Assembly (NCBI GenBank): GCA_027491355.1
Contig: JAIXWI010000009.1
Location: 62,001-126,000, forward strand
Origin: Bacteroidota bacterium
Lineage (GTDB): Bacteria > Bacteroidota > Bacteroidia > UKL13-3
DNA: 64,000 bases
Direction: 5' to 3'
The translations under genes were made by a program, and so were the position numbers. Positions 1 to 64,000 of the stretch are shown in pieces. Numbering within the stretch: position 1 is the first letter of the stretch; each line of letters starts with the position of its first letter. A model generated the notes under the pieces. The model had not been told where the DNA came from. It did not search any database and saw only the letters and a program-made list of their open reading frames with translations.

Positions 1-324
1 ATTCAATTCACTTTCTTTTACTTTTAATGAAACTGGAAGTCGGGTGTTTTCGTTTAGGTCGATGGTAATTTTTTGTGTCTGGTAGCCTACATAACTAATT
101 TCAAGATCATATTTGCCTGGAGCCAAACTCAATGAGTAAAATCCATACGCATTTGTAGAAACTCCAAGTTTCAATGAAGGAACAGCTACCACAGCCCCAA
201 TTAAGTCTTCACCATTTTGGGCGTCTTTAACTTCACCACTGATGCTTATTTTTTTGTTCTGAGCGCTGAGGTTGATGGAAAAAATTATTAAAAAAAATAC
301 TTGTAAAAAGCGAAAAATATTCAT
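1..324 (-). CDS. TonB-dependent receptor-like protein, N-terminal part
   Basis: This gene runs off the left edge of the window, so only the first 108 codons are visible. They read in one open frame from an ATG at 324. Residues 1-20 form a signal peptide ending LSAQ. Residues about 25-100 look like a carboxypeptidase-regulatory-like (CarboxypepD_reg) domain, with the typical GEV..AQNGEDLIGA, YGFYSLSLAPGKYDLEISYVGY pattern. In Bacteroidota this domain usually precedes an outer-membrane TonB-dependent receptor, so that is the likely identity. A surface protein with only the regulatory-like domain is possible because the barrel is outside the window. Confidence 0.75.
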   Translation of the reverse strand, partial: MNIFRFLQVFFLIIFSINLSAQNKKISISGEVKDAQNGEDLIGAVVAVPSLKLGVSTNAYGFYSLSLAPGKYDLEISYVGYQTQKITIDLNENTRLPVSLKVKESELN

Positions 325-391
325 TCTGTGATTAAAGATAATTTATAGATTAAATGCCAAAATGGGGAAATTGTTTTGATTCTGTGTTGTT

Positions 392-2092
392 TTATTGTGG
401 CAGAGCCGATTTGCTGTTCTTGTATCCGTACAAAAAGTAGATGGCTAAACCAATGACCAGCCAAACACCAAAACCAATCCAATTACTGAGCCCAAGTTGG
501 GTCATTAAATAGAAATTTGCGATTAAACCCAAAACGGGAATCAGCGAAAAGTGGTATAGAACCCCCAACACATTGAACCCTAAAACCAATAACAGCGTGA
601 GCGCTGTTGGCACATCAAGTGCCCTACAATTTTCTAAGAAAACGCCGATGTCCCCACAAAACCAAACGGCCCCAATTAAAGCTAAGGAAGTAAGGATTGG
701 TAAATAAAGTGCACTGTTAAAATAAGGAACTTTAAAACCCTGATGTTCTTTGTTTGTGTGACTTTTCATTTGTATAACTCCTGCGCATACTGCTGCAAAA
801 GCAAACAGGGTTCCAATACTACTTAAATCGGTCACCTCTTTCAGGTTCATAAACAATGCAGGAATTGAAACAAAAGCCCCCGTAACCAAAGTTGAAAAGG
901 TGGGTGTTTTGAAGCGTGGGTGTATTTTAGAAAACTTTTGAGGCAACAACCCATCCCTACTCATGGTCATCCAAATTCTAGGTTGACCATTTTGGAACAC
1001 CAATAATACGCTTGCCATTGCAATAACGGCACTGATAGCAACAATTCCACTGATTTGTTTCAACCCAATTTTATCAAATACAAACGCCAAAGGATCACCA
1101 ACAGCCAACTCTTTGTAGCTTACGAGCCCAGTTAAAACCAAAGCGATTAAAATGTATAAAACAGTACAAACCAACAAGGAAACAATCATACTTATTGGAA
1201 GGTCTTTTCTTGGATTTTCACACTCTTCTGCGGTTGTTGCAAGTGCGTCGAAGCCAATGTATGCAAAAAACACAGAACTCACACCCATTAAAACCCCCTT
1301 TATACCGTTGGGTGCAAATGGGCTCCAGTTTTCGGGGTTTACATAAAACGCACCAACTACTATTACCAAAACAATTACAGATAATTTAATGAGCACCATT
1401 ATGTTTGACGCAATTTTGGTTTCTTTAACCCCCCTATAAATTAACCACGTTATTGCCAATACAATTAACAATGCGGGTAAGTCTGCAATGAATTTTAAAT
1501 TGCCAATAATGGGTGCATTAGACCAAGCTTTATAAGCTTGTTGTTGAAAGGTACTGAGTTGATCAAAGCCCAGAGAACCATTTTTTAGGAGATAATTTGC
1601 TTCTTTAAAACCTGTTTTGGCACTGAAATAATCCATGGTAAAGTGCTCGGGAATGTGTAATCCAAGGCCATCCATCAACCCGGTAAAGTAATCGCTCCAA
1701 CTAATTGCCACCACAATGTTGCCTATGGCATATTCTACAATTAGGGCCCAACCTATAATCCATGCCACCAACTCACCAAACGCCAGATAGGCGTATGTAT
1801 AGGCACTACCACTTATTGGAATAACCGAGGCAAATTCTGCGTAACACAATGCAGAAAAGCCACAAGCAAATGCGGTAAATATAAATAGTAAAATTACTGC
1901 CGGACCCCCATTAAAACTTGCATTTCCGATGGTTGAAAATATACCCGCACCAATGATAGCGGCTATACCCATTGCTACCAAGTCTTTTACCCCAAGTGTT
2001 TTTGTAAGTCCTTTTCCGGAGCTGTTTAACTGCCCCTGTTCATCAAGAATTTGTTGAATGTTTTTTTTGCGGAACAGCGAGGCAAACTTCAT
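392..2092 (-). CDS. APC-superfamily amino acid permease (CAT-like)
   Basis: A 566-residue polytopic inner-membrane protein of the amino acid-polyamine-organocation superfamily, most like the cationic amino acid transporter branch. The substrate-binding glycine motif GAGIF lies at residues 48-52 in the first helix. The loop sequence ECENPRKDLP, characteristic of the family, lies near residue 290. About 12 to 14 hydrophobic segments are evident. It is the last gene of a tightly spaced run with dsbD and gmhA; gmhA ends 10 bp upstream of this ATG. The substrate cannot be fixed from sequence, and CAT-like assignments in Bacteroidota are mostly by homology. Confidence 0.9.
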   Translation of the reverse strand: MKFASLFRKKNIQQILDEQGQLNSSGKGLTKTLGVKDLVAMGIAAIIGAGIFSTIGNASFNGGPAVILLFIFTAFACGFSALCYAEFASVIPISGSAYTYAYLAFGELVAWIIGWALIVEYAIGNIVVAISWSDYFTGLMDGLGLHIPEHFTMDYFSAKTGFKEANYLLKNGSLGFDQLSTFQQQAYKAWSNAPIIGNLKFIADLPALLIVLAITWLIYRGVKETKIASNIMVLIKLSVIVLVIVVGAFYVNPENWSPFAPNGIKGVLMGVSSVFFAYIGFDALATTAEECENPRKDLPISMIVSLLVCTVLYILIALVLTGLVSYKELAVGDPLAFVFDKIGLKQISGIVAISAVIAMASVLLVFQNGQPRIWMTMSRDGLLPQKFSKIHPRFKTPTFSTLVTGAFVSIPALFMNLKEVTDLSSIGTLFAFAAVCAGVIQMKSHTNKEHQGFKVPYFNSALYLPILTSLALIGAVWFCGDIGVFLENCRALDVPTALTLLLVLGFNVLGVLYHFSLIPVLGLIANFYLMTQLGLSNWIGFGVWLVIGLAIYFLYGYKNSKSALPQ

Positions 2093-2102
2093 AGGATATT
2101 AT

Positions 2103-2675
2103 TTAAAACAATGATTTTTCAATTCCATCTATCAAAGAGTGGATGACTTTGATATGAATTTCTTGAGCTCTGTCAGCGAAATCACTGTGAGGTGCGCGTA
2201 TTTCAACATCACAAAGATTTGCCATTTTACCCCCATCTTTACCTGTAAGCCCAACAACGGTAATGCCAAGTTTTTTAGCTACTGCTATTGCGTTGATGAT
2301 ATTTTTACTATTTCCAGATGTTGAAATGGCCAACAAAACATCTCCTCTTTTACCAACAGCTTCTAAGTAACGACTAAACACAAAATCGTAACCATAGTCG
2401 TTGCCAACGCATGCCATATGGCTTACATCACTCATTGAAATGGCTGCAATTGCGGGCCTATCATTTCTATATTTACCAGTTAACTCTTCTGCAAAATGCA
2501 TGGCATCACACATGCTTCCCCCATTACCACAAGATAAAATTTTGCCCCCACCTTTGATGGATTGAACCATGTAGTGTAAGGCCTGTTCAATTTTTTCAAA
2601 ATTAGATTCGTCAGCAAGAAATTTTTCAATTACCGAATGAGCTTCCTCAAAATGTTTTTTAATGTTGCTTTTCAT
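2103..2675 (-). CDS. gmhA: Phosphoheptose isomerase (sedoheptulose-7-phosphate isomerase)
   Basis: A 190-residue SIS-domain enzyme that converts sedoheptulose 7-phosphate to D-glycero-D-manno-heptose 7-phosphate, the first step of heptose synthesis for lipopolysaccharide. The length matches the family. The phosphate-binding SCGNGGS lies at 48-54, and [11 protein letters not shown] follows with H60 and E64. STSGNS is near 118 and Q171/H179 are in the C-terminal QEIHIKVIH helix; these correspond to the metal and catalytic residues of E. coli GmhA. The usual His after GNGGS is Met here. It sits 5 bp after dsbD and 10 bp before the permease, so the three are probably co-transcribed. No other heptose gene is nearby. 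Confidence 0.95.
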
Positions 2676-2680
2676 AGGAA

Positions 2681-4720
2681 TTATTGCTGGTAGTTTTGGA
2701 TACCATCTTTTAAAAATTGGATGAAACGTGGAATGTCTAAATCATACGCCCGAGGCTGAGTGAGTAGCTTTTCATTTGCATCTAAAATAACATAATAGGG
2801 CTGAGCATTTGCATTGAATTTTGTGATTTGTAGATCGAAGTTTTGCTTACCAATTGTCTTTTTTTCTTTGCCGTCATATTTGCTTACATACCACTCGTTT
2901 TCAGGCAACTCTGTTTTATCGTCAACGTACAGCGCAAGCACCACAAATTCATTTTTCAAGATTTTTAAAACCTCAGGGTCACTCCAAACATTTGCCTCCA
3001 TTTCTCTGCAATTGACACAACCATGTCCTGTAAAATCAATAAAAATGGGCTTGTTTACTTTTTTAGCATATGCCAAAGCCTCTTTGTAGTCAAAAAAACC
3101 ATCAATGTTATGAGGTAATTTAAAAATGTCTTGATATTTAGTACTCTTGTTGGTGTGACTCGTTTCTGCTTGTGTTGAAGCCCCAGGGTTTGCCTTAAAA
3201 TCAAGTGTTTCTATGGGTGGTAAATAACCAGATAAACCTTTGAGTGGGGCACCCCACATTCCAGGAATTAAATACACAACAAAACTGAATGTTGCAATTG
3301 CTAAAAACAACCTGGGTACGCCTATGGCTTGATTTTCCCCATCGTGATTCAAGCGAAGCTTTCCAATCAAGTACAAGCCCATTAAGGTAAATATTGCAAT
3401 CCAAATGGCAAGGTATACATCTCTGTCCAGAAGCCCCCAATGATAGGTTTGGTCTGGAATGGATAAAAATTTAAAAGCCAATGCAAGCTCTAAAAAACCG
3501 AGAACCACCTTTACTGAGTTTAACCAACCACCAGACTTAGGTAAACCTTGAATCCACGAAGGAAAAATTGCAAAAAGGGTAAAAGGAAGTGCTAACCCCG
3601 CACCAAAAGCAGCCATTCCCAATAAAGGTTTAGCAATGGCACCCCCAACCGCTTCAATGAGCAAACTACCCACAATAGGACCTGTACAACTGAAAGAAAC
3701 CAGTACCAGCGTAAATGCCATAAAAAACACCCCAGCAAAAGAGGCCATGCTGCTTTTAGAGTCTATCTGGTTTACAAAAGAATGTGGCAATGTTATTTCA
3801 AACAACCCCAAGAAGCTAGCAGCAAATACTATGAAAATAATAAAAAAAAGAATATTTGGAACCCAGCTTGTACTTAACCAGTTTCCAAAGTCTGGTCCTA
3901 GTCCTAACAAGGAAAATAACAGACCTAAAGAGGAGTATATGAGTACAATGCTGAAACCAAAACCCAAAGCACGCTTAATTGCCAATGCCCTGGTATCACT
4001 TTTTTTTGTAAAAAAGGTAACAGTCATTGGTAGCATTGGAAATACGCAAGGTGTCAGCACAGCAACAAACCCCCCCATTAAAGCAAACATTAAAAAGGCC
4101 AAAAGGCTAGATTCTGATTTTATGGGAGCGTCATCAGCTTTGGTTTCTACTGCGGGCACCTTGGTTAAGTCCTTTGATGGACTTGAGTCAACCAAATTTT
4201 CTGGTTCTTTTGTAAGGGGCGCTTCAGTGGCACCGACTTCATTTCCTGATGTTTTTACAGCAAGACTTAATTCATCCTCAAACAACACACACATTCCAGT
4301 TACTTGCGAACACTCTTGAAATTCCAGGCTTATTTTAACTGTTGGGTTTTCCTTAAGCACCTTTATTTTTTGGATAAAAACCGCCTCCTTTGTAAATGTT
4401 GAAACCTCACCACCAAAAACCTCATCGAACTTTTTGTGGTTACCCTTGGGAGTTGTTTTACCTATCAACTCAAACGCCTTGTTTTTCCTAAATTCTATTT
4501 GCGCAACCACAGGACCAACATCTTCACTGAAATCATTGGAATACATGTACCAATCTTTCTCAATTGTGCTTTTTAATTGCACTTCTGCCACCTCTCCAAC
4601 TTTAGGATGAGCTGGATTGATAGAAACAATCCAAGATGGTTTTTTCTTCAATTGAGCGTTGACATTGCCAATGATTAAAAGCAACAATAAAAGAAGGATA
4701 TATTTAAATATTCTTGTCAT
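2681..4720 (-). CDS. dsbD: Thiol:disulfide interchange protein DsbD
   Basis: The protein carries electrons from cytoplasmic thioredoxin across the inner membrane to periplasmic reductases. I start it at the ATG at 4720, where a signal peptide (MTRIFKY then a Leu-rich stretch ending NVNAQ) begins; the frame stays open upstream to 4768 but adds no sensible leader. All three redox modules are present, numbered from this start. An N-terminal alpha-like domain has C137 and C144. A membrane domain of eight or so helices has LTPCVFPM (C225) and FSCTGP (C345). A C-terminal thioredoxin-like domain has C568-V-N-C571. It is the first gene of an apparent operon with gmhA and the permease. Confidence 0.95.
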
Positions 4721-4875
4721 GAATATGGGAGTTTTTTTACAAAAATAGCTTTTATAAGCAAAGTCCAATCAGTATCTATTGAACAATATAGTGTACAATG
4801 TTGGCAAAGCAAGGCAAAACCTTTTGAAGCAATGTTTCTGCCTATTGTGTGTAAGGTTAAATTTGTGGTAATCAA

Positions 4876-6474
4876 ATGAAAAATAGTATAATCATTTTCT
4901 GCACCCTATTGTTTGCAACACCCTTGTTTTCTCAAGATTCTACAAATCTTCCAGTTGTTAAACTCACTGTTGAACAATACATTCAAAAATATTCACCATT
5001 GGCGGTAGAGGAAATGCACAGAAATAAGATACCAGCTAGTATTACTCTTGCTCAGGGTATTCTGGAGAGTGGCAATGGAAACAGCCGTTTAGCCATTGAA
5101 GGAAATAATCACTTCGGCATTAAATGTAAATCAACATGGACAGGTGAAACAATTTATGAAGATGATGATGCACCCAACGAGTGCTTTAGAAAATACAAAC
5201 ATGCAGCTGAGAGCTACCAAGATCATTCAGCGTTTTTAATGAGAAATAGCAGGTATGCCTTTCTTTTTGATTTAGATCCAACCAATTATGTAGAATGGGC
5301 TAGGGGATTAAAAAGGGCTGGTTACGCAACAAACCCTCAATATGCTGAATTGTTGGTTACCTTTATTGAAAGACATCATTTACAACGATTTGATAAGGTA
5401 CAGAATTCCATCATCGAAAATGAAACGTTGGCTGCTTTTAAAAAAGAGGAACAAAACGCATTTGGAAAGCAGGTAATGGTGAATGGTGTGCCTGGGGTGG
5501 TTGTTAAAGCGGGTCAAAGTTATGCAGAAATTGCAATTGATTTTGACTTGAAAGTATTTCAGGTGTATAGGTATAACGACCTTAAAAAAGATGCTGTTTG
5601 TAAGCCGGGTGACACCGTTTATATCAAACAGAAGAAAAATAAATCAGAAGTTTTGGTACACATTGTTGCTGAAGGACAAAGCATGCACTGGATAGCGCAA
5701 CACTATGCATTGAGACTGGACAAGTTGATGGAGCGCAACCTTTTGCAAGAAGGACAAGAACCAGCCAAAGGTGAATTCATCCAACTCAACGAAACCAGAA
5801 CAAGTCCACCAAAACTGTATCAATCGGTGGTAACAACTGTTGTTTTAGCAGATACAACGTTGTCTAAAACTAGCTATAATGAACAGGTTACAGACAACCC
5901 CACTCAAAATATTGAAACAACGAAGCCAGTTGAAATCAATGAAACAACCAACCTGGACTCATTACATGAGTTTAAGGAAAACCTCAGCTTTTTTCATACA
6001 GTTCAAAAGGGCGAAACTTTATTTGGAATTGGTAAAAAGTATGGCATTCGTGTTGATGCCATTCAGTTTATCAATGCGCTACAATCAGATAGCATAGAAG
6101 TGGGTCAAAAGCTAATTATTAACCCAGCCATTAAAACAGCAGATACGAAAGAGCCCCAAAGAATCCCAGGTATTCATACGGTTAGAGCAGGAGAAACACT
6201 TTATTCAATAGCCAATACCTATGGCATTTTACTTGAAGACTTGATGGCAACCAATAACCTCAATAACACTCAAATTCAAATTGGACAAGTGTTGGTTGTA
6301 GTTCCCAATATAGAAAATGAAGCAATTAAAGAGGCTTTTTATCATGAAGTTCAACAAGGCGAAACCCTTTACTCCATAGCCAGGAAATATGGTAAAACCC
6401 CAAATGAGTTAATGGTATTAAACCCAAACCTATCAGACACAATCAACGAGGGTCAAAAAATTAAAATTAGATAG
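4876..6474 (+). CDS. Secreted N-acetylglucosaminidase with LysM repeats
   Basis: A 532-residue exported peptidoglycan hydrolase. Residues 1-19 are a signal peptide. Residues about 30-170 form a glucosaminidase (FlgJ/Auto-like) domain with the catalytic glutamate at E64 in QGILESGNGNS and the conserved NNHFGIKC. Three clear LysM repeats lie at 372-416, 432-476 and 488-532, each with the GETL..IA..YG signature. A weaker LysM-like segment lies near 260-305. The arrangement of catalytic domain then wall-binding repeats is common in Bacteroidota autolysins and morphogenesis hydrolases. It is divergently transcribed from dsbD across a 155-bp gap. Confidence 0.92.
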   Translation: MKNSIIIFCTLLFATPLFSQDSTNLPVVKLTVEQYIQKYSPLAVEEMHRNKIPASITLAQGILESGNGNSRLAIEGNNHFGIKCKSTWTGETIYEDDDAPNECFRKYKHAAESYQDHSAFLMRNSRYAFLFDLDPTNYVEWARGLKRAGYATNPQYAELLVTFIERHHLQRFDKVQNSIIENETLAAFKKEEQNAFGKQVMVNGVPGVVVKAGQSYAEIAIDFDLKVFQVYRYNDLKKDAVCKPGDTVYIKQKKNKSEVLVHIVAEGQSMHWIAQHYALRLDKLMERNLLQEGQEPAKGEFIQLNETRTSPPKLYQSVVTTVVLADTTLSKTSYNEQVTDNPTQNIETTKPVEINETTNLDSLHEFKENLSFFHTVQKGETLFGIGKKYGIRVDAIQFINALQSDSIEVGQKLIINPAIKTADTKEPQRIPGIHTVRAGETLYSIANTYGILLEDLMATNNLNNTQIQIGQVLVVVPNIENEAIKEAFYHEVQQGETLYSIARKYGKTPNELMVLNPNLSDTINEGQKIKIR

Positions 6475-6557
6475 TTGCAATAGCCTAATTCATCAAATAA
6501 TTTTATTAAACTTGTAAATAAGTATTTTAGGTTTACTGAATTACAAATAACAAACGC

Positions 6558-7241
6558 ATGAAAAAAATATTGATTTTAAGTGTTTTATTTTTAAGTGGTC
6601 TTTTTGCAAGTGCTCAAATACAATTTGGATTTGCTGTTCAAGGCTATGATAATTTTTCGAATACAGATACTGCTGCTGCTTTTGAGTTGGTAGTGTTTAC
6701 ACCTAATAACGATACCTTAGATACCCAGGTTGGCGCCACCTTATCAAGCATTGATGGGTCTGCGTCTAACGGTGTTCATTATAACTTTGCTCCTCAAGCC
6801 TATAAATTTCCAATTGGTACCACTATTTATAATGGTAGCAACAGAAAGAAATTTAAAATAAATCCAGTTGCTGATTCAAAATTTTGGGGTAAAAAAGATT
6901 TCATCATCACCCTCACTAATTTAATTGGTGTTGATACCACCGCTTTGATGTATAAACAAAATACACTTAGAATCATCATTGATTACGATGGAACAGGCAT
7001 TGGCTTGCCAAAACTAAGTGTGCATGACTATAAGCTTTATCCCGTTCCAGCTTCAACGCATTTAACTGTTGATGGAGTTCGTTGCAATACTTATAAAATT
7101 GCTGATTTGAGCGGCAGAATTGTAGCTGAAGGAATAGCCTTAAACAACAGCATAGATGTTTCTGGTTTGTCAAATGGCATTTATGTGTTGACCGCCATTT
7201 CAGACAAAGGAATGATTCTAGAAAAATTTATTAAAGAGTAG
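6558..7241 (+). CDS. Type IX-secreted protein with Calx-beta-like domain
   Basis: A 227-residue secreted protein. The signal peptide MKKILILSVLFLSGLFASAQ is clear. Residues about 22-145 resemble a Calx-beta domain, with alternating strands, SNGVHYNF and a late KKDFIITLTN. Residues about 155-227 are a type IX secretion C-terminal sorting domain, with YKLYPVPAS at its start, a central DLSGRIV and the closing LSNGIYVLTA...KFIKE. The sorting domain implies export through the outer membrane and probably anchoring to the cell surface. Biological role unknown. It ends 9 bp before the convergent rlmB stop. Confidence 0.85.
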   Translation: MKKILILSVLFLSGLFASAQIQFGFAVQGYDNFSNTDTAAAFELVVFTPNNDTLDTQVGATLSSIDGSASNGVHYNFAPQAYKFPIGTTIYNGSNRKKFKINPVADSKFWGKKDFIITLTNLIGVDTTALMYKQNTLRIIIDYDGTGIGLPKLSVHDYKLYPVPASTHLTVDGVRCNTYKIADLSGRIVAEGIALNNSIDVSGLSNGIYVLTAISDKGMILEKFIKE

Positions 7242-7250
7242 TAAGAAAAC

Positions 7251-8009
7251 CTATTCTTCTAATGTGCGTGAAGGTCTTCTTTGTTCAAGGGCCTCATACA
7301 TTGCAATGCCTGCAGCAACAGATACATTCAGAGAGCTAACTCCAAAATCCATTGGTATTTTTGCCAAGTAGGTGCACCGCTTAAGTAGTTCAGGAGAAAT
7401 TCCCGATTCCTCATTTCCCATCACTATTGCAATTGGCCCACTCATGTCTGTCTGACTCAAACGGTCTTTGGCCTTTTCTGTGCAAGCAATGGTGCTAAAA
7501 CCAGATTGATTCAAATATTCCATTGTGGTTTTGAGGTGCGCCTCTCTACAAACCGGTATTTTTAGTAAGGCTCCCGCTGAGGTTTTAATAGCATCCTCAT
7601 TGACGGGTGCTGCATCAGTTTTAGGGATAACAATTGCATCAACGCCTGCACAATAAGCTGTTCGGGCAATAGCACCAAGGTTTCTTACATCAGTAACCCT
7701 GTCTAATACCAACAAGAAAGGATCCTTACCCGCTTCAAATAATTGGGGGATCAACTGGTCGAGTTGGTGGTAGCTGATAGGAGATATGAATCCACAAATG
7801 CCTTGGTGGTTTTTTTCTCGAATAAAATCAAAACGCTCTCTTGGAACGAATTGAACGGGTATTCCCGCTTCTCTGCATGTTCTAATGGCATCGTCAAGCA
7901 GCTGACCAAATGAACCACGTATGGCCATTACTTTGGTGATATCAACGCCCGCACGGATTGATTCTATCAATGCGTGCGGGCCGTAAATGAGTTGATCTGG
8001 TTTGCCCAT
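7251..8009 (-). CDS. rlmB: 23S rRNA (guanosine-2'-O)-methyltransferase, TrmH/SpoU family
   Basis: A SPOUT-class RNA 2'-O-methyltransferase of about 252 residues, most like RlmB, which methylates G2251 in the peptidyl-transferase P loop of 23S rRNA. The N-terminal L30e-like substrate domain begins at YGPHALIES. The knotted C-terminal half shows VTDVRNLGAIARTA (motif 1), IVMGNEESGI (motif 2) and SLNVSVAAGIAMYEAL (motif 3). The ATG at 8009 puts YGPHA close to the start, as in relatives. An in-frame TTG at 8048 would overlap the end of the upstream DUF2723 gene. With the ATG, the two genes are 13 bp apart and probably co-transcribed. Confidence 0.92.
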   Translation of the reverse strand: MGKPDQLIYGPHALIESIRAGVDITKVMAIRGSFGQLLDDAIRTCREAGIPVQFVPRERFDFIREKNHQGICGFISPISYHQLDQLIPQLFEAGKDPFLLVLDRVTDVRNLGAIARTAYCAGVDAIVIPKTDAAPVNEDAIKTSAGALLKIPVCREAHLKTTMEYLNQSGFSTIACTEKAKDRLSQTDMSGPIAIVMGNEESGISPELLKRCTYLAKIPMDFGVSSLNVSVAAGIAMYEALEQRRPSRTLEE

Positions 8010-8022
8010 ATTAGATGGGCGT

Positions 8023-11000
8023 TTATTGACCGGCCTGAAGTTTTCCAAGTCGTGTTTTTAATTCTTCTTTCAAAGCTTTTTGTTGATTGAATTCAGCCAT
8101 TTGCACCAAATAATTCATGATTTGCATGTGATCCTCAAGCTCTGGTTTTACTTGACCCCTCTTATCTTTGAAAGCAAGGAAATATTTAGCCCTTTCCTCA
8201 AAGAAATTAAACAGGTCTTTGCTCAATGCTACAGCTTTATCTTTAGCACCAGCAGCGTAGTAAGCCTCAATTAATCTCACCACAAAAACATCGTATTGAA
8301 CTTGGTCTTTAGGTAGAACTTTTAAGCAGTAATCAATTACTTTAACAGCAGAGTCTTTCTTTCCTTCCATGGTCAATGCTTCCGACAACCTGAAGAAAAT
8401 ATTTCTGAAGTTTTTGGTTTGTCTTAAAATGGTTTCGTCTAAATAAACACCCTCTGCTTCCATGTTGCCCCATTTGAATTTGTTCATCAAATGGTCATAT
8501 AAAATATTGGTATTGATGCGACCCGTGTTTCCGTCTTGGGTAAACGTGTTGAGAACTGGTACCAATCTGTATGTTAATCCTTCTAATTGGAAGTAAGGTT
8601 GTAGGTTCAAATACACATCACTACCCGTTGTGATGGCCCAATAGATGGGTCTTGTGTTGATATTGCTTGCAATGATATCTAGCAGAATAAGGTCTGCTTT
8701 CATGAGTGTTTGGTTGCCAATTTCCCATTTGATGCTGTCTACCATTAAAGGCGCATCTTCAGGTCTAACCACACCATTTTTTAGGCATGCTTCTTTATCA
8801 ACTTTTAAGAAAAATTTCTTGGTAGGATAGTATCTCAAAGATTCGCCTCCTTGTGTTTGAACGGCTCCCATTGGATCGTTGTCATCACTCATGAAGTTAA
8901 TGATGTTGGCAAGGTTGTAATAGTCTGTATTATTGATACCATATCGCTGAGCCAACTCTGGATTTTCGTAATGAACCACATAGTCTCTGGTACCTTGTTT
9001 GTATTTGTCTGGCGTCATGCTAAAATTAACAGGAAGGCTTCCATAGGCAGGTCTTTTTAAACCATCTGCATACCAATCCGTATTCAACAAACTTAAATTG
9101 ATAACCCTGACATCGGAACGTATACCCTCAACGTTTTGAGCGTACCAGAGCGGGTAGGTATCGTTGTCGCCATTGGTAAACAAGATGGCGTCTTTGTCAC
9201 AGGAGTTTAAATAATCCTCTGCAAAATGAAGCGCCGTGTACCTGTTTGAACGGTTGTGGTCATCCCAGTTTTGAGAACCCATCAATACAGGAACAGCAGC
9301 TACTGCTAAAATACCTGCACCTGCGGCAGCAACATTTTTATTCATGCGTTTGCCAAACCATTCCACCAAAGCTAATACCCCCAAACCAATCCAAATCATA
9401 AAGGTTTGGTAAGAACCCACATAGGCATAATCCCTTTCTCTTGGCTGGTGAGCTGGGAAGTTAAGGTAAAGGATAATGAAGAAGCCAGTAAACAAAAACA
9501 AAGTACTGACCACAATTGCATCTTCTTTTGCCTTTTTGAAATGATAAAATAAACCAATCAATCCAAGGATTAAAGGCAGGAAGAAATACGTGTTGTGCGC
9601 CTTATTGTTTTTGATGCTATCAGGTGCTTGTGAGATGGGCCCCAACATACTTTCATCAATAAATTTGATACCAGACAACCAGTTACCCCTTAATACATCA
9701 CCATATCCTTGTTCGTCGTTTTGTCTGCCTATAAAATTCCAGAAGAAATACCTCCAATACATAAAGCCCAATTGGTAGCTAAATAAGAAGTGCACATTTT
9801 TACTAAATGTAGCTTTTTTCTCGCCTGGCATTTTTTCCCATTCGCGGTAAGCCGCAACATAATCTGCTCTGTCTGCCCACATTCTTGGAAAAATGGTACA
9901 ATCTTTAGGGTCGTAAACGCGCTCAAGTTTTTCGCCGGTTGCAACATACTTACCATCCGAACCTTTTGCATATTGCATGGGTCCCTTTTTGATATCTATA
10001 ACCTTAGCATAGAAGTATTGTCCATAAACAAGTGGATTTTCTCCGTATTGTTCACGGTTTAAATAACTCAATAAAGAGAAAGGTTGTTCAGGGTCATTCA
10101 TATCAATTGGAGGGTTGTCCAACGAGCGTATGATGATCATGCTGTATGAGGAATAACCAATTACTACAAATGAAAAGCACAATACCAAGGTGTTTACCAA
10201 TTGCATTGCTGTTTCTCTTTTAAATACAAAAAAGTAAATACTGTAAGTTAAAATTGCCCAGAAAACAATGCCTGTTATGCTTGCATTGATAATTAAGGTA
10301 GATAAGGCCAGAGCTAAATAAGAACCGATGGCAATGTATAAGCTCAATGATTTTCTAGTGTGTGTATATGATAGGGCAGCAGCGCAAAGGGTTACTATGA
10401 GCGCAACCATTAACAGAGCACCACTGTTATAACTCAAACCAAAAGAATTCACCAATAAAAAATCTAGTTTGGTTGCTATTCCTGGTAGTCCTGGTATGAT
10501 ACCAAACTGAACAATTCCAATAGCAAGAATAGCAACGGCTGTTGCCTTTAAAAAACCAGCAGTTTGAAACTTGTTTTGTTTAAAGTAAACCACATAAACA
10601 ATTGCAGGAATAACCAATAAGTTTAACAAATGGACACCGATGGCCAAACCAATTAAATAGGCAATCAAAACCAACCAACGGTTTGCACCAGGTTCATTGG
10701 AAATGTTTTCCCACTTTAAAATACACCAGAAAGTAAGTGTTGTGAAAAAACTAGAAGAGGCGTAAACTTCTGCCTCAACCGCCGAGAACCAAAAAGTATC
10801 AGAAAAATTTAAGGTTAGTGCACCAACAATTCCTGAGAAAAGGATGGCAATGGATTGCCATGTTTCTTGACTATTATTTTTAACCAATATCTTTTTCGCC
10901 AAATGGGTAATGGTCCAAAACATAAACATGACCGTGAGCGCACTTGTTACTGCAGATACCATGTTTACCCAAAATGCAACTTTTGACACATCTGCTCCAG

Positions 11001-11202
11001 CCATTAGAGAAAACAAACGACCAATCATCAAGAACAAAGGAGCTCCCGGTGGGTGACAAATTTGTAGTCTGTAAGAAGCTGAAATAAACTCTCCACAATC
11101 CCAAAAACTAACTGTAGGCTCAAGAGTAAGGGTGTAGGTTGCCAAAGAGACTGCAAATAAAAGCCACCCCAAAAGGTTGTTAAAAAAAGAATATTTATTC
11201 AT
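8023..11202 (-). CDS. DUF2723 membrane protein, GT-C-type glycosyltransferase-like (TMEM260 relative)
   Basis: A 1059-residue protein. The N-terminal half is polytopic (about 12 hydrophobic segments within residues 1-600). The C-terminal half is a large soluble, helical, TPR-like region. The N-terminus carries the family signature SFWDCGEFI...ICHPPGAPLFLMIGR near residues 32-65, an acidic residue in the first external loop as in GT-C enzymes that use lipid-linked sugars. A second signature, AHQPRERDYAYVGSY, lies near 590. The vertebrate family member TMEM260 is a protein O-mannosyltransferase, so a role in protein O-glycosylation at the membrane is a reasonable inference. The substrate is unknown. 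It is upstream of and probably co-transcribed with rlmB. Confidence 0.85.
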   Translation of the reverse strand: MNKYSFFNNLLGWLLFAVSLATYTLTLEPTVSFWDCGEFISASYRLQICHPPGAPLFLMIGRLFSLMAGADVSKVAFWVNMVSAVTSALTVMFMFWTITHLAKKILVKNNSQETWQSIAILFSGIVGALTLNFSDTFWFSAVEAEVYASSSFFTTLTFWCILKWENISNEPGANRWLVLIAYLIGLAIGVHLLNLLVIPAIVYVVYFKQNKFQTAGFLKATAVAILAIGIVQFGIIPGLPGIATKLDFLLVNSFGLSYNSGALLMVALIVTLCAAALSYTHTRKSLSLYIAIGSYLALALSTLIINASITGIVFWAILTYSIYFFVFKRETAMQLVNTLVLCFSFVVIGYSSYSMIIIRSLDNPPIDMNDPEQPFSLLSYLNREQYGENPLVYGQYFYAKVIDIKKGPMQYAKGSDGKYVATGEKLERVYDPKDCTIFPRMWADRADYVAAYREWEKMPGEKKATFSKNVHFLFSYQLGFMYWRYFFWNFIGRQNDEQGYGDVLRGNWLSGIKFIDESMLGPISQAPDSIKNNKAHNTYFFLPLILGLIGLFYHFKKAKEDAIVVSTLFLFTGFFIILYLNFPAHQPRERDYAYVGSYQTFMIWIGLGVLALVEWFGKRMNKNVAAAGAGILAVAAVPVLMGSQNWDDHNRSNRYTALHFAEDYLNSCDKDAILFTNGDNDTYPLWYAQNVEGIRSDVRVINLSLLNTDWYADGLKRPAYGSLPVNFSMTPDKYKQGTRDYVVHYENPELAQRYGINNTDYYNLANIINFMSDDNDPMGAVQTQGGESLRYYPTKKFFLKVDKEACLKNGVVRPEDAPLMVDSIKWEIGNQTLMKADLILLDIIASNINTRPIYWAITTGSDVYLNLQPYFQLEGLTYRLVPVLNTFTQDGNTGRINTNILYDHLMNKFKWGNMEAEGVYLDETILRQTKNFRNIFFRLSEALTMEGKKDSAVKVIDYCLKVLPKDQVQYDVFVVRLIEAYYAAGAKDKAVALSKDLFNFFEERAKYFLAFKDKRGQVKPELEDHMQIMNYLVQMAEFNQQKALKEELKTRLGKLQAGQ

Positions 11203-11422
11203 TATACATAATTAAATTACAATTCAAACGAGGCTTTGAATTTTCTAGTATTCCCTAGTTTCTATCAAAGACACCCAAGCAAACATAAATATTTTAAACG
11301 AGTAGACAAATATTGGAAGCTTTAAAATGCTGCTATTTATTAAACATTCAAATTGTATTGTTTGGGTTTGAATACACCTTGCAATCAGCTTTCTTTGTAC
11401 GAACAAAACATAAAAACTAACA

Positions 11423-12646
11423 TTGAACAATAAAGTAGTTGTGATAGGAGCTGGTGCAGCTGGTTATTTTTCAGCCATTACTTGTGCTGAAATGAACGCT
11501 GAAAATGAGGTTTTTATTATAGAAAAGACAGGTAAAACCCTTCAAAAGGTAAGTATATCTGGGGGAGGGAGGTGCAATGTTACCAATGCGTGTTTTGAGC
11601 CCAAAGCATTGAGCTTGAATTATCCGAGAGGGGAAAAAGAACTCAAAAGTGCGTTTAGTAGGTTTCAGCCTAAAGACACTATGCAATGGTTTGAAGAAAG
11701 GGGTGTTCCGCTTAAAATTGAACCTGACAATAGGGTTTTCCCACAATCAAACAACTCACAAAGCATCATCAATGCACTTGAAAGAGCTGCTCAAAGAGCC
11801 GGTGTTCAGGTTTTACTCAATTCAAGTGTTGTGTCAATTGTGAAACACCAAGGGCACTTTGAAATCAAGCTTTCAAGTAACAATAGCATTATTGCACATA
11901 AAATTATTGTTGCAAGCGGGGGTTCGCCAAAAGCCTCTGGTTTGGATTGGTTAAAAGAGCTGGGTCATGAAATCATTAGCCCAGTACCATCCCTGTTCAC
12001 CTTCAATATAAAAGATGAAGCGTTGCGTTCACTGAGTGGCATCAGCATGGACCCCGTTCAATTGAAAATAGTTGGCACCAAAATAGAAACAGTGGGATCA
12101 ATTCTGATTACTCATTGGGGTTTTAGTGGTCCTGCGGTTTTAAAAAGCTCTGCATTTGCAGCACGTATTTTAGCCGAAAAAACATATTGTTTTGAATTGG
12201 AAATAAAATGGTTATCAGGAAAATCTGAAGATGCACTCAGACAGGAATTGATGAACCTGAAAGCAGCAAACCCGTCTAGACAAATGCAAACAGGACTACC
12301 TTTTCAGCTACCCAAAAGACTTTTAAATTATTTATTGTATAAGTCTGGTATTGAAGAAAATGCTAGTTGGCAAGAAGTTTCAAAAGAAGCTCTGAATAGG
12401 TTTATTGTTTCATTGCTTTACGACAGGTATTGGGCTGAAGGTAAAACAACCTTTAAAGATGAATTTGTTACTTCTGGTGGGGTTGCAAGACCCGATATCA
12501 ACTTTAAAACCATGGAAAGTAAAAAGGTGAAAGGTCTTTATTTTGCTGGAGAGGTGATAGACATTGATGGTGTAACAGGGGGGTTTAATTTTCAAGCAGC
12601 ATGGACTACTGGATTTATTGCAGGAAGTGCTGCCGCTGCTATTTAA
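11423..12646 (+). CDS. HI0933/YhiN-family FAD-dependent oxidoreductase
   Basis: A 407-residue flavoprotein of the HI0933 (BaiN/YhiN) family. The N-terminal dinucleotide-binding motif is VVVIGAGAAGYFSA. The family signatures KVSISGGGRCNVTN (near 47-60), FPQSNNSQSI and the C-terminal GEVIDIDGVTGGFNFQAAW are all present, so the FAD-binding fold is complete. The only start that keeps the Rossmann strand is TTG at 11423, because an in-frame stop lies at 11411 and there is no ATG before the GxGxxG motif. The reaction is unknown for most members; one clade reduces bile acid intermediates. It is divergent from the DUF2723 gene. Confidence 0.88.
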   Translation: MNNKVVVIGAGAAGYFSAITCAEMNAENEVFIIEKTGKTLQKVSISGGGRCNVTNACFEPKALSLNYPRGEKELKSAFSRFQPKDTMQWFEERGVPLKIEPDNRVFPQSNNSQSIINALERAAQRAGVQVLLNSSVVSIVKHQGHFEIKLSSNNSIIAHKIIVASGGSPKASGLDWLKELGHEIISPVPSLFTFNIKDEALRSLSGISMDPVQLKIVGTKIETVGSILITHWGFSGPAVLKSSAFAARILAEKTYCFELEIKWLSGKSEDALRQELMNLKAANPSRQMQTGLPFQLPKRLLNYLLYKSGIEENASWQEVSKEALNRFIVSLLYDRYWAEGKTTFKDEFVTSGGVARPDINFKTMESKKVKGLYFAGEVIDIDGVTGGFNFQAAWTTGFIAGSAAAAI

Positions 12647-12715
12647 CGGGCAATCAAATTCCTTTATTCTGTGTCTTTGCTAATTTTATAAGGATTCTGA
12701 TTATTTTTGAGGCTT

Positions 12716-14788
12716 ATGACCAAAGCTTTTAACAAATACCTTATTACTGCCGCTTTACCTTATGCCAACGGTCCTGTTCATATTGGGCACCTTGCTGGTT
12801 GTTATTTGCCTGCAGATATTTATGTGAGATACCTAAAAGCCAAGGGAAAAGAGGTGCTTTTTATTTGTGGAAGTGATGAACATGGAGTTCCCATCACCAT
12901 TAAGGCTAAAAAAGAATCAATCACTCCTCAACAGGTGGTAGACAAGTACCATTTAATCATGAAACAGGCATTTGCAGATTTTGGTATAGACTTTACTTAT
13001 TACGGAAGAACCAGTTCTGAAACCCATAAAGAAACTGCACAATTGTTTTTCCAAAAGCTTTACGATAAAGGTGTTTTCAAAGAAGCAATTACCTCACAGT
13101 TTTATGATGAAGCTGCCCAACAATTTTTGGCAGATAGGTATGTTACCGGAACTTGTCCAAAATGTTCAAGTCCTGGGGCATACGGAGATCAATGTGAAAA
13201 ATGCGGTGCCAGTTTAAACGCCACAGAATTAATCAACCCAACATCTACTTTGAGTGGAAATCCACCAATTTTAAAAGAAACAAAAAACTGGTTTCTACCT
13301 ATGGGTGAAATTCAGGATTCGGCAGATTTTAAGCATTACATTCAACGAATTGACTCTTGGAAAAGCAACATTAAAGGTCAATGTAATAGTTGGTTAAGCG
13401 AAGGCCTTCAACCAAGGGCTATGACCAGGGATTTAGATTGGGGTGTGCCAGTTCCTTTGCCTGAAGCCGAGGGCAAGGTTTTGTATGTTTGGTTTGATGC
13501 ACCAATTGGTTATATCAGTGCAACCAAAGAATACCTCAAACAACAAGGTAGGAGCGGTGAATTTGAATCCTATTGGAACAACGAAGAAACAGCCTTGGTA
13601 CATTTTATTGGCAAAGACAACATTGTATTTCATGCAATCATTTTTCCGATGATGTTGATGACACATGGTAATTTTAACTTACCAGTTAACATACCCGCAA
13701 ATGAGTTCCTCAATTTAGAGGGCGACAAGATTTCTACCAGTAAAAACTGGGCGGTTTGGCTGCATGAATATTTAACAGATTTACCAGATAGACAAGATGA
13801 GTTGCGTTATGTATTAACCTCCATATCACCAGAAACCAAAGATTCTGAGTTTACATGGAAAGACTATCAAACGCGCGTAAACAGCGAATTGGTGAGTATT
13901 TTTGGCAACTTTGTTAACCGTGTAGCAGTGTTGTGTCAGAAATTTTATGATGGCCATATTCCTGCATCAGTTAGTTGTAATACCGACTTGTATGTAAAGG
14001 CTTTAGACGTTTTGACGGCTGATATAAACGCCTCAATAGAAAGCATGGAGAACAACCTGAACCAAGTAAAAATTAGAGATGCTCAAGCCGATTGGATGAA
14101 TATAGCCAGAGCGGGTAATAAGTTTTTAGCAGAAACAGAGCCTTGGAAACTGGTTAAAACTGATCCTGAAACTGTAAAGGCAATTTTGTTTGAGGCTGTT
14201 CAATTGTGCGCCAAACTGTCAATTGCAGCTCAAGTGTTTTTACCGAAAACAGCTCAAAAATTAGCTGAAATGTTTGGGATGAATAACCTCTCGTGGAACC
14301 TATTGGGTGTAAACCAAATTGTGTTGCCAGGACAAGCTTTGGGTAAGGTAGAAATATTATTCAAACAAATAGAAGATGAGCTTGTGGCATCGCAAATTCA
14401 AAAATTGAACGAAAAGCGAACACAACCAACAGGAGTTACACCTGAACTGCCTGGGCCCAAACCAGAAATCACTTTTGAAGATTTTAGTAAAATTGATTTG
14501 AGAATTGGCAAAGTGATAGCAGCAGAGCGCGTGCCTAAAGCAGATAAATTATTGAAACTTAAGGTTGATTTGGGCTTTGAAGAAAGAACAATTTTATCTG
14601 GAATTGCTGAGTTTTATACCCCAGAAACCATGCTAGGCAAGCAAGTTGTTGTTGTTGTTAATTTGGCTCCACGCAAAATTAGAGGAATTGAATCACAGGG
14701 TATGTTATTGATGGCCGGAGATGGCAAAAATGAATTGGTTAGTATTGTTCCTGAGCAAGGTATAATGCCTGGTTCAGAGATTAAATAA
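12716..14788 (+). CDS. metG: Methionyl-tRNA synthetase
   Basis: A class I aminoacyl-tRNA synthetase of 690 residues. The ATP-binding HIGH motif is in PYANGPVHIGHLAG near the N-terminus. A zinc knuckle has the pair CPKC...CEKC (about residues 145-165). The KMSKS equivalent is KISTS (about 345). The last 110 residues form the Trbp111/EMAPII-like tRNA-binding domain (FSKIDLRIGKVIAAERVPKADKLLKLKVDLG), which also dimerises the enzyme. I use the ATG at 12716; a TTG nine bases upstream is in frame but less likely. The stop lies 1 bp from the convergent porin stop with no room for a separate terminator. Confidence 0.97.
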   Translation: MTKAFNKYLITAALPYANGPVHIGHLAGCYLPADIYVRYLKAKGKEVLFICGSDEHGVPITIKAKKESITPQQVVDKYHLIMKQAFADFGIDFTYYGRTSSETHKETAQLFFQKLYDKGVFKEAITSQFYDEAAQQFLADRYVTGTCPKCSSPGAYGDQCEKCGASLNATELINPTSTLSGNPPILKETKNWFLPMGEIQDSADFKHYIQRIDSWKSNIKGQCNSWLSEGLQPRAMTRDLDWGVPVPLPEAEGKVLYVWFDAPIGYISATKEYLKQQGRSGEFESYWNNEETALVHFIGKDNIVFHAIIFPMMLMTHGNFNLPVNIPANEFLNLEGDKISTSKNWAVWLHEYLTDLPDRQDELRYVLTSISPETKDSEFTWKDYQTRVNSELVSIFGNFVNRVAVLCQKFYDGHIPASVSCNTDLYVKALDVLTADINASIESMENNLNQVKIRDAQADWMNIARAGNKFLAETEPWKLVKTDPETVKAILFEAVQLCAKLSIAAQVFLPKTAQKLAEMFGMNNLSWNLLGVNQIVLPGQALGKVEILFKQIEDELVASQIQKLNEKRTQPTGVTPELPGPKPEITFEDFSKIDLRIGKVIAAERVPKADKLLKLKVDLGFEERTILSGIAEFYTPETMLGKQVVVVVNLAPRKIRGIESQGMLLMAGDGKNELVSIVPEQGIMPGSEIK

Positions 14789-14789
14789 A

Positions 14790-16097
14790 TTAAATTGCCA
14801 TTTGTAATTGCACAATAAAAAGACCCAAACGGTCTTGAACCCTCCAATTGGTATTGTTGTATATAGGCCTGTTTTGGTAATCGAGAGATACTTTTGTTTT
14901 GTGTGCTTTCAAAAAGAAATTCAATCCCAAATCAAACACATTCATGGCGTCGTTGAACTTATCATATTTGGCATGTGTTAACATAAAATAAGGCATTACC
15001 CTTACAACTTTATTGTTTTTGTTAGGTAATAAGTATCCCCCTTGTAAATAAAAAACATTTCCGGTTCCAAACATTGGAAAGGCAGTACCTGGCCCACTTC
15101 CATTGGTGCTTCCTGCCAAAACAGCATCAGACAAATTCATGGGTGCGTTGTTTCTTACATAGTTTTTACCATAATTGGCTTTAACAACTGCTGCATATAA
15201 ACTAATTGCAGCTCCAGATCTACCAATTGGAGCATCATAAAAAGCATCAATAGCAATGTTTAATAGAGGTTCTGAAATGGTGTCTCTTCTTAAGGTGTCC
15301 GATAGGTGCCACATAGCATCTTTTTGGTATTGAAATCCAACACCGATATTGAACACTCTTTTTTTGCCCATATAGGTACCTACAGTGTAAGGTATGAGGT
15401 TGCTTTCTTCATCTAAAAACTGGTACATCACATACGCACTGCTTTGAACAGCTGCAGGTTTTAAAGAAAAATCTGATTGTATATCAATGGCGTTGACACC
15501 GGTTGCATATTGAATAGCCATTGGTGTGCTGAGCATGATGCGGTAATCCAATTTACCCAATTTCCCTTTCCCATAAACCCCCAACTTCCTTAAAAACTGA
15601 TCAGAAACATCATTTGTTGTTTGTAAGAACAAAGGCACATCTAAACCCATAATGTTTGCCACAGCAGGTGAAGAAAAACGAGACATCCCACCCCAACCAC
15701 TTAAACCCATACCAAGGTGAAGTGTGCGCTTACTGAGGTGGTATTCTCCTACTACATCATGAAAAAAAAGTCCAGGTTTTCTGCTACTATTGACTCCAAA
15801 ATTATTGATACCAATTTGGGTGTAAATGAATGATTTTTCATTAAGCATTCCATACAGTTGCAACCTTGAGCGCCTAATACCAACATCAATATTATTTGTT
15901 GCAACAAATCCAGCTTGAGTGCTACCTGGATTGTTTTCACCTAACCTTAACCACATTTGTGTAGTTAGGTTCAGCTTGAGGTATGAGGAGCCACTCTCAT
16001 TGAGCCTATAACTTAACCCCTCATCTGTAATTGCCTGACCTTTTAATTTTGAAACCAAGCAACAATAAATAAATACACCCAAAACAATTCTTTTCAT
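14790..16097 (-). CDS. Outer-membrane porin-like beta-barrel protein
   Basis: A 435-residue exported protein starting at the ATG at 16097 with a signal peptide (MKRIVLGVFIYCC... ending KGQ). An in-frame TTG further upstream would overlap the sulP gene. The rest is rich in amphipathic strands ending LFIVQLQMAI, with an opening pattern (LNLTTQMWLRLGENN, DVGIRRSRLQLYG) like phosphate-selective porins O/P of Bacteroidota. It follows sulP by 4 bp and is probably co-transcribed with it. Together they may form an outer- and inner-membrane route for an inorganic anion, which is an inference from context only. Confidence 0.75.
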   Translation of the reverse strand: MKRIVLGVFIYCCLVSKLKGQAITDEGLSYRLNESGSSYLKLNLTTQMWLRLGENNPGSTQAGFVATNNIDVGIRRSRLQLYGMLNEKSFIYTQIGINNFGVNSSRKPGLFFHDVVGEYHLSKRTLHLGMGLSGWGGMSRFSSPAVANIMGLDVPLFLQTTNDVSDQFLRKLGVYGKGKLGKLDYRIMLSTPMAIQYATGVNAIDIQSDFSLKPAAVQSSAYVMYQFLDEESNLIPYTVGTYMGKKRVFNIGVGFQYQKDAMWHLSDTLRRDTISEPLLNIAIDAFYDAPIGRSGAAISLYAAVVKANYGKNYVRNNAPMNLSDAVLAGSTNGSGPGTAFPMFGTGNVFYLQGGYLLPNKNNKVVRVMPYFMLTHAKYDKFNDAMNVFDLGLNFFLKAHKTKVSLDYQNRPIYNNTNWRVQDRLGLFIVQLQMAI

Positions 16098-16101
16098 GAA
16101 C

Positions 16102-17700
16102 TTATTTTTTATCAACTGTAGGTTTAAGTGTTGATGTATTTACATGATTTTCTAGCCCTATAATTTTAAAAGTACCACCTGCTTCCTCATATTTAGTCTT
16201 TATTTCGGTCAATCCTTCAATTACCGTATGATCTACTAGTTTTGTGTTTTCAAAGTTGATTTCAATGGTTTTTCCTTTCGGAAGTGCTAATACCTGTTTT
16301 TTAAAACCAATAAAGTTACTAAATACTGCAGAATACAAAACCTCTACCCTGTATGTATTTTCGTCTAATTCATTGATAGTTAAAAAGGGCTTAAATATAC
16401 TTTTAATGGTTAAACCATTAAAAAGATGAATGAATAGTTTTACCAACACGCCCACCAACACGCCCACCAATAAGTCTACAGCTATGGTAAAAAATATGGT
16501 AGCAAGGAAAATTGCAAATTGTTCCTTTCCAATTCTATACGATTGAATAAATGCTTGTGGAGAGGCCAATCGATAACCAGTTACCATAAGCATTGTGGCT
16601 AATGCACACAAGGGAATTTGGTGAATGATACCGCCTAAGAATACTACAAAAAACAATAAAAATAACCCATGAAAAAAATTGGCCCATGGCGATTTGGCTC
16701 CATTGTTAATGTTTGCCGAACTTCTTACTACTTCTGCAATAATTGGCAACCCACCAAATAAACTTGACAAGATGTTGCCACCCCCTTTAGAAAACAATTC
16801 TTTGTTAAAATCTGAAGTACGTTTTTCAGCATCTAAGCGGTCAATTGCAGCAGCCGTTAACAAAGATTCCAGACTTGCAACCAGCGCATAAGTGATGATC
16901 ATTTGTATAGCAAAAGGTGTAAGTATATTGCTAAAATCAGGCATAACTATACCGTCTAAAATATGATCAGGAACCGATACCAAGTACTTTGTTTCTGCCT
17001 CAAGATTGAAACCATGTCCTAGGGGAATGGCAAACAAAATTACAGCTAACGGTGCAGGAAATTTTTTGATATACTTGTTTTTGATGTGAGGATGTCCAAC
17101 CAGGATTACTAAGCTGATAGCTGAAATGATTGCTATATTGGGGTGCAGGTGTAAGATGCTTGAAGGAATGGCCGCAATAACTTCTAACATTTCTTTTGCC
17201 TCAGGTTTAACACCCAGTGCAACGTGAATTTGTTTTGAGAAAATCATGATCCCAATTGCAGCCAGCATTCCATGTACAACTGATGAAGGAAAAAAACTGC
17301 TTAAAACACCCGCTTTTGCAAAACCAAATAAGATTTGCAAAACCCCACAAGTTAATCCAACGGCCAAAGTATTTTGGTAGGCAAAAAGTTCAATTTGTTC
17401 AGGGTTTAAGCCTGCTGGGGCTATTTGTTTGAAGCCCTCTATGCTGTTTAAAACAATAACAGCCAAACCAGCAGCAGGGCCATTTATGGTAAGGTATGAA
17501 CCCCCGGTTAAACTTAAAAAGAGTCCACCCACAATACCAGCTATTAAACCAGCCATAGGTGGCAATCCGCTTGCCATTGCTATACCAAGACATAGTGGTA
17601 GTGCAATGAGGGAAATAATGAAACCCGCACTTAGATCAGCTTTCCAATGTGTTTTAAGGCTACTGCTTAAATAGGCATATGATATTTTTTGATTGGACAT
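16102..17700 (-). CDS. SulP-family inorganic anion transporter with STAS domain
   Basis: A 532-residue SLC26/SulP transporter. The membrane domain opens with DLSAGFIISLIALPLCLGIAMASGLPP-type sequence and the family-defining SYLTINGPAAGLAVIV near residues 70-85. A C-terminal STAS domain (about 430-525) contains FENTKLVDHTVIEGLTEI. I use the ATG at 17700; a GTG two codons upstream is possible. Substrates in the family include sulfate, bicarbonate and C4-dicarboxylates, and nothing here separates these. No sulfate-assimilation or carbonic anhydrase gene is adjacent. The porin gene follows immediately. Confidence 0.9.
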   Translation of the reverse strand: MSNQKISYAYLSSSLKTHWKADLSAGFIISLIALPLCLGIAMASGLPPMAGLIAGIVGGLFLSLTGGSYLTINGPAAGLAVIVLNSIEGFKQIAPAGLNPEQIELFAYQNTLAVGLTCGVLQILFGFAKAGVLSSFFPSSVVHGMLAAIGIMIFSKQIHVALGVKPEAKEMLEVIAAIPSSILHLHPNIAIISAISLVILVGHPHIKNKYIKKFPAPLAVILFAIPLGHGFNLEAETKYLVSVPDHILDGIVMPDFSNILTPFAIQMIITYALVASLESLLTAAAIDRLDAEKRTSDFNKELFSKGGGNILSSLFGGLPIIAEVVRSSANINNGAKSPWANFFHGLFLLFFVVFLGGIIHQIPLCALATMLMVTGYRLASPQAFIQSYRIGKEQFAIFLATIFFTIAVDLLVGVLVGVLVKLFIHLFNGLTIKSIFKPFLTINELDENTYRVEVLYSAVFSNFIGFKKQVLALPKGKTIEINFENTKLVDHTVIEGLTEIKTKYEEAGGTFKIIGLENHVNTSTLKPTVDKK

Positions 17701-18005
17701 ATTCACACACCTATCACTTAGTTGTTTGGTACATTATAAAATTATAACAATAGGTATTATTAACTTATCATACTTGGAATTTTGATTGGTTTCTTGCCCA
17801 GCCCTCAAAAGCAATGTGATTCATTTAATACTGTTTAACCTCATAAATTGACGTGAAGCAGTTGCTTTAATTAAGCTAAAATAAACCTTTCAATGACCTA
17901 TCAAACAGTAGTTAAGCTATAACATGAATGCGAAACTAATGCATAAATTCTTAATGCATCAAATAGTTTCAAGAAATCGTATCTAAAAGAGTAAAATTAA
18001 TTATT
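17701..18005. other. Intergenic region between transketolase and sulP genes
   Basis: About 300 bp with no credible open reading frame. It must contain the promoter for sulP, read leftward. The only structure I see is a near-palindrome at 17939-17959, two ATGCAT hexamers flanking an AT-rich centre, which could be an operator. I see no consensus TAnnTTTG box close to the sulP start and no strong terminator hairpin after the transketolase subunit. Confidence 0.4.
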
Positions 18006-18977
18006 TTATAAGGAACTGATCTGGTTTTTTCTTTCAATTGCTTTTAAAGCAGCAGAAACGATGTTTTCAGCATCTAAACCATATTTTTTCATCAATTCAT
18101 CTGGTGTTCCACTCTCTCCGAAGCTGTCATTTACGCCCACCATTTCAACAGGTAATGGTAAATTAACTGCCAACAATTGACAAATACTGTCGCCCAAACC
18201 ACCATTTAATTGATGTTCTTCAGCAGTTACAACACATCTGGTTTTTGCAGCAGAAGCCAATATTGCCGCACTGTCTAGAGGTTTGATGGTGTGGATATTT
18301 ATGATTTCTGCAGAAATTCCTTGTTCTGCTAATCGGTGACCGGCTTCAATTGCTTTCCAAACCAAGTGACCTGTTGCAAAAATACTCACATCTGTACCTT
18401 CGTTCAACATCAATGCTTTTCCAATAATGAAAGGTTCAGAAGTAGATGTAAAGTTTGGAATAGCAGGTCTTCCAAATCTCAAGTAAACAGGTCCTTCATG
18501 ATCTGCAATGGCAATGGTTGCCATTTTGGTTTGGTTAAAATCACAAGGATTGATAACAGTCATGCCTGGCAGCATTTTCATTAAGCCAATGTCTTCTAAA
18601 ATTTGGTGTGTTGCACCATCTTCGCCAAGTGTTATTCCTGCATGAGATGCACATATTTTTACATTTTTACCAGAATAGGCTATTGATTGCCTGATTTGAT
18701 CGTAAACCCTACCTGTACTAAAATTTGCAAAGGTTCCTGTAAACGGGATAAACCCTCCAATTGTCATACCGGCAGCCACACCCATCATGTTTGCTTCTGC
18801 AATTCCAACTTGAAAAAAACGCTCTGGAAATTCTTTTTGAAAAGCATCCATTTTTAGTGAGCCCGTTAAATCAGCACAAAGTGCAACCACCTTTGGATTT
18901 TTTCTTCCGAGTTCTAATAATCCTTCTCCAAATCCGCTTCTTGTGTCTTTTGTATTTTGAATTTCAAAATGCTTCAT
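18006..18977 (-). CDS. Transketolase, C-terminal subunit
   Basis: A 323-residue protein equal to the pyrimidine-binding and C-terminal domains of transketolase. The pyrimidine domain has RFFQVGIAEANMMGVAAGM (the conserved Glu that activates thiamine diphosphate), and FTGTFANFSTGR and HAGITLGEDGATHQ follow. The C-terminal domain starts near residue 190 (ALMLNEGTDVSIFATG). It works with the N-terminal subunit encoded at 20398-21249 to interconvert pentose-phosphate pathway sugars. Two-gene transketolases are known in many bacteria and archaea. Here the two halves are separated by the VWA gene, with short gaps of 11 and 14 bp, so all three are probably one transcript. Confidence 0.93.
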   Translation of the reverse strand: MKHFEIQNTKDTRSGFGEGLLELGRKNPKVVALCADLTGSLKMDAFQKEFPERFFQVGIAEANMMGVAAGMTIGGFIPFTGTFANFSTGRVYDQIRQSIAYSGKNVKICASHAGITLGEDGATHQILEDIGLMKMLPGMTVINPCDFNQTKMATIAIADHEGPVYLRFGRPAIPNFTSTSEPFIIGKALMLNEGTDVSIFATGHLVWKAIEAGHRLAEQGISAEIINIHTIKPLDSAAILASAAKTRCVVTAEEHQLNGGLGDSICQLLAVNLPLPVEMVGVNDSFGESGTPDELMKKYGLDAENIVSAALKAIERKNQISSL

Positions 18978-18988
18978 ATCTTAATTGG

Positions 18989-20383
18989 TTAATTGAGTAC
19001 AATATTGGTTGCTTGTCCGCTGTTAATTTTAAATCCCCTTTCAAAAGTATTTGCACTTTTGTAACTGGACTTTGATCTGTATATAATTTTATAATCTCCC
19101 GGTTGTATGACAAACTGATGCACCCTTTTGTCGGAGGGAATTTTACATACCCAAGTCAATTCGCCACGTATTTGTTGGTAAATATCGGCATAAAAATCTT
19201 GAACTTGATAATTAACAATCAGTTTACCAGGCTGCGGCAATTGGATGGTTGTGGTGGTGCTTTGGTCAACAGAAACCCCTTTAAACAGCATCCTAGGCAA
19301 GCTCATGACTTCCACATCATATTTACCAACTAAATATTTTTCTTTGTTTGAGGCGTCCTGAATATGCAGTATTGGACATGTACCCGCTTGTTTAACAATG
19401 GCTTGTAAATTGCTGTAATTGGTAATTCCATCAACCCGAATAGCCAACTCACCTTGGGGTGCATCTGCCGCAATGATGGTATGTTTGCCCGGAATCAATT
19501 CAATGTTTTCCTTAATAACTGGCGGAATGGTGTGCACAACCATTTTATAGCGGTAAATTGGATCTAGCAAAACCGTATCTGGATTTCCCCTTTCGTTGAT
19601 GGTATGTATGTAGTTGTTTAACAAAAGACCACTGTGCATGTCGTAAAAGCTCATGTTTACATTGGTTTCAGAGGGCTTGTTATTGATGTCTAATAAGTTA
19701 ATTTGAGCTGTGGTATTATTTAGTGCCTGAGATATAACAACATTGAGTACTGTGTTGAAGCTTTCCTCGCTGTTGGCATCGTAATACCTTCCAACACAAT
19801 CAAATGCTTTTTTAAAATCTTCGGTTGAGCCCAATCCAATGATAAAAGGCTTTAAAATGACACCCTTACTTTGTAAAGCCTCAGAAACAGCACAAGGATC
19901 ACCCTGGCACTCTTCAATGCCATCAGTAATTAAAATAATAACATTCCTGCTGTTTTCATTTTGAGGAAAATCTGAGGCAGCTTGTAACAATGAGTGTGCA
20001 ATGAGCGTGGTTCCCTTTGGCGTAATGTTCTGAATTTTTTTAATGATATCTTGGTGATTTTCTGGTCTGAAAGGAACTTCCAGACGGGTGTCTTTGCAGT
20101 TCCTTGCACCAGGTGGGGATGTATGACCATAAACGCGGAGGGCCAGCTCAACATTTTTTTCTTTAGCTAAGCTATCAATGCTTTTTGACAACAATCTTTT
20201 GGCAACATTTATTCTGGTATCGCTACCCAATTTGGCGTACATACTACCACTTGCGTCTAATAAAAACAGAATGCGTGTTGTTTGTTTTTTACTTACTTTC
20301 TGTGCAAGCAGAACATTTGGTGTACACAACAAAACACTTGTTATAAGTACACAAACAACACGTAAAAGTTTAATGCTAGACAC
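18989..20383 (-). CDS. Secreted von Willebrand factor A domain protein
   Basis: A 464-residue exported protein. The start is GTG at 20383, giving a signal peptide that ends VLLAQ. Residues about 36-215 are a VWA domain with an intact metal-ion-dependent adhesion site: DASGSMYAK, a threonine at PKGTTLIAHSL and TDGIEEC. Residues 220-464 are strand-rich repeats without a recognised name, probably Ig-like. No membrane anchor or sorting domain is visible. The gene lies between the two transketolase subunit genes, 14 bp after one and 11 bp before the other. A link to sugar metabolism is not obvious; the arrangement may be only transcriptional. Confidence 0.88.
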   Translation of the reverse strand: MSSIKLLRVVCVLITSVLLCTPNVLLAQKVSKKQTTRILFLLDASGSMYAKLGSDTRINVAKRLLSKSIDSLAKEKNVELALRVYGHTSPPGARNCKDTRLEVPFRPENHQDIIKKIQNITPKGTTLIAHSLLQAASDFPQNENSRNVIILITDGIEECQGDPCAVSEALQSKGVILKPFIIGLGSTEDFKKAFDCVGRYYDANSEESFNTVLNVVISQALNNTTAQINLLDINNKPSETNVNMSFYDMHSGLLLNNYIHTINERGNPDTVLLDPIYRYKMVVHTIPPVIKENIELIPGKHTIIAADAPQGELAIRVDGITNYSNLQAIVKQAGTCPILHIQDASNKEKYLVGKYDVEVMSLPRMLFKGVSVDQSTTTTIQLPQPGKLIVNYQVQDFYADIYQQIRGELTWVCKIPSDKRVHQFVIQPGDYKIIYRSKSSYKSANTFERGFKINSGQATNIVLN

Positions 20384-20397
20384 GTTAAATGAATGGC

Positions 20398-21249
20398 TTA
20401 ATAGTCACCAAATGTTTCGGGTAATTGTCCTAGAGCGTTGGCAAGTTCATTGTCGTTTGGCGCAACACCATGCCACTTGTGGCTCCCCATCATAAAATCT
20501 ACAGGATAGCCCATTTCTGTTTTCATAACAATGAAAATTGGTTTTCCCTTGCCAATGTTTGTTTTTGCTATTTCCATGCTTTTAAGAATGGCTTCGTGGT
20601 TGTGACCATCCATTTCAAGTACCATCCATCCAAATGCTTTGAGTTTGTCTATGACATCAGTTCCAATTCCCAATACTTCCTTGGTTGAACCATCAATTTG
20701 TTGACCATTTAAATCGATGGTTACAATTAGGTTGTCAATTTTATGGTGTGCTGCAAACATAAATGCCTCCCAGTTTTGACCCTCCTCTATTTCACCATCA
20801 CCCATGAGGGCATATACAATTTTATGGTCTTTGTTTAATTTTTTTGTAAGCGCAGCACCAGCAGCAACCGAAATACCCTGGCCAAGCGACCCAGAAGCTA
20901 TCCTTACACCTGGCAGGTGTTCATGTGTTGTTGGGTGGCCTTGTAGTCTAGAGTTGAGCCTTCTAAAGCTTGCTAGTTCTGAAATGGGAAAATAACCAGA
21001 ACGTGCCAATACACTATAAAACACAGGCGAAATGTGACCATTTGATAAAAAGAACAAATCCTCATTGATGCCATCCATTTGGAACTTAGGATTGTGGTCC
21101 ATGATATTGAAATACAAAGCAGTTAAAAAATCTGCACACCCTAAACTTCCTCCAGGATGACCACTTTTGCACCCGTGAACCATTCTTAATACATCTCTTC
21201 TCACTTGACTTGACATCTTTGTGAGTTCTTGAGCCGAAAATTTGTCCAT
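20398..21249 (-). CDS. Transketolase, N-terminal subunit
   Basis: A 283-residue thiamine diphosphate-binding subunit from the ATG at 21249 (the frame also has a TTG at 21270). The substrate and cofactor motifs are GCKSGHPGGSLGCADFLTALY near the N-terminus, GSLGQGISVAAG, and the diphosphate/Mg motif GDGEIEEGQNWEA...DLNGQQIDG near residues 145-185. The length fits the PP domain of transketolase alone. It is the first gene of the three-gene run with the VWA protein and the C-terminal transketolase subunit, and is divergent from the flavoprotein gene at 21387. Confidence 0.93.
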   Translation of the reverse strand: MDKFSAQELTKMSSQVRRDVLRMVHGCKSGHPGGSLGCADFLTALYFNIMDHNPKFQMDGINEDLFFLSNGHISPVFYSVLARSGYFPISELASFRRLNSRLQGHPTTHEHLPGVRIASGSLGQGISVAAGAALTKKLNKDHKIVYALMGDGEIEEGQNWEAFMFAAHHKIDNLIVTIDLNGQQIDGSTKEVLGIGTDVIDKLKAFGWMVLEMDGHNHEAILKSMEIAKTNIGKGKPIFIVMKTEMGYPVDFMMGSHKWHGVAPNDNELANALGQLPETFGDY

Positions 21250-21386
21250 GAAATCTAATTTTGGCAACAAATGTAAAAAAGCCTATCAAACATTTGATTT
21301 TATTTTTTCATAAACATGTGGAAATCCATTTGTTTGAAAGTGAATGATTAATATTGTGAGAGATTTTTGGGATAAACACTCAACTC

Positions 21387-22952
21387 ATGCAAAAAGAAAT
21401 TCAACTACAAATAAGCCCTGAAGAACAATTCAATCAAGAGGCTATTCTGAAAAGAATCCTAAACAATTTTGGGTATCAAACCAGCGATATATCTGGTTAT
21501 AGTATTATCAAGAAAAGCCTAGATGCCAGGAGGGTTCCTATTCGCATTAACCTGAGCCTATTGGTTTTTTTGAATGAAACACCCGGCCCAATTTTATCCG
21601 AGTATAAGTTTCAAAATGTTGCGAATGCTAAAGAGATTGCAATCATAGGTGCTGGTCCTGCTGGTTTATTTGCTGCTTTGAAATGTGTAGAGCTTGGCAT
21701 GAAACCCATCGTGTTTGAGCGCGGTAAAGATGTTCAAATGCGCAGAAGAGACTTGGCCAATATTACCAAAAACAATTTAGTAAACCCTGAAAGTAATTAT
21801 TGTTTTGGCGAGGGTGGTGCAGGTACTTACAGTGATGGAAAATTGTATACAAGAAGCAGCAAAAGGGGAGACGTGAAACGCATTTTGCAGTTGCTCGTTT
21901 TACATGGAGCCAATCCTGAAATATTGTATGAAGCTCATCCACACATAGGAACCAATAAGTTGCCAGGCATCATTACAAATATCCGAAAAACCATTGAAGT
22001 TGCCGGGGGTGAAATTAGGTTCAATGCAAAACTAACAGACATTCAGGTTGAAGGTGCAGCAATTAAAAGCATTGGTATAAATGATGAGGTGTATAGGTTT
22101 GACCATGTAATTTTAGCAACAGGTCATTCTGCTAGAGATGTTTTTGAATTACTTTACCGAAAAAAAATTGCCATTGAGGCAAAACCCTTTGCACTTGGTG
22201 TTAGGGTGGAGCATCCACAAGAGTTGATTGATCAAATTCAATACAAATGTAAAGGCGCCAGAAGCGATTATTTACCTGCCGCTAGTTATAGCCTTGTGCA
22301 ACAAATTGCAGGTAGGGGTGTGTTTTCTTTTTGTATGTGTCCGGGGGGTATCATTGCACCTGCAATGACCTCGCCAGGTGAGATTGTGGTGAATGGCTGG
22401 AGCCCCAGCAAAAGAAACAATCCATACGCCAACAGTGGTATAGTTACTTCTGTTGAAATCAAAGACCTGAAGGCTTTTGAAAAGTTTGGTCCATTGGCTG
22501 GTGTGGAATACCAAAAAATGGTCGAACAAAACTGCTTTCAACAAGCCGAAAAAAGTTTAAAGGCACCAGCACAGCGCTTACAAGATTTTGTGAATGGGAA
22601 AACATCCTCTACTTTACCTGAGCACTCTTATTTACCCGGAAGCGTAAGCAGGAATTTGAATGAAATATTACCAACAGATATTGCTAAAAGTTTACAAGGG
22701 GCATTCAAAGCTTTTGGAGAAAAAATGAAGGGTTATTTGAGCAATGAAGCCATTATTTTAGGAACAGAATCCAGAACTTCTTCACCGGTTCGAATTCCTA
22801 GAGACAAAGAAACGTATCAACACATTGAAATTAAAGGATTGTATCCATGTGCAGAAGGTGCAGGTTATGCTGGAGGCATCGTATCAGCAGCCATGGATGG
22901 CGAAAATGTAGCGCAAGCCATTTTTAATCAAGTAGCAAACAACTTGAAGTAA
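21387..22952 (+). CDS. FAD-dependent dehydrogenase (COG2509-like)
   Basis: A 521-residue flavoprotein. An N-terminal region of about 85 residues precedes a Rossmann motif, EIAIIGAGPAGLFAALKCVELG. Further family marks are CFGEGGAGTYSDGKLYTR (near 130-147), SFCMCPGGII with paired cysteines (near 310-318), and a C-terminal GLYPCAEGAGYAGGIVSAAMDG that closes the FAD site. This matches the COG2509 group of uncharacterised FAD-dependent dehydrogenases. Substrate unknown. The msrB gene follows after 17 bp, so the two may share a transcript, perhaps for redox repair. Confidence 0.88.
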   Translation: MQKEIQLQISPEEQFNQEAILKRILNNFGYQTSDISGYSIIKKSLDARRVPIRINLSLLVFLNETPGPILSEYKFQNVANAKEIAIIGAGPAGLFAALKCVELGMKPIVFERGKDVQMRRRDLANITKNNLVNPESNYCFGEGGAGTYSDGKLYTRSSKRGDVKRILQLLVLHGANPEILYEAHPHIGTNKLPGIITNIRKTIEVAGGEIRFNAKLTDIQVEGAAIKSIGINDEVYRFDHVILATGHSARDVFELLYRKKIAIEAKPFALGVRVEHPQELIDQIQYKCKGARSDYLPAASYSLVQQIAGRGVFSFCMCPGGIIAPAMTSPGEIVVNGWSPSKRNNPYANSGIVTSVEIKDLKAFEKFGPLAGVEYQKMVEQNCFQQAEKSLKAPAQRLQDFVNGKTSSTLPEHSYLPGSVSRNLNEILPTDIAKSLQGAFKAFGEKMKGYLSNEAIILGTESRTSSPVRIPRDKETYQHIEIKGLYPCAEGAGYAGGIVSAAMDGENVAQAIFNQVANNLK

Positions 22953-22969
22953 ATGTTGTTGTTAAAGTT

Positions 22970-23491
22970 GTGATACGTTATGCAATACCTTTAATAGTTG
23001 GCATCTTTTTGATAGCATGTCAACCAGTAAACAACCTTCAAAATAAGTCAGAGATGAATACAAAAAACCCACACGAAGTCATCGAAATAAACCATCCATT
23101 TAGGGTGCAACATACCCAAGAAGAATGGGAACAGATTTTAGATGAGTCAGCCTATCAGATTTTGAGAAATAAAGCTACAGAGCGCCCCTTTTCAAGTCCT
23201 TTAGAATTGTTGTCAGACACAGGAAATTATTTGTGTGCAGGCTGTGGCACTGAATTGTTTAAGAGTAACCAAAAGTTTGACAGTGGTTGTGGATGGCCTA
23301 GTTTTTTTGATGCTGCAAATAAGCAAGCAATAGTAACAGCTGTTGACAATTCTCATGGCATGCAAAGAATAGAAATTTTGTGTGCCAATTGTGGGGGTCA
23401 TTTGGGTCACTTGTTTGACGATGGACCAAGAGAAAATGGTGGACTCAGGTATTGTGTGAACGGTAAAAGCCTTCAGTTTAAGCCACAATAA
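22970..23491 (+). CDS. msrB: Peptide-methionine (R)-S-oxide reductase, lipoprotein
   Basis: A 173-residue MsrB that reduces methionine-R-sulfoxide in proteins. The start appears to be GTG at 22970, which gives a lipoprotein signal with lipobox LIAC at residues 14-17. The enzyme would then be anchored outside the cytoplasm. The domain begins at EEWEQILDESAYQILRNKATERPF. Two CxxC zinc pairs are present, CAGC and CANC. The catalytic cysteine lies in RYCVNGKSL. GCGWPSF and GGHLGHLFDDGP are also intact. Anchored MsrB enzymes are common in Bacteroidota. Confidence 0.93.
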   Translation: MIRYAIPLIVGIFLIACQPVNNLQNKSEMNTKNPHEVIEINHPFRVQHTQEEWEQILDESAYQILRNKATERPFSSPLELLSDTGNYLCAGCGTELFKSNQKFDSGCGWPSFFDAANKQAIVTAVDNSHGMQRIEILCANCGGHLGHLFDDGPRENGGLRYCVNGKSLQFKPQ

Positions 23492-23572
23492 TCTTAAATA
23501 CCAATAGCCTGAATAATTGTATGTGGTTAACAGATATTTTTGCATCTTTGCGTTAGTTAAGAAGAAATAAAG

Positions 23573-23806
23573 ATGTTTAAGTTTTTGCTCTACTCCTTTT
23601 TGTTTTATTTTTTATTTCGTTTTTTATTTGGCGGAATATTAAAAATCAAGGTATATAACCACGTGAACCATCACCATTATCCACCAAGAGATGAAGCAAA
23701 AAAACCAGAGGGGACCATCACCATTGACAAGAAAGTAGAAAAAAGTAAATCTTCAAACGGTAATAAATTGGGTGAGTATGTAGATTTTGAAGAGGTAAAC
23801 GAATGA
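23573..23806 (+). CDS. DUF4834 family small membrane protein
   Basis: A 77-residue protein with one hydrophobic N-terminal segment (residues 1-25, Phe-rich), then a charged tail containing a His-rich NHVNHHHYPP and a C-terminal GEYVDFEEVNE. This pattern fits DUF4834, a small family found mostly in Bacteroidota with no known function. Its stop codon overlaps the ATG of the FkbM methyltransferase gene in an ATGA arrangement, implying coupled translation. A possible -7 box, TATTTTTG, lies at 23535-23542, about 30 bp upstream. Confidence 0.8.
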   Translation: MFKFLLYSFLFYFLFRFLFGGILKIKVYNHVNHHHYPPRDEAKKPEGTITIDKKVEKSKSSNGNKLGEYVDFEEVNE

Positions 23807-24552
23807 TAATAGAGAAAAAAATCAGGTCTGTACTCTTGAAAATTTTAGGTATTGAAAAATACCTTGAACTAGTGAGTAGCACTTATATCAGGTTAATAGA
23901 ATTGGGTATGATGAAAAAAAAGTACCCAGAATTGTTTTATTTGAATCAACTCATTCAACCAGGCAATGTATGCATTGACATTGGTGCCAATGTTGGGTAT
24001 TATTCGGTTTTGTTATCAAAACTAAGTAGTAAATCTGGGCATGTTTATGCAGTTGAGCCAGTTCCTTTGTTCGGACGCATTTTTCTTAAAAACGCAGGAA
24101 AATTCGCTCTCAATAACATTACACTTTACCAATGTGCTCTTGGTGCTGAGGAGAAAGAAATCACCCTTGAAACACCCATCATGGAGGGTGTATTTAGGCA
24201 CGGCCTCACCAAAATAGTTGATGCTCAAAATACCGATGCAGTTCAATACAAGGCACAAATGCTAGTGCCAGATGTATTGTTCAAAGACCTTAACAGGCTT
24301 GATTACATTAAATGTGATGTTGAAGGTTATGAGACAGTGCTAATGCCTCAAATGTTGCAAACCATTGCACGTTTCAAGCCCACTATACAAATAGAATTAA
24401 GCGCTGCTGAAAACAAGCGCATCATTTATGAATTGTTTGCTCAATTGGGTTACGCAGCATTTGTTTTAAGTGGTGGTAAGCTTAAAAAACTTACCCAACA
24501 GACATATTTAACAGATGAGTCTGGAGATTACTACTTTAAAGTAGCGCTTTAG
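23803..24552 (+). CDS. FkbM-family SAM-dependent methyltransferase
   Basis: A 249-residue class I methyltransferase. The SAM-binding motif I is VCIDIGANVGYYSVLLS near residues 50-66, with the acidic end of strand 2 at VYAVEPVP. The FkbM signature IKCDVEGYE lies near 165. FkbM enzymes mostly O-methylate sugars or polyketides, often for surface glycans, but no glycan gene is nearby. It is translationally coupled to the DUF4834 gene through an ATGA overlap. Confidence 0.88.
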   Translation: MIIEKKIRSVLLKILGIEKYLELVSSTYIRLIELGMMKKKYPELFYLNQLIQPGNVCIDIGANVGYYSVLLSKLSSKSGHVYAVEPVPLFGRIFLKNAGKFALNNITLYQCALGAEEKEITLETPIMEGVFRHGLTKIVDAQNTDAVQYKAQMLVPDVLFKDLNRLDYIKCDVEGYETVLMPQMLQTIARFKPTIQIELSAAENKRIIYELFAQLGYAAFVLSGGKLKKLTQQTYLTDESGDYYFKVAL

Positions 24553-24558
24553 AATTTA

Positions 24559-25260
24559 TTACCAATCATCTTCATCAACCAACTTAGGCTCTTTCATGGC
24601 TGAGGTAAAACTCTTAATCAATGAATTGATGTCTTTGTCGGCAGCCCTTAAGACAGCATCATATATGCGAACATTCACATTACTTGACTGGTAAAATTCA
24701 AAGTAATTTCTGCTTGGTTTGTCTCCGGATGAAGGTTTCAATGATTCATGAACCAAGTTTGTAATTTGGTATTTGTAGCGGCCTTCTTTGATTAAAAAAG
24801 TCAATCTCATTTCGTAGCGACCATTTAATTTTTTACTGTATTTGCTGGTATACGAATAGGCTGGAATGCTTGCCAAATAAACCAATTTTTGGTTTCTTTT
24901 GTCTAGTTCTGGTTTGATTTCTTTACCAAAAGTTTTAGCAGCCCAACTTTTAGCCCTTAAATAAAGCGAATCAGTACCACTTTCTTCTTGTTCAATAACT
25001 CCAGAATAAGTAATCAAGTTGGTAATAGAATCAATGTTTAATACAACCCTCTCATAAGGTCTCAATTCAGGAGCCAATTGCTTGGGCTCTTCGGTAGTAG
25101 TTGTATTCTCCACAGATTGTGAGTCTGTGACAGCAGTAGAATCAGCACTGTAGCTGAAATCATAACCGGGTGACGCTGGGTCTTGAACCTGAGCATTCAA
25201 CCCTTTTGAAAGAAACATGCAAATAAAAATTGCTGCAAATACTATTTTGTTGGTTCTCAT
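24559..25260 (-). CDS. DUF4468 domain protein, exported
   Basis: A 233-residue exported protein. Residues 1-24 are a signal peptide ending GLNAQ. Residues about 70-165 match the DUF4468 pattern (RVVLNIDSITNLITYSGVI, LYLRAKSWAAKTFG), a TBP-like fold domain that is widespread in Bacteroidota and of unknown function. A low-complexity Thr/Ser/Glu stretch follows the signal peptide and the tail ends in DEDDW. It converges on the FkbM gene with a 6-bp gap. Confidence 0.82.
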   Translation of the reverse strand: MRTNKIVFAAIFICMFLSKGLNAQVQDPASPGYDFSYSADSTAVTDSQSVENTTTTEEPKQLAPELRPYERVVLNIDSITNLITYSGVIEQEESGTDSLYLRAKSWAAKTFGKEIKPELDKRNQKLVYLASIPAYSYTSKYSKKLNGRYEMRLTFLIKEGRYKYQITNLVHESLKPSSGDKPSRNYFEFYQSSNVNVRIYDAVLRAADKDINSLIKSFTSAMKEPKLVDEDDW

Positions 25261-25350
25261 CAGCTGATTGATTTATGTAACAATGAGGGTTTCAAAAATA
25301 TAAAAACTACTATAATATCAAAGCCCTTGTTCAAAGACTATCGAAATAAC

Positions 25351-25782
25351 TTATTTTTTATTGTTTTTAGTTGTGGGGCCTAATCCATTTTTCTTGAGTG
25401 CGTTCCAGTAATCTTTACCATAAGCCACAAAAATTTCTTCACCTGGTTTGATGTTTCTACTAGCAACAATATAGGCCCTGTTTTTCATTACTTCATACCT
25501 ACAGTTGTTTTTAACTCCGGCTATTCTAACAAAGCCTGCTGCATCATTTGCGTACCTTGCAAGTGCTTTTAAGTCGTATTGGGCATCAATGCATCGCTTT
25601 TCAGAGATGTAAAAATAATAGCCACCAAACCCTTCTTGTTCTTCGTTTCTTTTTTGACAAACTTTCCAACTCACAATTTCTCCGGTATATTCAATTACAA
25701 TTTCACCCTTTTTAATGGCATCTTTTGTAAAAAGACCTTTTCCTGCATTAGGAATGAGTGATGGTTTAACAATTAAGTTCAT
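25351..25782 (-). CDS. SET domain protein (putative protein lysine methyltransferase)
   Basis: A 143-residue protein consisting almost wholly of a SET domain. The opening IPNAGKGLFTKDAIKKGEIVIEYTGEIV is typical. The pseudoknot region reads ALARYANDAAG where eukaryotic enzymes have RFxNHSC, followed by GEEIFVAYGKDYW, which supplies the conserved Tyr near the active site. The NHS triad is thus ND-A here, so SAM binding should not be taken for granted. Bacterial SET proteins of this short type occur in Bacteroidota and Chlamydiae; some chlamydial ones modify histone-like proteins. No such partner gene lies nearby. Confidence 0.82.
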   Translation of the reverse strand: MNLIVKPSLIPNAGKGLFTKDAIKKGEIVIEYTGEIVSWKVCQKRNEEQEGFGGYYFYISEKRCIDAQYDLKALARYANDAAGFVRIAGVKNNCRYEVMKNRAYIVASRNIKPGEEIFVAYGKDYWNALKKNGLGPTTKNNKK

Positions 25783-25933
25783 AAATTCAATTAAGTTTAC
25801 AAAGGTCTAAAAAGAATTGAAACCACAAGCAAAAAATTACGAACCCCAATAGCTGTCTAAAATTAAGACGCAAAATTGGGTTGGTGGATTGTTTTCTGTT
25901 TTAAGTTGAACACGAAGAAATATTTTCGTACAC

Positions 25934-27415
25934 ATGACACCAAGTATCATATTAGTTTGTATTGCCTTGTACTTTATTGGTTTATTGAGTATATCGTGGT
26001 TAACTGCAAAAGAGAGTAACAATGATTCTTACTTTACGGGTAATCACCAGTCTCCATGGTATGTTGTAGCCTTTGGAATGATTGGCGACTCGCTCTCGGG
26101 CGTAACATTTATTTCTTTACCTGGAACTATTTTAACCGGACAGTTTGGCTATTTACAAATGGTATTTGGGTATGTATTGGGCTACTTTGTTATTGCAAGG
26201 CTACTACTTCCGCTTTACTACAAATTGAACCTGACCTCAATATATTCTTATTTGTACGAAAGATTTGGTGCATATAGTCAGAAGACGGGCTCATTTTATT
26301 TTTTAATTTCTCGCATTATTGGCGCAGCATTGCGCTTGTTTTTAGCAGTCAGTGTGCTGCAAATTTTTGTGTTTGACAATTGGAGTATTCCTTTTGAGGT
26401 ATCGGTAGCACTCATTATTTTATTGATGTTGGTTTATACTTACAGAGGTGGAATCAAAACCCTTGTTTGGACAGATTTATTCCAGTCTGGATTTTTATTG
26501 TTGGCTGTTATATTGTCTATTTACACCATTTTTAACCAATTGGATTGGGGGTTGTATGAAGGTATTCAGCAAGTAGCCAGCAGTAGTTATTCAAAAATTT
26601 TCTTCACCGATTGGCATGAAAAAAACTATTTCCTCAAACAGTTTTTAAGCGGAGCCTTTATTACCATTGTCATGACTGGGCTTGACCAAAATATGATGCA
26701 GAAAAATTTGAGCTGTAAAAGTTTGCCTGAGGCACAAAAAAACATGTACTCTTTTGGGGTGATTGTATTGTTGGTGAATTTGTTCTTTTTGTCGTTAGGT
26801 GCTTTGATTTATTTGTTTGTATCGGCCAAAGGAATTGCTTTGCCATTGAACGAATTGACACAATCAGTGCAAACGGACAAAGTATTTCCTATGCTTGCTT
26901 TGAACCATCTTGGAGTATTTGCTGCCCTTGTATTTATAGTTGGTTTAACCGCTGCAACTTTTAATAGTGCAGACAGTGTTTTAACAACATTGACTACTTC
27001 TTTTTGTATTGACTTTTTGGGTTTTGATACCAACCCAGCTATTTCAGAAAAAAAGAAAACCCATTTGCGCCACTTGGTACATGTTGTATTTGCTTTGATT
27101 TTATGGATTGCCATTGTGTTGAGCAGACAACTGAACCAAACTTCTGTATTAGATGCTATCTTTACAATTGCTGCATATACTTATGGCCCACTATTGGGCT
27201 TGTTTGCCTTTGGTTTGTTCTCTAAACGATTTGTAAACGACAAATGGGTACCGTTAATTTCTATTGTGCCTCCAGCACTATGCTATATAATGTATGTGAA
27301 TGCTTCAGATTGGTTTTATGGTTACAAGTTTGGCTATGAATTGCTTTTGTTGAATGGCTTGTTCATGTATGTTTTTTTGTGGTTAAATAGCAAAAAAAAC
27401 AGGCTTACCCAATAG
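25934..27415 (+). CDS. Sodium:solute symporter family protein
   Basis: A 493-residue polytopic membrane protein of the SSS (SLC5) family with about 13 hydrophobic segments. The first cytoplasmic loop shows DSYFTGNHQSPWYVVAFGMIGDSLSGVTFI, containing the sodium-site serines, and helix 5 shows YTYRGGIKTLVWTD. The central ATFNSADSVLTTLTTSFCIDF is the conserved helix 8 region. The substrate cannot be told from sequence. The last codons (SKKNRLTQ and the stop) overlap the intrinsic terminator of metK on the opposite strand. Confidence 0.9.
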   Translation: MTPSIILVCIALYFIGLLSISWLTAKESNNDSYFTGNHQSPWYVVAFGMIGDSLSGVTFISLPGTILTGQFGYLQMVFGYVLGYFVIARLLLPLYYKLNLTSIYSYLYERFGAYSQKTGSFYFLISRIIGAALRLFLAVSVLQIFVFDNWSIPFEVSVALIILLMLVYTYRGGIKTLVWTDLFQSGFLLLAVILSIYTIFNQLDWGLYEGIQQVASSSYSKIFFTDWHEKNYFLKQFLSGAFITIVMTGLDQNMMQKNLSCKSLPEAQKNMYSFGVIVLLVNLFFLSLGALIYLFVSAKGIALPLNELTQSVQTDKVFPMLALNHLGVFAALVFIVGLTAATFNSADSVLTTLTTSFCIDFLGFDTNPAISEKKKTHLRHLVHVVFALILWIAIVLSRQLNQTSVLDAIFTIAAYTYGPLLGLFAFGLFSKRFVNDKWVPLISIVPPALCYIMYVNASDWFYGYKFGYELLLLNGLFMYVFLWLNSKKNRLTQ

Positions 27416-27427
27416 TGTAAGCCTGTT
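27390..27427 (-). terminator. Intrinsic terminator for metK inside symporter 3' end
   Basis: Read on the minus strand, an 11-bp stem AACAGGCTTAC/GTAAGCCTGTT (27417-27427 with 27398-27408) with an 8-nt loop is followed by a run of eight T. It lies 22 bp after the metK stop. The stem and the T-run are at the same time the last codons of the convergent symporter gene. Confidence 0.88.
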
Positions 27428-27448
27428 CAATGTATTTGCTTTGAAAGC

Positions 27449-28702
27449 TTATTTCAGTTTGAAAGCTTTTTTCACTTTGTCTACATAGTCTAATTTCTCC
27501 CATGTAAACAATTCAACTTTTCTACTTACTTTTTTACCGTCTGGTCCTTTGAAATCAATGGTTTTAATTTCGTTCTTTCTTCCCATGTGACCATAGGCAG
27601 CCGTTTCGCTGTAAATAGGATTGCGGAGTTTCAAACGGGTTTCAATTCCATATGGTGTCATGTCAAATAGTTTACCAACTATTTTGGCAATTTCTCCATC
27701 ACTCATTTTAACTTTTGAAGTACCGTAAGTATCAATGAAAATTCCCATAGGGTCTTTCACGCCAATGGCATAACTTACTTGTACCAATACTTCTTTACAC
27801 AAACCAGCTGCCACTAAGTTTTTAGCAATATGTCTGGTTGCATAAGCAGCTGAACGGTCTACTTTTGATGGATCTTTACCTGAGAATGCACCACCACCGT
27901 GCGCACCTTTTCCACCGTAAGTATCAACGATGATTTTTCTGCCCGTTAAGCCAGTATCACCATGTGGACCACCAATTACAAATTTTCCTGTTGGGTTGAT
28001 ATGGTAATTGATTTTATCGTTGAACAAATGCGCAAACTTTTTGTATTTGGCTTTTACTCTTGGAATTAAAATTTTAACGATATCAGATTTAATTTTAGCC
28101 AACATTTTAGGCTCTGTATCAAAGTCATCGTGTTGAGTAGACACCACAATAGAGTCAATCCTTACAGGCACATTGTCGTCACTGTATTCTAAAGTCACCT
28201 GACTTTTTGCATCTGGTCTTAAATATTTGATTTGTTTGTTTTCTCTTCTCAAAGCAGCCAATTCAATCAAAATTTTGTGAGCCAAATCTAAAGCCAATGG
28301 CATGTAATCTTCTGTTTCATTGGTGGCATAACCAAACATCATACCTTGGTCACCAGCGCCTTGGTCTTGTTTTTTCTTGCGCTCTACACCTTGGTTGATA
28401 TCTGCTGATTGCTCATGAATTGCAGATAAAATACCACATGAATTTGCTTCAAACATGTACTCGCTTTTGGTATAACCAATTTTTCTGATTACACCTCTAG
28501 CAATTTCTTGTACATCTAAATAAGCTTTAGACTTTACTTCACCAGCCAAAATAACTTGTCCGGTAGTAACAAGAGTTTCGCATGCAACTTTTGAATCAGG
28601 GTCAAAAGCTAAAAAATTGTCAATGAGCGCATCAGAAATCTGATCCGCAACTTTGTCGGGGTGTCCTTCACTAACCGACTCTGAAGTGAATAAATAAGGC
28701 AT
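27449..28702 (-). CDS. metK: S-adenosylmethionine synthase
   Basis: A 417-residue enzyme that makes SAM from methionine and ATP. Family signatures are [20 protein letters not shown] at the N-terminus, [15 protein letters not shown] near 115-130, the P-loop-like [21 protein letters not shown] near 242-262, and [19 protein letters not shown]. The length is slightly above the 380-400 usual in bacteria, through a C-terminal insert around [20 protein letters not shown]. It lies downstream of both metH genes in the same direction but has its own consensus promoter and a leader of about 140 nt. An intrinsic terminator follows. Confidence 0.97.
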
Positions 28703-28845
28703 ATGTTTAATTATTTCTATTTAGTGCATCGAATACCCGCACAAACCTTGGTCAAAGGGTTTTGAACATTTTGACACGCAGTCCGCATTGTTTTACCACC
28801 GTGGTGTTCTTTCTCGGTTGGCATTCCGTTTCGGGAATTCTGAAT
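28703..28845 (-). ncRNA. metK 5' leader with possible structured RNA
   Basis: From the expected transcription start near 28845 to the metK ATG there is a leader of about 140 nt that is more GC-rich than nearby spacers. On the minus strand it can form a GCATTC/GAATGC stem near its 5' end (partly overlapping the start), an ACCA-CGG-TGGT hairpin, an AAACC(C)TT/AAGGTTT hairpin with loop TGACC, and a GTGC/GCAC hairpin before the start codon. It lacks the SAM-I core seen upstream of metH and I do not recognise it as any other SAM riboswitch class. A regulatory RNA is inferred from position and structure only. Confidence 0.4.
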
Positions 28846-28851
28846 GCAGTG

Positions 28852-28881
28852 CAAAAGTAGTTGATTCTATTAAAAAACAAA
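28852..28881 (-). promoter_or_regulatory. metK promoter, Bacteroidota consensus
   Basis: On the minus strand TTTG (28881-28878) and TACTTTTG (28859-28852) are separated by 18 bp, matching the TTTG-N18/19-TAnnTTTG consensus of the Bacteroidota primary sigma factor. It lies in the 192-bp gap between the second metH gene and metK, so metK can be transcribed independently of metH. Confidence 0.7.
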
Positions 28882-28894
28882 GTATTATCAATTT

Positions 28895-31552
28895 TTAGTA
28901 AGCCAAATTAGGTGCAAGCCATTTTTCTGTCTCTTCCAAGCTCAAACCTTTTCTTTTAGCATAATCTGTCACTTGGTCTTTTTGAATTTTACCCAGTCCA
29001 AAATATTTAGCTTCTGGATGAGAGAAATAGTAACCACAAACTGCAGCAGTTGGATACATGGCATAACTATCGGTTAGGCTCAAGCCAATGGTTTTTTCTG
29101 CATCTAATAAGTTAAACAAGGTCTTTTTCTCGGTATGGTCTGGGCAGGCCGGGTAACCTGGAGCAGGCCTGATGCCTTGGTAGGCCTCTTTTATCAAGTC
29201 TGTTTTGCTCAAATTTTCATTAGGGGCATAAGGCCAAAGTTCGGTTCTTACTAATTCGTGCATGTATTCTGCCAATGCTTCAGCCAAACGGTCGGCTATG
29301 GCTTTTACCATAATGCTATGGTAGTCGTCATGGTCTGCTTCAAAAGCAGCTACCAGTTTTTCAATGCCAATACCAGCAGTTACAGCAAATCCACCCATGT
29401 AGTCGGTGGTGTTTTCGGCAACAAAATCCGATAAACAGTGGTATTGCTGACCACTTGCTTTTTCATTTTGTTGTCTTAAAAAGTGTAAAGTTGTTGTGGT
29501 TCCAGCAATATCAAGTTTTACATCATCACCTTGTCTGTTTGCAGGCCAGAAACCAACTACAGCATTTGCTTGCAGGCTTTTTTCTGCAATGATTTGATTG
29601 AGCAAAAGATTGGCATCTTTAAACAATTTAGTTGCTTCTTTTCCTACCACTTCATCGTTTAAAATTTGAGGGTATTTACCAGCCAATTCCCATGTTTGAA
29701 AGAATGGGGTCCAATCTATGTATGCTTTTAGCATTTCAAGGTCAATGTGCTCAAAAACTTTGGTGCCAGTAAAGGTTGGTTTTACAATGTTTTTGGCATC
29801 AACTTTTACATCAAAACTTCTAGCTTGTTCTATAGAAAGGTATTTTTTCTCTCTTTGTCTGTTGGCGTATTCTTCGCGGTATTTGGCGTAATCTTCTTTG
29901 ATGTTTTGGTGAAACAGTGGTCCAGCTTCTTTGCCTATTAATTTTTGTACAACGGGTACACTTTTACTCGCATCTACAACATGTACCACAGAACCGCTGT
30001 AATGCGGGTCTATTTTAACGGCTGTATGAACCCTGCTAGTAGTGGCACCACCAATTAACAATGGTGTTTTGAGTCCGGCTCTTTCCAATTCTTTGGCAAC
30101 CCCAACCATTTCGTCCAAACTTGGTGTAATCAAACCACTCAAACCAATCACATCCACATTTTCTTCAATGGCTTTGGCAATGATTTTTTCGGTTGGAACC
30201 ATCACACCCATATCAATGATATCAAAATTATTGCAGGCAAGAACTACACCAACAATGTTTTTACCAATGTCATGCACATCACCCTTTACGGTGGCCATTA
30301 AAATTTTACCTTGTGAATTGCTGGTATTACCACTTTTTAGCTTTTCTTCTTCCATGAAAGGCATCAAATAAGCAACAGCCTTTTTCATAACCCTGGCGCT
30401 TTTAACCACTTGTGGCAAAAACATTTTGCCAGAGCTAAACAAATCACCAACTACGTTCATGCCAGCCATCAAGGGCCCTTCAATCACTTCAAGCGGTCTG
30501 TTAAACTGTTGCCTAGCTTCTTCTGTGTCTGCATCAATAAAATCAACTATGCCTTTTACCAAGGCGTAGCTCAATCTTTCCTCTACAGGTTTGCTTCTCC
30601 ATGCTTCATCTACTTTTTCTGTTTTTCCCTTTTGCTTAACTGTTTCAGCAAAAGTCAGCAAGCGTTCTGTAGCATCTGCTCTTCTGTTAAGCAAAACATC
30701 TTCAACATGTTCCAATAAGTCTTTCGGAATATCATCGTAAACCTCCAGCATGCTTGGGTTCACAATACCCATGTCCATACCATGTTGAATGGCATGGTAT
30801 AAAAATGCAGCATGCATGGCTTCTCTTACAGTATTGTTTCCTCTGAAAGAGAAAGAAACATTGGAAACACCACCACTCACATGTGCACCTGCTAAGTTTT
30901 CTCTGATCCATTTGGTTGCTCTGAAAAAATCAACGGCATTGTTGTTGTGTTCTTCCATACCTGTTGCAACAGGAAAAATATTAGGGTCAAAAATGATATC
31001 CCCTGGAAAGAAGCCAACCGTATCAACCAGAATGTGGTAAGCCCTTTCACAAATTTCTATTCTTCTTTCGTAAGTATCAGCTTGACCCTGTTCATCAAAA
31101 GCCATTACTATTACAGCTGCACCATAGCGTTTGATGAGTTTTGCTTGGTGTATAAACTCATCCTCTCCCGCTTTCAACGAAATAGAATTCACTACACATT
31201 TGCCTTGAACCACTTTAAGTCCGGCTTCTATGATAGGCCATTTTGAAGAATCAATCATTATCGGAACCCTTGCTATGTCTGGTTCTGCAGCAACTAAATT
31301 CAAGAAGCGGGTCATGGCTTCAACGCCATCTAACATGCCCTCATCCATGTTCACGTCAATGATTTGGGCACCACCCTCTACTTGTTCTCTTGCAACCGCA
31401 AGTGCCTCATCATAGTTGCCTTCTTTAATGAGTTTAAGAAATTTTGCTGAACCCGTTACATTGGTTCTTTCACCTACGTTCACAAAATTTGATTCTGGAG
31501 TTACCACTAATGGCTCCAAACCAGAAAGCTTTAATGTATAATCTTTTTTCAT
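28895..31552 (-). CDS. metH: Methionine synthase, folate/B12/activation part
   Basis: An 885-residue protein equal to modules 2-4 of cobalamin-dependent methionine synthase. Residues about 15-270 are the pterin-binding domain ([30 protein letters not shown]). About 320-410 is the helical B12 cap. About 415-545 is the cobalamin-binding domain with the axial histidine motif DVHDIGKNI. About 600-885 is the SAM-dependent activation domain ([38 protein letters not shown]). The homocysteine-binding module is encoded separately 5 bp upstream. Two-gene MetH is common in Bacteroidota, so this is a natural split and not a frameshift. Confidence 0.95.
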
Positions 31553-31557
31553 GAATG

Positions 31558-32571
31558 TTAGTTGTTGTCAGTTGACTGTAATTTTTCAAGAGGTCTAGGT
31601 GCATACTTTGCAGCCACTTCAGCAATGGCTTTGATATGATCAGGAGTGGTACCGCAGCAACCTCCAATGATGTTCACCAATCCTTCTTTTAAAAACACCT
31701 CTATTTGCTGTGCCATGTATGCCGGACTTTCGTCGTATTGTCCCATTTCATTTGGTAGACCAGCATTTGGATGCGCGCTGATATGAAATTCAGATTTATT
31801 TGAAAGTATTTGTAAGTAGGGTCTTAAAGCGGCAGCACCCAAAGCACAATTCAGTCCAATACTTAATAATGGAATGTGTGAAACAGAAATTAAAAATGCT
31901 TCAGTGGTTTGTCCAGATAGGGTTCTTCCAGATGCATCAGTGATGGTGCCACTTACCATGATTGGCATACGGCAATTTAGCTCTTCAAAAACCTCTTCAA
32001 TGGCAAACAATGCTGCTTTTGCATTCAACGTATCAAAAATGGTTTCAACCAATAAGAGGTCTACGCCACCATCTATTAAGCCTTTTACTTGTTGTTTGTA
32101 GGCTATTACCAATTGGTCATAATTAACAGCCCTGTAACCCGGATCGTTTACATCCGGAGAAAGTGAAGCTGTTCTATTAGTTGGACCTATTGAACCTGCT
32201 ACAAACCTTGGTTTATTAGGGTTTAGAGCGGTAAACTCATTGGCAACTTCTTTTGCAATTTTGGCAGATTGGTAATTGAGCTCGTCTACCAGAAACTCTA
32301 AGTGGTAATCGGCTTGAGCAATTGTAGTGCCACTAAATGTATTGGTTTCACATATATCCGCACCAGCTTCAAAGTATTGCCTGTGTATGTCTTTGATGAT
32401 TTCAGGTTTGGTAATAGAAAGTAAATCATTGTTTCCTTTTAAAGGATGTGGATGATTTGCCAGAGCAGCATTTCTAAAATCTTGTTCTTCTAAGTGATGG
32501 CGTTGAATCATGGTTCCCATGGCTCCGTCCAATACCAGTACACGCTTTGCTAAAAGTTGTTCAATATTCAT
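31558..32571 (-). CDS. metH: Methionine synthase, homocysteine-binding part
   Basis: A 337-residue homocysteine S-methyltransferase domain forming module 1 of MetH. It opens with [16 protein letters not shown]. The three zinc-binding cysteines are in GLNCALGA (near 240) and [11 protein letters not shown] (near 310). It would accept the methyl group from the cobalamin subunit encoded by the next gene, which starts 5 bp after this stop. The gene is the first in its transcript and sits directly behind a SAM-I riboswitch, so expression should fall when SAM is plentiful. Confidence 0.94.
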
Positions 32572-32633
32572 GTTTTTTAATTAACAACTTAATCCGGAAA
32601 GCCAAGCAGTATCAGGGTTTAACCCTAGTGTAG
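32572..32633 (-). promoter_or_regulatory. Expression platform of the metH SAM riboswitch
   Basis: Between aptamer helix P1 and the metH ATG is a short segment with a hairpin AGGGT-TTA-ACCCT (32614-32626) and a possible outer AAGC/GCTT pairing that reuses the P1 3' strand. No T-run follows it, so control may act on translation rather than termination. Confidence 0.45.
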
Positions 32634-32735
32634 CTTATCAGCTCCTAATTGTAGGATAGGTATTGGCACTATTACACTATGTAACTTGCCAAGACATCAC
32701 AGGGCCCAATCCCTCCGTCTTTCTGGATAAGTGGT
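32634..32735 (-). ncRNA. SAM-I (S-box) riboswitch upstream of metH
   Basis: The minus strand carries the SAM-I aptamer core in order. P1 is CTTATC (32731-32726) pairing with GATAAG (32639-32634). Next come CAGAAAGACGGAGGGA, GGGCCC, GTGATGTCTTGGCAA, then the P3-P4 region with AGTGCCAA and CC, and finally the P1 3' strand. The kink-turn and SAM-contacting positions match the known class. It controls the split metH genes by binding SAM, the end product made by MetK. Confidence 0.9.
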
Positions 32736-32916
32736 GCAAAGATGCTTTTTATTTTATAGAAACCAATATGTAACGTTAAAAAATACCTATGTTTTTGCAT
32801 GAGCTACGATTTAAATATACGCAACTAAAACACACATTATTTTAAACTTTATTTATCATTTTCAAGGGATTACGAAATATTGTCATATCTTTGCCGCTCA
32901 TTTTTAATAAAGTACT
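32736..32916. promoter_or_regulatory. Divergent promoter region, metH and DEAD helicase
   Basis: For metH, a near-consensus -7 box CATCTTTG lies on the minus strand at 32744-32737, which would start transcription close to riboswitch helix P1. For the helicase, TATCTTTG at 32886-32893 on the plus strand matches TAnnTTTG exactly, about 24 bp before the TTG start. A clear TTTG -33 box at the right spacing is not obvious for either. I see no gene in this stretch. Confidence 0.5.
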
Positions 32917-34806
32917 TTGAAAAATTTTAGTGAATTGGGCGTAGACACGCTCATCCTGAATGCGATTCAGGAATTGGGGTTTGAGAACCCCACAGCCATC
33001 CAAGAACAGTCAATTCCTGTTTATTTGGAAACAGAAAGAGACATCTTGGGTTTAGCCCAGACGGGCACCGGAAAAACCGCCGCATTTGGCGTTCCGATTA
33101 TTCAACTCATAGAGCCACAAAGCAAATTTGTACAAGCTCTAATTATCTGTCCTACCAGAGAACTTTGCGTTCAAATTAGCAAAGATTTAAATGCGTACGG
33201 AAAATTTAAACCAGGCATCAACATTGTATCTGTATACGGTGGAAGCAGCATTGAGCGTCAGGTTTCTGAACTTAAAAGAGGTGCTCAAATTGTTGTTGCA
33301 ACACCAGGAAGACTGATGGACCTCATGGAGCGTAAAGCAGTTCAAATCAAACATGTAAAATATGTTGTTTTGGACGAAGCAGATGAAATGCTCAACATGG
33401 GTTTTGAAGAAGACGTAGAATTTATCTTAGGTCATACACCTGATGAAAAACGTGTTTGTTTGTTCAGCGCTACTATGCCAAAACAAATCAGAAACATTGC
33501 CAATAGGTACATGAAAGACCCTGTTGAAATTTCAGTAGGTAAAAGTAATTCGGGCAATGCCAACATTACACACCAGTATGCTACCATTCATGCAAAAGAC
33601 AAGTATGCTGCCTTAAAGCGTTATGTTGATTTTAACAGCGACAACATTTATGCAATCATTTTCTGTAAAACCAAAAATGAAACCCAAGAGGTAAGCGATA
33701 AGTTAATCAAAGATGGTTACAATGCAGATTGTTTGCACGGCGATTTAAGCCAAGCACAAAGAGAAAAAGTGATGAACAGGTTTCGTCACCATGCCATTCG
33801 TATTTTGTTGGCAACAGATGTAGCTGCTAGAGGAATTGACGTAACTGGTTTAACCCACGTTATTCACTTCCAATTGCCTGATGAAATTGAAAACTACACA
33901 CACAGAAGTGGTAGAACAGCCCGTGCAGGAAAAACAGGTGTTTCATTTACTTTGTTAAACATGCGCGAGGGTGGACGTTTAAAAGACATTGAGCGCATTA
34001 GCAATGTGAAGTTCGAAAAAATCATGATTCCTTCTGCTCAAGAAGTAAGAGACAAAAAATTATTGGCATTTACCGATACCATCATCAATACAGAAATTGA
34101 AGAACATATTTTTGATGTTCAGGTTCAAAAAGCTGTAGATGCTTTGATGGGATTAGATACCAAAGAATTGGTTCAAAAAATGCTCTCTTTAGAGTTGAGA
34201 CGTTTCTCGGTTGACTTTATGAATGAACCAGATTTAAATGCATCAGGTTTTGACAAAGGTTCGGCTGGAAAGGATGGCTCAACCAGAGGTTATAAAGGTT
34301 CTAGAATTTTTGTAAGCTTAGGTAAAAAGGATGGTTTTGACATCCGTAGTTTCAAAGACTGGGTTGCAGACGCTTCAAATATCAGCTGGAAAGATTTACG
34401 TGTAGATGTAAGTGGTGTTTACAGTTTTGTAGATGCTTTACCTGAACATGCACAACAAATCATTGCGTCATTGAACGGACAACAATATGCAGGAAGAAGC
34501 GTAAGAGCTGAACTTTCAGGAGACAAATCAAGTGGTGGCGGCGGAAGCTATGGGCGTGGTGGTGGAAGAAGTTACGGCGGCGGCGGATATGGCGGCGGTG
34601 AATCTTCAGGCAGAGGTGGACGTAGTGGTGGTGGAGAAAGACGCAGCTATGGTGGTGGTGAATCATCAGGCAGAAGTTACGGCGGCGGCGAAAGACGCAG
34701 TAGTGGTTCTGACAGAGGCGGAGACCGTCGTTCGGGCGGTGGAGCCTATGGCGGTGGCGAAAGACGCAGCAGCTCAGAAGGAAGCTCAAGAAGAAGAAGG
34801 TCTTAA
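32917..34806 (+). CDS. DEAD-box ATP-dependent RNA helicase with RNA-binding and RGG-like tail
   Basis: A 629-residue RNA helicase of the DeaD/CsdA type. In order: Q motif FENPTAIQEQSIP, Walker A AQTGTGKT, PTRELCVQ, Walker B VLDEADEMLNMGF, SATMP and HRSGRTARAG. A DbpA-like RNA-binding domain follows at about 460-545 (GSRIFVSLGKKDGFDIRSFKDWV). Residues about 545-629 are a repetitive Gly/Arg/Ser/Tyr tail with GGGERRS and YGGG units. The start is TTG at 32917, forced by an in-frame stop at 32908 and no early ATG. Likely roles are ribosome assembly and mRNA unwinding at low temperature. Confidence 0.94.
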   Translation: MKNFSELGVDTLILNAIQELGFENPTAIQEQSIPVYLETERDILGLAQTGTGKTAAFGVPIIQLIEPQSKFVQALIICPTRELCVQISKDLNAYGKFKPGINIVSVYGGSSIERQVSELKRGAQIVVATPGRLMDLMERKAVQIKHVKYVVLDEADEMLNMGFEEDVEFILGHTPDEKRVCLFSATMPKQIRNIANRYMKDPVEISVGKSNSGNANITHQYATIHAKDKYAALKRYVDFNSDNIYAIIFCKTKNETQEVSDKLIKDGYNADCLHGDLSQAQREKVMNRFRHHAIRILLATDVAARGIDVTGLTHVIHFQLPDEIENYTHRSGRTARAGKTGVSFTLLNMREGGRLKDIERISNVKFEKIMIPSAQEVRDKKLLAFTDTIINTEIEEHIFDVQVQKAVDALMGLDTKELVQKMLSLELRRFSVDFMNEPDLNASGFDKGSAGKDGSTRGYKGSRIFVSLGKKDGFDIRSFKDWVADASNISWKDLRVDVSGVYSFVDALPEHAQQIIASLNGQQYAGRSVRAELSGDKSSGGGGSYGRGGGRSYGGGGYGGGESSGRGGRSGGGERRSYGGGESSGRSYGGGERRSSGSDRGGDRRSGGGAYGGGERRSSSEGSSRRRRS

Positions 34807-34810
34807 ATAC

Positions 34811-34850
34811 AAAATAGCCGGAATGTTCAACATTCCGGCTATTTTTGTTT
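34811..34850 (+). terminator. Intrinsic terminator after the helicase gene
   Basis: A 14-bp perfect stem (34812-34825 with 34831-34844, AATAGCCGGAATG and its complement) with a 5-nt loop TTCAA runs into a T-rich tail. It lies 5 bp after the helicase stop and just before the paaD-like gene. Confidence 0.92.
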
Positions 34851-34863
34851 AAAAGCAATTGCA

Positions 34864-35349
34864 ATGAAAACGGAACAAGAAATTTGGGACGCTTTGAGCT
34901 TGGTAAATGACCCTGAAATTCCTACCCTTTCAATGGTAGATATGGGTATCATTACCAAAGTTGAAGTGAAAAGTGAGCGTACAGTATATGTAGAGATGAC
35001 GCCAACATTTACTGGATGTCCTGCAATTGCCATGATGGAACAATTGGTTAGAGAGCAGCTTTTAAAAATTGGCATCCAAGAACCCATTGTACAAACCACA
35101 TTCGACAAACCTTGGGACAGCAATAAAATAACAGAACGGGGTTTGCTGTGTTTGAAAAAGCATGGCTTGGCGCCACCACCTAAACATCAAGGCGAAATCA
35201 CCGAGGAGCTGTTAACCGATATTTGCTGTCCATTTTGTGGCAGTAAAAACGTTGAAATGAAATCGCCATTTGGACCTACTTTGTGCAGGAGTTTGCACTA
35301 TTGTAACAATTGTTTGCAAGCTTTTGAACAATTTAAACCGGTGGTCTAG
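34864..35349 (+). CDS. paaD: PaaD-like protein (phenylacetyl-CoA epoxidase maturation family)
   Basis: A 161-residue protein with an N-terminal MIP18/DUF59 domain (LVNDPEIPTLSMVDMGII, TFTGCPAIAMMEQLV) and a C-terminal zinc-ribbon-like segment with CPFCGS and CNNC, the arrangement of PaaD/PaaJ. PaaD is needed for the phenylacetyl-CoA epoxidase complex, probably for its iron centre. Here it stands alone: no paaABCE, ring-opening or thioesterase gene lies in the window. It may serve an epoxidase encoded elsewhere or a general Fe-S role. It starts directly after a strong terminator, so it must have its own promoter, which I could not place. Confidence 0.82.
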   Translation: MKTEQEIWDALSLVNDPEIPTLSMVDMGIITKVEVKSERTVYVEMTPTFTGCPAIAMMEQLVREQLLKIGIQEPIVQTTFDKPWDSNKITERGLLCLKKHGLAPPPKHQGEITEELLTDICCPFCGSKNVEMKSPFGPTLCRSLHYCNNCLQAFEQFKPVV

Positions 35350-35512
35350 TTTGGGGCTTACTCTTGCTAACAAAGATGGATTCCTTTTATTGTTACTCTC
35401 TATCGTGTTGAATTGGGATGCAGCAACTACTTTGGAACCATTGTAAAGTTGAAGCAATAAACATTGGCATCGTTACCTTAAAACAATCAATGTTTTTCTC
35501 TGTTTGATAGGT

Positions 35513-36139
35513 ATGAAAACACAATTAATTCAGAAATACATTCAATATACCTTAGATCATAATAGTACACCTCAAAGTGTTTACCTCTTTGCCAAACACC
35601 TAGACATGGTTGAACAAGATTTTTACAACCATTTCGCAAGTTTAGAATCTTTAGAAAGTCACATATACCAAAACTGGTTCGAAGCAACCATGGAGCAATG
35701 TAGCCAAAGTGAACCCTGGAATTCATATAGCTCCAGAGAAAAAGTATTGTCTGTATTTTACACATTCATAGAGAATTTAAAATCTAATAGGAGTTTTGTT
35801 CAGTTTTTAAAACAACGCGATTGGAAGCCCAGCCTTCAGTGGCCTGCTTATTTAAAAGGCTTGCACCAAAGTTTTTTGTCGCAAATTCAGCCCATATTAT
35901 CAGAAGGAATAGCAACCAAAGAAATTGAAGAACGGAAATTCATAGACAGTAAATACGTTGAAGGTCTTTGGCTTAACTTTTTATTTGTATTGAAGTTTTG
36001 GATTGATGACACCAGCAATGCATTTGAGAAAACCGATGCTGCCATTGAAAAAAGTGTGAACTTGGCCATGGATTTAATGGGTAAAAGCCCATTGGATGCA
36101 GCTTTAGATTTTGGTAAGTTTTTGTTTCAGAACAAGTAA
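35513..36139 (+). CDS. TetR-family-like regulator
   Basis: A 208-residue helical protein starting at the ATG at 35513 (a TTG three codons upstream is in frame). Residues about 1-55 resemble a TetR helix-turn-helix, with ...SVYLFAKHLDMVEQDFYNHFASLESLESHIYQNW in place of the usual recognition helix FYxHF. The remaining residues form the helical ligand or dimerisation domain. It ends 9 bp before the UbiB-like kinase gene, and TetR-UbiB pairs occur in other Bacteroidota. It may control that gene or sense lipids, but this is inferred. Confidence 0.75.
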   Translation: MKTQLIQKYIQYTLDHNSTPQSVYLFAKHLDMVEQDFYNHFASLESLESHIYQNWFEATMEQCSQSEPWNSYSSREKVLSVFYTFIENLKSNRSFVQFLKQRDWKPSLQWPAYLKGLHQSFLSQIQPILSEGIATKEIEERKFIDSKYVEGLWLNFLFVLKFWIDDTSNAFEKTDAAIEKSVNLAMDLMGKSPLDAALDFGKFLFQNK

Positions 36140-36148
36140 CCTATTCAA

Positions 36149-37480
36149 ATGGAACAACATAGCATTCCAAGCACCAAGGTTCAGCGTGCCATGCGTTTTG
36201 TGAAAACAGGTGCGCAAATTGGCGGTAATTACATCAAGCATTATTCCAAGAAAATGGTAGACCCATCTACCTCTAAAGACCAATTACACGAGGACAATGC
36301 AACAGATGTATACAATGCGTTAAGTGAGTTAAAGGGAAGCGCACTGAAGGTTGCTCAAATGCTGAGCATGGAAAAAAACATTTTGCCCAAGCAGTATACC
36401 AATAAATTTCAGATGGCTCAATACGGTGCACCGCCACTTTCAGGGCCACTGATTGTGCAAACATTTGTGAAAGCATTTGGAAAAACACCCCAACAAATTT
36501 TTGATACGTTTGAAATGAAAGCTGCCAATGCCGCAAGCATTGGTCAGGTTCACAAAGCCACTTTAAATGGCAAAGAGTTGGCTGTTAAAATTCAATACCC
36601 AGGTGTTGCAGACAGCATTCAAAGTGATTTAAAGATAGTCAAACCCATTGCTTTTCGTTTGTTAGACATGAACGAAAAAGAACTCGACAAATACATCAAA
36701 GAAGTTGAATCTAAATTATTAGAAGAAACCGATTATGAACTAGAATACAAAAGAAGTACAGAAATTACCCTAGCCTGTCAACACATTCCCGATTTGGTTT
36801 TTACCAATTATTACAAGGAATTTAGTGCCAAGCGAGTCCTAACAATGGATTGGTTGAGTGGTTTACATTTAGATGATTTTTTAAAAACCAATCCTTCACA
36901 AGCTATTAAAAACCAAATAGGTCAGGCCATGTGGGACTTTTATGACATGCAAGTGCATACGCTTAAATCGGTTCATGCAGACCCTCATCCTGGTAATTTC
37001 TTGATGCAGGCAGATGGAAAATTGGGTGTGATTGATTTTGGTTGTGTGAAAGAAATACCAGCAGATTTTTATTTGTATTATTTTGCTTTGCTCATTCCAG
37101 AAGTGGTTCAGGATGACACTACCATTCAAAAAATCATGTTGAACCAACAAATCATCAACAATAATGACAGTGCTGAAGAGCAGCAAATTATTACAACAGC
37201 TTTTGTTAAAATGACCAACCTGCTCCGAGCCCCTTTTGATGTGGATGTGTTTGATTTTGGAAACAATGCATACATCCATCAAATATATGCGTTGGGCGAA
37301 GAGCTCAGTAAAATAGATGCCCTAAAAAAATCTAAAGAAGGAAGAGGTTCACAGCATGCACTTTATATCAACCGCACCTATTTTGGTTTGTACAGCATGT
37401 TGAATGTGTTGCAAGCACAAGTTAAAACAGGCGAGCGCAATTGGAAAGCACCATTGATTCAATTTCATTTAGGCAATTAA
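36149..37480 (+). CDS. ABC1/AarF/UbiB-family atypical kinase
   Basis: A 443-residue member of the UbiB (ADCK) family. The family-specific KxGQ-like region is LSELKGSALKVAQMLSME near residues 50-68. The alanine-rich nucleotide loop is NAASIGQVHKATLNGKELAVKIQYPG, with the catalytic-loop HADPHPGNF and metal-binding VIDFGCVKEI near 275-300. These proteins act in isoprenoid quinone or lipid homeostasis, usually as ATPases. Partner biosynthesis genes are not in the window. It is preceded by the TetR-like gene with a 9-bp gap. Confidence 0.9.
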   Translation: MEQHSIPSTKVQRAMRFVKTGAQIGGNYIKHYSKKMVDPSTSKDQLHEDNATDVYNALSELKGSALKVAQMLSMEKNILPKQYTNKFQMAQYGAPPLSGPLIVQTFVKAFGKTPQQIFDTFEMKAANAASIGQVHKATLNGKELAVKIQYPGVADSIQSDLKIVKPIAFRLLDMNEKELDKYIKEVESKLLEETDYELEYKRSTEITLACQHIPDLVFTNYYKEFSAKRVLTMDWLSGLHLDDFLKTNPSQAIKNQIGQAMWDFYDMQVHTLKSVHADPHPGNFLMQADGKLGVIDFGCVKEIPADFYLYYFALLIPEVVQDDTTIQKIMLNQQIINNNDSAEEQQIITTAFVKMTNLLRAPFDVDVFDFGNNAYIHQIYALGEELSKIDALKKSKEGRGSQHALYINRTYFGLYSMLNVLQAQVKTGERNWKAPLIQFHLGN

Positions 37481-37726
37481 GTTTTATTAAAAGGGCTGAT
37501 AACCTATCAATCAGCATAACGGGAACAAAGCAATTGTTTTGAACCATTTTTATAAAGATCAATTTTCTCAAAAAGGGAAATCAGCGCAGTATTAGTTCCA
37601 ATTTGGAACAAAAGTTATAACCCCATTTGTTTAAACAATACTCATCTAACTTATTGGTAGCTAGCTGTTAAATGTGTTTTTAACTTTTTTGGCATTGTTT
37701 TATCAATGTAAGAGAAAAGTTACAGT

Positions 37727-38119
37727 ATGAAATACACCAAAATTTTATTGACCAGCGCTTGCTTACTTCAGCTTGGTCTTTACAGCTGCAGAAAACAAGA
37801 AATTGTAAAAGCTGAAAATGGAACAGCTCAAACAGCTGAGTCATTTGCATCAATCAAAACGCCTCAAAATTTCAAATGGGCTACTAACAATGTCATCAAT
37901 GTTCAAATTCAACCAAATCAAAACGACACAAGAAAATCAGTTTTGAAAATTGTTGATGCGGAAGGTCGTGTTTACATGAAGAAATTTCACAGTGCCAATG
38001 AAGCTTTTACTGCTTCTATTGAAGTGCCATCGCATATCAAAAACTTAAAAGTTGTTTTTGGTAGAGTTCAAAAAACCTTTATTACTAGCTCAAGCATGGT
38101 TAATCTTAATTTAAAATAA
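37727..38119 (+). CDS. Small lipoprotein preceding the LruC gene
   Basis: A 130-residue protein with a lipoprotein signal; the lipobox is LYSC with Cys near residue 21. The mature part begins KKQEIVKAENG-like and contains FKWATNN(V)INVQIQP, then a strand-rich region (VLKIVDAEGRVYMKKFHSANEAFTASIEVP). No named family is recognised. It ends 7 bp before the LruC-domain gene, so the two are likely co-transcribed. The FKWATN.. segment resembles the N-terminal segment found within some LruC proteins, so the two proteins may act together at the surface. This is inference. Confidence 0.75.
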   Translation: MKYTKILLTSACLLQLGLYSCRKQEIVKAENGTAQTAESFASIKTPQNFKWATNNVINVQIQPNQNDTRKSVLKIVDAEGRVYMKKFHSANEAFTASIEVPSHIKNLKVVFGRVQKTFITSSSMVNLNLK

Positions 38120-38126
38120 ACCAATA

Positions 38127-39848
38127 ATGAAAAAGATATATTCACTAATTTTAATATTGTGCCTTGCAGGTTTCAAAACTTGGGCTCAACCTACAATGTC
38201 ACCCTCAAATGGTGTGGCTTCAAACATTACATCAAACTCACTAACTTTATCGTGGACCAATGGCAATGGGAATAAAAGAATTGTTATTGGTAGAGCATTT
38301 GGGCCATCTACAGAATACTTAGCTAACTGGACAGATTATTCTCAAGTAGATCCAGCTAACACTGTATTTGGATCGGGTAAAAGTTTTGGCCAAGGCTATG
38401 TTATTTATGTTGGCACTGGCAATACTATCAATGTAACTAATTTAAACCCCTCAACATTTTATGCCTTTCATATTTACGAAGCTGCTGATATGGGAGAGGC
38501 TTATATGGTTAACGCGTCTTACCTAACACTTAATTCAACTACATCTGGATCAACACCTCCACCAAATTTAACTCCAACAGTAGGTGCAACAAGCTTAATT
38601 TTCCCAGTTGTTACAGAAACAGGTTTAACATTGGCTTGGAGTAACGGAAATGGATCGAAAAGAATAGTTATAGCCAACCAGGGTTCAGCAGTATCCACAA
38701 ACCCTACCAACGGCATCAGCTACACTGCCAATACCATATTTGGAGAAGGAAGTCAAATAGGTACAGGTACTGTTGTATACAATGGCACAGGTAGTTTTGT
38801 TAGTGTGACAGGTTTAACAGGAGGTCAAACTTATTACTTTACTGTGATAGAGTACAATGAAGACATTGAAGGTGAAGTGAGTTATTTGTACGGAACCAGT
38901 TCCAAAACCACAGGCAATGCAACCACAACAGCAGCACCATCTGAAGGCGGAGATTCAGATGAAGATGGCATAGCAGATTCAGAAGACGATTATCCGAACG
39001 ATGCTTACAAAGCCTTCAACAACAATTACCCAGCCGAAGGCAATGGCACCTTGATGTTTGAAGATTTATGGCCATCAACAGGAGACTACGATTTCAACGA
39101 CTTGGTATTGGATTACAACTTCAATGTAATAACCAATGCATCAAACCAAGTAGTAGAAGCTAAATATACCTTCTATACCAAAGCAATTGGTGGAGGCTTA
39201 CACAATGGATTTGCTTTTCAATTGGATGGAATTGCAGCAAGTAAAATCATCTCAGTAACAGGAACCAAAACAACAGGTATCAGTTATACAAGTATGAATT
39301 CAAACGGCACAGAAGCAGGTCAAACTACAGCAAACATAGTAGTCATTAAAAATGCAAGCGAGTTGTTGCCACATAGCGCAGGATTTGCTTTCGTAAACGT
39401 AGAAGCAGATGCACCCAATGTAGGAATGGATACGACCGTTGTAACCATTAAGTTTGCTGAAAATGGTGTATTTGCAGTAGAAGAAACACCAATATCTATT
39501 GCCGACTTTAGTTCAACTATATTCAATCCGTATTTGATAGTTGGTCAACAAAGAGGCAAAGAGATTCACTTGGCAGACAGAACACCAACTGCATTGGCAA
39601 ACCAATCGTATTTTGGACAACAACAAGATGCAAGTAACCCATCAACAACAACGTATTACAAAACAGCAAGTGGATTACCATGGGCTTTGAACATTGGTCA
39701 ATCTATTCCGCAAGCAACAGAGAAAACAGATTTCACACAGGTGTATTTGAATTTCAGCAATTGGGCAACCAGTGGAGGCAATACTAATACGGATTGGTAC
39801 TTAGACCTAGCAGGTTACAGAAACAACACCAAGATTTTTTCTAAATAA
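38127..39848 (+). CDS. LruC-domain secreted protein with two FN3-like repeats
   Basis: A 573-residue exported protein. Residues 1-20 are a signal peptide. Two related fibronectin III-like modules follow (about 22-145 and 150-270), each with SLTLSWTNGNGNKRIVI/TLAWSNGNGSKRIVI. A short acidic calcium-binding-like stretch comes next (GGDSDEDGIADSEDDYPNDAYK, thrombospondin type 3 style). The remainder is the LruC domain, marked by LMFEDLWPSTGDYDFNDLVLDYNF. LruC proteins are surface or exported proteins; their role is not established. A strong intrinsic terminator ends the transcript. Confidence 0.87.
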   Translation: MKKIYSLILILCLAGFKTWAQPTMSPSNGVASNITSNSLTLSWTNGNGNKRIVIGRAFGPSTEYLANWTDYSQVDPANTVFGSGKSFGQGYVIYVGTGNTINVTNLNPSTFYAFHIYEAADMGEAYMVNASYLTLNSTTSGSTPPPNLTPTVGATSLIFPVVTETGLTLAWSNGNGSKRIVIANQGSAVSTNPTNGISYTANTIFGEGSQIGTGTVVYNGTGSFVSVTGLTGGQTYYFTVIEYNEDIEGEVSYLYGTSSKTTGNATTTAAPSEGGDSDEDGIADSEDDYPNDAYKAFNNNYPAEGNGTLMFEDLWPSTGDYDFNDLVLDYNFNVITNASNQVVEAKYTFYTKAIGGGLHNGFAFQLDGIAASKIISVTGTKTTGISYTSMNSNGTEAGQTTANIVVIKNASELLPHSAGFAFVNVEADAPNVGMDTTVVTIKFAENGVFAVEETPISIADFSSTIFNPYLIVGQQRGKEIHLADRTPTALANQSYFGQQQDASNPSTTTYYKTASGLPWALNIGQSIPQATEKTDFTQVYLNFSNWATSGGNTNTDWYLDLAGYRNNTKIFSK

Positions 39849-39868
39849 ATTAAAACAATCATTCATTG

Positions 39869-39905
39869 AAAAAAGCTGACCCGTAAAAAGGGTCAGCTTT
39901 TTTGT
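39869..39905 (+). terminator. Intrinsic terminator after the LruC gene
   Basis: A 12-bp perfect stem AAAAGCTGACCC/GGGTCAGCTTTT (39871-39882 with 39890-39901) with a 7-nt loop is followed by T-rich sequence. It lies about 20 bp after the LruC stop. Confidence 0.92.
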
Positions 39906-39966
39906 TATGACCTGCCAATAAGAAAATTGCAGAAAAACATTTATTGCAGTAAATTGTATTTATAAC

Positions 39967-41313
39967 ATGAAACAGCTAATTGTTTTTCTTTTTTGTTTGC
40001 TCATTCATTTTAGTGCGAATGCGCAAAAACTTTATGGAATTGTACGCAAGAACTTTTATACTACAGTTACCAACCCTCTTGATAGTACCTTTACTCCTTA
40101 CGAAAGATTTGATTCTTCAACCATCCGTTTGGGTGAATTGAATACCCAAACTGGTAATGTAGCCAACATTAGTTCAGATGAATACAACATGGCAGTAAAC
40201 TTAACAGGTGCTGCATTGAATCCGTTCGATAACAGTTTTGTTTTTCTTGGAGCAAATAACCTCAATACTTTCAATCTGAGTAATGGTCAATTAGAGAACA
40301 GTATTGCAGTAAACTACGGAACAGTAAGTAGTTTCTTTGATAATTTCAGGTTCTGTCATGCAGATAGTACCATGTACGGCTTGTCCAGAAGGGTTATTTA
40401 TAATCCAACTACATTTACTTATACTGGTGAGGTATATTTGGCTAAAATTGATACCAAAACAGGAGACATTACTCAAATATCAGCCAGTTCAGTGGTTCCA
40501 GGTTTTGCCCTAGCTGGCAGTGCCATAGACCCTTTTCAAATGGTGTATTATTTCTCAACAGGTCAATATTTAATTGGCCTAGATTTATACACAGGAAGCA
40601 TCTATAGTAAATCGGAAATCAATATACCTGGTGGCGGAATTTTTGACAATTTCAGTTACAGTTGCGCCGACAATAGTTTGTATGGTTTGGTGCGTAAAAA
40701 TTATTTTTCATATTACCCTGATCCTTTTAACCCAGTCGATTCATTTGCACAATTTGATTCTTCAGTGGTTAAGTTGGCCACAATAAATGTCAATACTGGC
40801 ATGGTAACCATTCTTTCTCCTTATGCCGTCACCAAGGGTGGTTATAGCCTAAATGCAGGCAGTGCCATAGATCCAGAATCCCTAACATTTTATTTCAATC
40901 CAGGTAATAGTGTTGTAGGTGTTTCATTGGTAACTGGATTAAAAACCAGTGAGCAAATGCTTTCATTTGAAAAGGGTGATTATTTTGATTTGATGCGAAA
41001 TTTTGAAAATTGTAAAACAGCATATGCCAAAAGAAAGTCATCGGCTCAAACCAGTATACAGGAAGAATTAGCAACTAGCTTGAATGTATCTGTTTATCCC
41101 AATCCAGCTGCAAATTTTACTCAGGTTTCAAGTGCGTACAATTTGGTTCAAATTCAATTGTTTGATAGGAATGGAAAGTTGGTACTCTGTCAAAATCCAA
41201 ATACAAAAAATGTTAACATAGCACTGAGCAGCTTACCAGAAGGAGTCTATTTCTTGAAAATTACAACCGAAAAAGGTGTAACAACAACTAAAAAGCTGTT
41301 GCACTTGCTTTAA
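39967..41313 (+). CDS. Type IX-secreted repeat protein
   Basis: A 448-residue secreted protein with signal peptide ending FSANAQ. The body contains internal repeats built around KLYGIVRKNF, FDSSTIRLGELNTQTGNV, AGSAIDP and YYFSTGQ/FYFNPG, which look like blades of a beta-propeller. The second half repeats the first (LYGLVRKNYF...FDSSVVKLATINVNTGMV). The last 75 residues are a type IX sorting domain, starting SVYPNPAANF and ending LPEGVYFLKITTEKGVTTTKKLLHL. The function of the repeat body is unknown. Confidence 0.85.
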   Translation: MKQLIVFLFCLLIHFSANAQKLYGIVRKNFYTTVTNPLDSTFTPYERFDSSTIRLGELNTQTGNVANISSDEYNMAVNLTGAALNPFDNSFVFLGANNLNTFNLSNGQLENSIAVNYGTVSSFFDNFRFCHADSTMYGLSRRVIYNPTTFTYTGEVYLAKIDTKTGDITQISASSVVPGFALAGSAIDPFQMVYYFSTGQYLIGLDLYTGSIYSKSEINIPGGGIFDNFSYSCADNSLYGLVRKNYFSYYPDPFNPVDSFAQFDSSVVKLATINVNTGMVTILSPYAVTKGGYSLNAGSAIDPESLTFYFNPGNSVVGVSLVTGLKTSEQMLSFEKGDYFDLMRNFENCKTAYAKRKSSAQTSIQEELATSLNVSVYPNPAANFTQVSSAYNLVQIQLFDRNGKLVLCQNPNTKNVNIALSSLPEGVYFLKITTEKGVTTTKKLLHLL

Positions 41314-41439
41314 AACAAGGAGTGGCTTTTTAAATTGATTATTAGGCTGCTAGCAAATACAATATAGCTATGGTTACAATTTATCTCATTAGGTTAAAAC
41401 TATCTTGATATTTATCTGTTGTCATCAAAAATTTAAAAC

Positions 41440-42324
41440 ATGAAACTACGTTATCATTTCCCAATTTTTTTGAGTCTTGCTATTTTAACCTCTTGTGCTA
41501 CCGTTTTTCAAGATGAGGTAGCTGTTAAAAGAACTTTTGGTAAACTTAATGGGGATGTTTATTACTCAGGGTTGCGCATCTACAATCCACTTTTCTCAAA
41601 AATGATCAGGGTTCCTATCAATACCGTGAATTTAGAAATAAATGTAGGCTTACCCTCAAAGGAAGGTTTAACCGTTCAATCAGAGATTTCAATTTTATAC
41701 AAGATTAAAACCAACGAAGTACAGAACATTCTGAAATATACTGGTTTAAACTACCAGGGTGTACTCATATTGCCAGTATTTAGGTCAGCATCAGCAGATG
41801 TATGTTCGGAATTTGATGCCAAAGATATGCACAGTGCCAAAAGGTCTCAAATAGAAAATAAAATTAAAGAGCGCATGATGCAGGTATTAGAACCCAAAGG
41901 TTTTACAATAGAAGCTGTTCTTTTAAAGTCAATTGTATTACCTCAAGGGCTTTCAAAAGCAATTGAAGAAAAATTGCAAGCAGAACAAGATGCCCAGCGC
42001 ATGGAATTTTTGAAAGATAGAGAAAGAAGAGAAGCTGAAAGAAAGGTGCTTCAGGCGGAGGGTGATAAAAATGCCAAAATTATAGCGGCAGAAGGTCAAA
42101 AGCGCATTTTAGAATTAGAGGCAGAAGGTAGGGCAAATGCAATAAAAATTGAAGCAGACGCAAATGCAAAAGCAAATGACATGCTTGAAAAGAGTTTATC
42201 ACCACAAATTCTCAAGTTTAAACAAATTGATGCTTTCAGAAATTTATCAACTTCTCCAAACGCTAAAACCATTATAACAGATGGCAAAACACCCCTTATT
42301 GGATTGCCGTCAGATGGTAAATAA
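41440..42324 (+). CDS. Prohibitin/SPFH-family lipoprotein
   Basis: A 294-residue SPFH/band 7 protein. The N-terminus carries a lipobox (LTSC, Cys about 19) in place of the usual single membrane helix. The SPFH domain runs from about 25 to 180 (DEVAVKRTFGKL, GLTVQSEISILYKIK, IEAVLLKSIVLPQGL). Residues about 180-260 are a charged, Ala/Glu-rich coiled coil (QAEQDAQRMEFLKDRERREAERK), as in prohibitins, which form ring oligomers at membranes. It is monocistronic as far as I can see. Confidence 0.88.
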   Translation: MKLRYHFPIFLSLAILTSCATVFQDEVAVKRTFGKLNGDVYYSGLRIYNPLFSKMIRVPINTVNLEINVGLPSKEGLTVQSEISILYKIKTNEVQNILKYTGLNYQGVLILPVFRSASADVCSEFDAKDMHSAKRSQIENKIKERMMQVLEPKGFTIEAVLLKSIVLPQGLSKAIEEKLQAEQDAQRMEFLKDRERREAERKVLQAEGDKNAKIIAAEGQKRILELEAEGRANAIKIEADANAKANDMLEKSLSPQILKFKQIDAFRNLSTSPNAKTIITDGKTPLIGLPSDGK

Positions 42325-42444
42325 ATAGCCCTTTTAGGAGGCTTTCTTATAAGTACTTATCTATTTAATTTTAGTTTTTGTTGTATACACCATGCGTTTG
42401 TACAATAATTACTGAAATCAATTACTTTTGTTGTTAGAAATTAA

Positions 42445-42783
42445 ATGCAAAGAAAAATATTCCATATCTCAAGCCTTTTGTTTGTGCATTGCTTCACAAT
42501 TCTCTTGTGCGTTGTTTCTGTTTCTAAACCGTTAATCAATACTCAAAACGCTGTAGGTGTCTTTGATGCTTCAGGTGGATTGAATGATGATTTGGAAAAT
42601 ACTGAACAAGAAACAGACAGCGATAAAAAGGAGTTAACCCAAGACGACTATTTTAGCTGCTTTAACTTTATACCAAAAGTCATTTCTTCAGCTCATGGCA
42701 CCTTGTTCTCAGTTGAAAATGAAACCTGTTCAAATGGCTTCATTTTAATTTCAATACCGCCACCAAAGGAGTACTTTTCTTAA
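42445..42783 (+). CDS. Small exported protein upstream of RND genes (unknown)
   Basis: A 112-residue protein with a hydrophobic N-terminal segment (residues 8-28, signal peptide or membrane anchor), an acidic middle (NDDLENTEQETDSDKKE) and two cysteines in YFSCFNF and NETCSNGF. No family recognised. It precedes the RND adaptor gene by 49 bp in the same direction, so it may be part of the efflux operon. The frame is intact and follows a spacer, which supports a real gene, but coding is not proven. Confidence 0.55.
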   Translation: MQRKIFHISSLLFVHCFTILLCVVSVSKPLINTQNAVGVFDASGGLNDDLENTEQETDSDKKELTQDDYFSCFNFIPKVISSAHGTLFSVENETCSNGFILISIPPPKEYFS

Positions 42784-42832
42784 TAAGTATCATTCCTTTA
42801 ACCGACACATTCGTGTCTCAACAATTTTACGT

Positions 42833-43957
42833 ATGAAATTAAAAGTATCAGCATTTTTTGCTGCATTTACATGTATGCTGGCTGCATGTAAAAATAACAA
42901 CAATAACAACGAACAAACGCATTCCTTTCCAGTAACAAATGTCATTTCAAAAGACACATTTATTTATACCGATTACATATCAGATATACATGCAATTCAA
43001 AATGTGGAAATTAGGGCAAGGGTTAATGGATACCTAGAAAAAATATTTATTGATGAAGGCGAGCAAGTGCATGCAGGACAACTGCTATTTACCATTAACA
43101 ACAAAGAGTATTTAGAGGAACTTGCCAAAGCAAAAGCACTTTATAAGGCTGCCGTTGCAGATTTAGATGCCGTAAATTTGGAGTATAAAAATGTACTAAA
43201 GCTTGCTGAAAAGAAAATTGTATCTACTACAGAAATTGCCTTAGCAAAAAGCAAATTGGATGCCCAAAAAGCAAAAATGGAAGAAGCATTGGCGCATCAA
43301 TCTTACATAAACATTAAACTATCGAATACTGAAATTAGAGCGCCGTTTTCAGGAATTGTTAACAGAACACCTCAGAAGTCTGGAAGTTTAATTGAGGAGG
43401 GGACGCTGCTCACAACCATTTCTAATTCCAATCAGGTTTTTGCATATTTTGATGTTTCAGAAAAAGAATACTTACGTTATGCCCGTAATTTAAAATCGGA
43501 CACTCTTGAATCGAACACGGTGACATTAATTTTGGCTGATGGCATGGAGCACAATTACAAAGGTCAAATAGAAACGATTGAGGGTATTATAGATGAAAGC
43601 ACTGGTAATATTGCATTTCGAGCCCGCTTCCCAAACCCAGATAGAATTATCAAACATGGGGCAAGCGGAACAGTTCGTTTGGTAAAACATTTCAATGACA
43701 TACTTATTGTTCCTCAAAAATCAACATTTGAGATTCAAGACAAATTGTATGTATACGTTGTAGATGAGCAAAACAATTTGCAGCAGCGTAACATTGGCTA
43801 TGTGGCAAGACTACCCCATGTGTTTTTGGTTAATAATGGAATAAAGGCTAGGGAGCGAATTTTATTTGAGGGTATACAAAATGTTAAACCCAATATGACA
43901 ATCAAGCCAGAGTTGCACCATATGTCAGAGCTTCTGCAGGGGGTTTCTGTAAAATAA
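42833..43957 (+). CDS. RND efflux periplasmic adaptor, lipoprotein
   Basis: A 374-residue AcrA/HlyD-type membrane fusion protein. The lipobox is LAAC (Cys about 20). The lipoyl half-motifs are AIQNVEIRARVNGYLEKIFIDEGEQVHAGQLLF and LSNTEIRAPFSGIVNRTPQKSGSLIEEGTLL, either side of a helical hairpin (about 95-150). Beta-barrel and membrane-proximal domains follow. It bridges the pump at 43965 and the outer-membrane protein at 47107. Drug or detergent export is the likely role; no heavy-metal methionine motif is evident. Confidence 0.93.
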   Translation: MKLKVSAFFAAFTCMLAACKNNNNNNEQTHSFPVTNVISKDTFIYTDYISDIHAIQNVEIRARVNGYLEKIFIDEGEQVHAGQLLFTINNKEYLEELAKAKALYKAAVADLDAVNLEYKNVLKLAEKKIVSTTEIALAKSKLDAQKAKMEEALAHQSYINIKLSNTEIRAPFSGIVNRTPQKSGSLIEEGTLLTTISNSNQVFAYFDVSEKEYLRYARNLKSDTLESNTVTLILADGMEHNYKGQIETIEGIIDESTGNIAFRARFPNPDRIIKHGASGTVRLVKHFNDILIVPQKSTFEIQDKLYVYVVDEQNNLQQRNIGYVARLPHVFLVNNGIKARERILFEGIQNVKPNMTIKPELHHMSELLQGVSVK

Positions 43958-43964
43958 TTTAATT

Positions 43965-46900
43965 ATGTTTAAAAAATTTATTGAGCGACCAGTGTTATCA
44001 CTGGTGATATCACTTTTTATAGTTTTATTAGGAGTACTTTCCATTTTTCAATTACCAGTTACACAATATCCGGACATTGCTCCTCCAGCAGTTTCTGTTA
44101 TTACTAAGTATACGGGTGCCAACGCAGAGGTTTGTGCTAAAGCGGTTGTAACTCCACTAGAGCGAGCTATCAATGGAGTTCCTGGAATGTCCTATATGAG
44201 TTCTGTATCAGGAAACGACGGTACAAGTATCATTCAGGTTTATTTTAAAGTTGGTACAGACCCTGATGCTGCTGCTGTAAATGTTCAAAATAGGGTAGCA
44301 ACTGTATTAGACGAACTCCCCGAAGAAGTAATTAAAGCGGGTGTTTCAACAGAAAAAGAAGTTAATAGCATGCTTTTGTATTTGAACCTGATTAGTAGTG
44401 ATACCACTTTAGACGAAAAGTTCATATACAATTTTGCAGATATCAATGTTTTAGCAGAGTTAAAACGCATAGATGGTGTAGGTTTTGCAGACATCATGGG
44501 ATCACGCGAGTATGCCATGCGCGTATGGCTTAAACCTACAAAACTTGATGCTTACGAAATTTCAGCAGAAGAAATTATACAGGCATTACGTGCGCAAAAT
44601 ATTGAGGCAGCACCAGGTAAAGTAGGAGAAAGCTCTGGTGGTAAATCTCAATCATTGCAATATGTATTGAGGTATACCGGAAAGCTTACTCAGAAAGAGC
44701 AGTATGAGAATGTTATCATTAAAGTAAATGAGGGTGGTAAGATGCTAAGGTTAAAAGATGTTGCCGATATTGAGTTTGGCTCACTCGATTATGATGTGCT
44801 GTCAAAAGAAAATGGAAAACCTTCTGCTGCTATTGTGTTAAAGCAAAGACCAGGCTCAAACGCAAGTAAGGTTATTCAGCAAATCAAAGAGAGAATGGCT
44901 GTGCTCAAAGCATCTACATTTCCACCTGGAATGGATTATACAATAAGTTATGATGTATCAAGGTTCTTGGATGCATCTATACATGAGGTTTTAAAAACAC
45001 TTTTAGAAGCCTTTGTACTTGTTGCTTTTGTAGTGTTTATTTTTCTTCAAGATTGGCGTTCAACACTAATTCCAGTGCTTGCGGTTCCCGTATCGTTAAT
45101 TGGCACATTTGCTTTTATGCAATTATTCGGATTCTCAATCAACTTACTTACGTTGTTTGCATTGGTTCTTGCAATAGGAATTGTAGTTGACAATGCAATT
45201 GTGGTAGTAGAAGCAGTGCATGCTAAAATGGAAGAGAAAAATTTAGATGCACACCAAGCTACCATAGAATCAATGGATGAAATTGGAGGAGCAATTATTT
45301 CTATCACATTGGTTATGTCTGCAGTATTTATTCCTGTTGCATTTCTAGACGGACCAGTGGGTGTTTTTTACAGACAATTCTCAATTACCATGGCCATTTC
45401 AATTGTTATTTCTGGAATAAATGCCTTAACACTTACTCCAGCTTTAACAGCATTGATGCTAAAAAAACCACAACACCACCAACACAACAAAAATTATTTA
45501 TCGGTTTTCTTTTCAAAATTTAACCAACATTACAATTCTATTTCCGATAAGTACAAAGGCATATTGAAACAAATAGTGAATAGAAGAACCATCACTGTTG
45601 GTGCATTGCTTGTTTTTTCGTTTTTAACTTGGGGTACTGGAAAGTTTATCCCATCAGGTTTTATTCCTTCAGAAGACCAAGGTACCATTTATGCCAATGT
45701 GACTACACCTGCAGGTGCAACATTGGAGCGAACAGAATCGGTTATGAATTCTATTGACGAGGTAGCAAAATCAATTCAAGAAATAGAGTCTACCTCATCT
45801 CTTGCTGGTTTTAGTATGATGACAGATGGAGTTGGAGCATCGTTTGGTATGAGCACCATTAGTTTAAAGCCTTGGAATGAAAGGGATCAAACAGCCGATG
45901 AAATTATTGCAATGTTAGACAACAAAACAAAGCACATTCAAGATGCCTCCATTCAATTTTTTCCTCCTCCTGCTGTACCAGGTTTTGGAAATGCAAGCGG
46001 GTTTGAAATGCGTTTATTAGACAAAACAGGTTCAGGAAATTTGCAACATACTTTTGAAGTCACTCAGCACTTTATTGAAGAAGTAAAAAAGAGAAAAGAA
46101 ATTAAAAATATTTTCACAAGTTTTAATCCCACCTTCCCACAATACCTCATTCATGTCAATCAAGACCTTGCTGCTAAAAAAGGAATTTCAGTTGAAAATG
46201 CAATGTCTAACCTACAAACTTTAATGGGTAGTTATTACGCATCTAATTTTATTCGTTTTGGTCAGATGTATAAAGTAATGCTACAGTCTGACCCCAAATT
46301 CAGAGCAGAACCCAATGACATTTTAAAGTTAAGGGTTAAAAATAAAGATGGCGAAATGGTTCCGTATTCATTGTTTAGCAAAATTGAAAGGGTTTATGGA
46401 CCCGAGCAATTAACGCGTTATAACATGTATATTTCAGCTATGCTTAATGGAGAACCTGCACCAGGATACAGTAGTGGGGATGCAATTAAGGCTATAGAAG
46501 AAGTTGCTGAAAAGAGTCTTCCAAAAGGTTTTTCATACGACTGGTCAGGAATGACAAGAGAAGAGATAGCATCGGGCAACCAGGTGTTTTTTATTTTCTT
46601 AATTTGTTTACTATTTGTTTACCTGCTCTTGGCGGCACAATATGAAAGTTTTCTGTTGCCATTGTCTGTTTTACTGTCTCTGCCGTTTGGTATTTTTGGC
46701 TCTTTCTGTTTTCTACTTATTACGGGTTTAGAAAACAATATTTATGCCCAAGTTGCAATGATAATGCTGATTGGTTTATTAGGAAAAAATGCTGTTTTGA
46801 TAGTAGAGTTTGCATTGCTTAAACAAAAAGAGGGTTTGTCTTTGTTAGAGGCTGCCATTGAGGGAGCAGAGGCTCGTTTAAGACCCATTCTTATGACTTC

Positions 46901-47114
46901 TTTTGCATTTATTGCCGGTTTGGTGCCATTAATTTTTGCCACAGGTGCAGGTGCTATTGGAAACAAAACAATTGGAGTAACAGCTGCTGGAGGCATGTTG
47001 TTTGGTACTGTTTTAGGATTACTGATAATACCAGGGCTTTTTGTACTGGTTGCTAAACAAAAAAGAAAAGAAAACAATTCACAGGAATTTCAAATAAAGC
47101 GCATTCATGAATAG
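43965..47114 (+). CDS. RND multidrug efflux permease (AcrB/HAE1 type)
   Basis: A 1049-residue resistance-nodulation-division pump. The start FKKFIERPVLSLVISLFIVLLGVLSIFQLPVTQYPDIAPP is typical of HAE1 pumps. Helix 4 carries LVLAIGIVVDNAIVVVEAV with the two proton-relay aspartates seen in the DD motif position. Helix 10-11 shows GLLGKNAVLIVEFA. The two large periplasmic loops are present (about 40-330 and 560-860). It starts 7 bp after the adaptor gene. Its end overlaps the start of the TolC-like gene by 8 bp. Confidence 0.95.
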   Translation: MFKKFIERPVLSLVISLFIVLLGVLSIFQLPVTQYPDIAPPAVSVITKYTGANAEVCAKAVVTPLERAINGVPGMSYMSSVSGNDGTSIIQVYFKVGTDPDAAAVNVQNRVATVLDELPEEVIKAGVSTEKEVNSMLLYLNLISSDTTLDEKFIYNFADINVLAELKRIDGVGFADIMGSREYAMRVWLKPTKLDAYEISAEEIIQALRAQNIEAAPGKVGESSGGKSQSLQYVLRYTGKLTQKEQYENVIIKVNEGGKMLRLKDVADIEFGSLDYDVLSKENGKPSAAIVLKQRPGSNASKVIQQIKERMAVLKASTFPPGMDYTISYDVSRFLDASIHEVLKTLLEAFVLVAFVVFIFLQDWRSTLIPVLAVPVSLIGTFAFMQLFGFSINLLTLFALVLAIGIVVDNAIVVVEAVHAKMEEKNLDAHQATIESMDEIGGAIISITLVMSAVFIPVAFLDGPVGVFYRQFSITMAISIVISGINALTLTPALTALMLKKPQHHQHNKNYLSVFFSKFNQHYNSISDKYKGILKQIVNRRTITVGALLVFSFLTWGTGKFIPSGFIPSEDQGTIYANVTTPAGATLERTESVMNSIDEVAKSIQEIESTSSLAGFSMMTDGVGASFGMSTISLKPWNERDQTADEIIAMLDNKTKHIQDASIQFFPPPAVPGFGNASGFEMRLLDKTGSGNLQHTFEVTQHFIEEVKKRKEIKNIFTSFNPTFPQYLIHVNQDLAAKKGISVENAMSNLQTLMGSYYASNFIRFGQMYKVMLQSDPKFRAEPNDILKLRVKNKDGEMVPYSLFSKIERVYGPEQLTRYNMYISAMLNGEPAPGYSSGDAIKAIEEVAEKSLPKGFSYDWSGMTREEIASGNQVFFIFLICLLFVYLLLAAQYESFLLPLSVLLSLPFGIFGSFCFLLITGLENNIYAQVAMIMLIGLLGKNAVLIVEFALLKQKEGLSLLEAAIEGAEARLRPILMTSFAFIAGLVPLIFATGAGAIGNKTIGVTAAGGMLFGTVLGLLIIPGLFVLVAKQKRKENNSQEFQIKRIHE

Positions 47115-48549
47115 ATTTAATTTGGTTTTCTATTATATACTTTCTGTTTTTCTATTAACAAAATGTTCGACACCCAAAATTGGTTCAGAACCGTTAAAAA
47201 CAAAAGTTCCTGATACGTTTCAGCCCAATAGCAATGATACTGCTAAGATACATATGGTTAAATGGAGGACCATTTTAATTGACTCTAGTTTAACTACGCA
47301 TATTGAAACAGCGCTTAACAATAATTTTGATTTGCGCTCAGCATTGCAAAGAGTTCAAATTCTCAAGGCTGGACTGTATCATGCAAAAGCCATACAAATG
47401 CCAGATTTGTCCTTAAACTTGGCTTCTGGTGTAAGAAAATTTGGCGAATACACAATGGACGGAGTGGGTAATTATGATACAAGATTTTCTCCCAACCTGA
47501 GCTCCAATCAACAAATTCCCAACCCTTTACCAGATTATTATGCGGGGTTTCAAACATCTTGGGAGATTGATTTTTGGGGTAAACTAAAAAACAAAAAAAA
47601 GGCTGCTGCAGATAGGTTTATGGCATCGCAATATGGCAAAGACTTTATTGTAACCAACCTCATCAAAGAAGTTGCTTTAGCTTATTTTGAGCTAGTAGCT
47701 CTTGACAATGAGTCTTCAATGCTTCAAGAAAACATTGCACTACAAGAATCAGCACTCGAATTGGTAAAAGCCAAAAAGTCTGTAGGAATGGCAAATGAAT
47801 TAGGCGTAGAGCTGATGAAAACTCAGCTAATAAATTCACAGGTAATACTTGCTGAAGTGAACCAAAGAATTATTGAAACAGAAAGCCAATTAAATTTCAT
47901 ATGTGGAGCTTACCCGAGCAGAGTTAAAAGAAGCACCAGTTATTTTTCAGAACATGTTCAACATTTTATGACCATTGGTGTTCCTTCAGATTTAATGCGC
48001 AACAGACCAGATATTCGTCAATCTGAACACGAGTTAAAAGCTAGTAACGCAGATTTAAAATCAGCTCAAGCAGCATTCTTTCCAAGCATCAATATCAATT
48101 CAGCAATGGGTTTGCAGTCATTCAATTCAGCCCTTTTATTGGAAACACCTGCATCTTTGGCGTACAATTTAATAGGTGGTTTAACAGCCCCCATCTTCAA
48201 TCGCAGGAAGTTAAAAGCAGAATTGATGGCCAGTAAGGCAGAACAAAATCAGGCATACAACAACTATGAAAAAACTGTTGTGAACGCTTTTCGAGAGGTG
48301 TACAATGCTGTAAATAAAATTAACAATACCCAAAAAATGTACGAACTCAAAAAGGAAGAAGTTGAAATACTTAAAAAATCAATTGTTACAGCAACTGAAC
48401 TTTTTGCAGTTGGAAGGGCTAATTACCTTGAAGTGATTACTGCGCAAAAGAATGCACTACAAGCTCAGATTGAACTCATCAATTGTTATAGAAACTACAA
48501 TTATTCTTTTATTGAATTGTATATTTCAATAGGAGGAGGTTGGCAGTGA
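47107..48549 (+). CDS. TolC/NodT-family outer-membrane efflux lipoprotein
   Basis: A 480-residue outer-membrane efflux protein. The lipobox is LTKC (Cys about 20). The two repeated OEP domains contain LNNNFDLRSALQRVQILKAGLYHAKA and DLMRNRPDIRQSEHELKASNADLKSAQAAFFPSI, the classic NodT signature. It completes the tripartite system with the adaptor and pump and overlaps the pump gene by 8 bp. Its stop lies 40 bp before the first tRNA-like fragment of the accessory island, so the island boundary is immediately downstream of this operon. Confidence 0.93.
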   Translation: MNRFNLVFYYILSVFLLTKCSTPKIGSEPLKTKVPDTFQPNSNDTAKIHMVKWRTILIDSSLTTHIETALNNNFDLRSALQRVQILKAGLYHAKAIQMPDLSLNLASGVRKFGEYTMDGVGNYDTRFSPNLSSNQQIPNPLPDYYAGFQTSWEIDFWGKLKNKKKAAADRFMASQYGKDFIVTNLIKEVALAYFELVALDNESSMLQENIALQESALELVKAKKSVGMANELGVELMKTQLINSQVILAEVNQRIIETESQLNFICGAYPSRVKRSTSYFSEHVQHFMTIGVPSDLMRNRPDIRQSEHELKASNADLKSAQAAFFPSININSAMGLQSFNSALLLETPASLAYNLIGGLTAPIFNRRKLKAELMASKAEQNQAYNNYEKTVVNAFREVYNAVNKINNTQKMYELKKEEVEILKKSIVTATELFAVGRANYLEVITAQKNALQAQIELINCYRNYNYSFIELYISIGGGWQ

Positions 48550-48589
48550 TAAATTTTTTATAAAAACTTTAACCTAACAATGAATGGGA

Positions 48590-48639
48590 TAGTCTCGACG
48601 TAAGTCGAAATTGAAACAAGTGTTTAGGGAATAGCTAAT
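48590..48639 (-). other. Diverged tRNA-Arg 3' fragment (old att site)
   Basis: This 50-bp segment aligns without gaps to the last 50 nt of the tRNA-Arg gene at 58704-58753, with 37 of 50 positions identical by my hand alignment. The ten bases at the acceptor end (TAGTCTCGAC) and the TGTTTAGG of the anticodon loop are conserved, while the T-arm differs most. It is followed directly by repeat copy 1, exactly as the second fragment is followed by copy 2. I read it as the scar of an older insertion. Confidence 0.7.
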
Positions 48640-48818
48640 AAAAAAACGGACACCCCTAAAAACACATAAAATATTAGTAATCAGTATTATATGAAAATAT
48701 TACTGATCAATAATTAGTCAATCATTCACTAAAACTTGAACTATTTGCACTGAGCTCTTGCACTCGGTTCTTTTGGGTTCAGTAAAATACTTGTTTAATT
48801 TACTGAAAATCAAGTTTG
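48640..48818. repeat. Island repeat copy 1 (right-end type)
   Basis: 179 bp beginning with an A-run and CGGACACCCC, then a head containing an imperfect inverted repeat (ATTAGTAATCAGT against ACTGATCAATAAT). It ends with a perfect 9-bp inverted repeat TTCAGTAAA/TTTACTGAA (48778-48786 and 48799-48807) just before tRNA-derived sequence. It is nearly identical to copy 4 at 58526-58703. It is bounded by a tRNA fragment on each side, so it looks like a complete minimal element without cargo. Confidence 0.88.
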
Positions 48819-48868
48819 TAGTCTCGACAGGAATCGAACCTGTATCAAATGTTTAGGAAACATCTATT
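48819..48868 (-). other. Exact duplicate of tRNA-Arg 3' 50 nt (attL-like)
   Basis: These 50 bp are identical to 58704-58753 of the tRNA-Arg gene and cover tRNA nucleotides 23-72: the 3' strand of the D stem, the anticodon arm, the T arm and the acceptor 3' strand. The 5' 22 nt are missing, so it is not a functional tRNA. Identity stops exactly where repeat copy 2 begins. It is best read as the far attachment site made when an element integrated into the tRNA gene. Confidence 0.9.
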
Positions 48869-48990
48869 AAAAAACGGACACCCCTAAAAACACATAAAAC
48901 ATTAGTAATCACTATTATATGAAAACATTGATTGTCAATAATTAGTCAATAAACCATAATAATTCAATAAAACTTGAACTAAATTGAACT

Positions 48991-49017
48991 ACTTGCACTC
49001 AATAATGCAAGTTTTTT
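48991..49017 (+). terminator. Terminator hairpin in repeat copy 2
   Basis: ACTTGCA (48991-48997) and TGCAAGT (49006-49012) form a 7-bp stem around an 8-nt loop, followed by a T-run. The stem is short, but the same hairpin is kept in copy 3 and, with one mismatch, at 57489. Confidence 0.6.
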
Positions 49018-49211
49018 GAGCTTCATTTTTATCCTTTAAATTGGTTTGAACTTATACTCTGAAGATACTAAGTGATAGAACCCATTTTTATTTGTTCTGG
49101 TTGATTTTGTTATTTAAAACAGATTCTTGCTCTAAAACTCAAAAAGGTTCAAACTGGTCAAATAAAAAGGAGGTAAAAACCTAATTAAAAAGTATTGACA
49201 ACCAGATACTC

Positions 49212-49241
49212 TTTGTAAAAAGGGACATTGTTTTATATTTG
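49212..49241 (+). promoter_or_regulatory. Promoter in repeat copy 2, without a gene in front
   Basis: TTTG (49212-49215), an 18-bp spacer and TATATTTG (49234-49241) match the Bacteroidota consensus. It points right, towards the 3' end of the minus-strand gene at 49385-50083, so no coding sequence follows in its direction. Transcription from here would be antisense to that gene. Confidence 0.7.
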
Positions 49242-49384
49242 TATTGATTGTTCTATTGTTAGATATTGATTTTCAATTACATATACTTTGAAAAATACTT
49301 TTCAAATTTGAAATTTTGTCTTTGAAACTTATAAAACTAAAAATTAGAAAAAAGTGTATTTTTGAGTATTCCGAGTAAGAAATA

Positions 49385-50083
49385 TTACTCATTTCTTAAA
49401 AAGCTATAGCTGTATCCATCCCATTTGAAAATCACTTTTGATACATAAGCATTAGGCCTACTATACATAGTTCCTGGATCATAGACATCCATCACACATC
49501 GATATTCACAATTACCTAAATATGAAACAGAAATATCATTAACTCTCATTCCCATGCTTTCTGCCTTTCTTAATTGCCCTTTTTCTATTTTAGACTCATT
49601 ACCTTTACAATTATCTGTAAAACTAATATTTGATTTACCTCCTCTGAAAATAAAGAAACATACTATTCCAACAATTCCAATAATCAATAAAATGGTTGTA
49701 TATGAGAAATCGTTATTATTTTTAGTTGTTTTTTGAGATTGAAAATTATCTTCATCTATTCCATTGGCTTGCCCCAAATATGTTCTAACCAAGTTTGTTA
49801 CATTTTCAAATGTTTTTGATTTAATTCTTTGAGGAACTTCTATTATTGGTGTAATTCCAAAGCTTTGTTTTTTCCAATTGAAATTAAAATATACAAATGT
49901 TACATTTTGATTTTCCCGAAAATATATTTGAACATCTAAACCTTTTTGCCAAGAATCAGGTGTTTGAAAATTTAACGTATCTTCATTTGAAAAAATATTT
50001 GAATAATTAAGCTGAAAGCAAGCATTCTTGAACAGAGTCATTATCTCTGTTTTATTTCCTTCATATTTTCCTTCATATTTCAT
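49385..50083 (-). CDS. Hypothetical single-pass membrane protein (island cargo)
   Basis: A 232-residue protein not recognised as any family. Residues 1-105 look like a soluble domain (alternating strands, aromatic-rich). About 106-127 is an Asn/Lys-rich linker, and about 128-147 a single hydrophobic helix (TTILLIIGIVGIVCFFIF). Residues 148-232 form an extracytoplasmic or cytoplasmic tail with two cysteines, NCEYRC and a strand-rich end (VIFKWDGYSYSFLRNE). It is the only gene between repeat copies 2 and 3 and is on the opposite strand to their promoters. Its base composition is strongly AT-rich like the rest of the island. Confidence 0.7.
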   Translation of the reverse strand: MKYEGKYEGNKTEIMTLFKNACFQLNYSNIFSNEDTLNFQTPDSWQKGLDVQIYFRENQNVTFVYFNFNWKKQSFGITPIIEVPQRIKSKTFENVTNLVRTYLGQANGIDEDNFQSQKTTKNNNDFSYTTILLIIGIVGIVCFFIFRGGKSNISFTDNCKGNESKIEKGQLRKAESMGMRVNDISVSYLGNCEYRCVMDVYDPGTMYSRPNAYVSKVIFKWDGYSYSFLRNE

Positions 50084-50357
50084 ACTTAAAATGTTTATGT
50101 TTTTGATATAATAAAAATAATTATTCTACAATATTAGAATATTATATAGACCTACCTATATATTAAGATTGTTTATAGATTTTTTATTTAACCGAAATTC
50201 TACCTGTTTTTAAATCCAAAATATAAATAAGTAATAAAAAACGGACACCCCTAAAAACACATAAAATATTAGTAATCAGTATTATATGAAAATATTGATT
50301 ATCAATAATTAGTCAATAAACAATAATAATTTAATAAAACTTGAACTAATTTGAACT

Positions 50358-50384
50358 ACTTGCACTCAATAATGCAAGTTTTTT
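50358..50384 (+). terminator. Terminator hairpin in repeat copy 3
   Basis: ACTTGCA (50358-50364) pairs with TGCAAGT (50373-50379), followed by a T-run. This would block read-through from the left before the promoter in the same repeat. Confidence 0.6.
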
Positions 50385-50554
50385 GAGCTTCATTTTATCC
50401 TCTGAATTGGTTTGAACTTATACTCTGAAGTTACCAAGTGATAGAACCCATTTTTATTTGTTCTGGTTGATTTTGTTATTCAAAACAGATACTAACTCCA
50501 AAACTCAATGATAATTGTTCTGGTCAAATAAAAAGGACTGACAATCAGTTAATC

Positions 50555-50584
50555 TTTGTAAAAAGGGACATTGTTTTATATTTG
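50555..50584 (+). promoter_or_regulatory. Promoter in repeat copy 3, driving cargo genes
   Basis: TTTG (50555-50558), an 18-bp spacer and TATATTTG (50577-50584) match the Bacteroidota consensus. The expected start of transcription lies near 50592, about 30 bp before the ATG of the lipoprotein gene at 50621. Confidence 0.78.
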
Positions 50585-50620
50585 TATTGATTGTTAAAAA
50601 GACAATTATAAATTAAAACT

Positions 50621-51121
50621 ATGAAAATCAACTACTCGATTTCTCTTTTTATTTTAATGTCCCTCCATACTGCTTGTGGTATTTCTACTGAAGAACAAAA
50701 GAAGAAAGAAGAACAAAGGATTCAAGATTCAATTGAATTATCAATGAGGATTCAAGATTCTATTAACTCATTAGAAAAATCTAATCAACAAGAAGAACTT
50801 AGTCAATCAAGCACTACAATTGAAAATCAAAATGAACCTACAAAACAAGAAGAACAGGTATTGCTAAGTGATGAATCATCTTTGATATCTTACTTATCAG
50901 GAAAGACATTTCACGGAACCAATATTACCATAGAAATCAATCCATCTTCAATAGATATAGACGGTATAAACAGATATTTTAACCTTTCTTTTTCAGTTAT
51001 TAGTCCAACAATGGGACGGATAAGAGGTGAATCATTATCAAATCCAGATGGGATTATTTATATCACAGTCAATACCCAAACTGGATGTATTGAAAATGAT
51101 GGGGGGAGTTTTTGTCAATAA
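50621..51121 (+). CDS. Hypothetical lipoprotein with coiled coil (island cargo)
   Basis: A 166-residue lipoprotein with lipobox HTAC (Cys 19). Residues about 23-75 are a highly charged coiled coil, with the IQDSI unit repeated (RIQDSIELSMRIQDSINSLEK). The C-terminal 75 residues are strand-rich (GTNITIEINPSSIDIDGINRYFNLSFSVISP) and end with two cysteines. No named family recognised. It is the first gene behind the promoter in repeat copy 3 and is followed after 16 bp by the gene at 51138. Confidence 0.78.
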   Translation: MKINYSISLFILMSLHTACGISTEEQKKKEEQRIQDSIELSMRIQDSINSLEKSNQQEELSQSSTTIENQNEPTKQEEQVLLSDESSLISYLSGKTFHGTNITIEINPSSIDIDGINRYFNLSFSVISPTMGRIRGESLSNPDGIIYITVNTQTGCIENDGGSFCQ

Positions 51122-51137
51122 ATAAGCATATCAAAAC

Positions 51138-51500
51138 ATGAACAACAAAGTTATTTATTTCATCATTATTGGGTTTGTTTTATCAATTTTAGCTGTAACA
51201 AATCCAACATTAGAGAAACAGAAAGAGTTATTGGTAAAGAAGATGATCGATGACTCAGAGAAAATCAAGAAAGATAAAGCGGAGAAACAGCCTGAAAACG
51301 CATTCGATAAAATGGCAAATGAATTAGGACAGCAGTTTCTCCAGCCAGAATTCATTACTAATCTGATAGATAATAGCTTGAGTAGAGACAATTATATATT
51401 CTTTTCATTACCAAGAATGACCATAATGAGTAAAACAAAGATTATTGGAATTGGTATTGCTGGAAATGTAATTTGGTTTGAAAAGACAACATTGAAATGA
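51138..51500 (+). CDS. Small membrane-anchored protein, possibly DUF4359
   Basis: A 120-residue protein with an N-terminal hydrophobic helix (residues 5-22) followed by TNPTLEKQKE, a Lys-rich helix, and a strand-rich C-terminus (YIFFSLPRMTIMSKTKIIGIGIAGNVIWFE). The helix-TNP opening and the size recall DUF4359, but the match is from memory and weak. It is probably co-transcribed with the lipoprotein gene 16 bp upstream. Confidence 0.65.
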   Translation: MNNKVIYFIIIGFVLSILAVTNPTLEKQKELLVKKMIDDSEKIKKDKAEKQPENAFDKMANELGQQFLQPEFITNLIDNSLSRDNYIFFSLPRMTIMSKTKIIGIGIAGNVIWFEKTTLK

Positions 51501-51695
51501 TTCTAACCAATCAATGTAACTCGAAAAAGTATATTTGAATCAAGTTTAAAAATTGATTCAGAAATTTCAGGGTAAAACTATAAAGCTATTTATATTGACA
51601 AAAAGTAATCCTAATTTTTTGAAAAATTCATAATAGTCTAAATCAACTCAAAAATTCTTTAAAGCATAAAATTTAAAATTATAATTAATTTAAAA

Positions 51696-53639
51696 ATGTT
51701 AGAAAATAAAAACAGTTTAAGATACTCACAAACCCAACTCCAACTGAAAAAAGTTATACTATCAATTTTAATGTATCTGATATGTTCAAACATTTCGGCA
51801 CAGAAATATAAAAAGTTATACGAAACAAATGATTTACAAAAACTCACTGAAAAAATAGACAAAGCATATAAAAAAGATAGCGCTAACCTTTTACTAATCT
51901 ATTATAAATCAAAAATACTTTCATCAAGTGAGACTAAAAATTTAAATGAATCATATCTCTATATTGATAAAGTATGCAATTTAATAAATGATGTAGAAGA
52001 TGTTAAACTCAAAGAACAATTCTTAGAGGATGATTTATCATACAGCTATGCCAATGAATTTAAACAAAAAGTTTGTTTATTGATTTTAGATTCAATTGAA
52101 AAAAATAGCTCGCAAATTAAAGAAAGCTATAAAAGTTTTATAAGAAATTACAGTTGCGAAGTAAATGAAAAAGTTAAATTTAAAATAGATGAGATTGAAT
52201 TTTTAGAACTCAAATCAGATAGTAACATTCAAAAATGTGATAAATATTTAGCAGAAAATAATAGTTCGTTTCAAAGTGATATACTCAGAATTATTGAATA
52301 TAAAACTTACCAGTCAATCATTAAAAATGAAAAGTCTGATGAATTATGTCTTAAGTTTATTAATAGATTTCCAAATTCTATTTTTTCGCCTGAAATCACT
52401 TATCTTCTATACGAAAGTAAAATAGCCAAAGCATATGTATACAATGATACAAATAGACTTAACATCTTCAAGGTAGAACTCAATAAATATTACCCTAATT
52501 CCTACACAAGAAAAGCAGCTGAGTTAATTGAACAAACAAAAGAGAAAATTTATTATCAACTATGTGAAAATAAAAAAGATAAAGCTACTTTAAATTTATA
52601 CTTAAATACATTTAGATTTTCAGTACATTATGATAGGGTAATTTTTATAAAAGACTCAATTGAAAACGAAAATTCCTTAATATCTTTAATTTTTAATAAC
52701 AACCCCTATAATCCTAAATCTAGATTTAAATTTGATACCCCAAAATTGAATTTAAGTGGCTTTATCAATGATAAAAAGCCTATATTTTTGATTGGTAAAA
52801 TTACACCAAGAAATGAATATGAAAATGAAAATGAAGATGGGGAATATAGTAACGTTAATGGTGATTATTTTGAAAATATATATGTAAAACAATATGATGA
52901 ACTAAAACTTTTTTCACTAAATAAAAGAGTACAACTGTATTTTTCTAGCTTTATAAATGACACTATTATTGAGGCAATTTCAACAAACTCAGAAACGTAT
53001 TATATTTTTAAAAGTGCACTTTATTCAAATCAATTAAGTAGTTTACCTGTTGAATTTAATGATGACAATCTTGAACCAGTTTTAATGTATTTTTCGAAAT
53101 TTAAGACTAATCCTAATTTACAAAATTCCTTAAGATGTTTTGTTGAGTCAAAATTATCAAGATACACCTGGAAAACAGAATTTGATTTTAAAGACAATTC
53201 CGATTTACTTATTAAAAAGATACTTTCAGGTCTAAACCAAAGTGTTGTAAATAACTATGATAAATATTATAGAATTTACAATGGAAAATTTAGAATTTAT
53301 GATTTTGAGAACACATCATTTACTGTCGATTTAGTCAAATTGTTGGGAAATTCAAGGCTTTTTCAAAATGATTTTAGTTATAGAATTATTAACAAGGATT
53401 TATTATCAACTGGCAACGAGGTTAAATTTAAATGTAACCCAAATGTTGCTAGAGAAATTTCTAAGCTTTTTGACTCTGATAGAAATGTCAAGATAAAATT
53501 AATATTAGCCCCTTCAAATTATTTTGACTTGTGTATATGTGAAAATTGTTATGCTATAGATTTTAAAATAAAATCAATTTTAGTAAGTAAAGATGATAGT
53601 TTTAATGATTCAGACACAATTAGAATCAATCTTGAATAG
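51696..53639 (+). CDS. Large exported protein of unknown function (island cargo)
   Basis: A 647-residue protein whose N-terminus has a long polar n-region and then a signal-like helix ending CSNISAQ at about residue 36. Residues about 40-330 are helical and repetitive, TPR-like (IDKAYKKDSANLLLIYYKSKIL...). The C-terminal half is mixed strand, with CICENCYAIDFKIKS near the end. No recognised family. It ends 3 bp before the gene at 53643, so the two very likely form a functional pair. Codon choice is extremely A/T-biased. Confidence 0.72.
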   Translation: MLENKNSLRYSQTQLQLKKVILSILMYLICSNISAQKYKKLYETNDLQKLTEKIDKAYKKDSANLLLIYYKSKILSSSETKNLNESYLYIDKVCNLINDVEDVKLKEQFLEDDLSYSYANEFKQKVCLLILDSIEKNSSQIKESYKSFIRNYSCEVNEKVKFKIDEIEFLELKSDSNIQKCDKYLAENNSSFQSDILRIIEYKTYQSIIKNEKSDELCLKFINRFPNSIFSPEITYLLYESKIAKAYVYNDTNRLNIFKVELNKYYPNSYTRKAAELIEQTKEKIYYQLCENKKDKATLNLYLNTFRFSVHYDRVIFIKDSIENENSLISLIFNNNPYNPKSRFKFDTPKLNLSGFINDKKPIFLIGKITPRNEYENENEDGEYSNVNGDYFENIYVKQYDELKLFSLNKRVQLYFSSFINDTIIEAISTNSETYYIFKSALYSNQLSSLPVEFNDDNLEPVLMYFSKFKTNPNLQNSLRCFVESKLSRYTWKTEFDFKDNSDLLIKKILSGLNQSVVNNYDKYYRIYNGKFRIYDFENTSFTVDLVKLLGNSRLFQNDFSYRIINKDLLSTGNEVKFKCNPNVAREISKLFDSDRNVKIKLILAPSNYFDLCICENCYAIDFKIKSILVSKDDSFNDSDTIRINLE

Positions 53640-53642
53640 AGA

Positions 53643-54254
53643 ATGAGATTTTTTTTCTTGTTGATTTATATTCCTAAATTTTTATTACAACCAGAACCAT
53701 GTGATTATATAAGGGAAAAAACTGAACAATTGTCAAATCAATTTTCAAATTCAAATATAAATTTAAACAAACCATTCTATCTATCAAGAAAAGAATTGTT
53801 TAGTATCGTTTATCCTGAATATGTCACATTTTCTTCCACTACTAATGAGTTGGAGCTGCTTCTTATTAAATCAAATTTATTACTTCATCAAAAAGAATTT
53901 GATTTATCATTTGGACCATTTCAAATGAAATTAAGCTTTATCATTGATATAATTAACAAAGCACCTATCAATAAACTCAATAATCCTATCTTTATAAAAC
54001 TTAGGCTTAATAATAATTCAATTATATCGTCAGATATTGATCATCTGAATAGATTAGAGGTACAGTGGGAAATATTAAGATTATTTGAATTATCTAATTA
54101 TGCAATTTATAAAGAGTACGCTTTGTTGGGTTTATATACAGTTTATAATAGAGGAGACATTAAAAAAGCGAGAACTATATTTCACAAAATAAATTGTAAA
54201 AAAATGTCTTACGAAGATTGGTGCATAGAGTTTTTAAAATATAGACATAACTGA
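53643..54254 (+). CDS. Small exported protein, possibly lysozyme-like
   Basis: A 203-residue protein with a hydrophobic start (residues 1-15) that may be a signal sequence. Two features recall lysozyme or lytic-transglycosylase folds: a glutamate in LFSIVYPEYVTFS (near 59) and, about 40 residues on, FDLSFGPFQMKLSF, similar to the conserved G-x-F/MQ motif. I recall similar arrangements in uncharacterised Bacteroidota proteins but could not verify this. The start follows the upstream stop by 3 bp. Function is a hypothesis only. Confidence 0.6.
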   Translation: MRFFFLLIYIPKFLLQPEPCDYIREKTEQLSNQFSNSNINLNKPFYLSRKELFSIVYPEYVTFSSTTNELELLLIKSNLLLHQKEFDLSFGPFQMKLSFIIDIINKAPINKLNNPIFIKLRLNNNSIISSDIDHLNRLEVQWEILRLFELSNYAIYKEYALLGLYTVYNRGDIKKARTIFHKINCKKMSYEDWCIEFLKYRHN

Positions 54255-54506
54255 AAAATGTAAATACAACCTAAATTAAGCTAATCAAAATATAGTATTT
54301 ATGAGAATGTTTATGTTTTGTAATAATTGCTTAAAAGGCGGTGTTAATATTTAATAAAGAGTAATTTAAAAACAAAAAACTATCCTTGTAATTTCCAAAT
54401 TATATATAGCTATTCTTAATTTAAATATGCATGTTAAAACGGTAGCAAGCAATTATTTTATATAAGTTACTACTATGTTTGTTAACTTGAAAAAAAATTA
54501 GGCTAG

Positions 54507-56369
54507 TTAATTTTTCCATTTTTCCATTTTAACTGCAATTGCCCTTCTGTCCTCAGCGTTAAATTTTTTGACAAAATTTATGTTCAATGACAATCCACCT
54601 TGGTAAAATAGTTGACCCTTCGATTCATAATCTGTGATGTATTTCATCCCAGCATTTAAATCAAAAAATAAAAGTTTTATTCTTACTCCAAAATCATGTG
54701 TATATTTAATATCGTTTCCCAATTTTTCAATTGGAGAATTGACACCATAACTTAAACGAAAAATTCTTAATAAAGTTCCACTCAATTGAGCCTCTCCTAA
54801 CTCAATTTTGCTCCTTACTAACTCATTATTTGTTAAATTAATAACAGAGCCTGTGTTTGTCTGATAACCTAACTTTATTCCTATCAAGTTAGATCTACTT
54901 TTATCTCTTCCTCTGTCTGAAAATTTAGTTTTGGTATTTATTTTTTTATATAGTTCAAAAGAATAGTAAGGTGTTAAGAGTTTAACTTCATCCGGTGAAA
55001 ATCCATTAGGATTATTATAATCTATTAGACTTTGATAGCTATACCCTAATTTAATACAATACAAATGAGGCCTTGTTGCTAACAAATTCTTTTTTTCAAA
55101 TTTAAAAATAGAATTTTCAAGTTTTGAATTTAAACGTTTGATTGTATTAGAAATGTCTTTTTTAAGGCCATAATCTTTAGACATTTGTACTAATACTGAA
55201 GAGGCATTCTCATATTGATTGTTATCTATAAAATGATAAAAACTGTTTGTTAATTTATTTTGGTTTATTTTATTAATTATTTCACCAATATCATTGTATT
55301 TTTCTTTAAATCTATCTGAGCCAAAAAAATTCATTTCTGAATGTATTCTTTTAGCTTCTTCCGAGTTAGTTTGTATTACATTTTTAATTGTTTGAAATTT
55401 GTAATTGAAGTATCCAGAAATTAACTTTTCTTTCCGGGATTTCATCATTTTTTCAAATTCAGGAGATATCCAAATAAGTGAATCTATTGTATACAATGCC
55501 GACTCGTAATCTAACCTGTTTTCATGATAAGATAGTCTATTCATTAAGTTAGATTCAATACATTGTAATGCTTGAGCTCTATCTAATTTTATCCTTTCAT
55601 CTTCAGGATTTGTAGTATACAAATCTTGTAACATGTTATAGGACATTTCACACTTTTTCTCAATGAGTAGTTTGTTAGCTTCCTTGTATTTATCTTCAAA
55701 TTCTTTACCGATAATTCTACTAATAAACTCACTCTTTTGTTGTTTTAGACTCACAAACTCTTCATACAATGTATTGTAATTCTCATTGAGTCCTATGCTT
55801 GTTAGTATATTTAAGTCGTTTTCTAGTTTTGAAATGGTTTCATTTATTTTTACTAACATTTCAGTCAAATTTGATGTTTCAATATTTGTTGTGAGTTCAC
55901 CTAGTAATATTGTTTTATCAAATTGAAATTTTTTAATATAGAGTTGAGCTAAGTTTTCTTTTTCTAATTTAATATAACCATATATTGTTTTAACTTTTTT
56001 GGTATTGTCTGTTGGCCAAGTTTTTATTTCACATTCTGGTAAACTAATATCTGTAGAAATTGTGTTTTTAGAATTATAGTTATTTTGGTAGTGCAAATTA
56101 TCGTTACCTTGAATTTGCCTAGTTTCACTGATATCAGTGCTTTTTACATTTGTGTTTATTTTTTTGGATAATTCTAATTTAAGATTTTGTATTAACTTTT
56201 GGTGTTGTAATCCAAAATTATCTTTATCTACACCTTTAATTTCAGTTTTGTAGTAATAACAACAGTTTGTGTATTTTTGTTCTTCATCTGTATATACCCA
56301 TGAGGGTGAATCTTGAGCAAACAGTACTGAATTAATAATTAATAAAACAGAAAGATAAATGTACTTCAT
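54507..56369 (-). CDS. Exported protein: LPP20-like head, helical middle, barrel-like tail
   Basis: A 620-residue exported protein with signal peptide ending VLFAQ. The mature start SPSWVYTDEEQKYTNCCYYYKTEIKG and the following helix and strand to about residue 150 resemble the LPP20-type domain. About 165-400 is mostly helical and TPR-like (LLIEKKCEMSYNMLQDLYTTNPEDERIKLDRAQALQCIES). The last 200 residues are amphipathic strands (LYCIKLGYSYQSL, LIGIKLGYQTN, FGVRIKLLFFDLNAG), consistent with an outer-membrane barrel. No family name can be given. It is next to the LPP20-like lipoprotein gene on the same strand. Confidence 0.7.
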   Translation of the reverse strand: MKYIYLSVLLIINSVLFAQDSPSWVYTDEEQKYTNCCYYYKTEIKGVDKDNFGLQHQKLIQNLKLELSKKINTNVKSTDISETRQIQGNDNLHYQNNYNSKNTISTDISLPECEIKTWPTDNTKKVKTIYGYIKLEKENLAQLYIKKFQFDKTILLGELTTNIETSNLTEMLVKINETISKLENDLNILTSIGLNENYNTLYEEFVSLKQQKSEFISRIIGKEFEDKYKEANKLLIEKKCEMSYNMLQDLYTTNPEDERIKLDRAQALQCIESNLMNRLSYHENRLDYESALYTIDSLIWISPEFEKMMKSRKEKLISGYFNYKFQTIKNVIQTNSEEAKRIHSEMNFFGSDRFKEKYNDIGEIINKINQNKLTNSFYHFIDNNQYENASSVLVQMSKDYGLKKDISNTIKRLNSKLENSIFKFEKKNLLATRPHLYCIKLGYSYQSLIDYNNPNGFSPDEVKLLTPYYSFELYKKINTKTKFSDRGRDKSRSNLIGIKLGYQTNTGSVINLTNNELVRSKIELGEAQLSGTLLRIFRLSYGVNSPIEKLGNDIKYTHDFGVRIKLLFFDLNAGMKYITDYESKGQLFYQGGLSLNINFVKKFNAEDRRAIAVKMEKWKN

Positions 56370-56585
56370 TTATTAAATAACTTTCAACAATAATTAATTT
56401 TTAGAAAACGTAGATATAAAGATAATCAGCAAAATTTAGAGTTATGTTTTTATAACCCATTTTCACTCAAACCTTTCCTGAAACAGTTATTTATAATTTG
56501 TTTTTGCATACTATCTTATGAAGTATATTCAGCTATAAAACTATTTTAAACTTAGATTAAGTCTAATAAAATCTTTAAAAATGAA

Positions 56586-57155
56586 TCATTGTTCATTTAA
56601 TAACTTCTCCATTTCTCTTTCATAGATTTCCTCAAATTTCTTTTTGTCATACTCTAGTTTTAACCTTTCATTTTTAGATATTTTATTGTTAACGCCCTCT
56701 AATAAAGATTGTTTTGTAACTTCTATTACCACCCAATAGGTGTAAGCACCATCCCTTTCCCTAAAAATTTTTTCTTCTAATAGTTTTACGCCAGCCAAAC
56801 TTTGACTCACAACTTCTCTTGTTGATTCCTCAAATTTATTTTCAAATTCTTGTTTATTGTCTATAGTTATTTGATTTGTGTATTGATCATTTACTCTTTT
56901 AATGAGAGTTTTGATATTACTGGCCAACTCTGCTTTTGCATTTTGTAAGGCTATTTTTTTAGCAGTAGCTAAATCCGGACTTTTCCCAGAATTTTTTGCC
57001 CTGAAATTATCCTTATCAGATTTATATTTACTTTCGGAAAATGGAACTATTATTTCTTGAGACTTTGAGGATTGTTCAATCTTTTTAGCACTATTGCAGC
57101 TTGCCAAACCTATTGCAGCTGCCAAGCAAATTAGTATTGTTTTTTTTGATTGCAT
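56586..57155 (-). CDS. LPP20-like lipoprotein (island cargo)
   Basis: A 189-residue lipoprotein with lipobox LASC (Cys 20). The body shows an LPP20-type pattern: ATAKKIALQNAKAELASNIKTLIKRV, a long middle helix, VVSQSLAGVKLLEEKIF, then AYTYWVVIEVTKQSL and a charged C-terminal coiled coil. Such domains occur in envelope lipoproteins and near CsgG-like secretion systems. The gene at 54507 lies downstream on the same strand after a 216-bp gap and shares the domain type, so the two may act together. Confidence 0.75.
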   Translation of the reverse strand: MQSKKTILICLAAAIGLASCNSAKKIEQSSKSQEIIVPFSESKYKSDKDNFRAKNSGKSPDLATAKKIALQNAKAELASNIKTLIKRVNDQYTNQITIDNKQEFENKFEESTREVVSQSLAGVKLLEEKIFRERDGAYTYWVVIEVTKQSLLEGVNNKISKNERLKLEYDKKKFEEIYEREMEKLLNEQ

Positions 57156-57660
57156 TTTGATATTTAAAAATAACTTGTTGAAAATTTTAATTTCTCAATT
57201 TTACAAAAAACACTTGAATTATCATACTACTAAAATAAATGACGTTTGAGTGCTATTTTTTTATATTCAACGCATTATTTAAAATAGGTCAAAAATATTC
57301 ATTAAAAACAACACAAAGCACTATTTTCAGGAGCGCCGATGAAAGTCATTTTAAACCAAAATATTATTTAGTAAAAACCTTTAAAACATGTCGGTAACCT
57401 AGAAACAAGAAGTTTCATAATTGTATTTTTTAAATTCTGTAATAAAGTAAATACATCCAGAAGTTTATTATTCAATATGTTTGATGCCACTTACACTCAA
57501 TAATGCAAGTTTTTGAGCTTCAATTTTATCTTTAAAAGGCTTGAAAAATCCTACGAACAAAATTTATACCACTGTTTTATTTTTGAATAAAATAATTTTT
57601 AATGGTTAATTTTTACAATTTGTTAGTTATTATTGTTAAAAGTATTAAAATTAGCAAAAT
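57156..57660. other. AT-rich spacer with a partial repeat copy
   Basis: About 500 bp without a credible gene. The right-hand part contains a 42-bp piece of the repeat tail at 57489-57530 (listed separately). The rest is AT-rich sequence in which I see no consensus promoter, although both flanking genes read away from here and must start within it. Confidence 0.6.
57489..57530 (+). repeat. Partial copy of the repeat tail (terminator part)
   Basis: This segment reads ACTTACACTCAATAATGCAAG and continues through TTTTTGAGCTTCA, with only a few differences from the terminator part of copies 2 and 3. The hairpin keeps six of seven pairs. The head and the promoter are absent. It suggests that a further repeat copy was once present upstream of the gene pair at 57661. 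Confidence 0.7.
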
Positions 57661-58017
57661 ATGACACAGTCAATTCCAAAGTTTAAAAACGAACCAATTT
57701 TAGTTTTACTGCTCGGTTTTTTAACCTGTGGCCTATATCTAATCTATTGGAATATGAAAGCAGCTGAAGTTATAAATGCTGCTGCGGAAAAGGAAGTTAT
57801 TTCACAACCTATTGCAATTTTTGCTGGTTGTTGCTTCCCAGTTAACTTGTATTTTTATTATTTGGCGGGAAAAGAAGGCTTACCAAAAGTTTATGAAAAA
57901 AGTGGGCAAAGCTCTAAAGATGATTCTATACTATTACTTGTGCTTGGATTTATTTTCCCAATGGTAGCAGCCATGATTGTGCAAGGTGATATTAACAAAC
58001 TTTATGACCAAAATTAA
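57661..58017 (+). CDS. DUF4234-like small membrane protein
   Basis: A 118-residue membrane protein with three hydrophobic segments. The opening KNEPILVLLLGFLTCGLYLIYWNMKAAEVIN fits DUF4234, whose signature is a G-x-Y-x-x-YW turn after the first helix. The end shows AAMIVQGDINKLYD. Function unknown. Its last 14 bp overlap the start of the DUF2752 gene, so the two are translationally linked. Confidence 0.8.
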   Translation: MTQSIPKFKNEPILVLLLGFLTCGLYLIYWNMKAAEVINAAAEKEVISQPIAIFAGCCFPVNLYFYYLAGKEGLPKVYEKSGQSSKDDSILLLVLGFIFPMVAAMIVQGDINKLYDQN

Positions 58018-58450
58018 TATAACTCGAAAGTTATTTGCATCAACGAGTGTTTTAATTATTCTAATATTTCCACTTTTTATAAAGTTAACCTCTGGTACTA
58101 ACAATATAGAAACCTCTCAATCATTTTGTCCATTTAAAATGATAACAGGCATGCCTTGTCCAGGGTGTGGAATAACAAAATCTTTGATCTTTCTTTATGA
58201 GGGGGATTTGTTAAAAAGCATCTCTTACCACCTTTTTGGACCATTGGTATTTTTATTTGGAATCATCATTGTTATTGTTTCATTCATAGAGCTGCTTGCA
58301 AACAAGGAGGTTCTAAATAAGATATATCAAAACAAAAAACTTGGTTATGCAATAGGGACTACCTTATTTGTTTATCACTTTATACGGGTTATTGTTTTTA
58401 TTTCAATAAATAATATTGATTATATTTTACAGGAATCAATTTGGAAGTAA
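58004..58450 (+). CDS. DUF2752 family membrane protein
   Basis: A 148-residue protein using the ATG at 58004, inside the end of the preceding gene. The family motif CPFKMITGMPCPGCGITKSL, with three cysteines, lies near residues 37-56, following a first hydrophobic helix. Two further helices follow (about 75-98 and 115-137). DUF2752 proteins are small membrane proteins without established function, often next to small multi-pass proteins such as this DUF4234 partner. It is the last gene before repeat copy 4 and the tRNA. Confidence 0.82.
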   Translation: MTKINITRKLFASTSVLIILIFPLFIKLTSGTNNIETSQSFCPFKMITGMPCPGCGITKSLIFLYEGDLLKSISYHLFGPLVFLFGIIIVIVSFIELLANKEVLNKIYQNKKLGYAIGTTLFVYHFIRVIVFISINNIDYILQESIWK

Positions 58451-58525
58451 GCTTAGAAATTCTCACTATGCATAAAAAATTTACAATAGTTAGAAAGCTT
58501 TTGTTTTTTTTATTAAAGTACTAAT

Positions 58526-58703
58526 AAAAAACGGACACCCCTAAAAACACATAAAATATTAGTAATCAGTATTATATGAAAATATTACTGATCAATAATT
58601 AGTCAATCATTCACTAAAACTTGAACTATTTGCACTGAGCACTTGCACTCAGTTCTTTTAGGTTCAGTAAAATACTTTTTTAATTTACTGAAAATCAAGT
58701 TTG
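58526..58703. repeat. Island repeat copy 4 (right-end type)
   Basis: 178 bp, nearly identical to copy 1 at 48640-48818 (four substitutions and one A in the leading A-run by hand count). The same 9-bp inverted repeat TTCAGTAAA/TTTACTGAA lies at 58663-58671 and 58684-58692, just outside the tRNA 3' end. It forms the tRNA-proximal end of the island. Confidence 0.9.
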
Positions 58704-58775
58704 TAGTCTCGACAGGAATCGAACCTGTATCAAATGTTTAGGAAACATCTATTCTATCCATTGAACTACGAGACC
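58704..58775 (-). tRNA. tRNA-Arg (anticodon CCT)
   Basis: 72 nt on the minus strand fold into a complete cloverleaf. The acceptor stem is GGTCTCG/CGAGACT, the D stem GTTC/GAAT and the anticodon stem GATGT/ACATT. The loop TTCCTAA has anticodon CCT at the usual place. The T stem is ACAGG/CCTGT with loop TTCGATT, and the discriminator base is A. It reads AGG codons. CCA is not encoded. The last 50 nt are the target duplicated in the island. Confidence 0.95.
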
Positions 58776-58908
58776 AATTGAATCTGAATAATTAATTTTC
58801 AAATTCAGGCTTCAAAAGTACATATTTTAACGTAATTCTTTACAAATCTTCCTGCTTGTTTTTGCAAGCGCAATGCTTAAATTGGTTTATTAAATTGCCA
58901 ACCTGCAT

Positions 58909-59244
58909 ATGAGATTATTGATAGTAACCCTATTTGGATTGTTATTGATCCAAAATGTAAAGGCTCAGAAGGTATTCGCCGTTGATTATGCCAACCAAGC
59001 CGACTTAAAAGTATTTGTTGTAAAATATGCCAATCAGGCCGACTTAAAGGTTTACAAAGTCAGGTATGAGAACCAAGCTGGTGAAAACAATGGCGAATGG
59101 TATTTTACTAAATACGCCAATCAAGCACACAAGAAAATTTATTTTGTAGACTATGAAAATCAAGCTGATTTAAAAATCTACTTCGTGCAATACGAAAATC
59201 AAGCAGGTTGGAACCGTGCCAGTAAGAAGGCATTGCTGTATTAG
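58909..59244 (+). CDS. DUF6150-like exported repeat protein
   Basis: A 111-residue protein with signal peptide ending VKAQ, then about seven short repeats of roughly 13 residues built on Y-A/E-N-Q-A, for example VDYANQADLKVF, VKYANQADLKVY and VRYENQAGE. The pattern fits DUF6150, a Bacteroidota family with no known function. It lies just beyond the tRNA on the core side. Its stop abuts the convergent tail-collar gene stop with no gap. Confidence 0.8.
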   Translation: MRLLIVTLFGLLLIQNVKAQKVFAVDYANQADLKVFVVKYANQADLKVYKVRYENQAGENNGEWYFTKYANQAHKKIYFVDYENQADLKIYFVQYENQAGWNRASKKALLY

Positions 59245-60378
59245 TTACTGCCCAGCGTAAATAAAATAATTACCGCCAAACAAAGTAGGTTGCATCACAT
59301 TGAAGGCTTGGCCACCACCAGTATTATTTACACTGTTGAACCCGTTGAGTCCTCGGTCAGACATTTGAACAGTTCCATTGTTCCATCCGCCACCATCGCT
59401 CCAATGTGCGCCATAACTATGACTATGGCTAGGCATTTCATTCACTGTTTGGGTATGGCTTTCTTCTCCTACTGAGTTTCCCATTGAACGCGCCGTTAAG
59501 CCCGACCCTGTTCCAATACCGCCTGGCACCCTACCTCTAAAATCGGGTAGGGTAAAAGTAGTACTGCCATTGCCCACACCAAAACTGGTGCCTATGATTG
59601 CAAACAAGCTGGCATAGGTGGTTCTTGAAACTGTAGCACCATTGCAAAGCAACCAGCCATTGTGGTTTGCTGATTGTGCCGAGAGTTTAAAATCTCCAAT
59701 GCTATAGGGCGATTGCCAGGTAGCCAAACCATTGGCATCTGAAGTGAGCACTTTATTGGCACCTTGTGTGCCATCCACTACTTTGAGTGTACCATTGATA
59801 TCTAATTTTGCACCCGGTGTACTGGTACCTATGCCCACTTTACCTGTTCTGTAAATGTCTGCGGTTTTGTTGCTGCCAGCATCTGTTGTGCCACCACTTA
59901 AATACCATGTTGAATTGGCGGGTGCTGTATAGGTAACATAAGTAGTTCCATTGTAAGTCCAAAGGCTGTTGTCAACAGAACTGATATAAACGTAATTGGC
60001 GCTTGCAGGATAATTGGGCGTAAAAGAAACACCTGATGTGGTAGGTGTTGCTTTGTCAAAATTAACAACGGCATCGGGTTGCTGATTGAGGATGCGTTGC
60101 CAGGCTCCTCCTGCATAATAGTAATAACCCGGAATTACATTGTTGGGTGAAGTACCTGCAGTTGCTGTATTGTATACCAAAAGGCCATCGGCAGGGTTGC
60201 TGATGGTGGATTGATCGTTTGACCCCGTCAATGCAACTCTTGGAGGTAAAAAACCTTTATTAGTTGCTGATACTTCTAATTTTGCTGAGTTGTTTGGCGT
60301 GTCGGTGCCAATTCCTATTTGTGCAAAAGTAGCATTGCTCAAAAACAAGAGTAAAAGAAAAGCTATACAATACTTCAT
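59245..60378 (-). CDS. Exported protein with phage tail-collar domain
   Basis: A 377-residue exported protein with signal peptide ending ATFAQ and the opening IGIGTDTPNNSAKLEVS common to Bacteroidota fibre-like proteins. The middle (about 35-225) is Gly/Ser/Thr-rich and includes a second KVGIGTSTPGAKLDINGTLKV element. The C-terminal 150 residues are a tail-collar domain: GWLLCNGATVSRTTYASLFAIIGTSFGVGNGSTTFTLPDFRGRVPGG, then HSHSYGAH and NVMQPTLFGGNYFIYAG. No other phage gene is nearby. The role is probably an adhesin or a structural surface protein. Confidence 0.85.
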   Translation of the reverse strand: MKYCIAFLLLLFLSNATFAQIGIGTDTPNNSAKLEVSATNKGFLPPRVALTGSNDQSTISNPADGLLVYNTATAGTSPNNVIPGYYYYAGGAWQRILNQQPDAVVNFDKATPTTSGVSFTPNYPASANYVYISSVDNSLWTYNGTTYVTYTAPANSTWYLSGGTTDAGSNKTADIYRTGKVGIGTSTPGAKLDINGTLKVVDGTQGANKVLTSDANGLATWQSPYSIGDFKLSAQSANHNGWLLCNGATVSRTTYASLFAIIGTSFGVGNGSTTFTLPDFRGRVPGGIGTGSGLTARSMGNSVGEESHTQTVNEMPSHSHSYGAHWSDGGGWNNGTVQMSDRGLNGFNSVNNTGGGQAFNVMQPTLFGGNYFIYAGQ

Positions 60379-60481
60379 GAGACCAGAATTTAATACCTAC
60401 AAAATTGATTTAAAAAATGGCTAACCGCCACTGAACTTTTCATCAATTCCGGGCCTTTTAAAGGCAAACGTCTAATTCTGC

Positions 60482-60967
60482 TTACATATTTGGATTGGAG
60501 CTAATTCTCAACTGGTTCCCATTGATGCTAACAAAATATTGTTTCAAGCCTCTTTTGGCTTCTCCAGCCACTACACCACCATTTTGTGCCGAAAACTTTG
60601 ATTGGCAACATGTGATGAACTTATTGCCAGAATAGCTGCCACAAGCCAAAAACAAAGCATTGTTTTCCATGCTTACTATGGCACAACTGCTGTCTGTTTT
60701 GTATGGGCAGGCCCTGTCAAACGCTACATATTGATCAGAACCTGAAAAGCCTGTATTGTAAATGACTATTCCTTTGTACCCAAAATTGCTGTACATAAAT
60801 CCATTGGGAAACTTTAAATCGGCTGCATCTGGTAGGTCTAGGTTTACATAAAAATCTACATAAACAGGATTGAAAAAATCTCCTATTTGTTGGTTGTTGT
60901 TGCTGTTCTTTTTACAGGCTCCAGCTAACAAAAATAAACAAGACAAAAATAACCAAAGCCTATTCAT
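60482..60967 (-). CDS. Rieske-like lipoprotein lacking the cluster ligands
   Basis: A 161-residue lipoprotein from the ATG at 60967, with lipobox LAGAC (Cys about 18). The body resembles a Rieske fold: GIVIYNTG...YVAFDRACPYKTDSSCAIV, CCQSKFSAQNGGVVAGEAKRGLKQYFVSINGNQLRIS. The canonical CxH and CxxH iron-sulfur ligands are not present, so it probably binds no cluster. The ATG overlaps the last 8 bp of the upstream dehydrogenase gene, which implies translational coupling. Function unknown. Confidence 0.72.
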   Translation of the reverse strand: MNRLWLFLSCLFLLAGACKKNSNNNQQIGDFFNPVYVDFYVNLDLPDAADLKFPNGFMYSNFGYKGIVIYNTGFSGSDQYVAFDRACPYKTDSSCAIVSMENNALFLACGSYSGNKFITCCQSKFSAQNGGVVAGEAKRGLKQYFVSINGNQLRISSNPNM

Positions 60968-61820
60968 AGCTGTAAAAACCCTTTCCAGTTTTTCTGCCAT
61001 GGTGCCCAGCATCTACTTTTTGTTGTTGTATCCTGCTAGGTCTGAATTTGCTATCTTGGTGAAACAAATGGTACATGCTACTGGTAACTGAAAAATTGGT
61101 ATCTACCCCAATTAAATCCATCAATTTAAAAGGCCCCATTTTAAAGCCACTCGATTCTAACAAAGCGTCCATATCTTCAAATGTGGCAACTTGTTCTTCA
61201 AGTGCTTTCAGGCTCTCTACATAAAAATGTCTGGCCACACGGTTTACAATAAATCCAGGTGCATCTTTGGCCATGACACAGGTTTTACCCATGGCTTCAA
61301 TCAGTGTTTTACACTGCATTGCTATTGACGGATTGGTGGCAACACCAGCTATGATCTCTACCAATTTCATAACAGGAGCTGGATTAAAAAAATGAATACC
61401 CAATACCCTCTCAGGATGTGGTATGAGCGCAGCAATTTGTGTTATAGGAATGGACGATGTATTGCTTGCCAAGATACAAGTAGGGCCGTTGATTTCGGCC
61501 ATTTGGTTAAAAAAGGCATGTTTGACTTCGATTTTTTCAACGATGGCTTCAATGATTAATTCAGCTTTGACTGCTTGGATATCGCTGGTAAAAAGGAGTT
61601 GATGGAGCGCTTTTTGACTCGACTCTGAACTCATTTTCCCCTTCTCAACCAATAGGTTCAACCCCTTTTCAATGCTTTGTTTTGCTTTGGTGAGCATGTT
61701 TGGATTGAGGTCAAACAATACCACTTTGTAGCCTGCCTGCAGGCAAACTTGTGCAATTCCTGTACCCATTGTTCCTGCACCTGCTATTCCAATGGTTTGA
61801 ATACTTGATAAATCAATCAT
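60960..61820 (-). CDS. 3-hydroxyacyl-CoA (3-hydroxybutyryl-CoA) dehydrogenase
   Basis: A 286-residue enzyme that oxidises 3-hydroxyacyl-CoA with NAD. The NAD motif is IGIAGAGTMGTGIAQVCLQAGYKVVLFD. The active-site region shows LASNTSSIPIT and GIHFFNPAPVMKLVEII with the catalytic His near 140. The C-terminal domain has PGFIVNRV and GFKMGPFKLMDLIGVD. The length is that of stand-alone enzymes of the PaaH/Hbd type. It ends FYSYE. The Rieske-like lipoprotein gene starts inside its last codons. Confidence 0.93.
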   Translation of the reverse strand: MIDLSSIQTIGIAGAGTMGTGIAQVCLQAGYKVVLFDLNPNMLTKAKQSIEKGLNLLVEKGKMSSESSQKALHQLLFTSDIQAVKAELIIEAIVEKIEVKHAFFNQMAEINGPTCILASNTSSIPITQIAALIPHPERVLGIHFFNPAPVMKLVEIIAGVATNPSIAMQCKTLIEAMGKTCVMAKDAPGFIVNRVARHFYVESLKALEEQVATFEDMDALLESSGFKMGPFKLMDLIGVDTNFSVTSSMYHLFHQDSKFRPSRIQQQKVDAGHHGRKTGKGFYSYE

Positions 61821-61946
61821 GTAAGAACAAATTTAATGGCCATTTCGCGTATATGCGAATGTTTCCTTCTAAGTAGAACAAAAATTTGACAGTTAATTTG
61901 AGTTTGTTGTTTGGGAAAGCACTAATTTCGTAGAAATAATTTACCA

Positions 61947-62273
61947 ATGATTACTGTAACAGAAAAAGCTAAAAATCAGATTTTCAACCTGATGCAAACT
62001 TCTGGCTATTCCGACAAACACTTTTTGAGGGTGGGCGTTGACAGTGGAGGTTGTTCAGGCTTGTCTTACAAATTAGATTTTGATGATTTGGTCAAAGATG
62101 GTGATGAAGTAATTGAATTTGAAGGGGTTAAGGTAGTTACAGATAAAAAAAGTGTTTTGTATTTGTTTGGAACAGAATTGGATTTTTCGGACGGATTAAA
62201 CGGAAAAGGATTTACTTTCAACAATCCAAATGCCACACGCACATGCAGTTGCGGTGAAAGTTTCGCAGTTTGA
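61947..62273 (+). CDS. A-type iron-sulfur carrier (HesB/IscA/ErpA family)
   Basis: A 108-residue protein that delivers Fe-S clusters to target enzymes. The three conserved cysteines are present: GGCSGLSYKL near residue 36 and the C-terminal CSCGESF. The length is that of the family. It stands alone, without suf or isc genes beside it, and is followed about 100 bp downstream by rpsT, which has its own promoter. It cannot be placed with confidence in the IscA, SufA or ErpA subgroup. Confidence 0.92.
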   Translation: MITVTEKAKNQIFNLMQTSGYSDKHFLRVGVDSGGCSGLSYKLDFDDLVKDGDEVIEFEGVKVVTDKKSVLYLFGTELDFSDGLNGKGFTFNNPNATRTCSCGESFAV

Positions 62274-62293
62274 GGATAAATTTTATTTTGAGA

Positions 62294-62323
62294 TTTGGAA
62301 TTCAAATCTATTCACTATATTTG
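62294..62323 (+). promoter_or_regulatory. rpsT promoter, Bacteroidota consensus
   Basis: TTTG (62294-62297), an 18-bp spacer and TATATTTG (62316-62323) match the consensus. Transcription would start near 62330, giving an untranslated leader of about 40 nt before the rpsT ATG at 62371. Confidence 0.78.
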
Positions 62324-62370
62324 CATCCCTTCATTGAGGACAATAAAGGTTAATTAGATTACTAAAGCAT

Positions 62371-62679
62371 ATGGCAAACCATAAATCAGCACAAAAAAGA
62401 ATTCGTAACAGCGCAACGAAGCGTTTACGTAACCGTTACCAAGCAAAAACAACCCGTACACTTTCAAAGCGTTTGCGTTTGTCAACCGTTAAAAGTGAAG
62501 CTGAAAACTTATTGAAAGAAGTAAGTGCAATGCTTGACAAATTGGCTAAAAGAAGCATCATCCACAAAAACAAAGCAGCTAACCAAAAATCAAAATTGGC
62601 TAAAGTTGTAAACAAATTGGGTACTGCTGCTCCTGCTGCTGAAAAGAAGACAACTTCACGCAAAAAAGCAAAAGCTTAA
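62371..62679 (+). CDS. rpsT: 30S ribosomal protein S20
   Basis: A 102-residue, very basic helical protein. It starts MANHKSAQKRIRNSATKRLRN, the classic S20 opening, and has the conserved HKNKAANQKSKLAK. The C-terminal tail, APAAEKKTTSRKKAKA, is longer than in E. coli S20 (87 residues), as is usual in Bacteroidota. S20 binds 16S rRNA early in 30S assembly. It has its own promoter and an intrinsic terminator. Confidence 0.97.
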   Translation: MANHKSAQKRIRNSATKRLRNRYQAKTTRTLSKRLRLSTVKSEAENLLKEVSAMLDKLAKRSIIHKNKAANQKSKLAKVVNKLGTAAPAAEKKTTSRKKAKA

Positions 62680-62700
62680 TTGCAGTAAAAAATATATTTT

Positions 62701-62731
62701 CAAGGCTTTCCTGAAAAGGAAAGCCTTTTTT
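62701..62731 (+). terminator. Intrinsic terminator after rpsT
   Basis: A 10-bp perfect stem AAGGCTTTCC/GGAAAGCCTT (62702-62711 with 62718-62727) with loop TGAAAA is followed by a T-run. It lies about 20 bp after the rpsT stop and just before radC. Confidence 0.92.
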
Positions 62732-62750
62732 CATGCTTTTTTTTGTAGGT

Positions 62751-63455
62751 ATGAAAAACTTCCGCTCGGTACAACCAAAAAGCATCAAGTCATTGTCTGT
62801 TGAAGACAGGCCAAGAGAAAAACTGCTCGACAAAGGTCGCTCAACCCTTACCAATTCAGAGCTATTGGCAATTATAATTGGTGCAGGAAATGCACAAGCA
62901 AGCGCTATAGATTTGGCCAATCAACTGCTCCAAATTGCCAATTATAATTTAAATGAATTGGCTCAATTTACTATTCAGGATTACCTTAAAATAAAAGGCA
63001 TAGGTAGGGTAAAGGCCATTGCTTTGGTGGCAGCTTTTGAAATTGGTCGCAGGAAAATAGATTCAGCAGTTTTACAAAAACCGGTAATTTCAAACAGCAA
63101 AGAAGCCTATAACCAATTAGCAGGACAGCTATCAGACTTGAAACACGAACAGTTTTGGGTATTGTACTTGAACCGTGCTGGTAAATTGCTTTCAAAAGTC
63201 AAAATCAGTGAAGGTGGAACAGCAGGTACTGTTGTAGACCCTAAATTGATTTTTTCTCAGGCAATCAACTTATTGGCCAGTACTTTGATACTTGCTCATA
63301 ATCACCCTTCAGGTAATAACCGACCGAGTGATGCAGACCTCACCATTACCAAGAAAATAAAAGAAGGAGCCTTGTTATTGGATTTATTTGTTGCAGACCA
63401 TATCATTGTTTGCAACCAAGGCTTTTACAGTTTTGCCGATGAAGGAATGTTGTAA
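62751..63455 (+). CDS. radC: RadC-family JAB-domain protein
   Basis: A 234-residue RadC/YeeS-type protein from the ATG at 62751 (an ATG at 62733 inside the terminator T-run is less likely). The N-terminal half is helix-hairpin-helix-like (DRPREKLLDKG, LKIKGIGRVKAIALVAAFEIGRRK). The C-terminal half is a JAB/MPN metalloprotease-like domain with the zinc motif HNHPSGNNRPSDAD. Its role in DNA repair is historical and disputed. Unlike the mobile-element versions it sits in a core setting next to rpsT and glyA. Confidence 0.93.
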   Translation: MKNFRSVQPKSIKSLSVEDRPREKLLDKGRSTLTNSELLAIIIGAGNAQASAIDLANQLLQIANYNLNELAQFTIQDYLKIKGIGRVKAIALVAAFEIGRRKIDSAVLQKPVISNSKEAYNQLAGQLSDLKHEQFWVLYLNRAGKLLSKVKISEGGTAGTVVDPKLIFSQAINLLASTLILAHNHPSGNNRPSDADLTITKKIKEGALLLDLFVADHIIVCNQGFYSFADEGML

Positions 63456-63461
63456 GTTCTT

Positions 63462-64000
63462 TTAATTGTACAACGGAAATTTATTCATCAATGCATTTAC
63501 TTCATGCTTCACTTGTTGATGCATGCTGTCATTTTCAGGATTCATGAGTACACGGTCTATGAGTGAAACCACTGTTTGCATATCCGCTTGCAACAATCCT
63601 CTTGTAGTGATGGCTGAAGTACCAATTCTAATTCCTGAGGTAACAAATGGAGATTTGTCATCGAATGGAACCATGTTTTTATTGATGGTAATATCGGCTT
63701 TAATTAAGGCATTTTCAGCAGCTTTACCACTGATTCCCTTGTTGCGAAGGTCAATCAACATCAAGTGGTTATCAGTACCTCCAGAAATAATTTCATATCC
63801 TAAATGGGTAAATGCAGCCGCCATACTTTGTGCATTCATTTGCACTTGTTTGATGTAAGCATTAAAATCAGGGCTAAGTGCTTCACCAAATGCAACAGCT
63901 TTAGCTGCAATAACATGTTCAAGCGGACCACCTTGTGTTCCAGGAAAAACAGCTGCATCTAAAACAGCAGACATCATTTTTGTTTCGCCTTTTGGTGTTT
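63462..64000 (-). CDS. glyA: Serine hydroxymethyltransferase, C-terminal part
   Basis: The gene runs off the right edge; the last 179 or so codons are visible. The frame stays open to the edge through [41 protein letters not shown], the conserved region just after the PLP lysine in [28 protein letters not shown] and [16 protein letters not shown], the latter supplying the substrate-binding Arg, follow. The enzyme converts serine and tetrahydrofolate to glycine and methylene-THF. It is convergent with radC, with a 6-bp gap. Confidence 0.95.

What the first reader, a model, noticed from the sequence alone, without database searches (positions are those of the whole stretch)
48590..58775. Recombinase-less genomic island built on tRNA-Arg(CCT)
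The sequence shows about 10 kb of AT-rich unknown genes ending against the 3' end of a tRNA gene. A direct repeat of about 228 bp, which includes the last 50 nt of that tRNA, lies at both sides. Duplication of a tRNA 3' segment is the known outcome of tyrosine-recombinase integration. No integrase is visible, so the element is probably mobilised in trans, comparable in principle to satellites or cargo-only tRNA-linked elements described in other phyla. I know of no described Bacteroidota family with this exact organisation, but could not search.
Basis: partly seen in the sequence, partly recalled or inferred. Interest (0 to 1): 0.8.

Follow-up and report, generated by a model that had tools for sequence, protein, structure and literature searches.

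The report
Integrase-less tRNA-Arg genomic island, stacked units
A small Bacteroidota genome carries a 10-kb block of foreign, AT-rich genes stacked in several units against one transfer-RNA gene, bounded by copies of the tRNA's end but with no recombinase gene of its own; this is most likely a composite, integrase-free remnant of known tRNA-targeting mobile islands rather than a new kind of element.

Summary
tRNA-Arg(CCT) is at 58703-58775(-). A 228-bp repeat (48641-48868 and 58526-58753, 224/228 identical) contains the last 50 nt of the tRNA and brackets 9.9 kb of 24-29% GC DNA (flanks 33-43%). No recombinase is encoded inside. There is a third, decayed tRNA copy (48590-48639, 37/50 matches). 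There are also four copies of one element end (AAAAAACGGACACCCC...), two of them longer, with a terminator hairpin and a Bacteroidota-type promoter. A further copy, still attached to 24 nt of the tRNA anticodon stem-loop, lies between priA and rsmB, a site empty in two congeners. So this is not one simple island but at least two, probably three or four, stacked units. The tRNA is a family-wide hot spot: a congener has different integrase-less cargo there; another genus has a 14-kb island with its own integrase on the same side; a third has a 25-kb integrase element plus a 2.4-kb integrase-less insert sharing both its ends. Best reading: a CIME-like composite island made by tyrosine-recombinase integration at the anticodon loop, integrase lost or supplied from outside. 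Present trans-mobilisation is possible but unproven.

The parts
58703..58775 (-). tRNA-Arg(CCT), intact; attachment target
   Evidence: ARAGORN; Rfam tRNA 66.9 bits
58704..58753 (-). 3' 50 nt of the tRNA (from the anticodon stem on) = attR core
   Evidence: identical to 48819-48868
58526..58703 (+). element end R, copy B, starting AAAAAACGGACACCCC and abutting the tRNA 3' end; contains the inverted repeat TTCAGTAAA..TTTACTGAA at 58663-58692
48819..48868 (-). tRNA-Arg 3' duplicate (attL core), 50/50 identical
   Evidence: weak Rfam tRNA match 48819-48876, 26.9 bits
48641..48818 (+). element end R, copy A; with the tRNA duplicate it forms a 228-bp gene-less unit
48590..48639 (-). decayed third copy of the tRNA 3' end (37/50), oldest boundary
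48869..49252 (+). long element end R': core AAAAAACGGACACCCC, terminator hairpin 48991-49013, promoter TTTG-N18-TATATTTG at 49212-49241
50237..50595 (+). second long element end R'', with terminator hairpin about 50358 and promoter at 50555-50584, upstream of gene 50621
57489..57530 (+). remnant of the hairpin part of R'
49385..50083 (-). cargo, 232 aa, unknown
50621..51121 (+). cargo, 166-aa probable lipoprotein; 72-73% relatives in G012 (2 kb from tRNA-Arg CCT) and G086
51138..51500 (+). cargo, DUF4359
51696..53639 (+). cargo, 647-aa probably secreted orphan; no relative in 395 genomes of the class
53643..54254 (+). cargo, 203 aa, unknown
54507..56369 (-). cargo, 620-aa probably secreted orphan; no relative in 64 family genomes
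56586..57155 (-). cargo, probable lipoprotein, weak LPP20 match below cut-off
57661..58017 (+). cargo, DUF4234
58007..58450 (+). cargo, DUF2752

Best explanation
It is a composite genomic island made of at least two (probably three or four) related units that entered the 3' side of tRNA-Arg(CCT) one after another by site-specific recombination, of the tyrosine-recombinase kind, with the anticodon stem-loop (ATGTTT-AGG-AAACAT) as the core. Each entry restored the tRNA with an element-borne 3' half and left the older 3' half behind, which gives the tRNA copies at 48819 and (decayed) 48590. Every unit begins with the same end (AAAAAACGGACACCCC...); the long form of that end carries a terminator and a promoter that feed the cargo. 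The island encodes no recombinase today. It keeps matched attL/attR copies, so a visiting or resident integrase of the right specificity could still excise a 9,885-bp circle: a CIME-like (cis-mobilizable) state. Shown: repeats, sharp ends, absence of an integrase, hot-spot behaviour in relatives, and a copy of core plus end at a second locus. Inferred: the recombinase class, the order of events, loss of the integrase rather than never having had one, and any present mobility.
For: 228-bp repeat with the 50-nt tRNA end, 98% and 50/50 identical, plus a third decayed copy 37/50. Alignment of five ends shows near-identity to the right of (C/G)TAAT|AAAAAACGG and unrelated sequence to the left, except where the tRNA core is present. 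The composite core + end also lies between priA and rsmB in this genome (contigs C10/C12, 119-nt overlap), where G003 and G001 have the two genes 4 bp apart; the identity with the tRNA there is exactly tRNA positions 26-49. Hot spot: G003 (same genus) is syntenic on the tRNA 5' side at 78-100% aa but has different cargo on the 3' side, again with a partial tRNA copy. G066: 14-kb island on the same side, bounded by a tRNA 3' copy, with a Phage_integrase protein next to it. G026 and G004: 25-kb integrase element and 2.4-kb integrase-less insert sharing both ends; the same site is empty in G033. Extra tRNA-Arg(CCT) fragments near the gene in at least eight other family genomes. The anticodon stem-loop as a tyrosine-recombinase core is established (review PMC8371274). 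GC contrast.
Against: No integrase with this specificity was identified anywhere, so the recombinase class is inferred. No empty site of the same species, no reads and no circle junction could be examined. The junctions at 50225 and 58515 lack a recognisable tRNA core, so the internal unit boundaries are less certain. The priA-rsmB copy has a core at one side only. The element ends were found in no other held genome, so mobility between species is not shown.
Confidence: 0.68

Rival explanations
1. An actively mobile, integrase-free satellite (tycheposon- or CALIN-like): cassettes with a shared att end, terminator and promoter are moved in trans by a recombinase encoded elsewhere, such as the orphan 355-aa XerA/IntI-like recombinase on contig C21 or a visiting integrative element.
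For: Very similar attL/attR copies; repeated gene-less 228-bp unit; insulated promoter-bearing ends; the same composite inserted at priA-rsmB; a family precedent of an integrase-less insert sharing both ends with an integrase element; a 530-bp, 98.5% identical single-gene block with different neighbours in two genera; an orphan recombinase is present.
Against: No helper with the same ends was found in 64 family genomes or the collections scanned; the C21 recombinase sits beside restriction-modification-like genes with no att-like repeats nearby and has no match at E <= 1e-30 in G003; a decayed, stuck island gives the same anatomy.
Confidence: 0.15
2. A plain dead relic: one integrase-bearing island entered long ago, lost its integrase and was then reshaped by homologous recombination and small duplications; the extra R copies are secondary duplications.
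For: No integrase, orphan cargo, decayed tRNA copy at 48590, truncated remnants at 57489 and C20:1319-1436.
Against: The 50/50 identity of the tRNA copies and 98% identity of R argue for a recent event or continuing exchange; the copy at priA-rsmB, carrying exactly the anticodon core, is not explained by local duplication.
Confidence: 0.12
3. R/R' is a dispersed promoter-terminator repeat of a surface-protein gene family (paralogous upstream regions), and its link to the tRNA is incidental.
For: The promoter half of R' is shared with the upstream region of LamG/FISUMP-type genes in this genome and in G001, with the same MKHKLQ-like start.
Against: R copies A and B have no gene downstream but abut tRNA 3' ends; the conserved block starts abruptly at the tRNA core.
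Confidence: 0.05

Closest known systems
CIMEs (cis-mobilizable elements) and ICE/IME accretion, as in the Streptococcus thermophilus ICESt1 family
   Same: No integration or transfer genes, att copies retained, tandem structures built by later integrations at the same att site (PMC5704250).
   Different: No parent ICE or IME with matching ends is known; the internal ends carry terminator and promoter; the target is an anticodon stem-loop.
Additive flexible genomic islands with repeated tRNA ends, e.g. fGI-2 of 'Ca. Methylopumilus' (repeats of the last 20 nt of tRNA-Lys)
   Same: Variable, mostly unknown cargo behind repeated tRNA 3' fragments; size 330 bp-42 kb (PMC10872708).
   Different: Here the repeat is 50 nt plus a 178-bp element end, and a copy of end + core exists away from the tRNA.
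Riemerella anatipestifer 10K genomic island at tRNA-Arg (Bacteroidota)
   Same: 10-kb island next to tRNA-Arg with 53-bp direct repeats, integration and excision shown (PMC6764341).
   Different: It encodes its own tyrosine integrase; this island does not.
Tycheposons (Prochlorococcus and others)
   Same: Cargo-rich, tRNA-linked islands; described as satellites (PMC11389934) and as large cargo-carrying transposons with tRNA borders and xerD (PMC10872708).
   Different: Those in Methylophilaceae carry a tyrosine recombinase; no recombinase is present here. The original description was not held in the library.
Integrase-bearing islands at the same tRNA in the same family (G066, G026)
   Same: Same tRNA-Arg(CCT) target and anticodon-region cores; G066 on the same side.
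   Different: No shared end sequence; they carry their own integrase; G026 inserts on the 5' side.

Membership tests
tRNA-linked genomic island | tRNA 3' segment duplicated at the far end of the island | tested here: met
   50/50 identical copy at 48819-48868
tRNA-linked genomic island | Composition differs from the flanks and content is variable between relatives | tested here: met
   24-29% vs 33-43% GC; different cargo in G003
tRNA-linked genomic island | Own integrase next to one end (usual, not universal) | tested here: not met
   No recombinase in island ORFs; PF00589 only on other contigs
CIME (cis-mobilizable element) | Lacks integration and transfer genes | tested here: met
CIME (cis-mobilizable element) | Retains attL and attR | tested here: met
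CIME (cis-mobilizable element) | Derived from an identifiable ICE or IME with related ends | tested here: not met
   No element with these ends in 64 family genomes, IMG/VR or GTDB contigs by exact core; hence 'CIME-like', not filed as a CIME
CIME (cis-mobilizable element) | Mobilised when an integrative element integrates beside it | not testable with these tools
   needs an experiment or strain reads
Tycheposon | tRNA border with cargo and a tyrosine recombinase (as described in PMC10872708) | tested here: not met
   no recombinase in the island
Phage satellite (PICI-like) | Phage-related genes (capsid, terminase, replication, regulators) | tested here: not met
   no relevant PHROGs hit; one weak galactosyl transferase match, E=0.0017
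Integron / CALIN | attC sites between cassettes | not tested
   no attC model was run; the repeated unit holds a tRNA core rather than an obvious attC

The most novel reading that the evidence does not exclude
A family of integrase-free gene cassettes, each with one shared att end that carries a terminator and a promoter, is moved in trans by a tyrosine recombinase into tRNA-Arg anticodon stem-loops and secondary sites, building integron-like arrays in a Bacteroidota lineage.
Probability: 0.1. Interest if true: 0.75.

Novelty: new member of a known kind. Interest (0 to 1): 0.36.

Why it matters
It shows a tRNA hot spot in a Bacteroidota family where islands with and without integrases occupy the same site, including in one genus an integrase element and an integrase-less insert sharing both ends. 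That gives a testable natural series for how tRNA islands lose, or do without, their integrase. The promoter-bearing ends would matter if they prove to be moved as expression-ready cassettes.

Tried and rejected
Exact-core scans of GTDB contigs and IMG/VR and BLAST or profile searches of 58-64 relatives: no other genome with these ends; a marginal G001:C28 profile hit lies beside tRNA-Leu and looks like chance. Cargo searches in phages, plasmids, IMG/VR, GTDB and 395 class genomes: nothing beyond the 166-aa protein's two close relatives. Phage-satellite, defence and Rfam readings: no support. The C21 orphan recombinase as the cognate enzyme: possible, but no att-like repeats lie beside it and its family is scattered with up to 9 matches per genome. 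The C41 integrase belongs to its own element at tRNA-Lys. An assembly artefact was considered: the repeat has 4 mismatches and the congener shows a hot spot at the same place, so it is unlikely. My first idea that R is a fusion of two element arms was dropped once R aligned with R' along most of its length.
Full report
CHECK OF THE OBSERVATION. The window is contig C38:62001-126000 of a 2.44-Mb, 44-contig genome. tRNA-Arg(CCT) lies at 58703-58775 on the minus strand. The 228-bp direct repeat is real: 48641-48868 and 58526-58753, 98% identical, 9,885 bp apart, with four mismatches and none in the 50 tRNA nucleotides. A third, decayed copy of the tRNA end sits at 48590-48639 with 37 of 50 matches; the best of 40 Markov shuffles of the window was 32. 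The bracketed DNA is 24-29% GC against 33-43% outside. No ORF in it matches a recombinase or transposase family, and the only PF00589 proteins of the genome are on other contigs: XerD- and XerC-like proteins, an XerA/IntI-like orphan on C21, and an integrase beside tRNA-Lys on C41.

ANATOMY. The block that begins AAAAAACGGACACCCC occurs four times in the window, all in the same orientation: 48641, 48869, 50237 and 58526. Two are short (R, 178 bp) and abut a tRNA 3' end. Two are long (R', 360-385 bp) and contain an intrinsic-terminator-like hairpin and a perfect TTTG-N18-TATATTTG promoter of the Bacteroidota type (promoter consensus from general knowledge); at 50595 the promoter leads into the gene at 50621. 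The alignment shows near-identity to the right of (C/G)TAAT|AAAAAACGG and unrelated sequence to the left, except where the tRNA core is present. That is how an element end next to an attachment core looks. The promoter half of R' is older than the rest, since a similar promoter precedes a LamG gene in congener G001, without the AAAAAACGG part.

A COPY AWAY FROM THE tRNA. Contigs C12 and C10 of the same genome overlap by 119 nt exactly at another R' preceded by tRNA positions 26-49, the anticodon stem-loop. This composite lies in a roughly 7.9-kb insert between priA and rsmB, with a DUF4143 ATPase and two large proteins with LamG/Kelch or Fib_succ_major domains. In congeners G003 and G001 priA and rsmB are 4 bp apart, so the insert is absent there. 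Only one core was found at this locus, so how the composite got there is open.

RELATIVES. On the tRNA 5' side the congener G003 is syntenic (DUF6150 protein, a tail-fibre-like protein, a dehydrogenase, IscA-like, S20, RadC, GlyA; 78-100% identical proteins). On the 3' side it has other AT-rich genes and a partial tRNA copy. A module of that G003 island matches G000 contig C20 at 68% DNA identity, so cargo of this sort occurs at more than one locus. The efflux operon to the left of the island in the window is not found in G003, so the variable region may extend further left than 48590. In genus g2, G033 has an empty 5' side, G026 a 25-kb element with a tyrosine-recombinase-like protein, and G004 a 2.4-kb insert with one surface-protein-like gene and no integrase; both ends of the G004 insert match both ends of the G026 element at 83-88%. 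In g3, G066 has a 14-kb island on the 3' side of the same tRNA, closed by a tRNA 3' copy with a Phage_integrase protein beside it. At least eight other family genomes carry extra fragments of this tRNA near it. The locus is a family-wide hot spot, and several occupants carry integrases.

CARGO. The nine genes are mostly short or secreted-looking proteins of unknown function. The 647-aa protein has no relative in 395 genomes of the class, the 620-aa protein none in 64 family genomes. The 166-aa protein has 72-73% relatives in G012, where it lies 2 kb from tRNA-Arg(CCT), and in G086; those two share a 530-bp block at 98.5% identity with different neighbours.

MECHANISM. The simplest account is serial site-specific integration at the anticodon stem-loop, a palindromic core known for tyrosine recombinases (PMC8371274). 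Each integration supplied a new 3' half to the tRNA and left the old one at the far junction. Recombination between the two intact cores would release a 9,885-bp circle. The island encodes no enzyme for this. Loss of the integrase after accretion (the CIME state, PMC5704250) needs no extra assumption and is preferred; trans-mobilisation remains possible, and the G026/G004 pair shows that integrase-less versions of integrase elements exist in this family. Mobility, the recombinase class and the order of events are inferred, not shown.

MEMBERSHIP AND NOVELTY. It works like a CIME or an additive tRNA-linked island (PMC10872708). It fails the own-integrase feature of ordinary islands such as the R. 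anatipestifer 10K island (PMC6764341) and the recombinase feature of tycheposons as described in PMC10872708, and no parent element with the same ends is known. I therefore call it a new, sequence-private member of a known kind (integrase-less, tRNA-linked, accreted genomic islands). The unusual points are the promoter-bearing ends and the copy of core plus end at priA-rsmB.

Noticed in passing
G000 contigs C12 (L050/L040) and C10 (L049): Insert of about 7.9 kb between priA and rsmB carrying a DUF4143 ATPase and two large surface-type proteins; the contigs end in R' with an exact 119-nt overlap, which suggests a branch in the assembly graph at this junction, possibly population variation.
   Followed up: partly
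L083 1670-1801 (G014), L084 200-265 (G015), L075 4937-5030 (G003), L079 (G012): Partial copies of tRNA-Arg(CCT) beside the real gene in which the anticodon stem-loop is replaced or followed by GC-rich palindromes (e.g. CCCGCACGTGCGGG, CCCCGAGGTCTCGGGG, CTGACTGGC..GCCACGTCAG).
   Followed up: no
L076 3839-6200 (G004) versus L080/L092 (G026) and L082 (G033): Same tRNA: empty site, 25-kb integrase element, and 2.4-kb integrase-less insert with one surface-protein-like gene that shares both ends with the 25-kb element.
   Followed up: partly
L052 (G000 contig C41, 46-3627): Separate integrated element at tRNA-Lys(TTT): 415-aa integrase, a probable small DNA-binding protein, VapE-like protein; satellite-like.
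   Followed up: partly
L149 2986-9655 (G000 contig C21): Orphan XerA/integron-integrase-like recombinase (355 aa) beside restriction-modification-like genes; relatives of 44-60% identity in many family genomes, often near contig ends.
   Followed up: partly
L051 2628-4276 (G000 contig C20) versus L075 364-2024 (G003): A two-gene module of unknown function found at the tRNA-Arg island in G003 and, beside an R' remnant, at a different locus in G000.
   Followed up: partly
L139 11266-11795 (G086) versus L079 (G012): 530-bp single-gene block 98.5% identical between two genera but with different neighbours: probable recent transfer of one gene.
   Followed up: partly
window 58909-59244: DUF6150 protein made of similar 13-residue repeats (YANQADLKVFVVK).
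   Followed up: no
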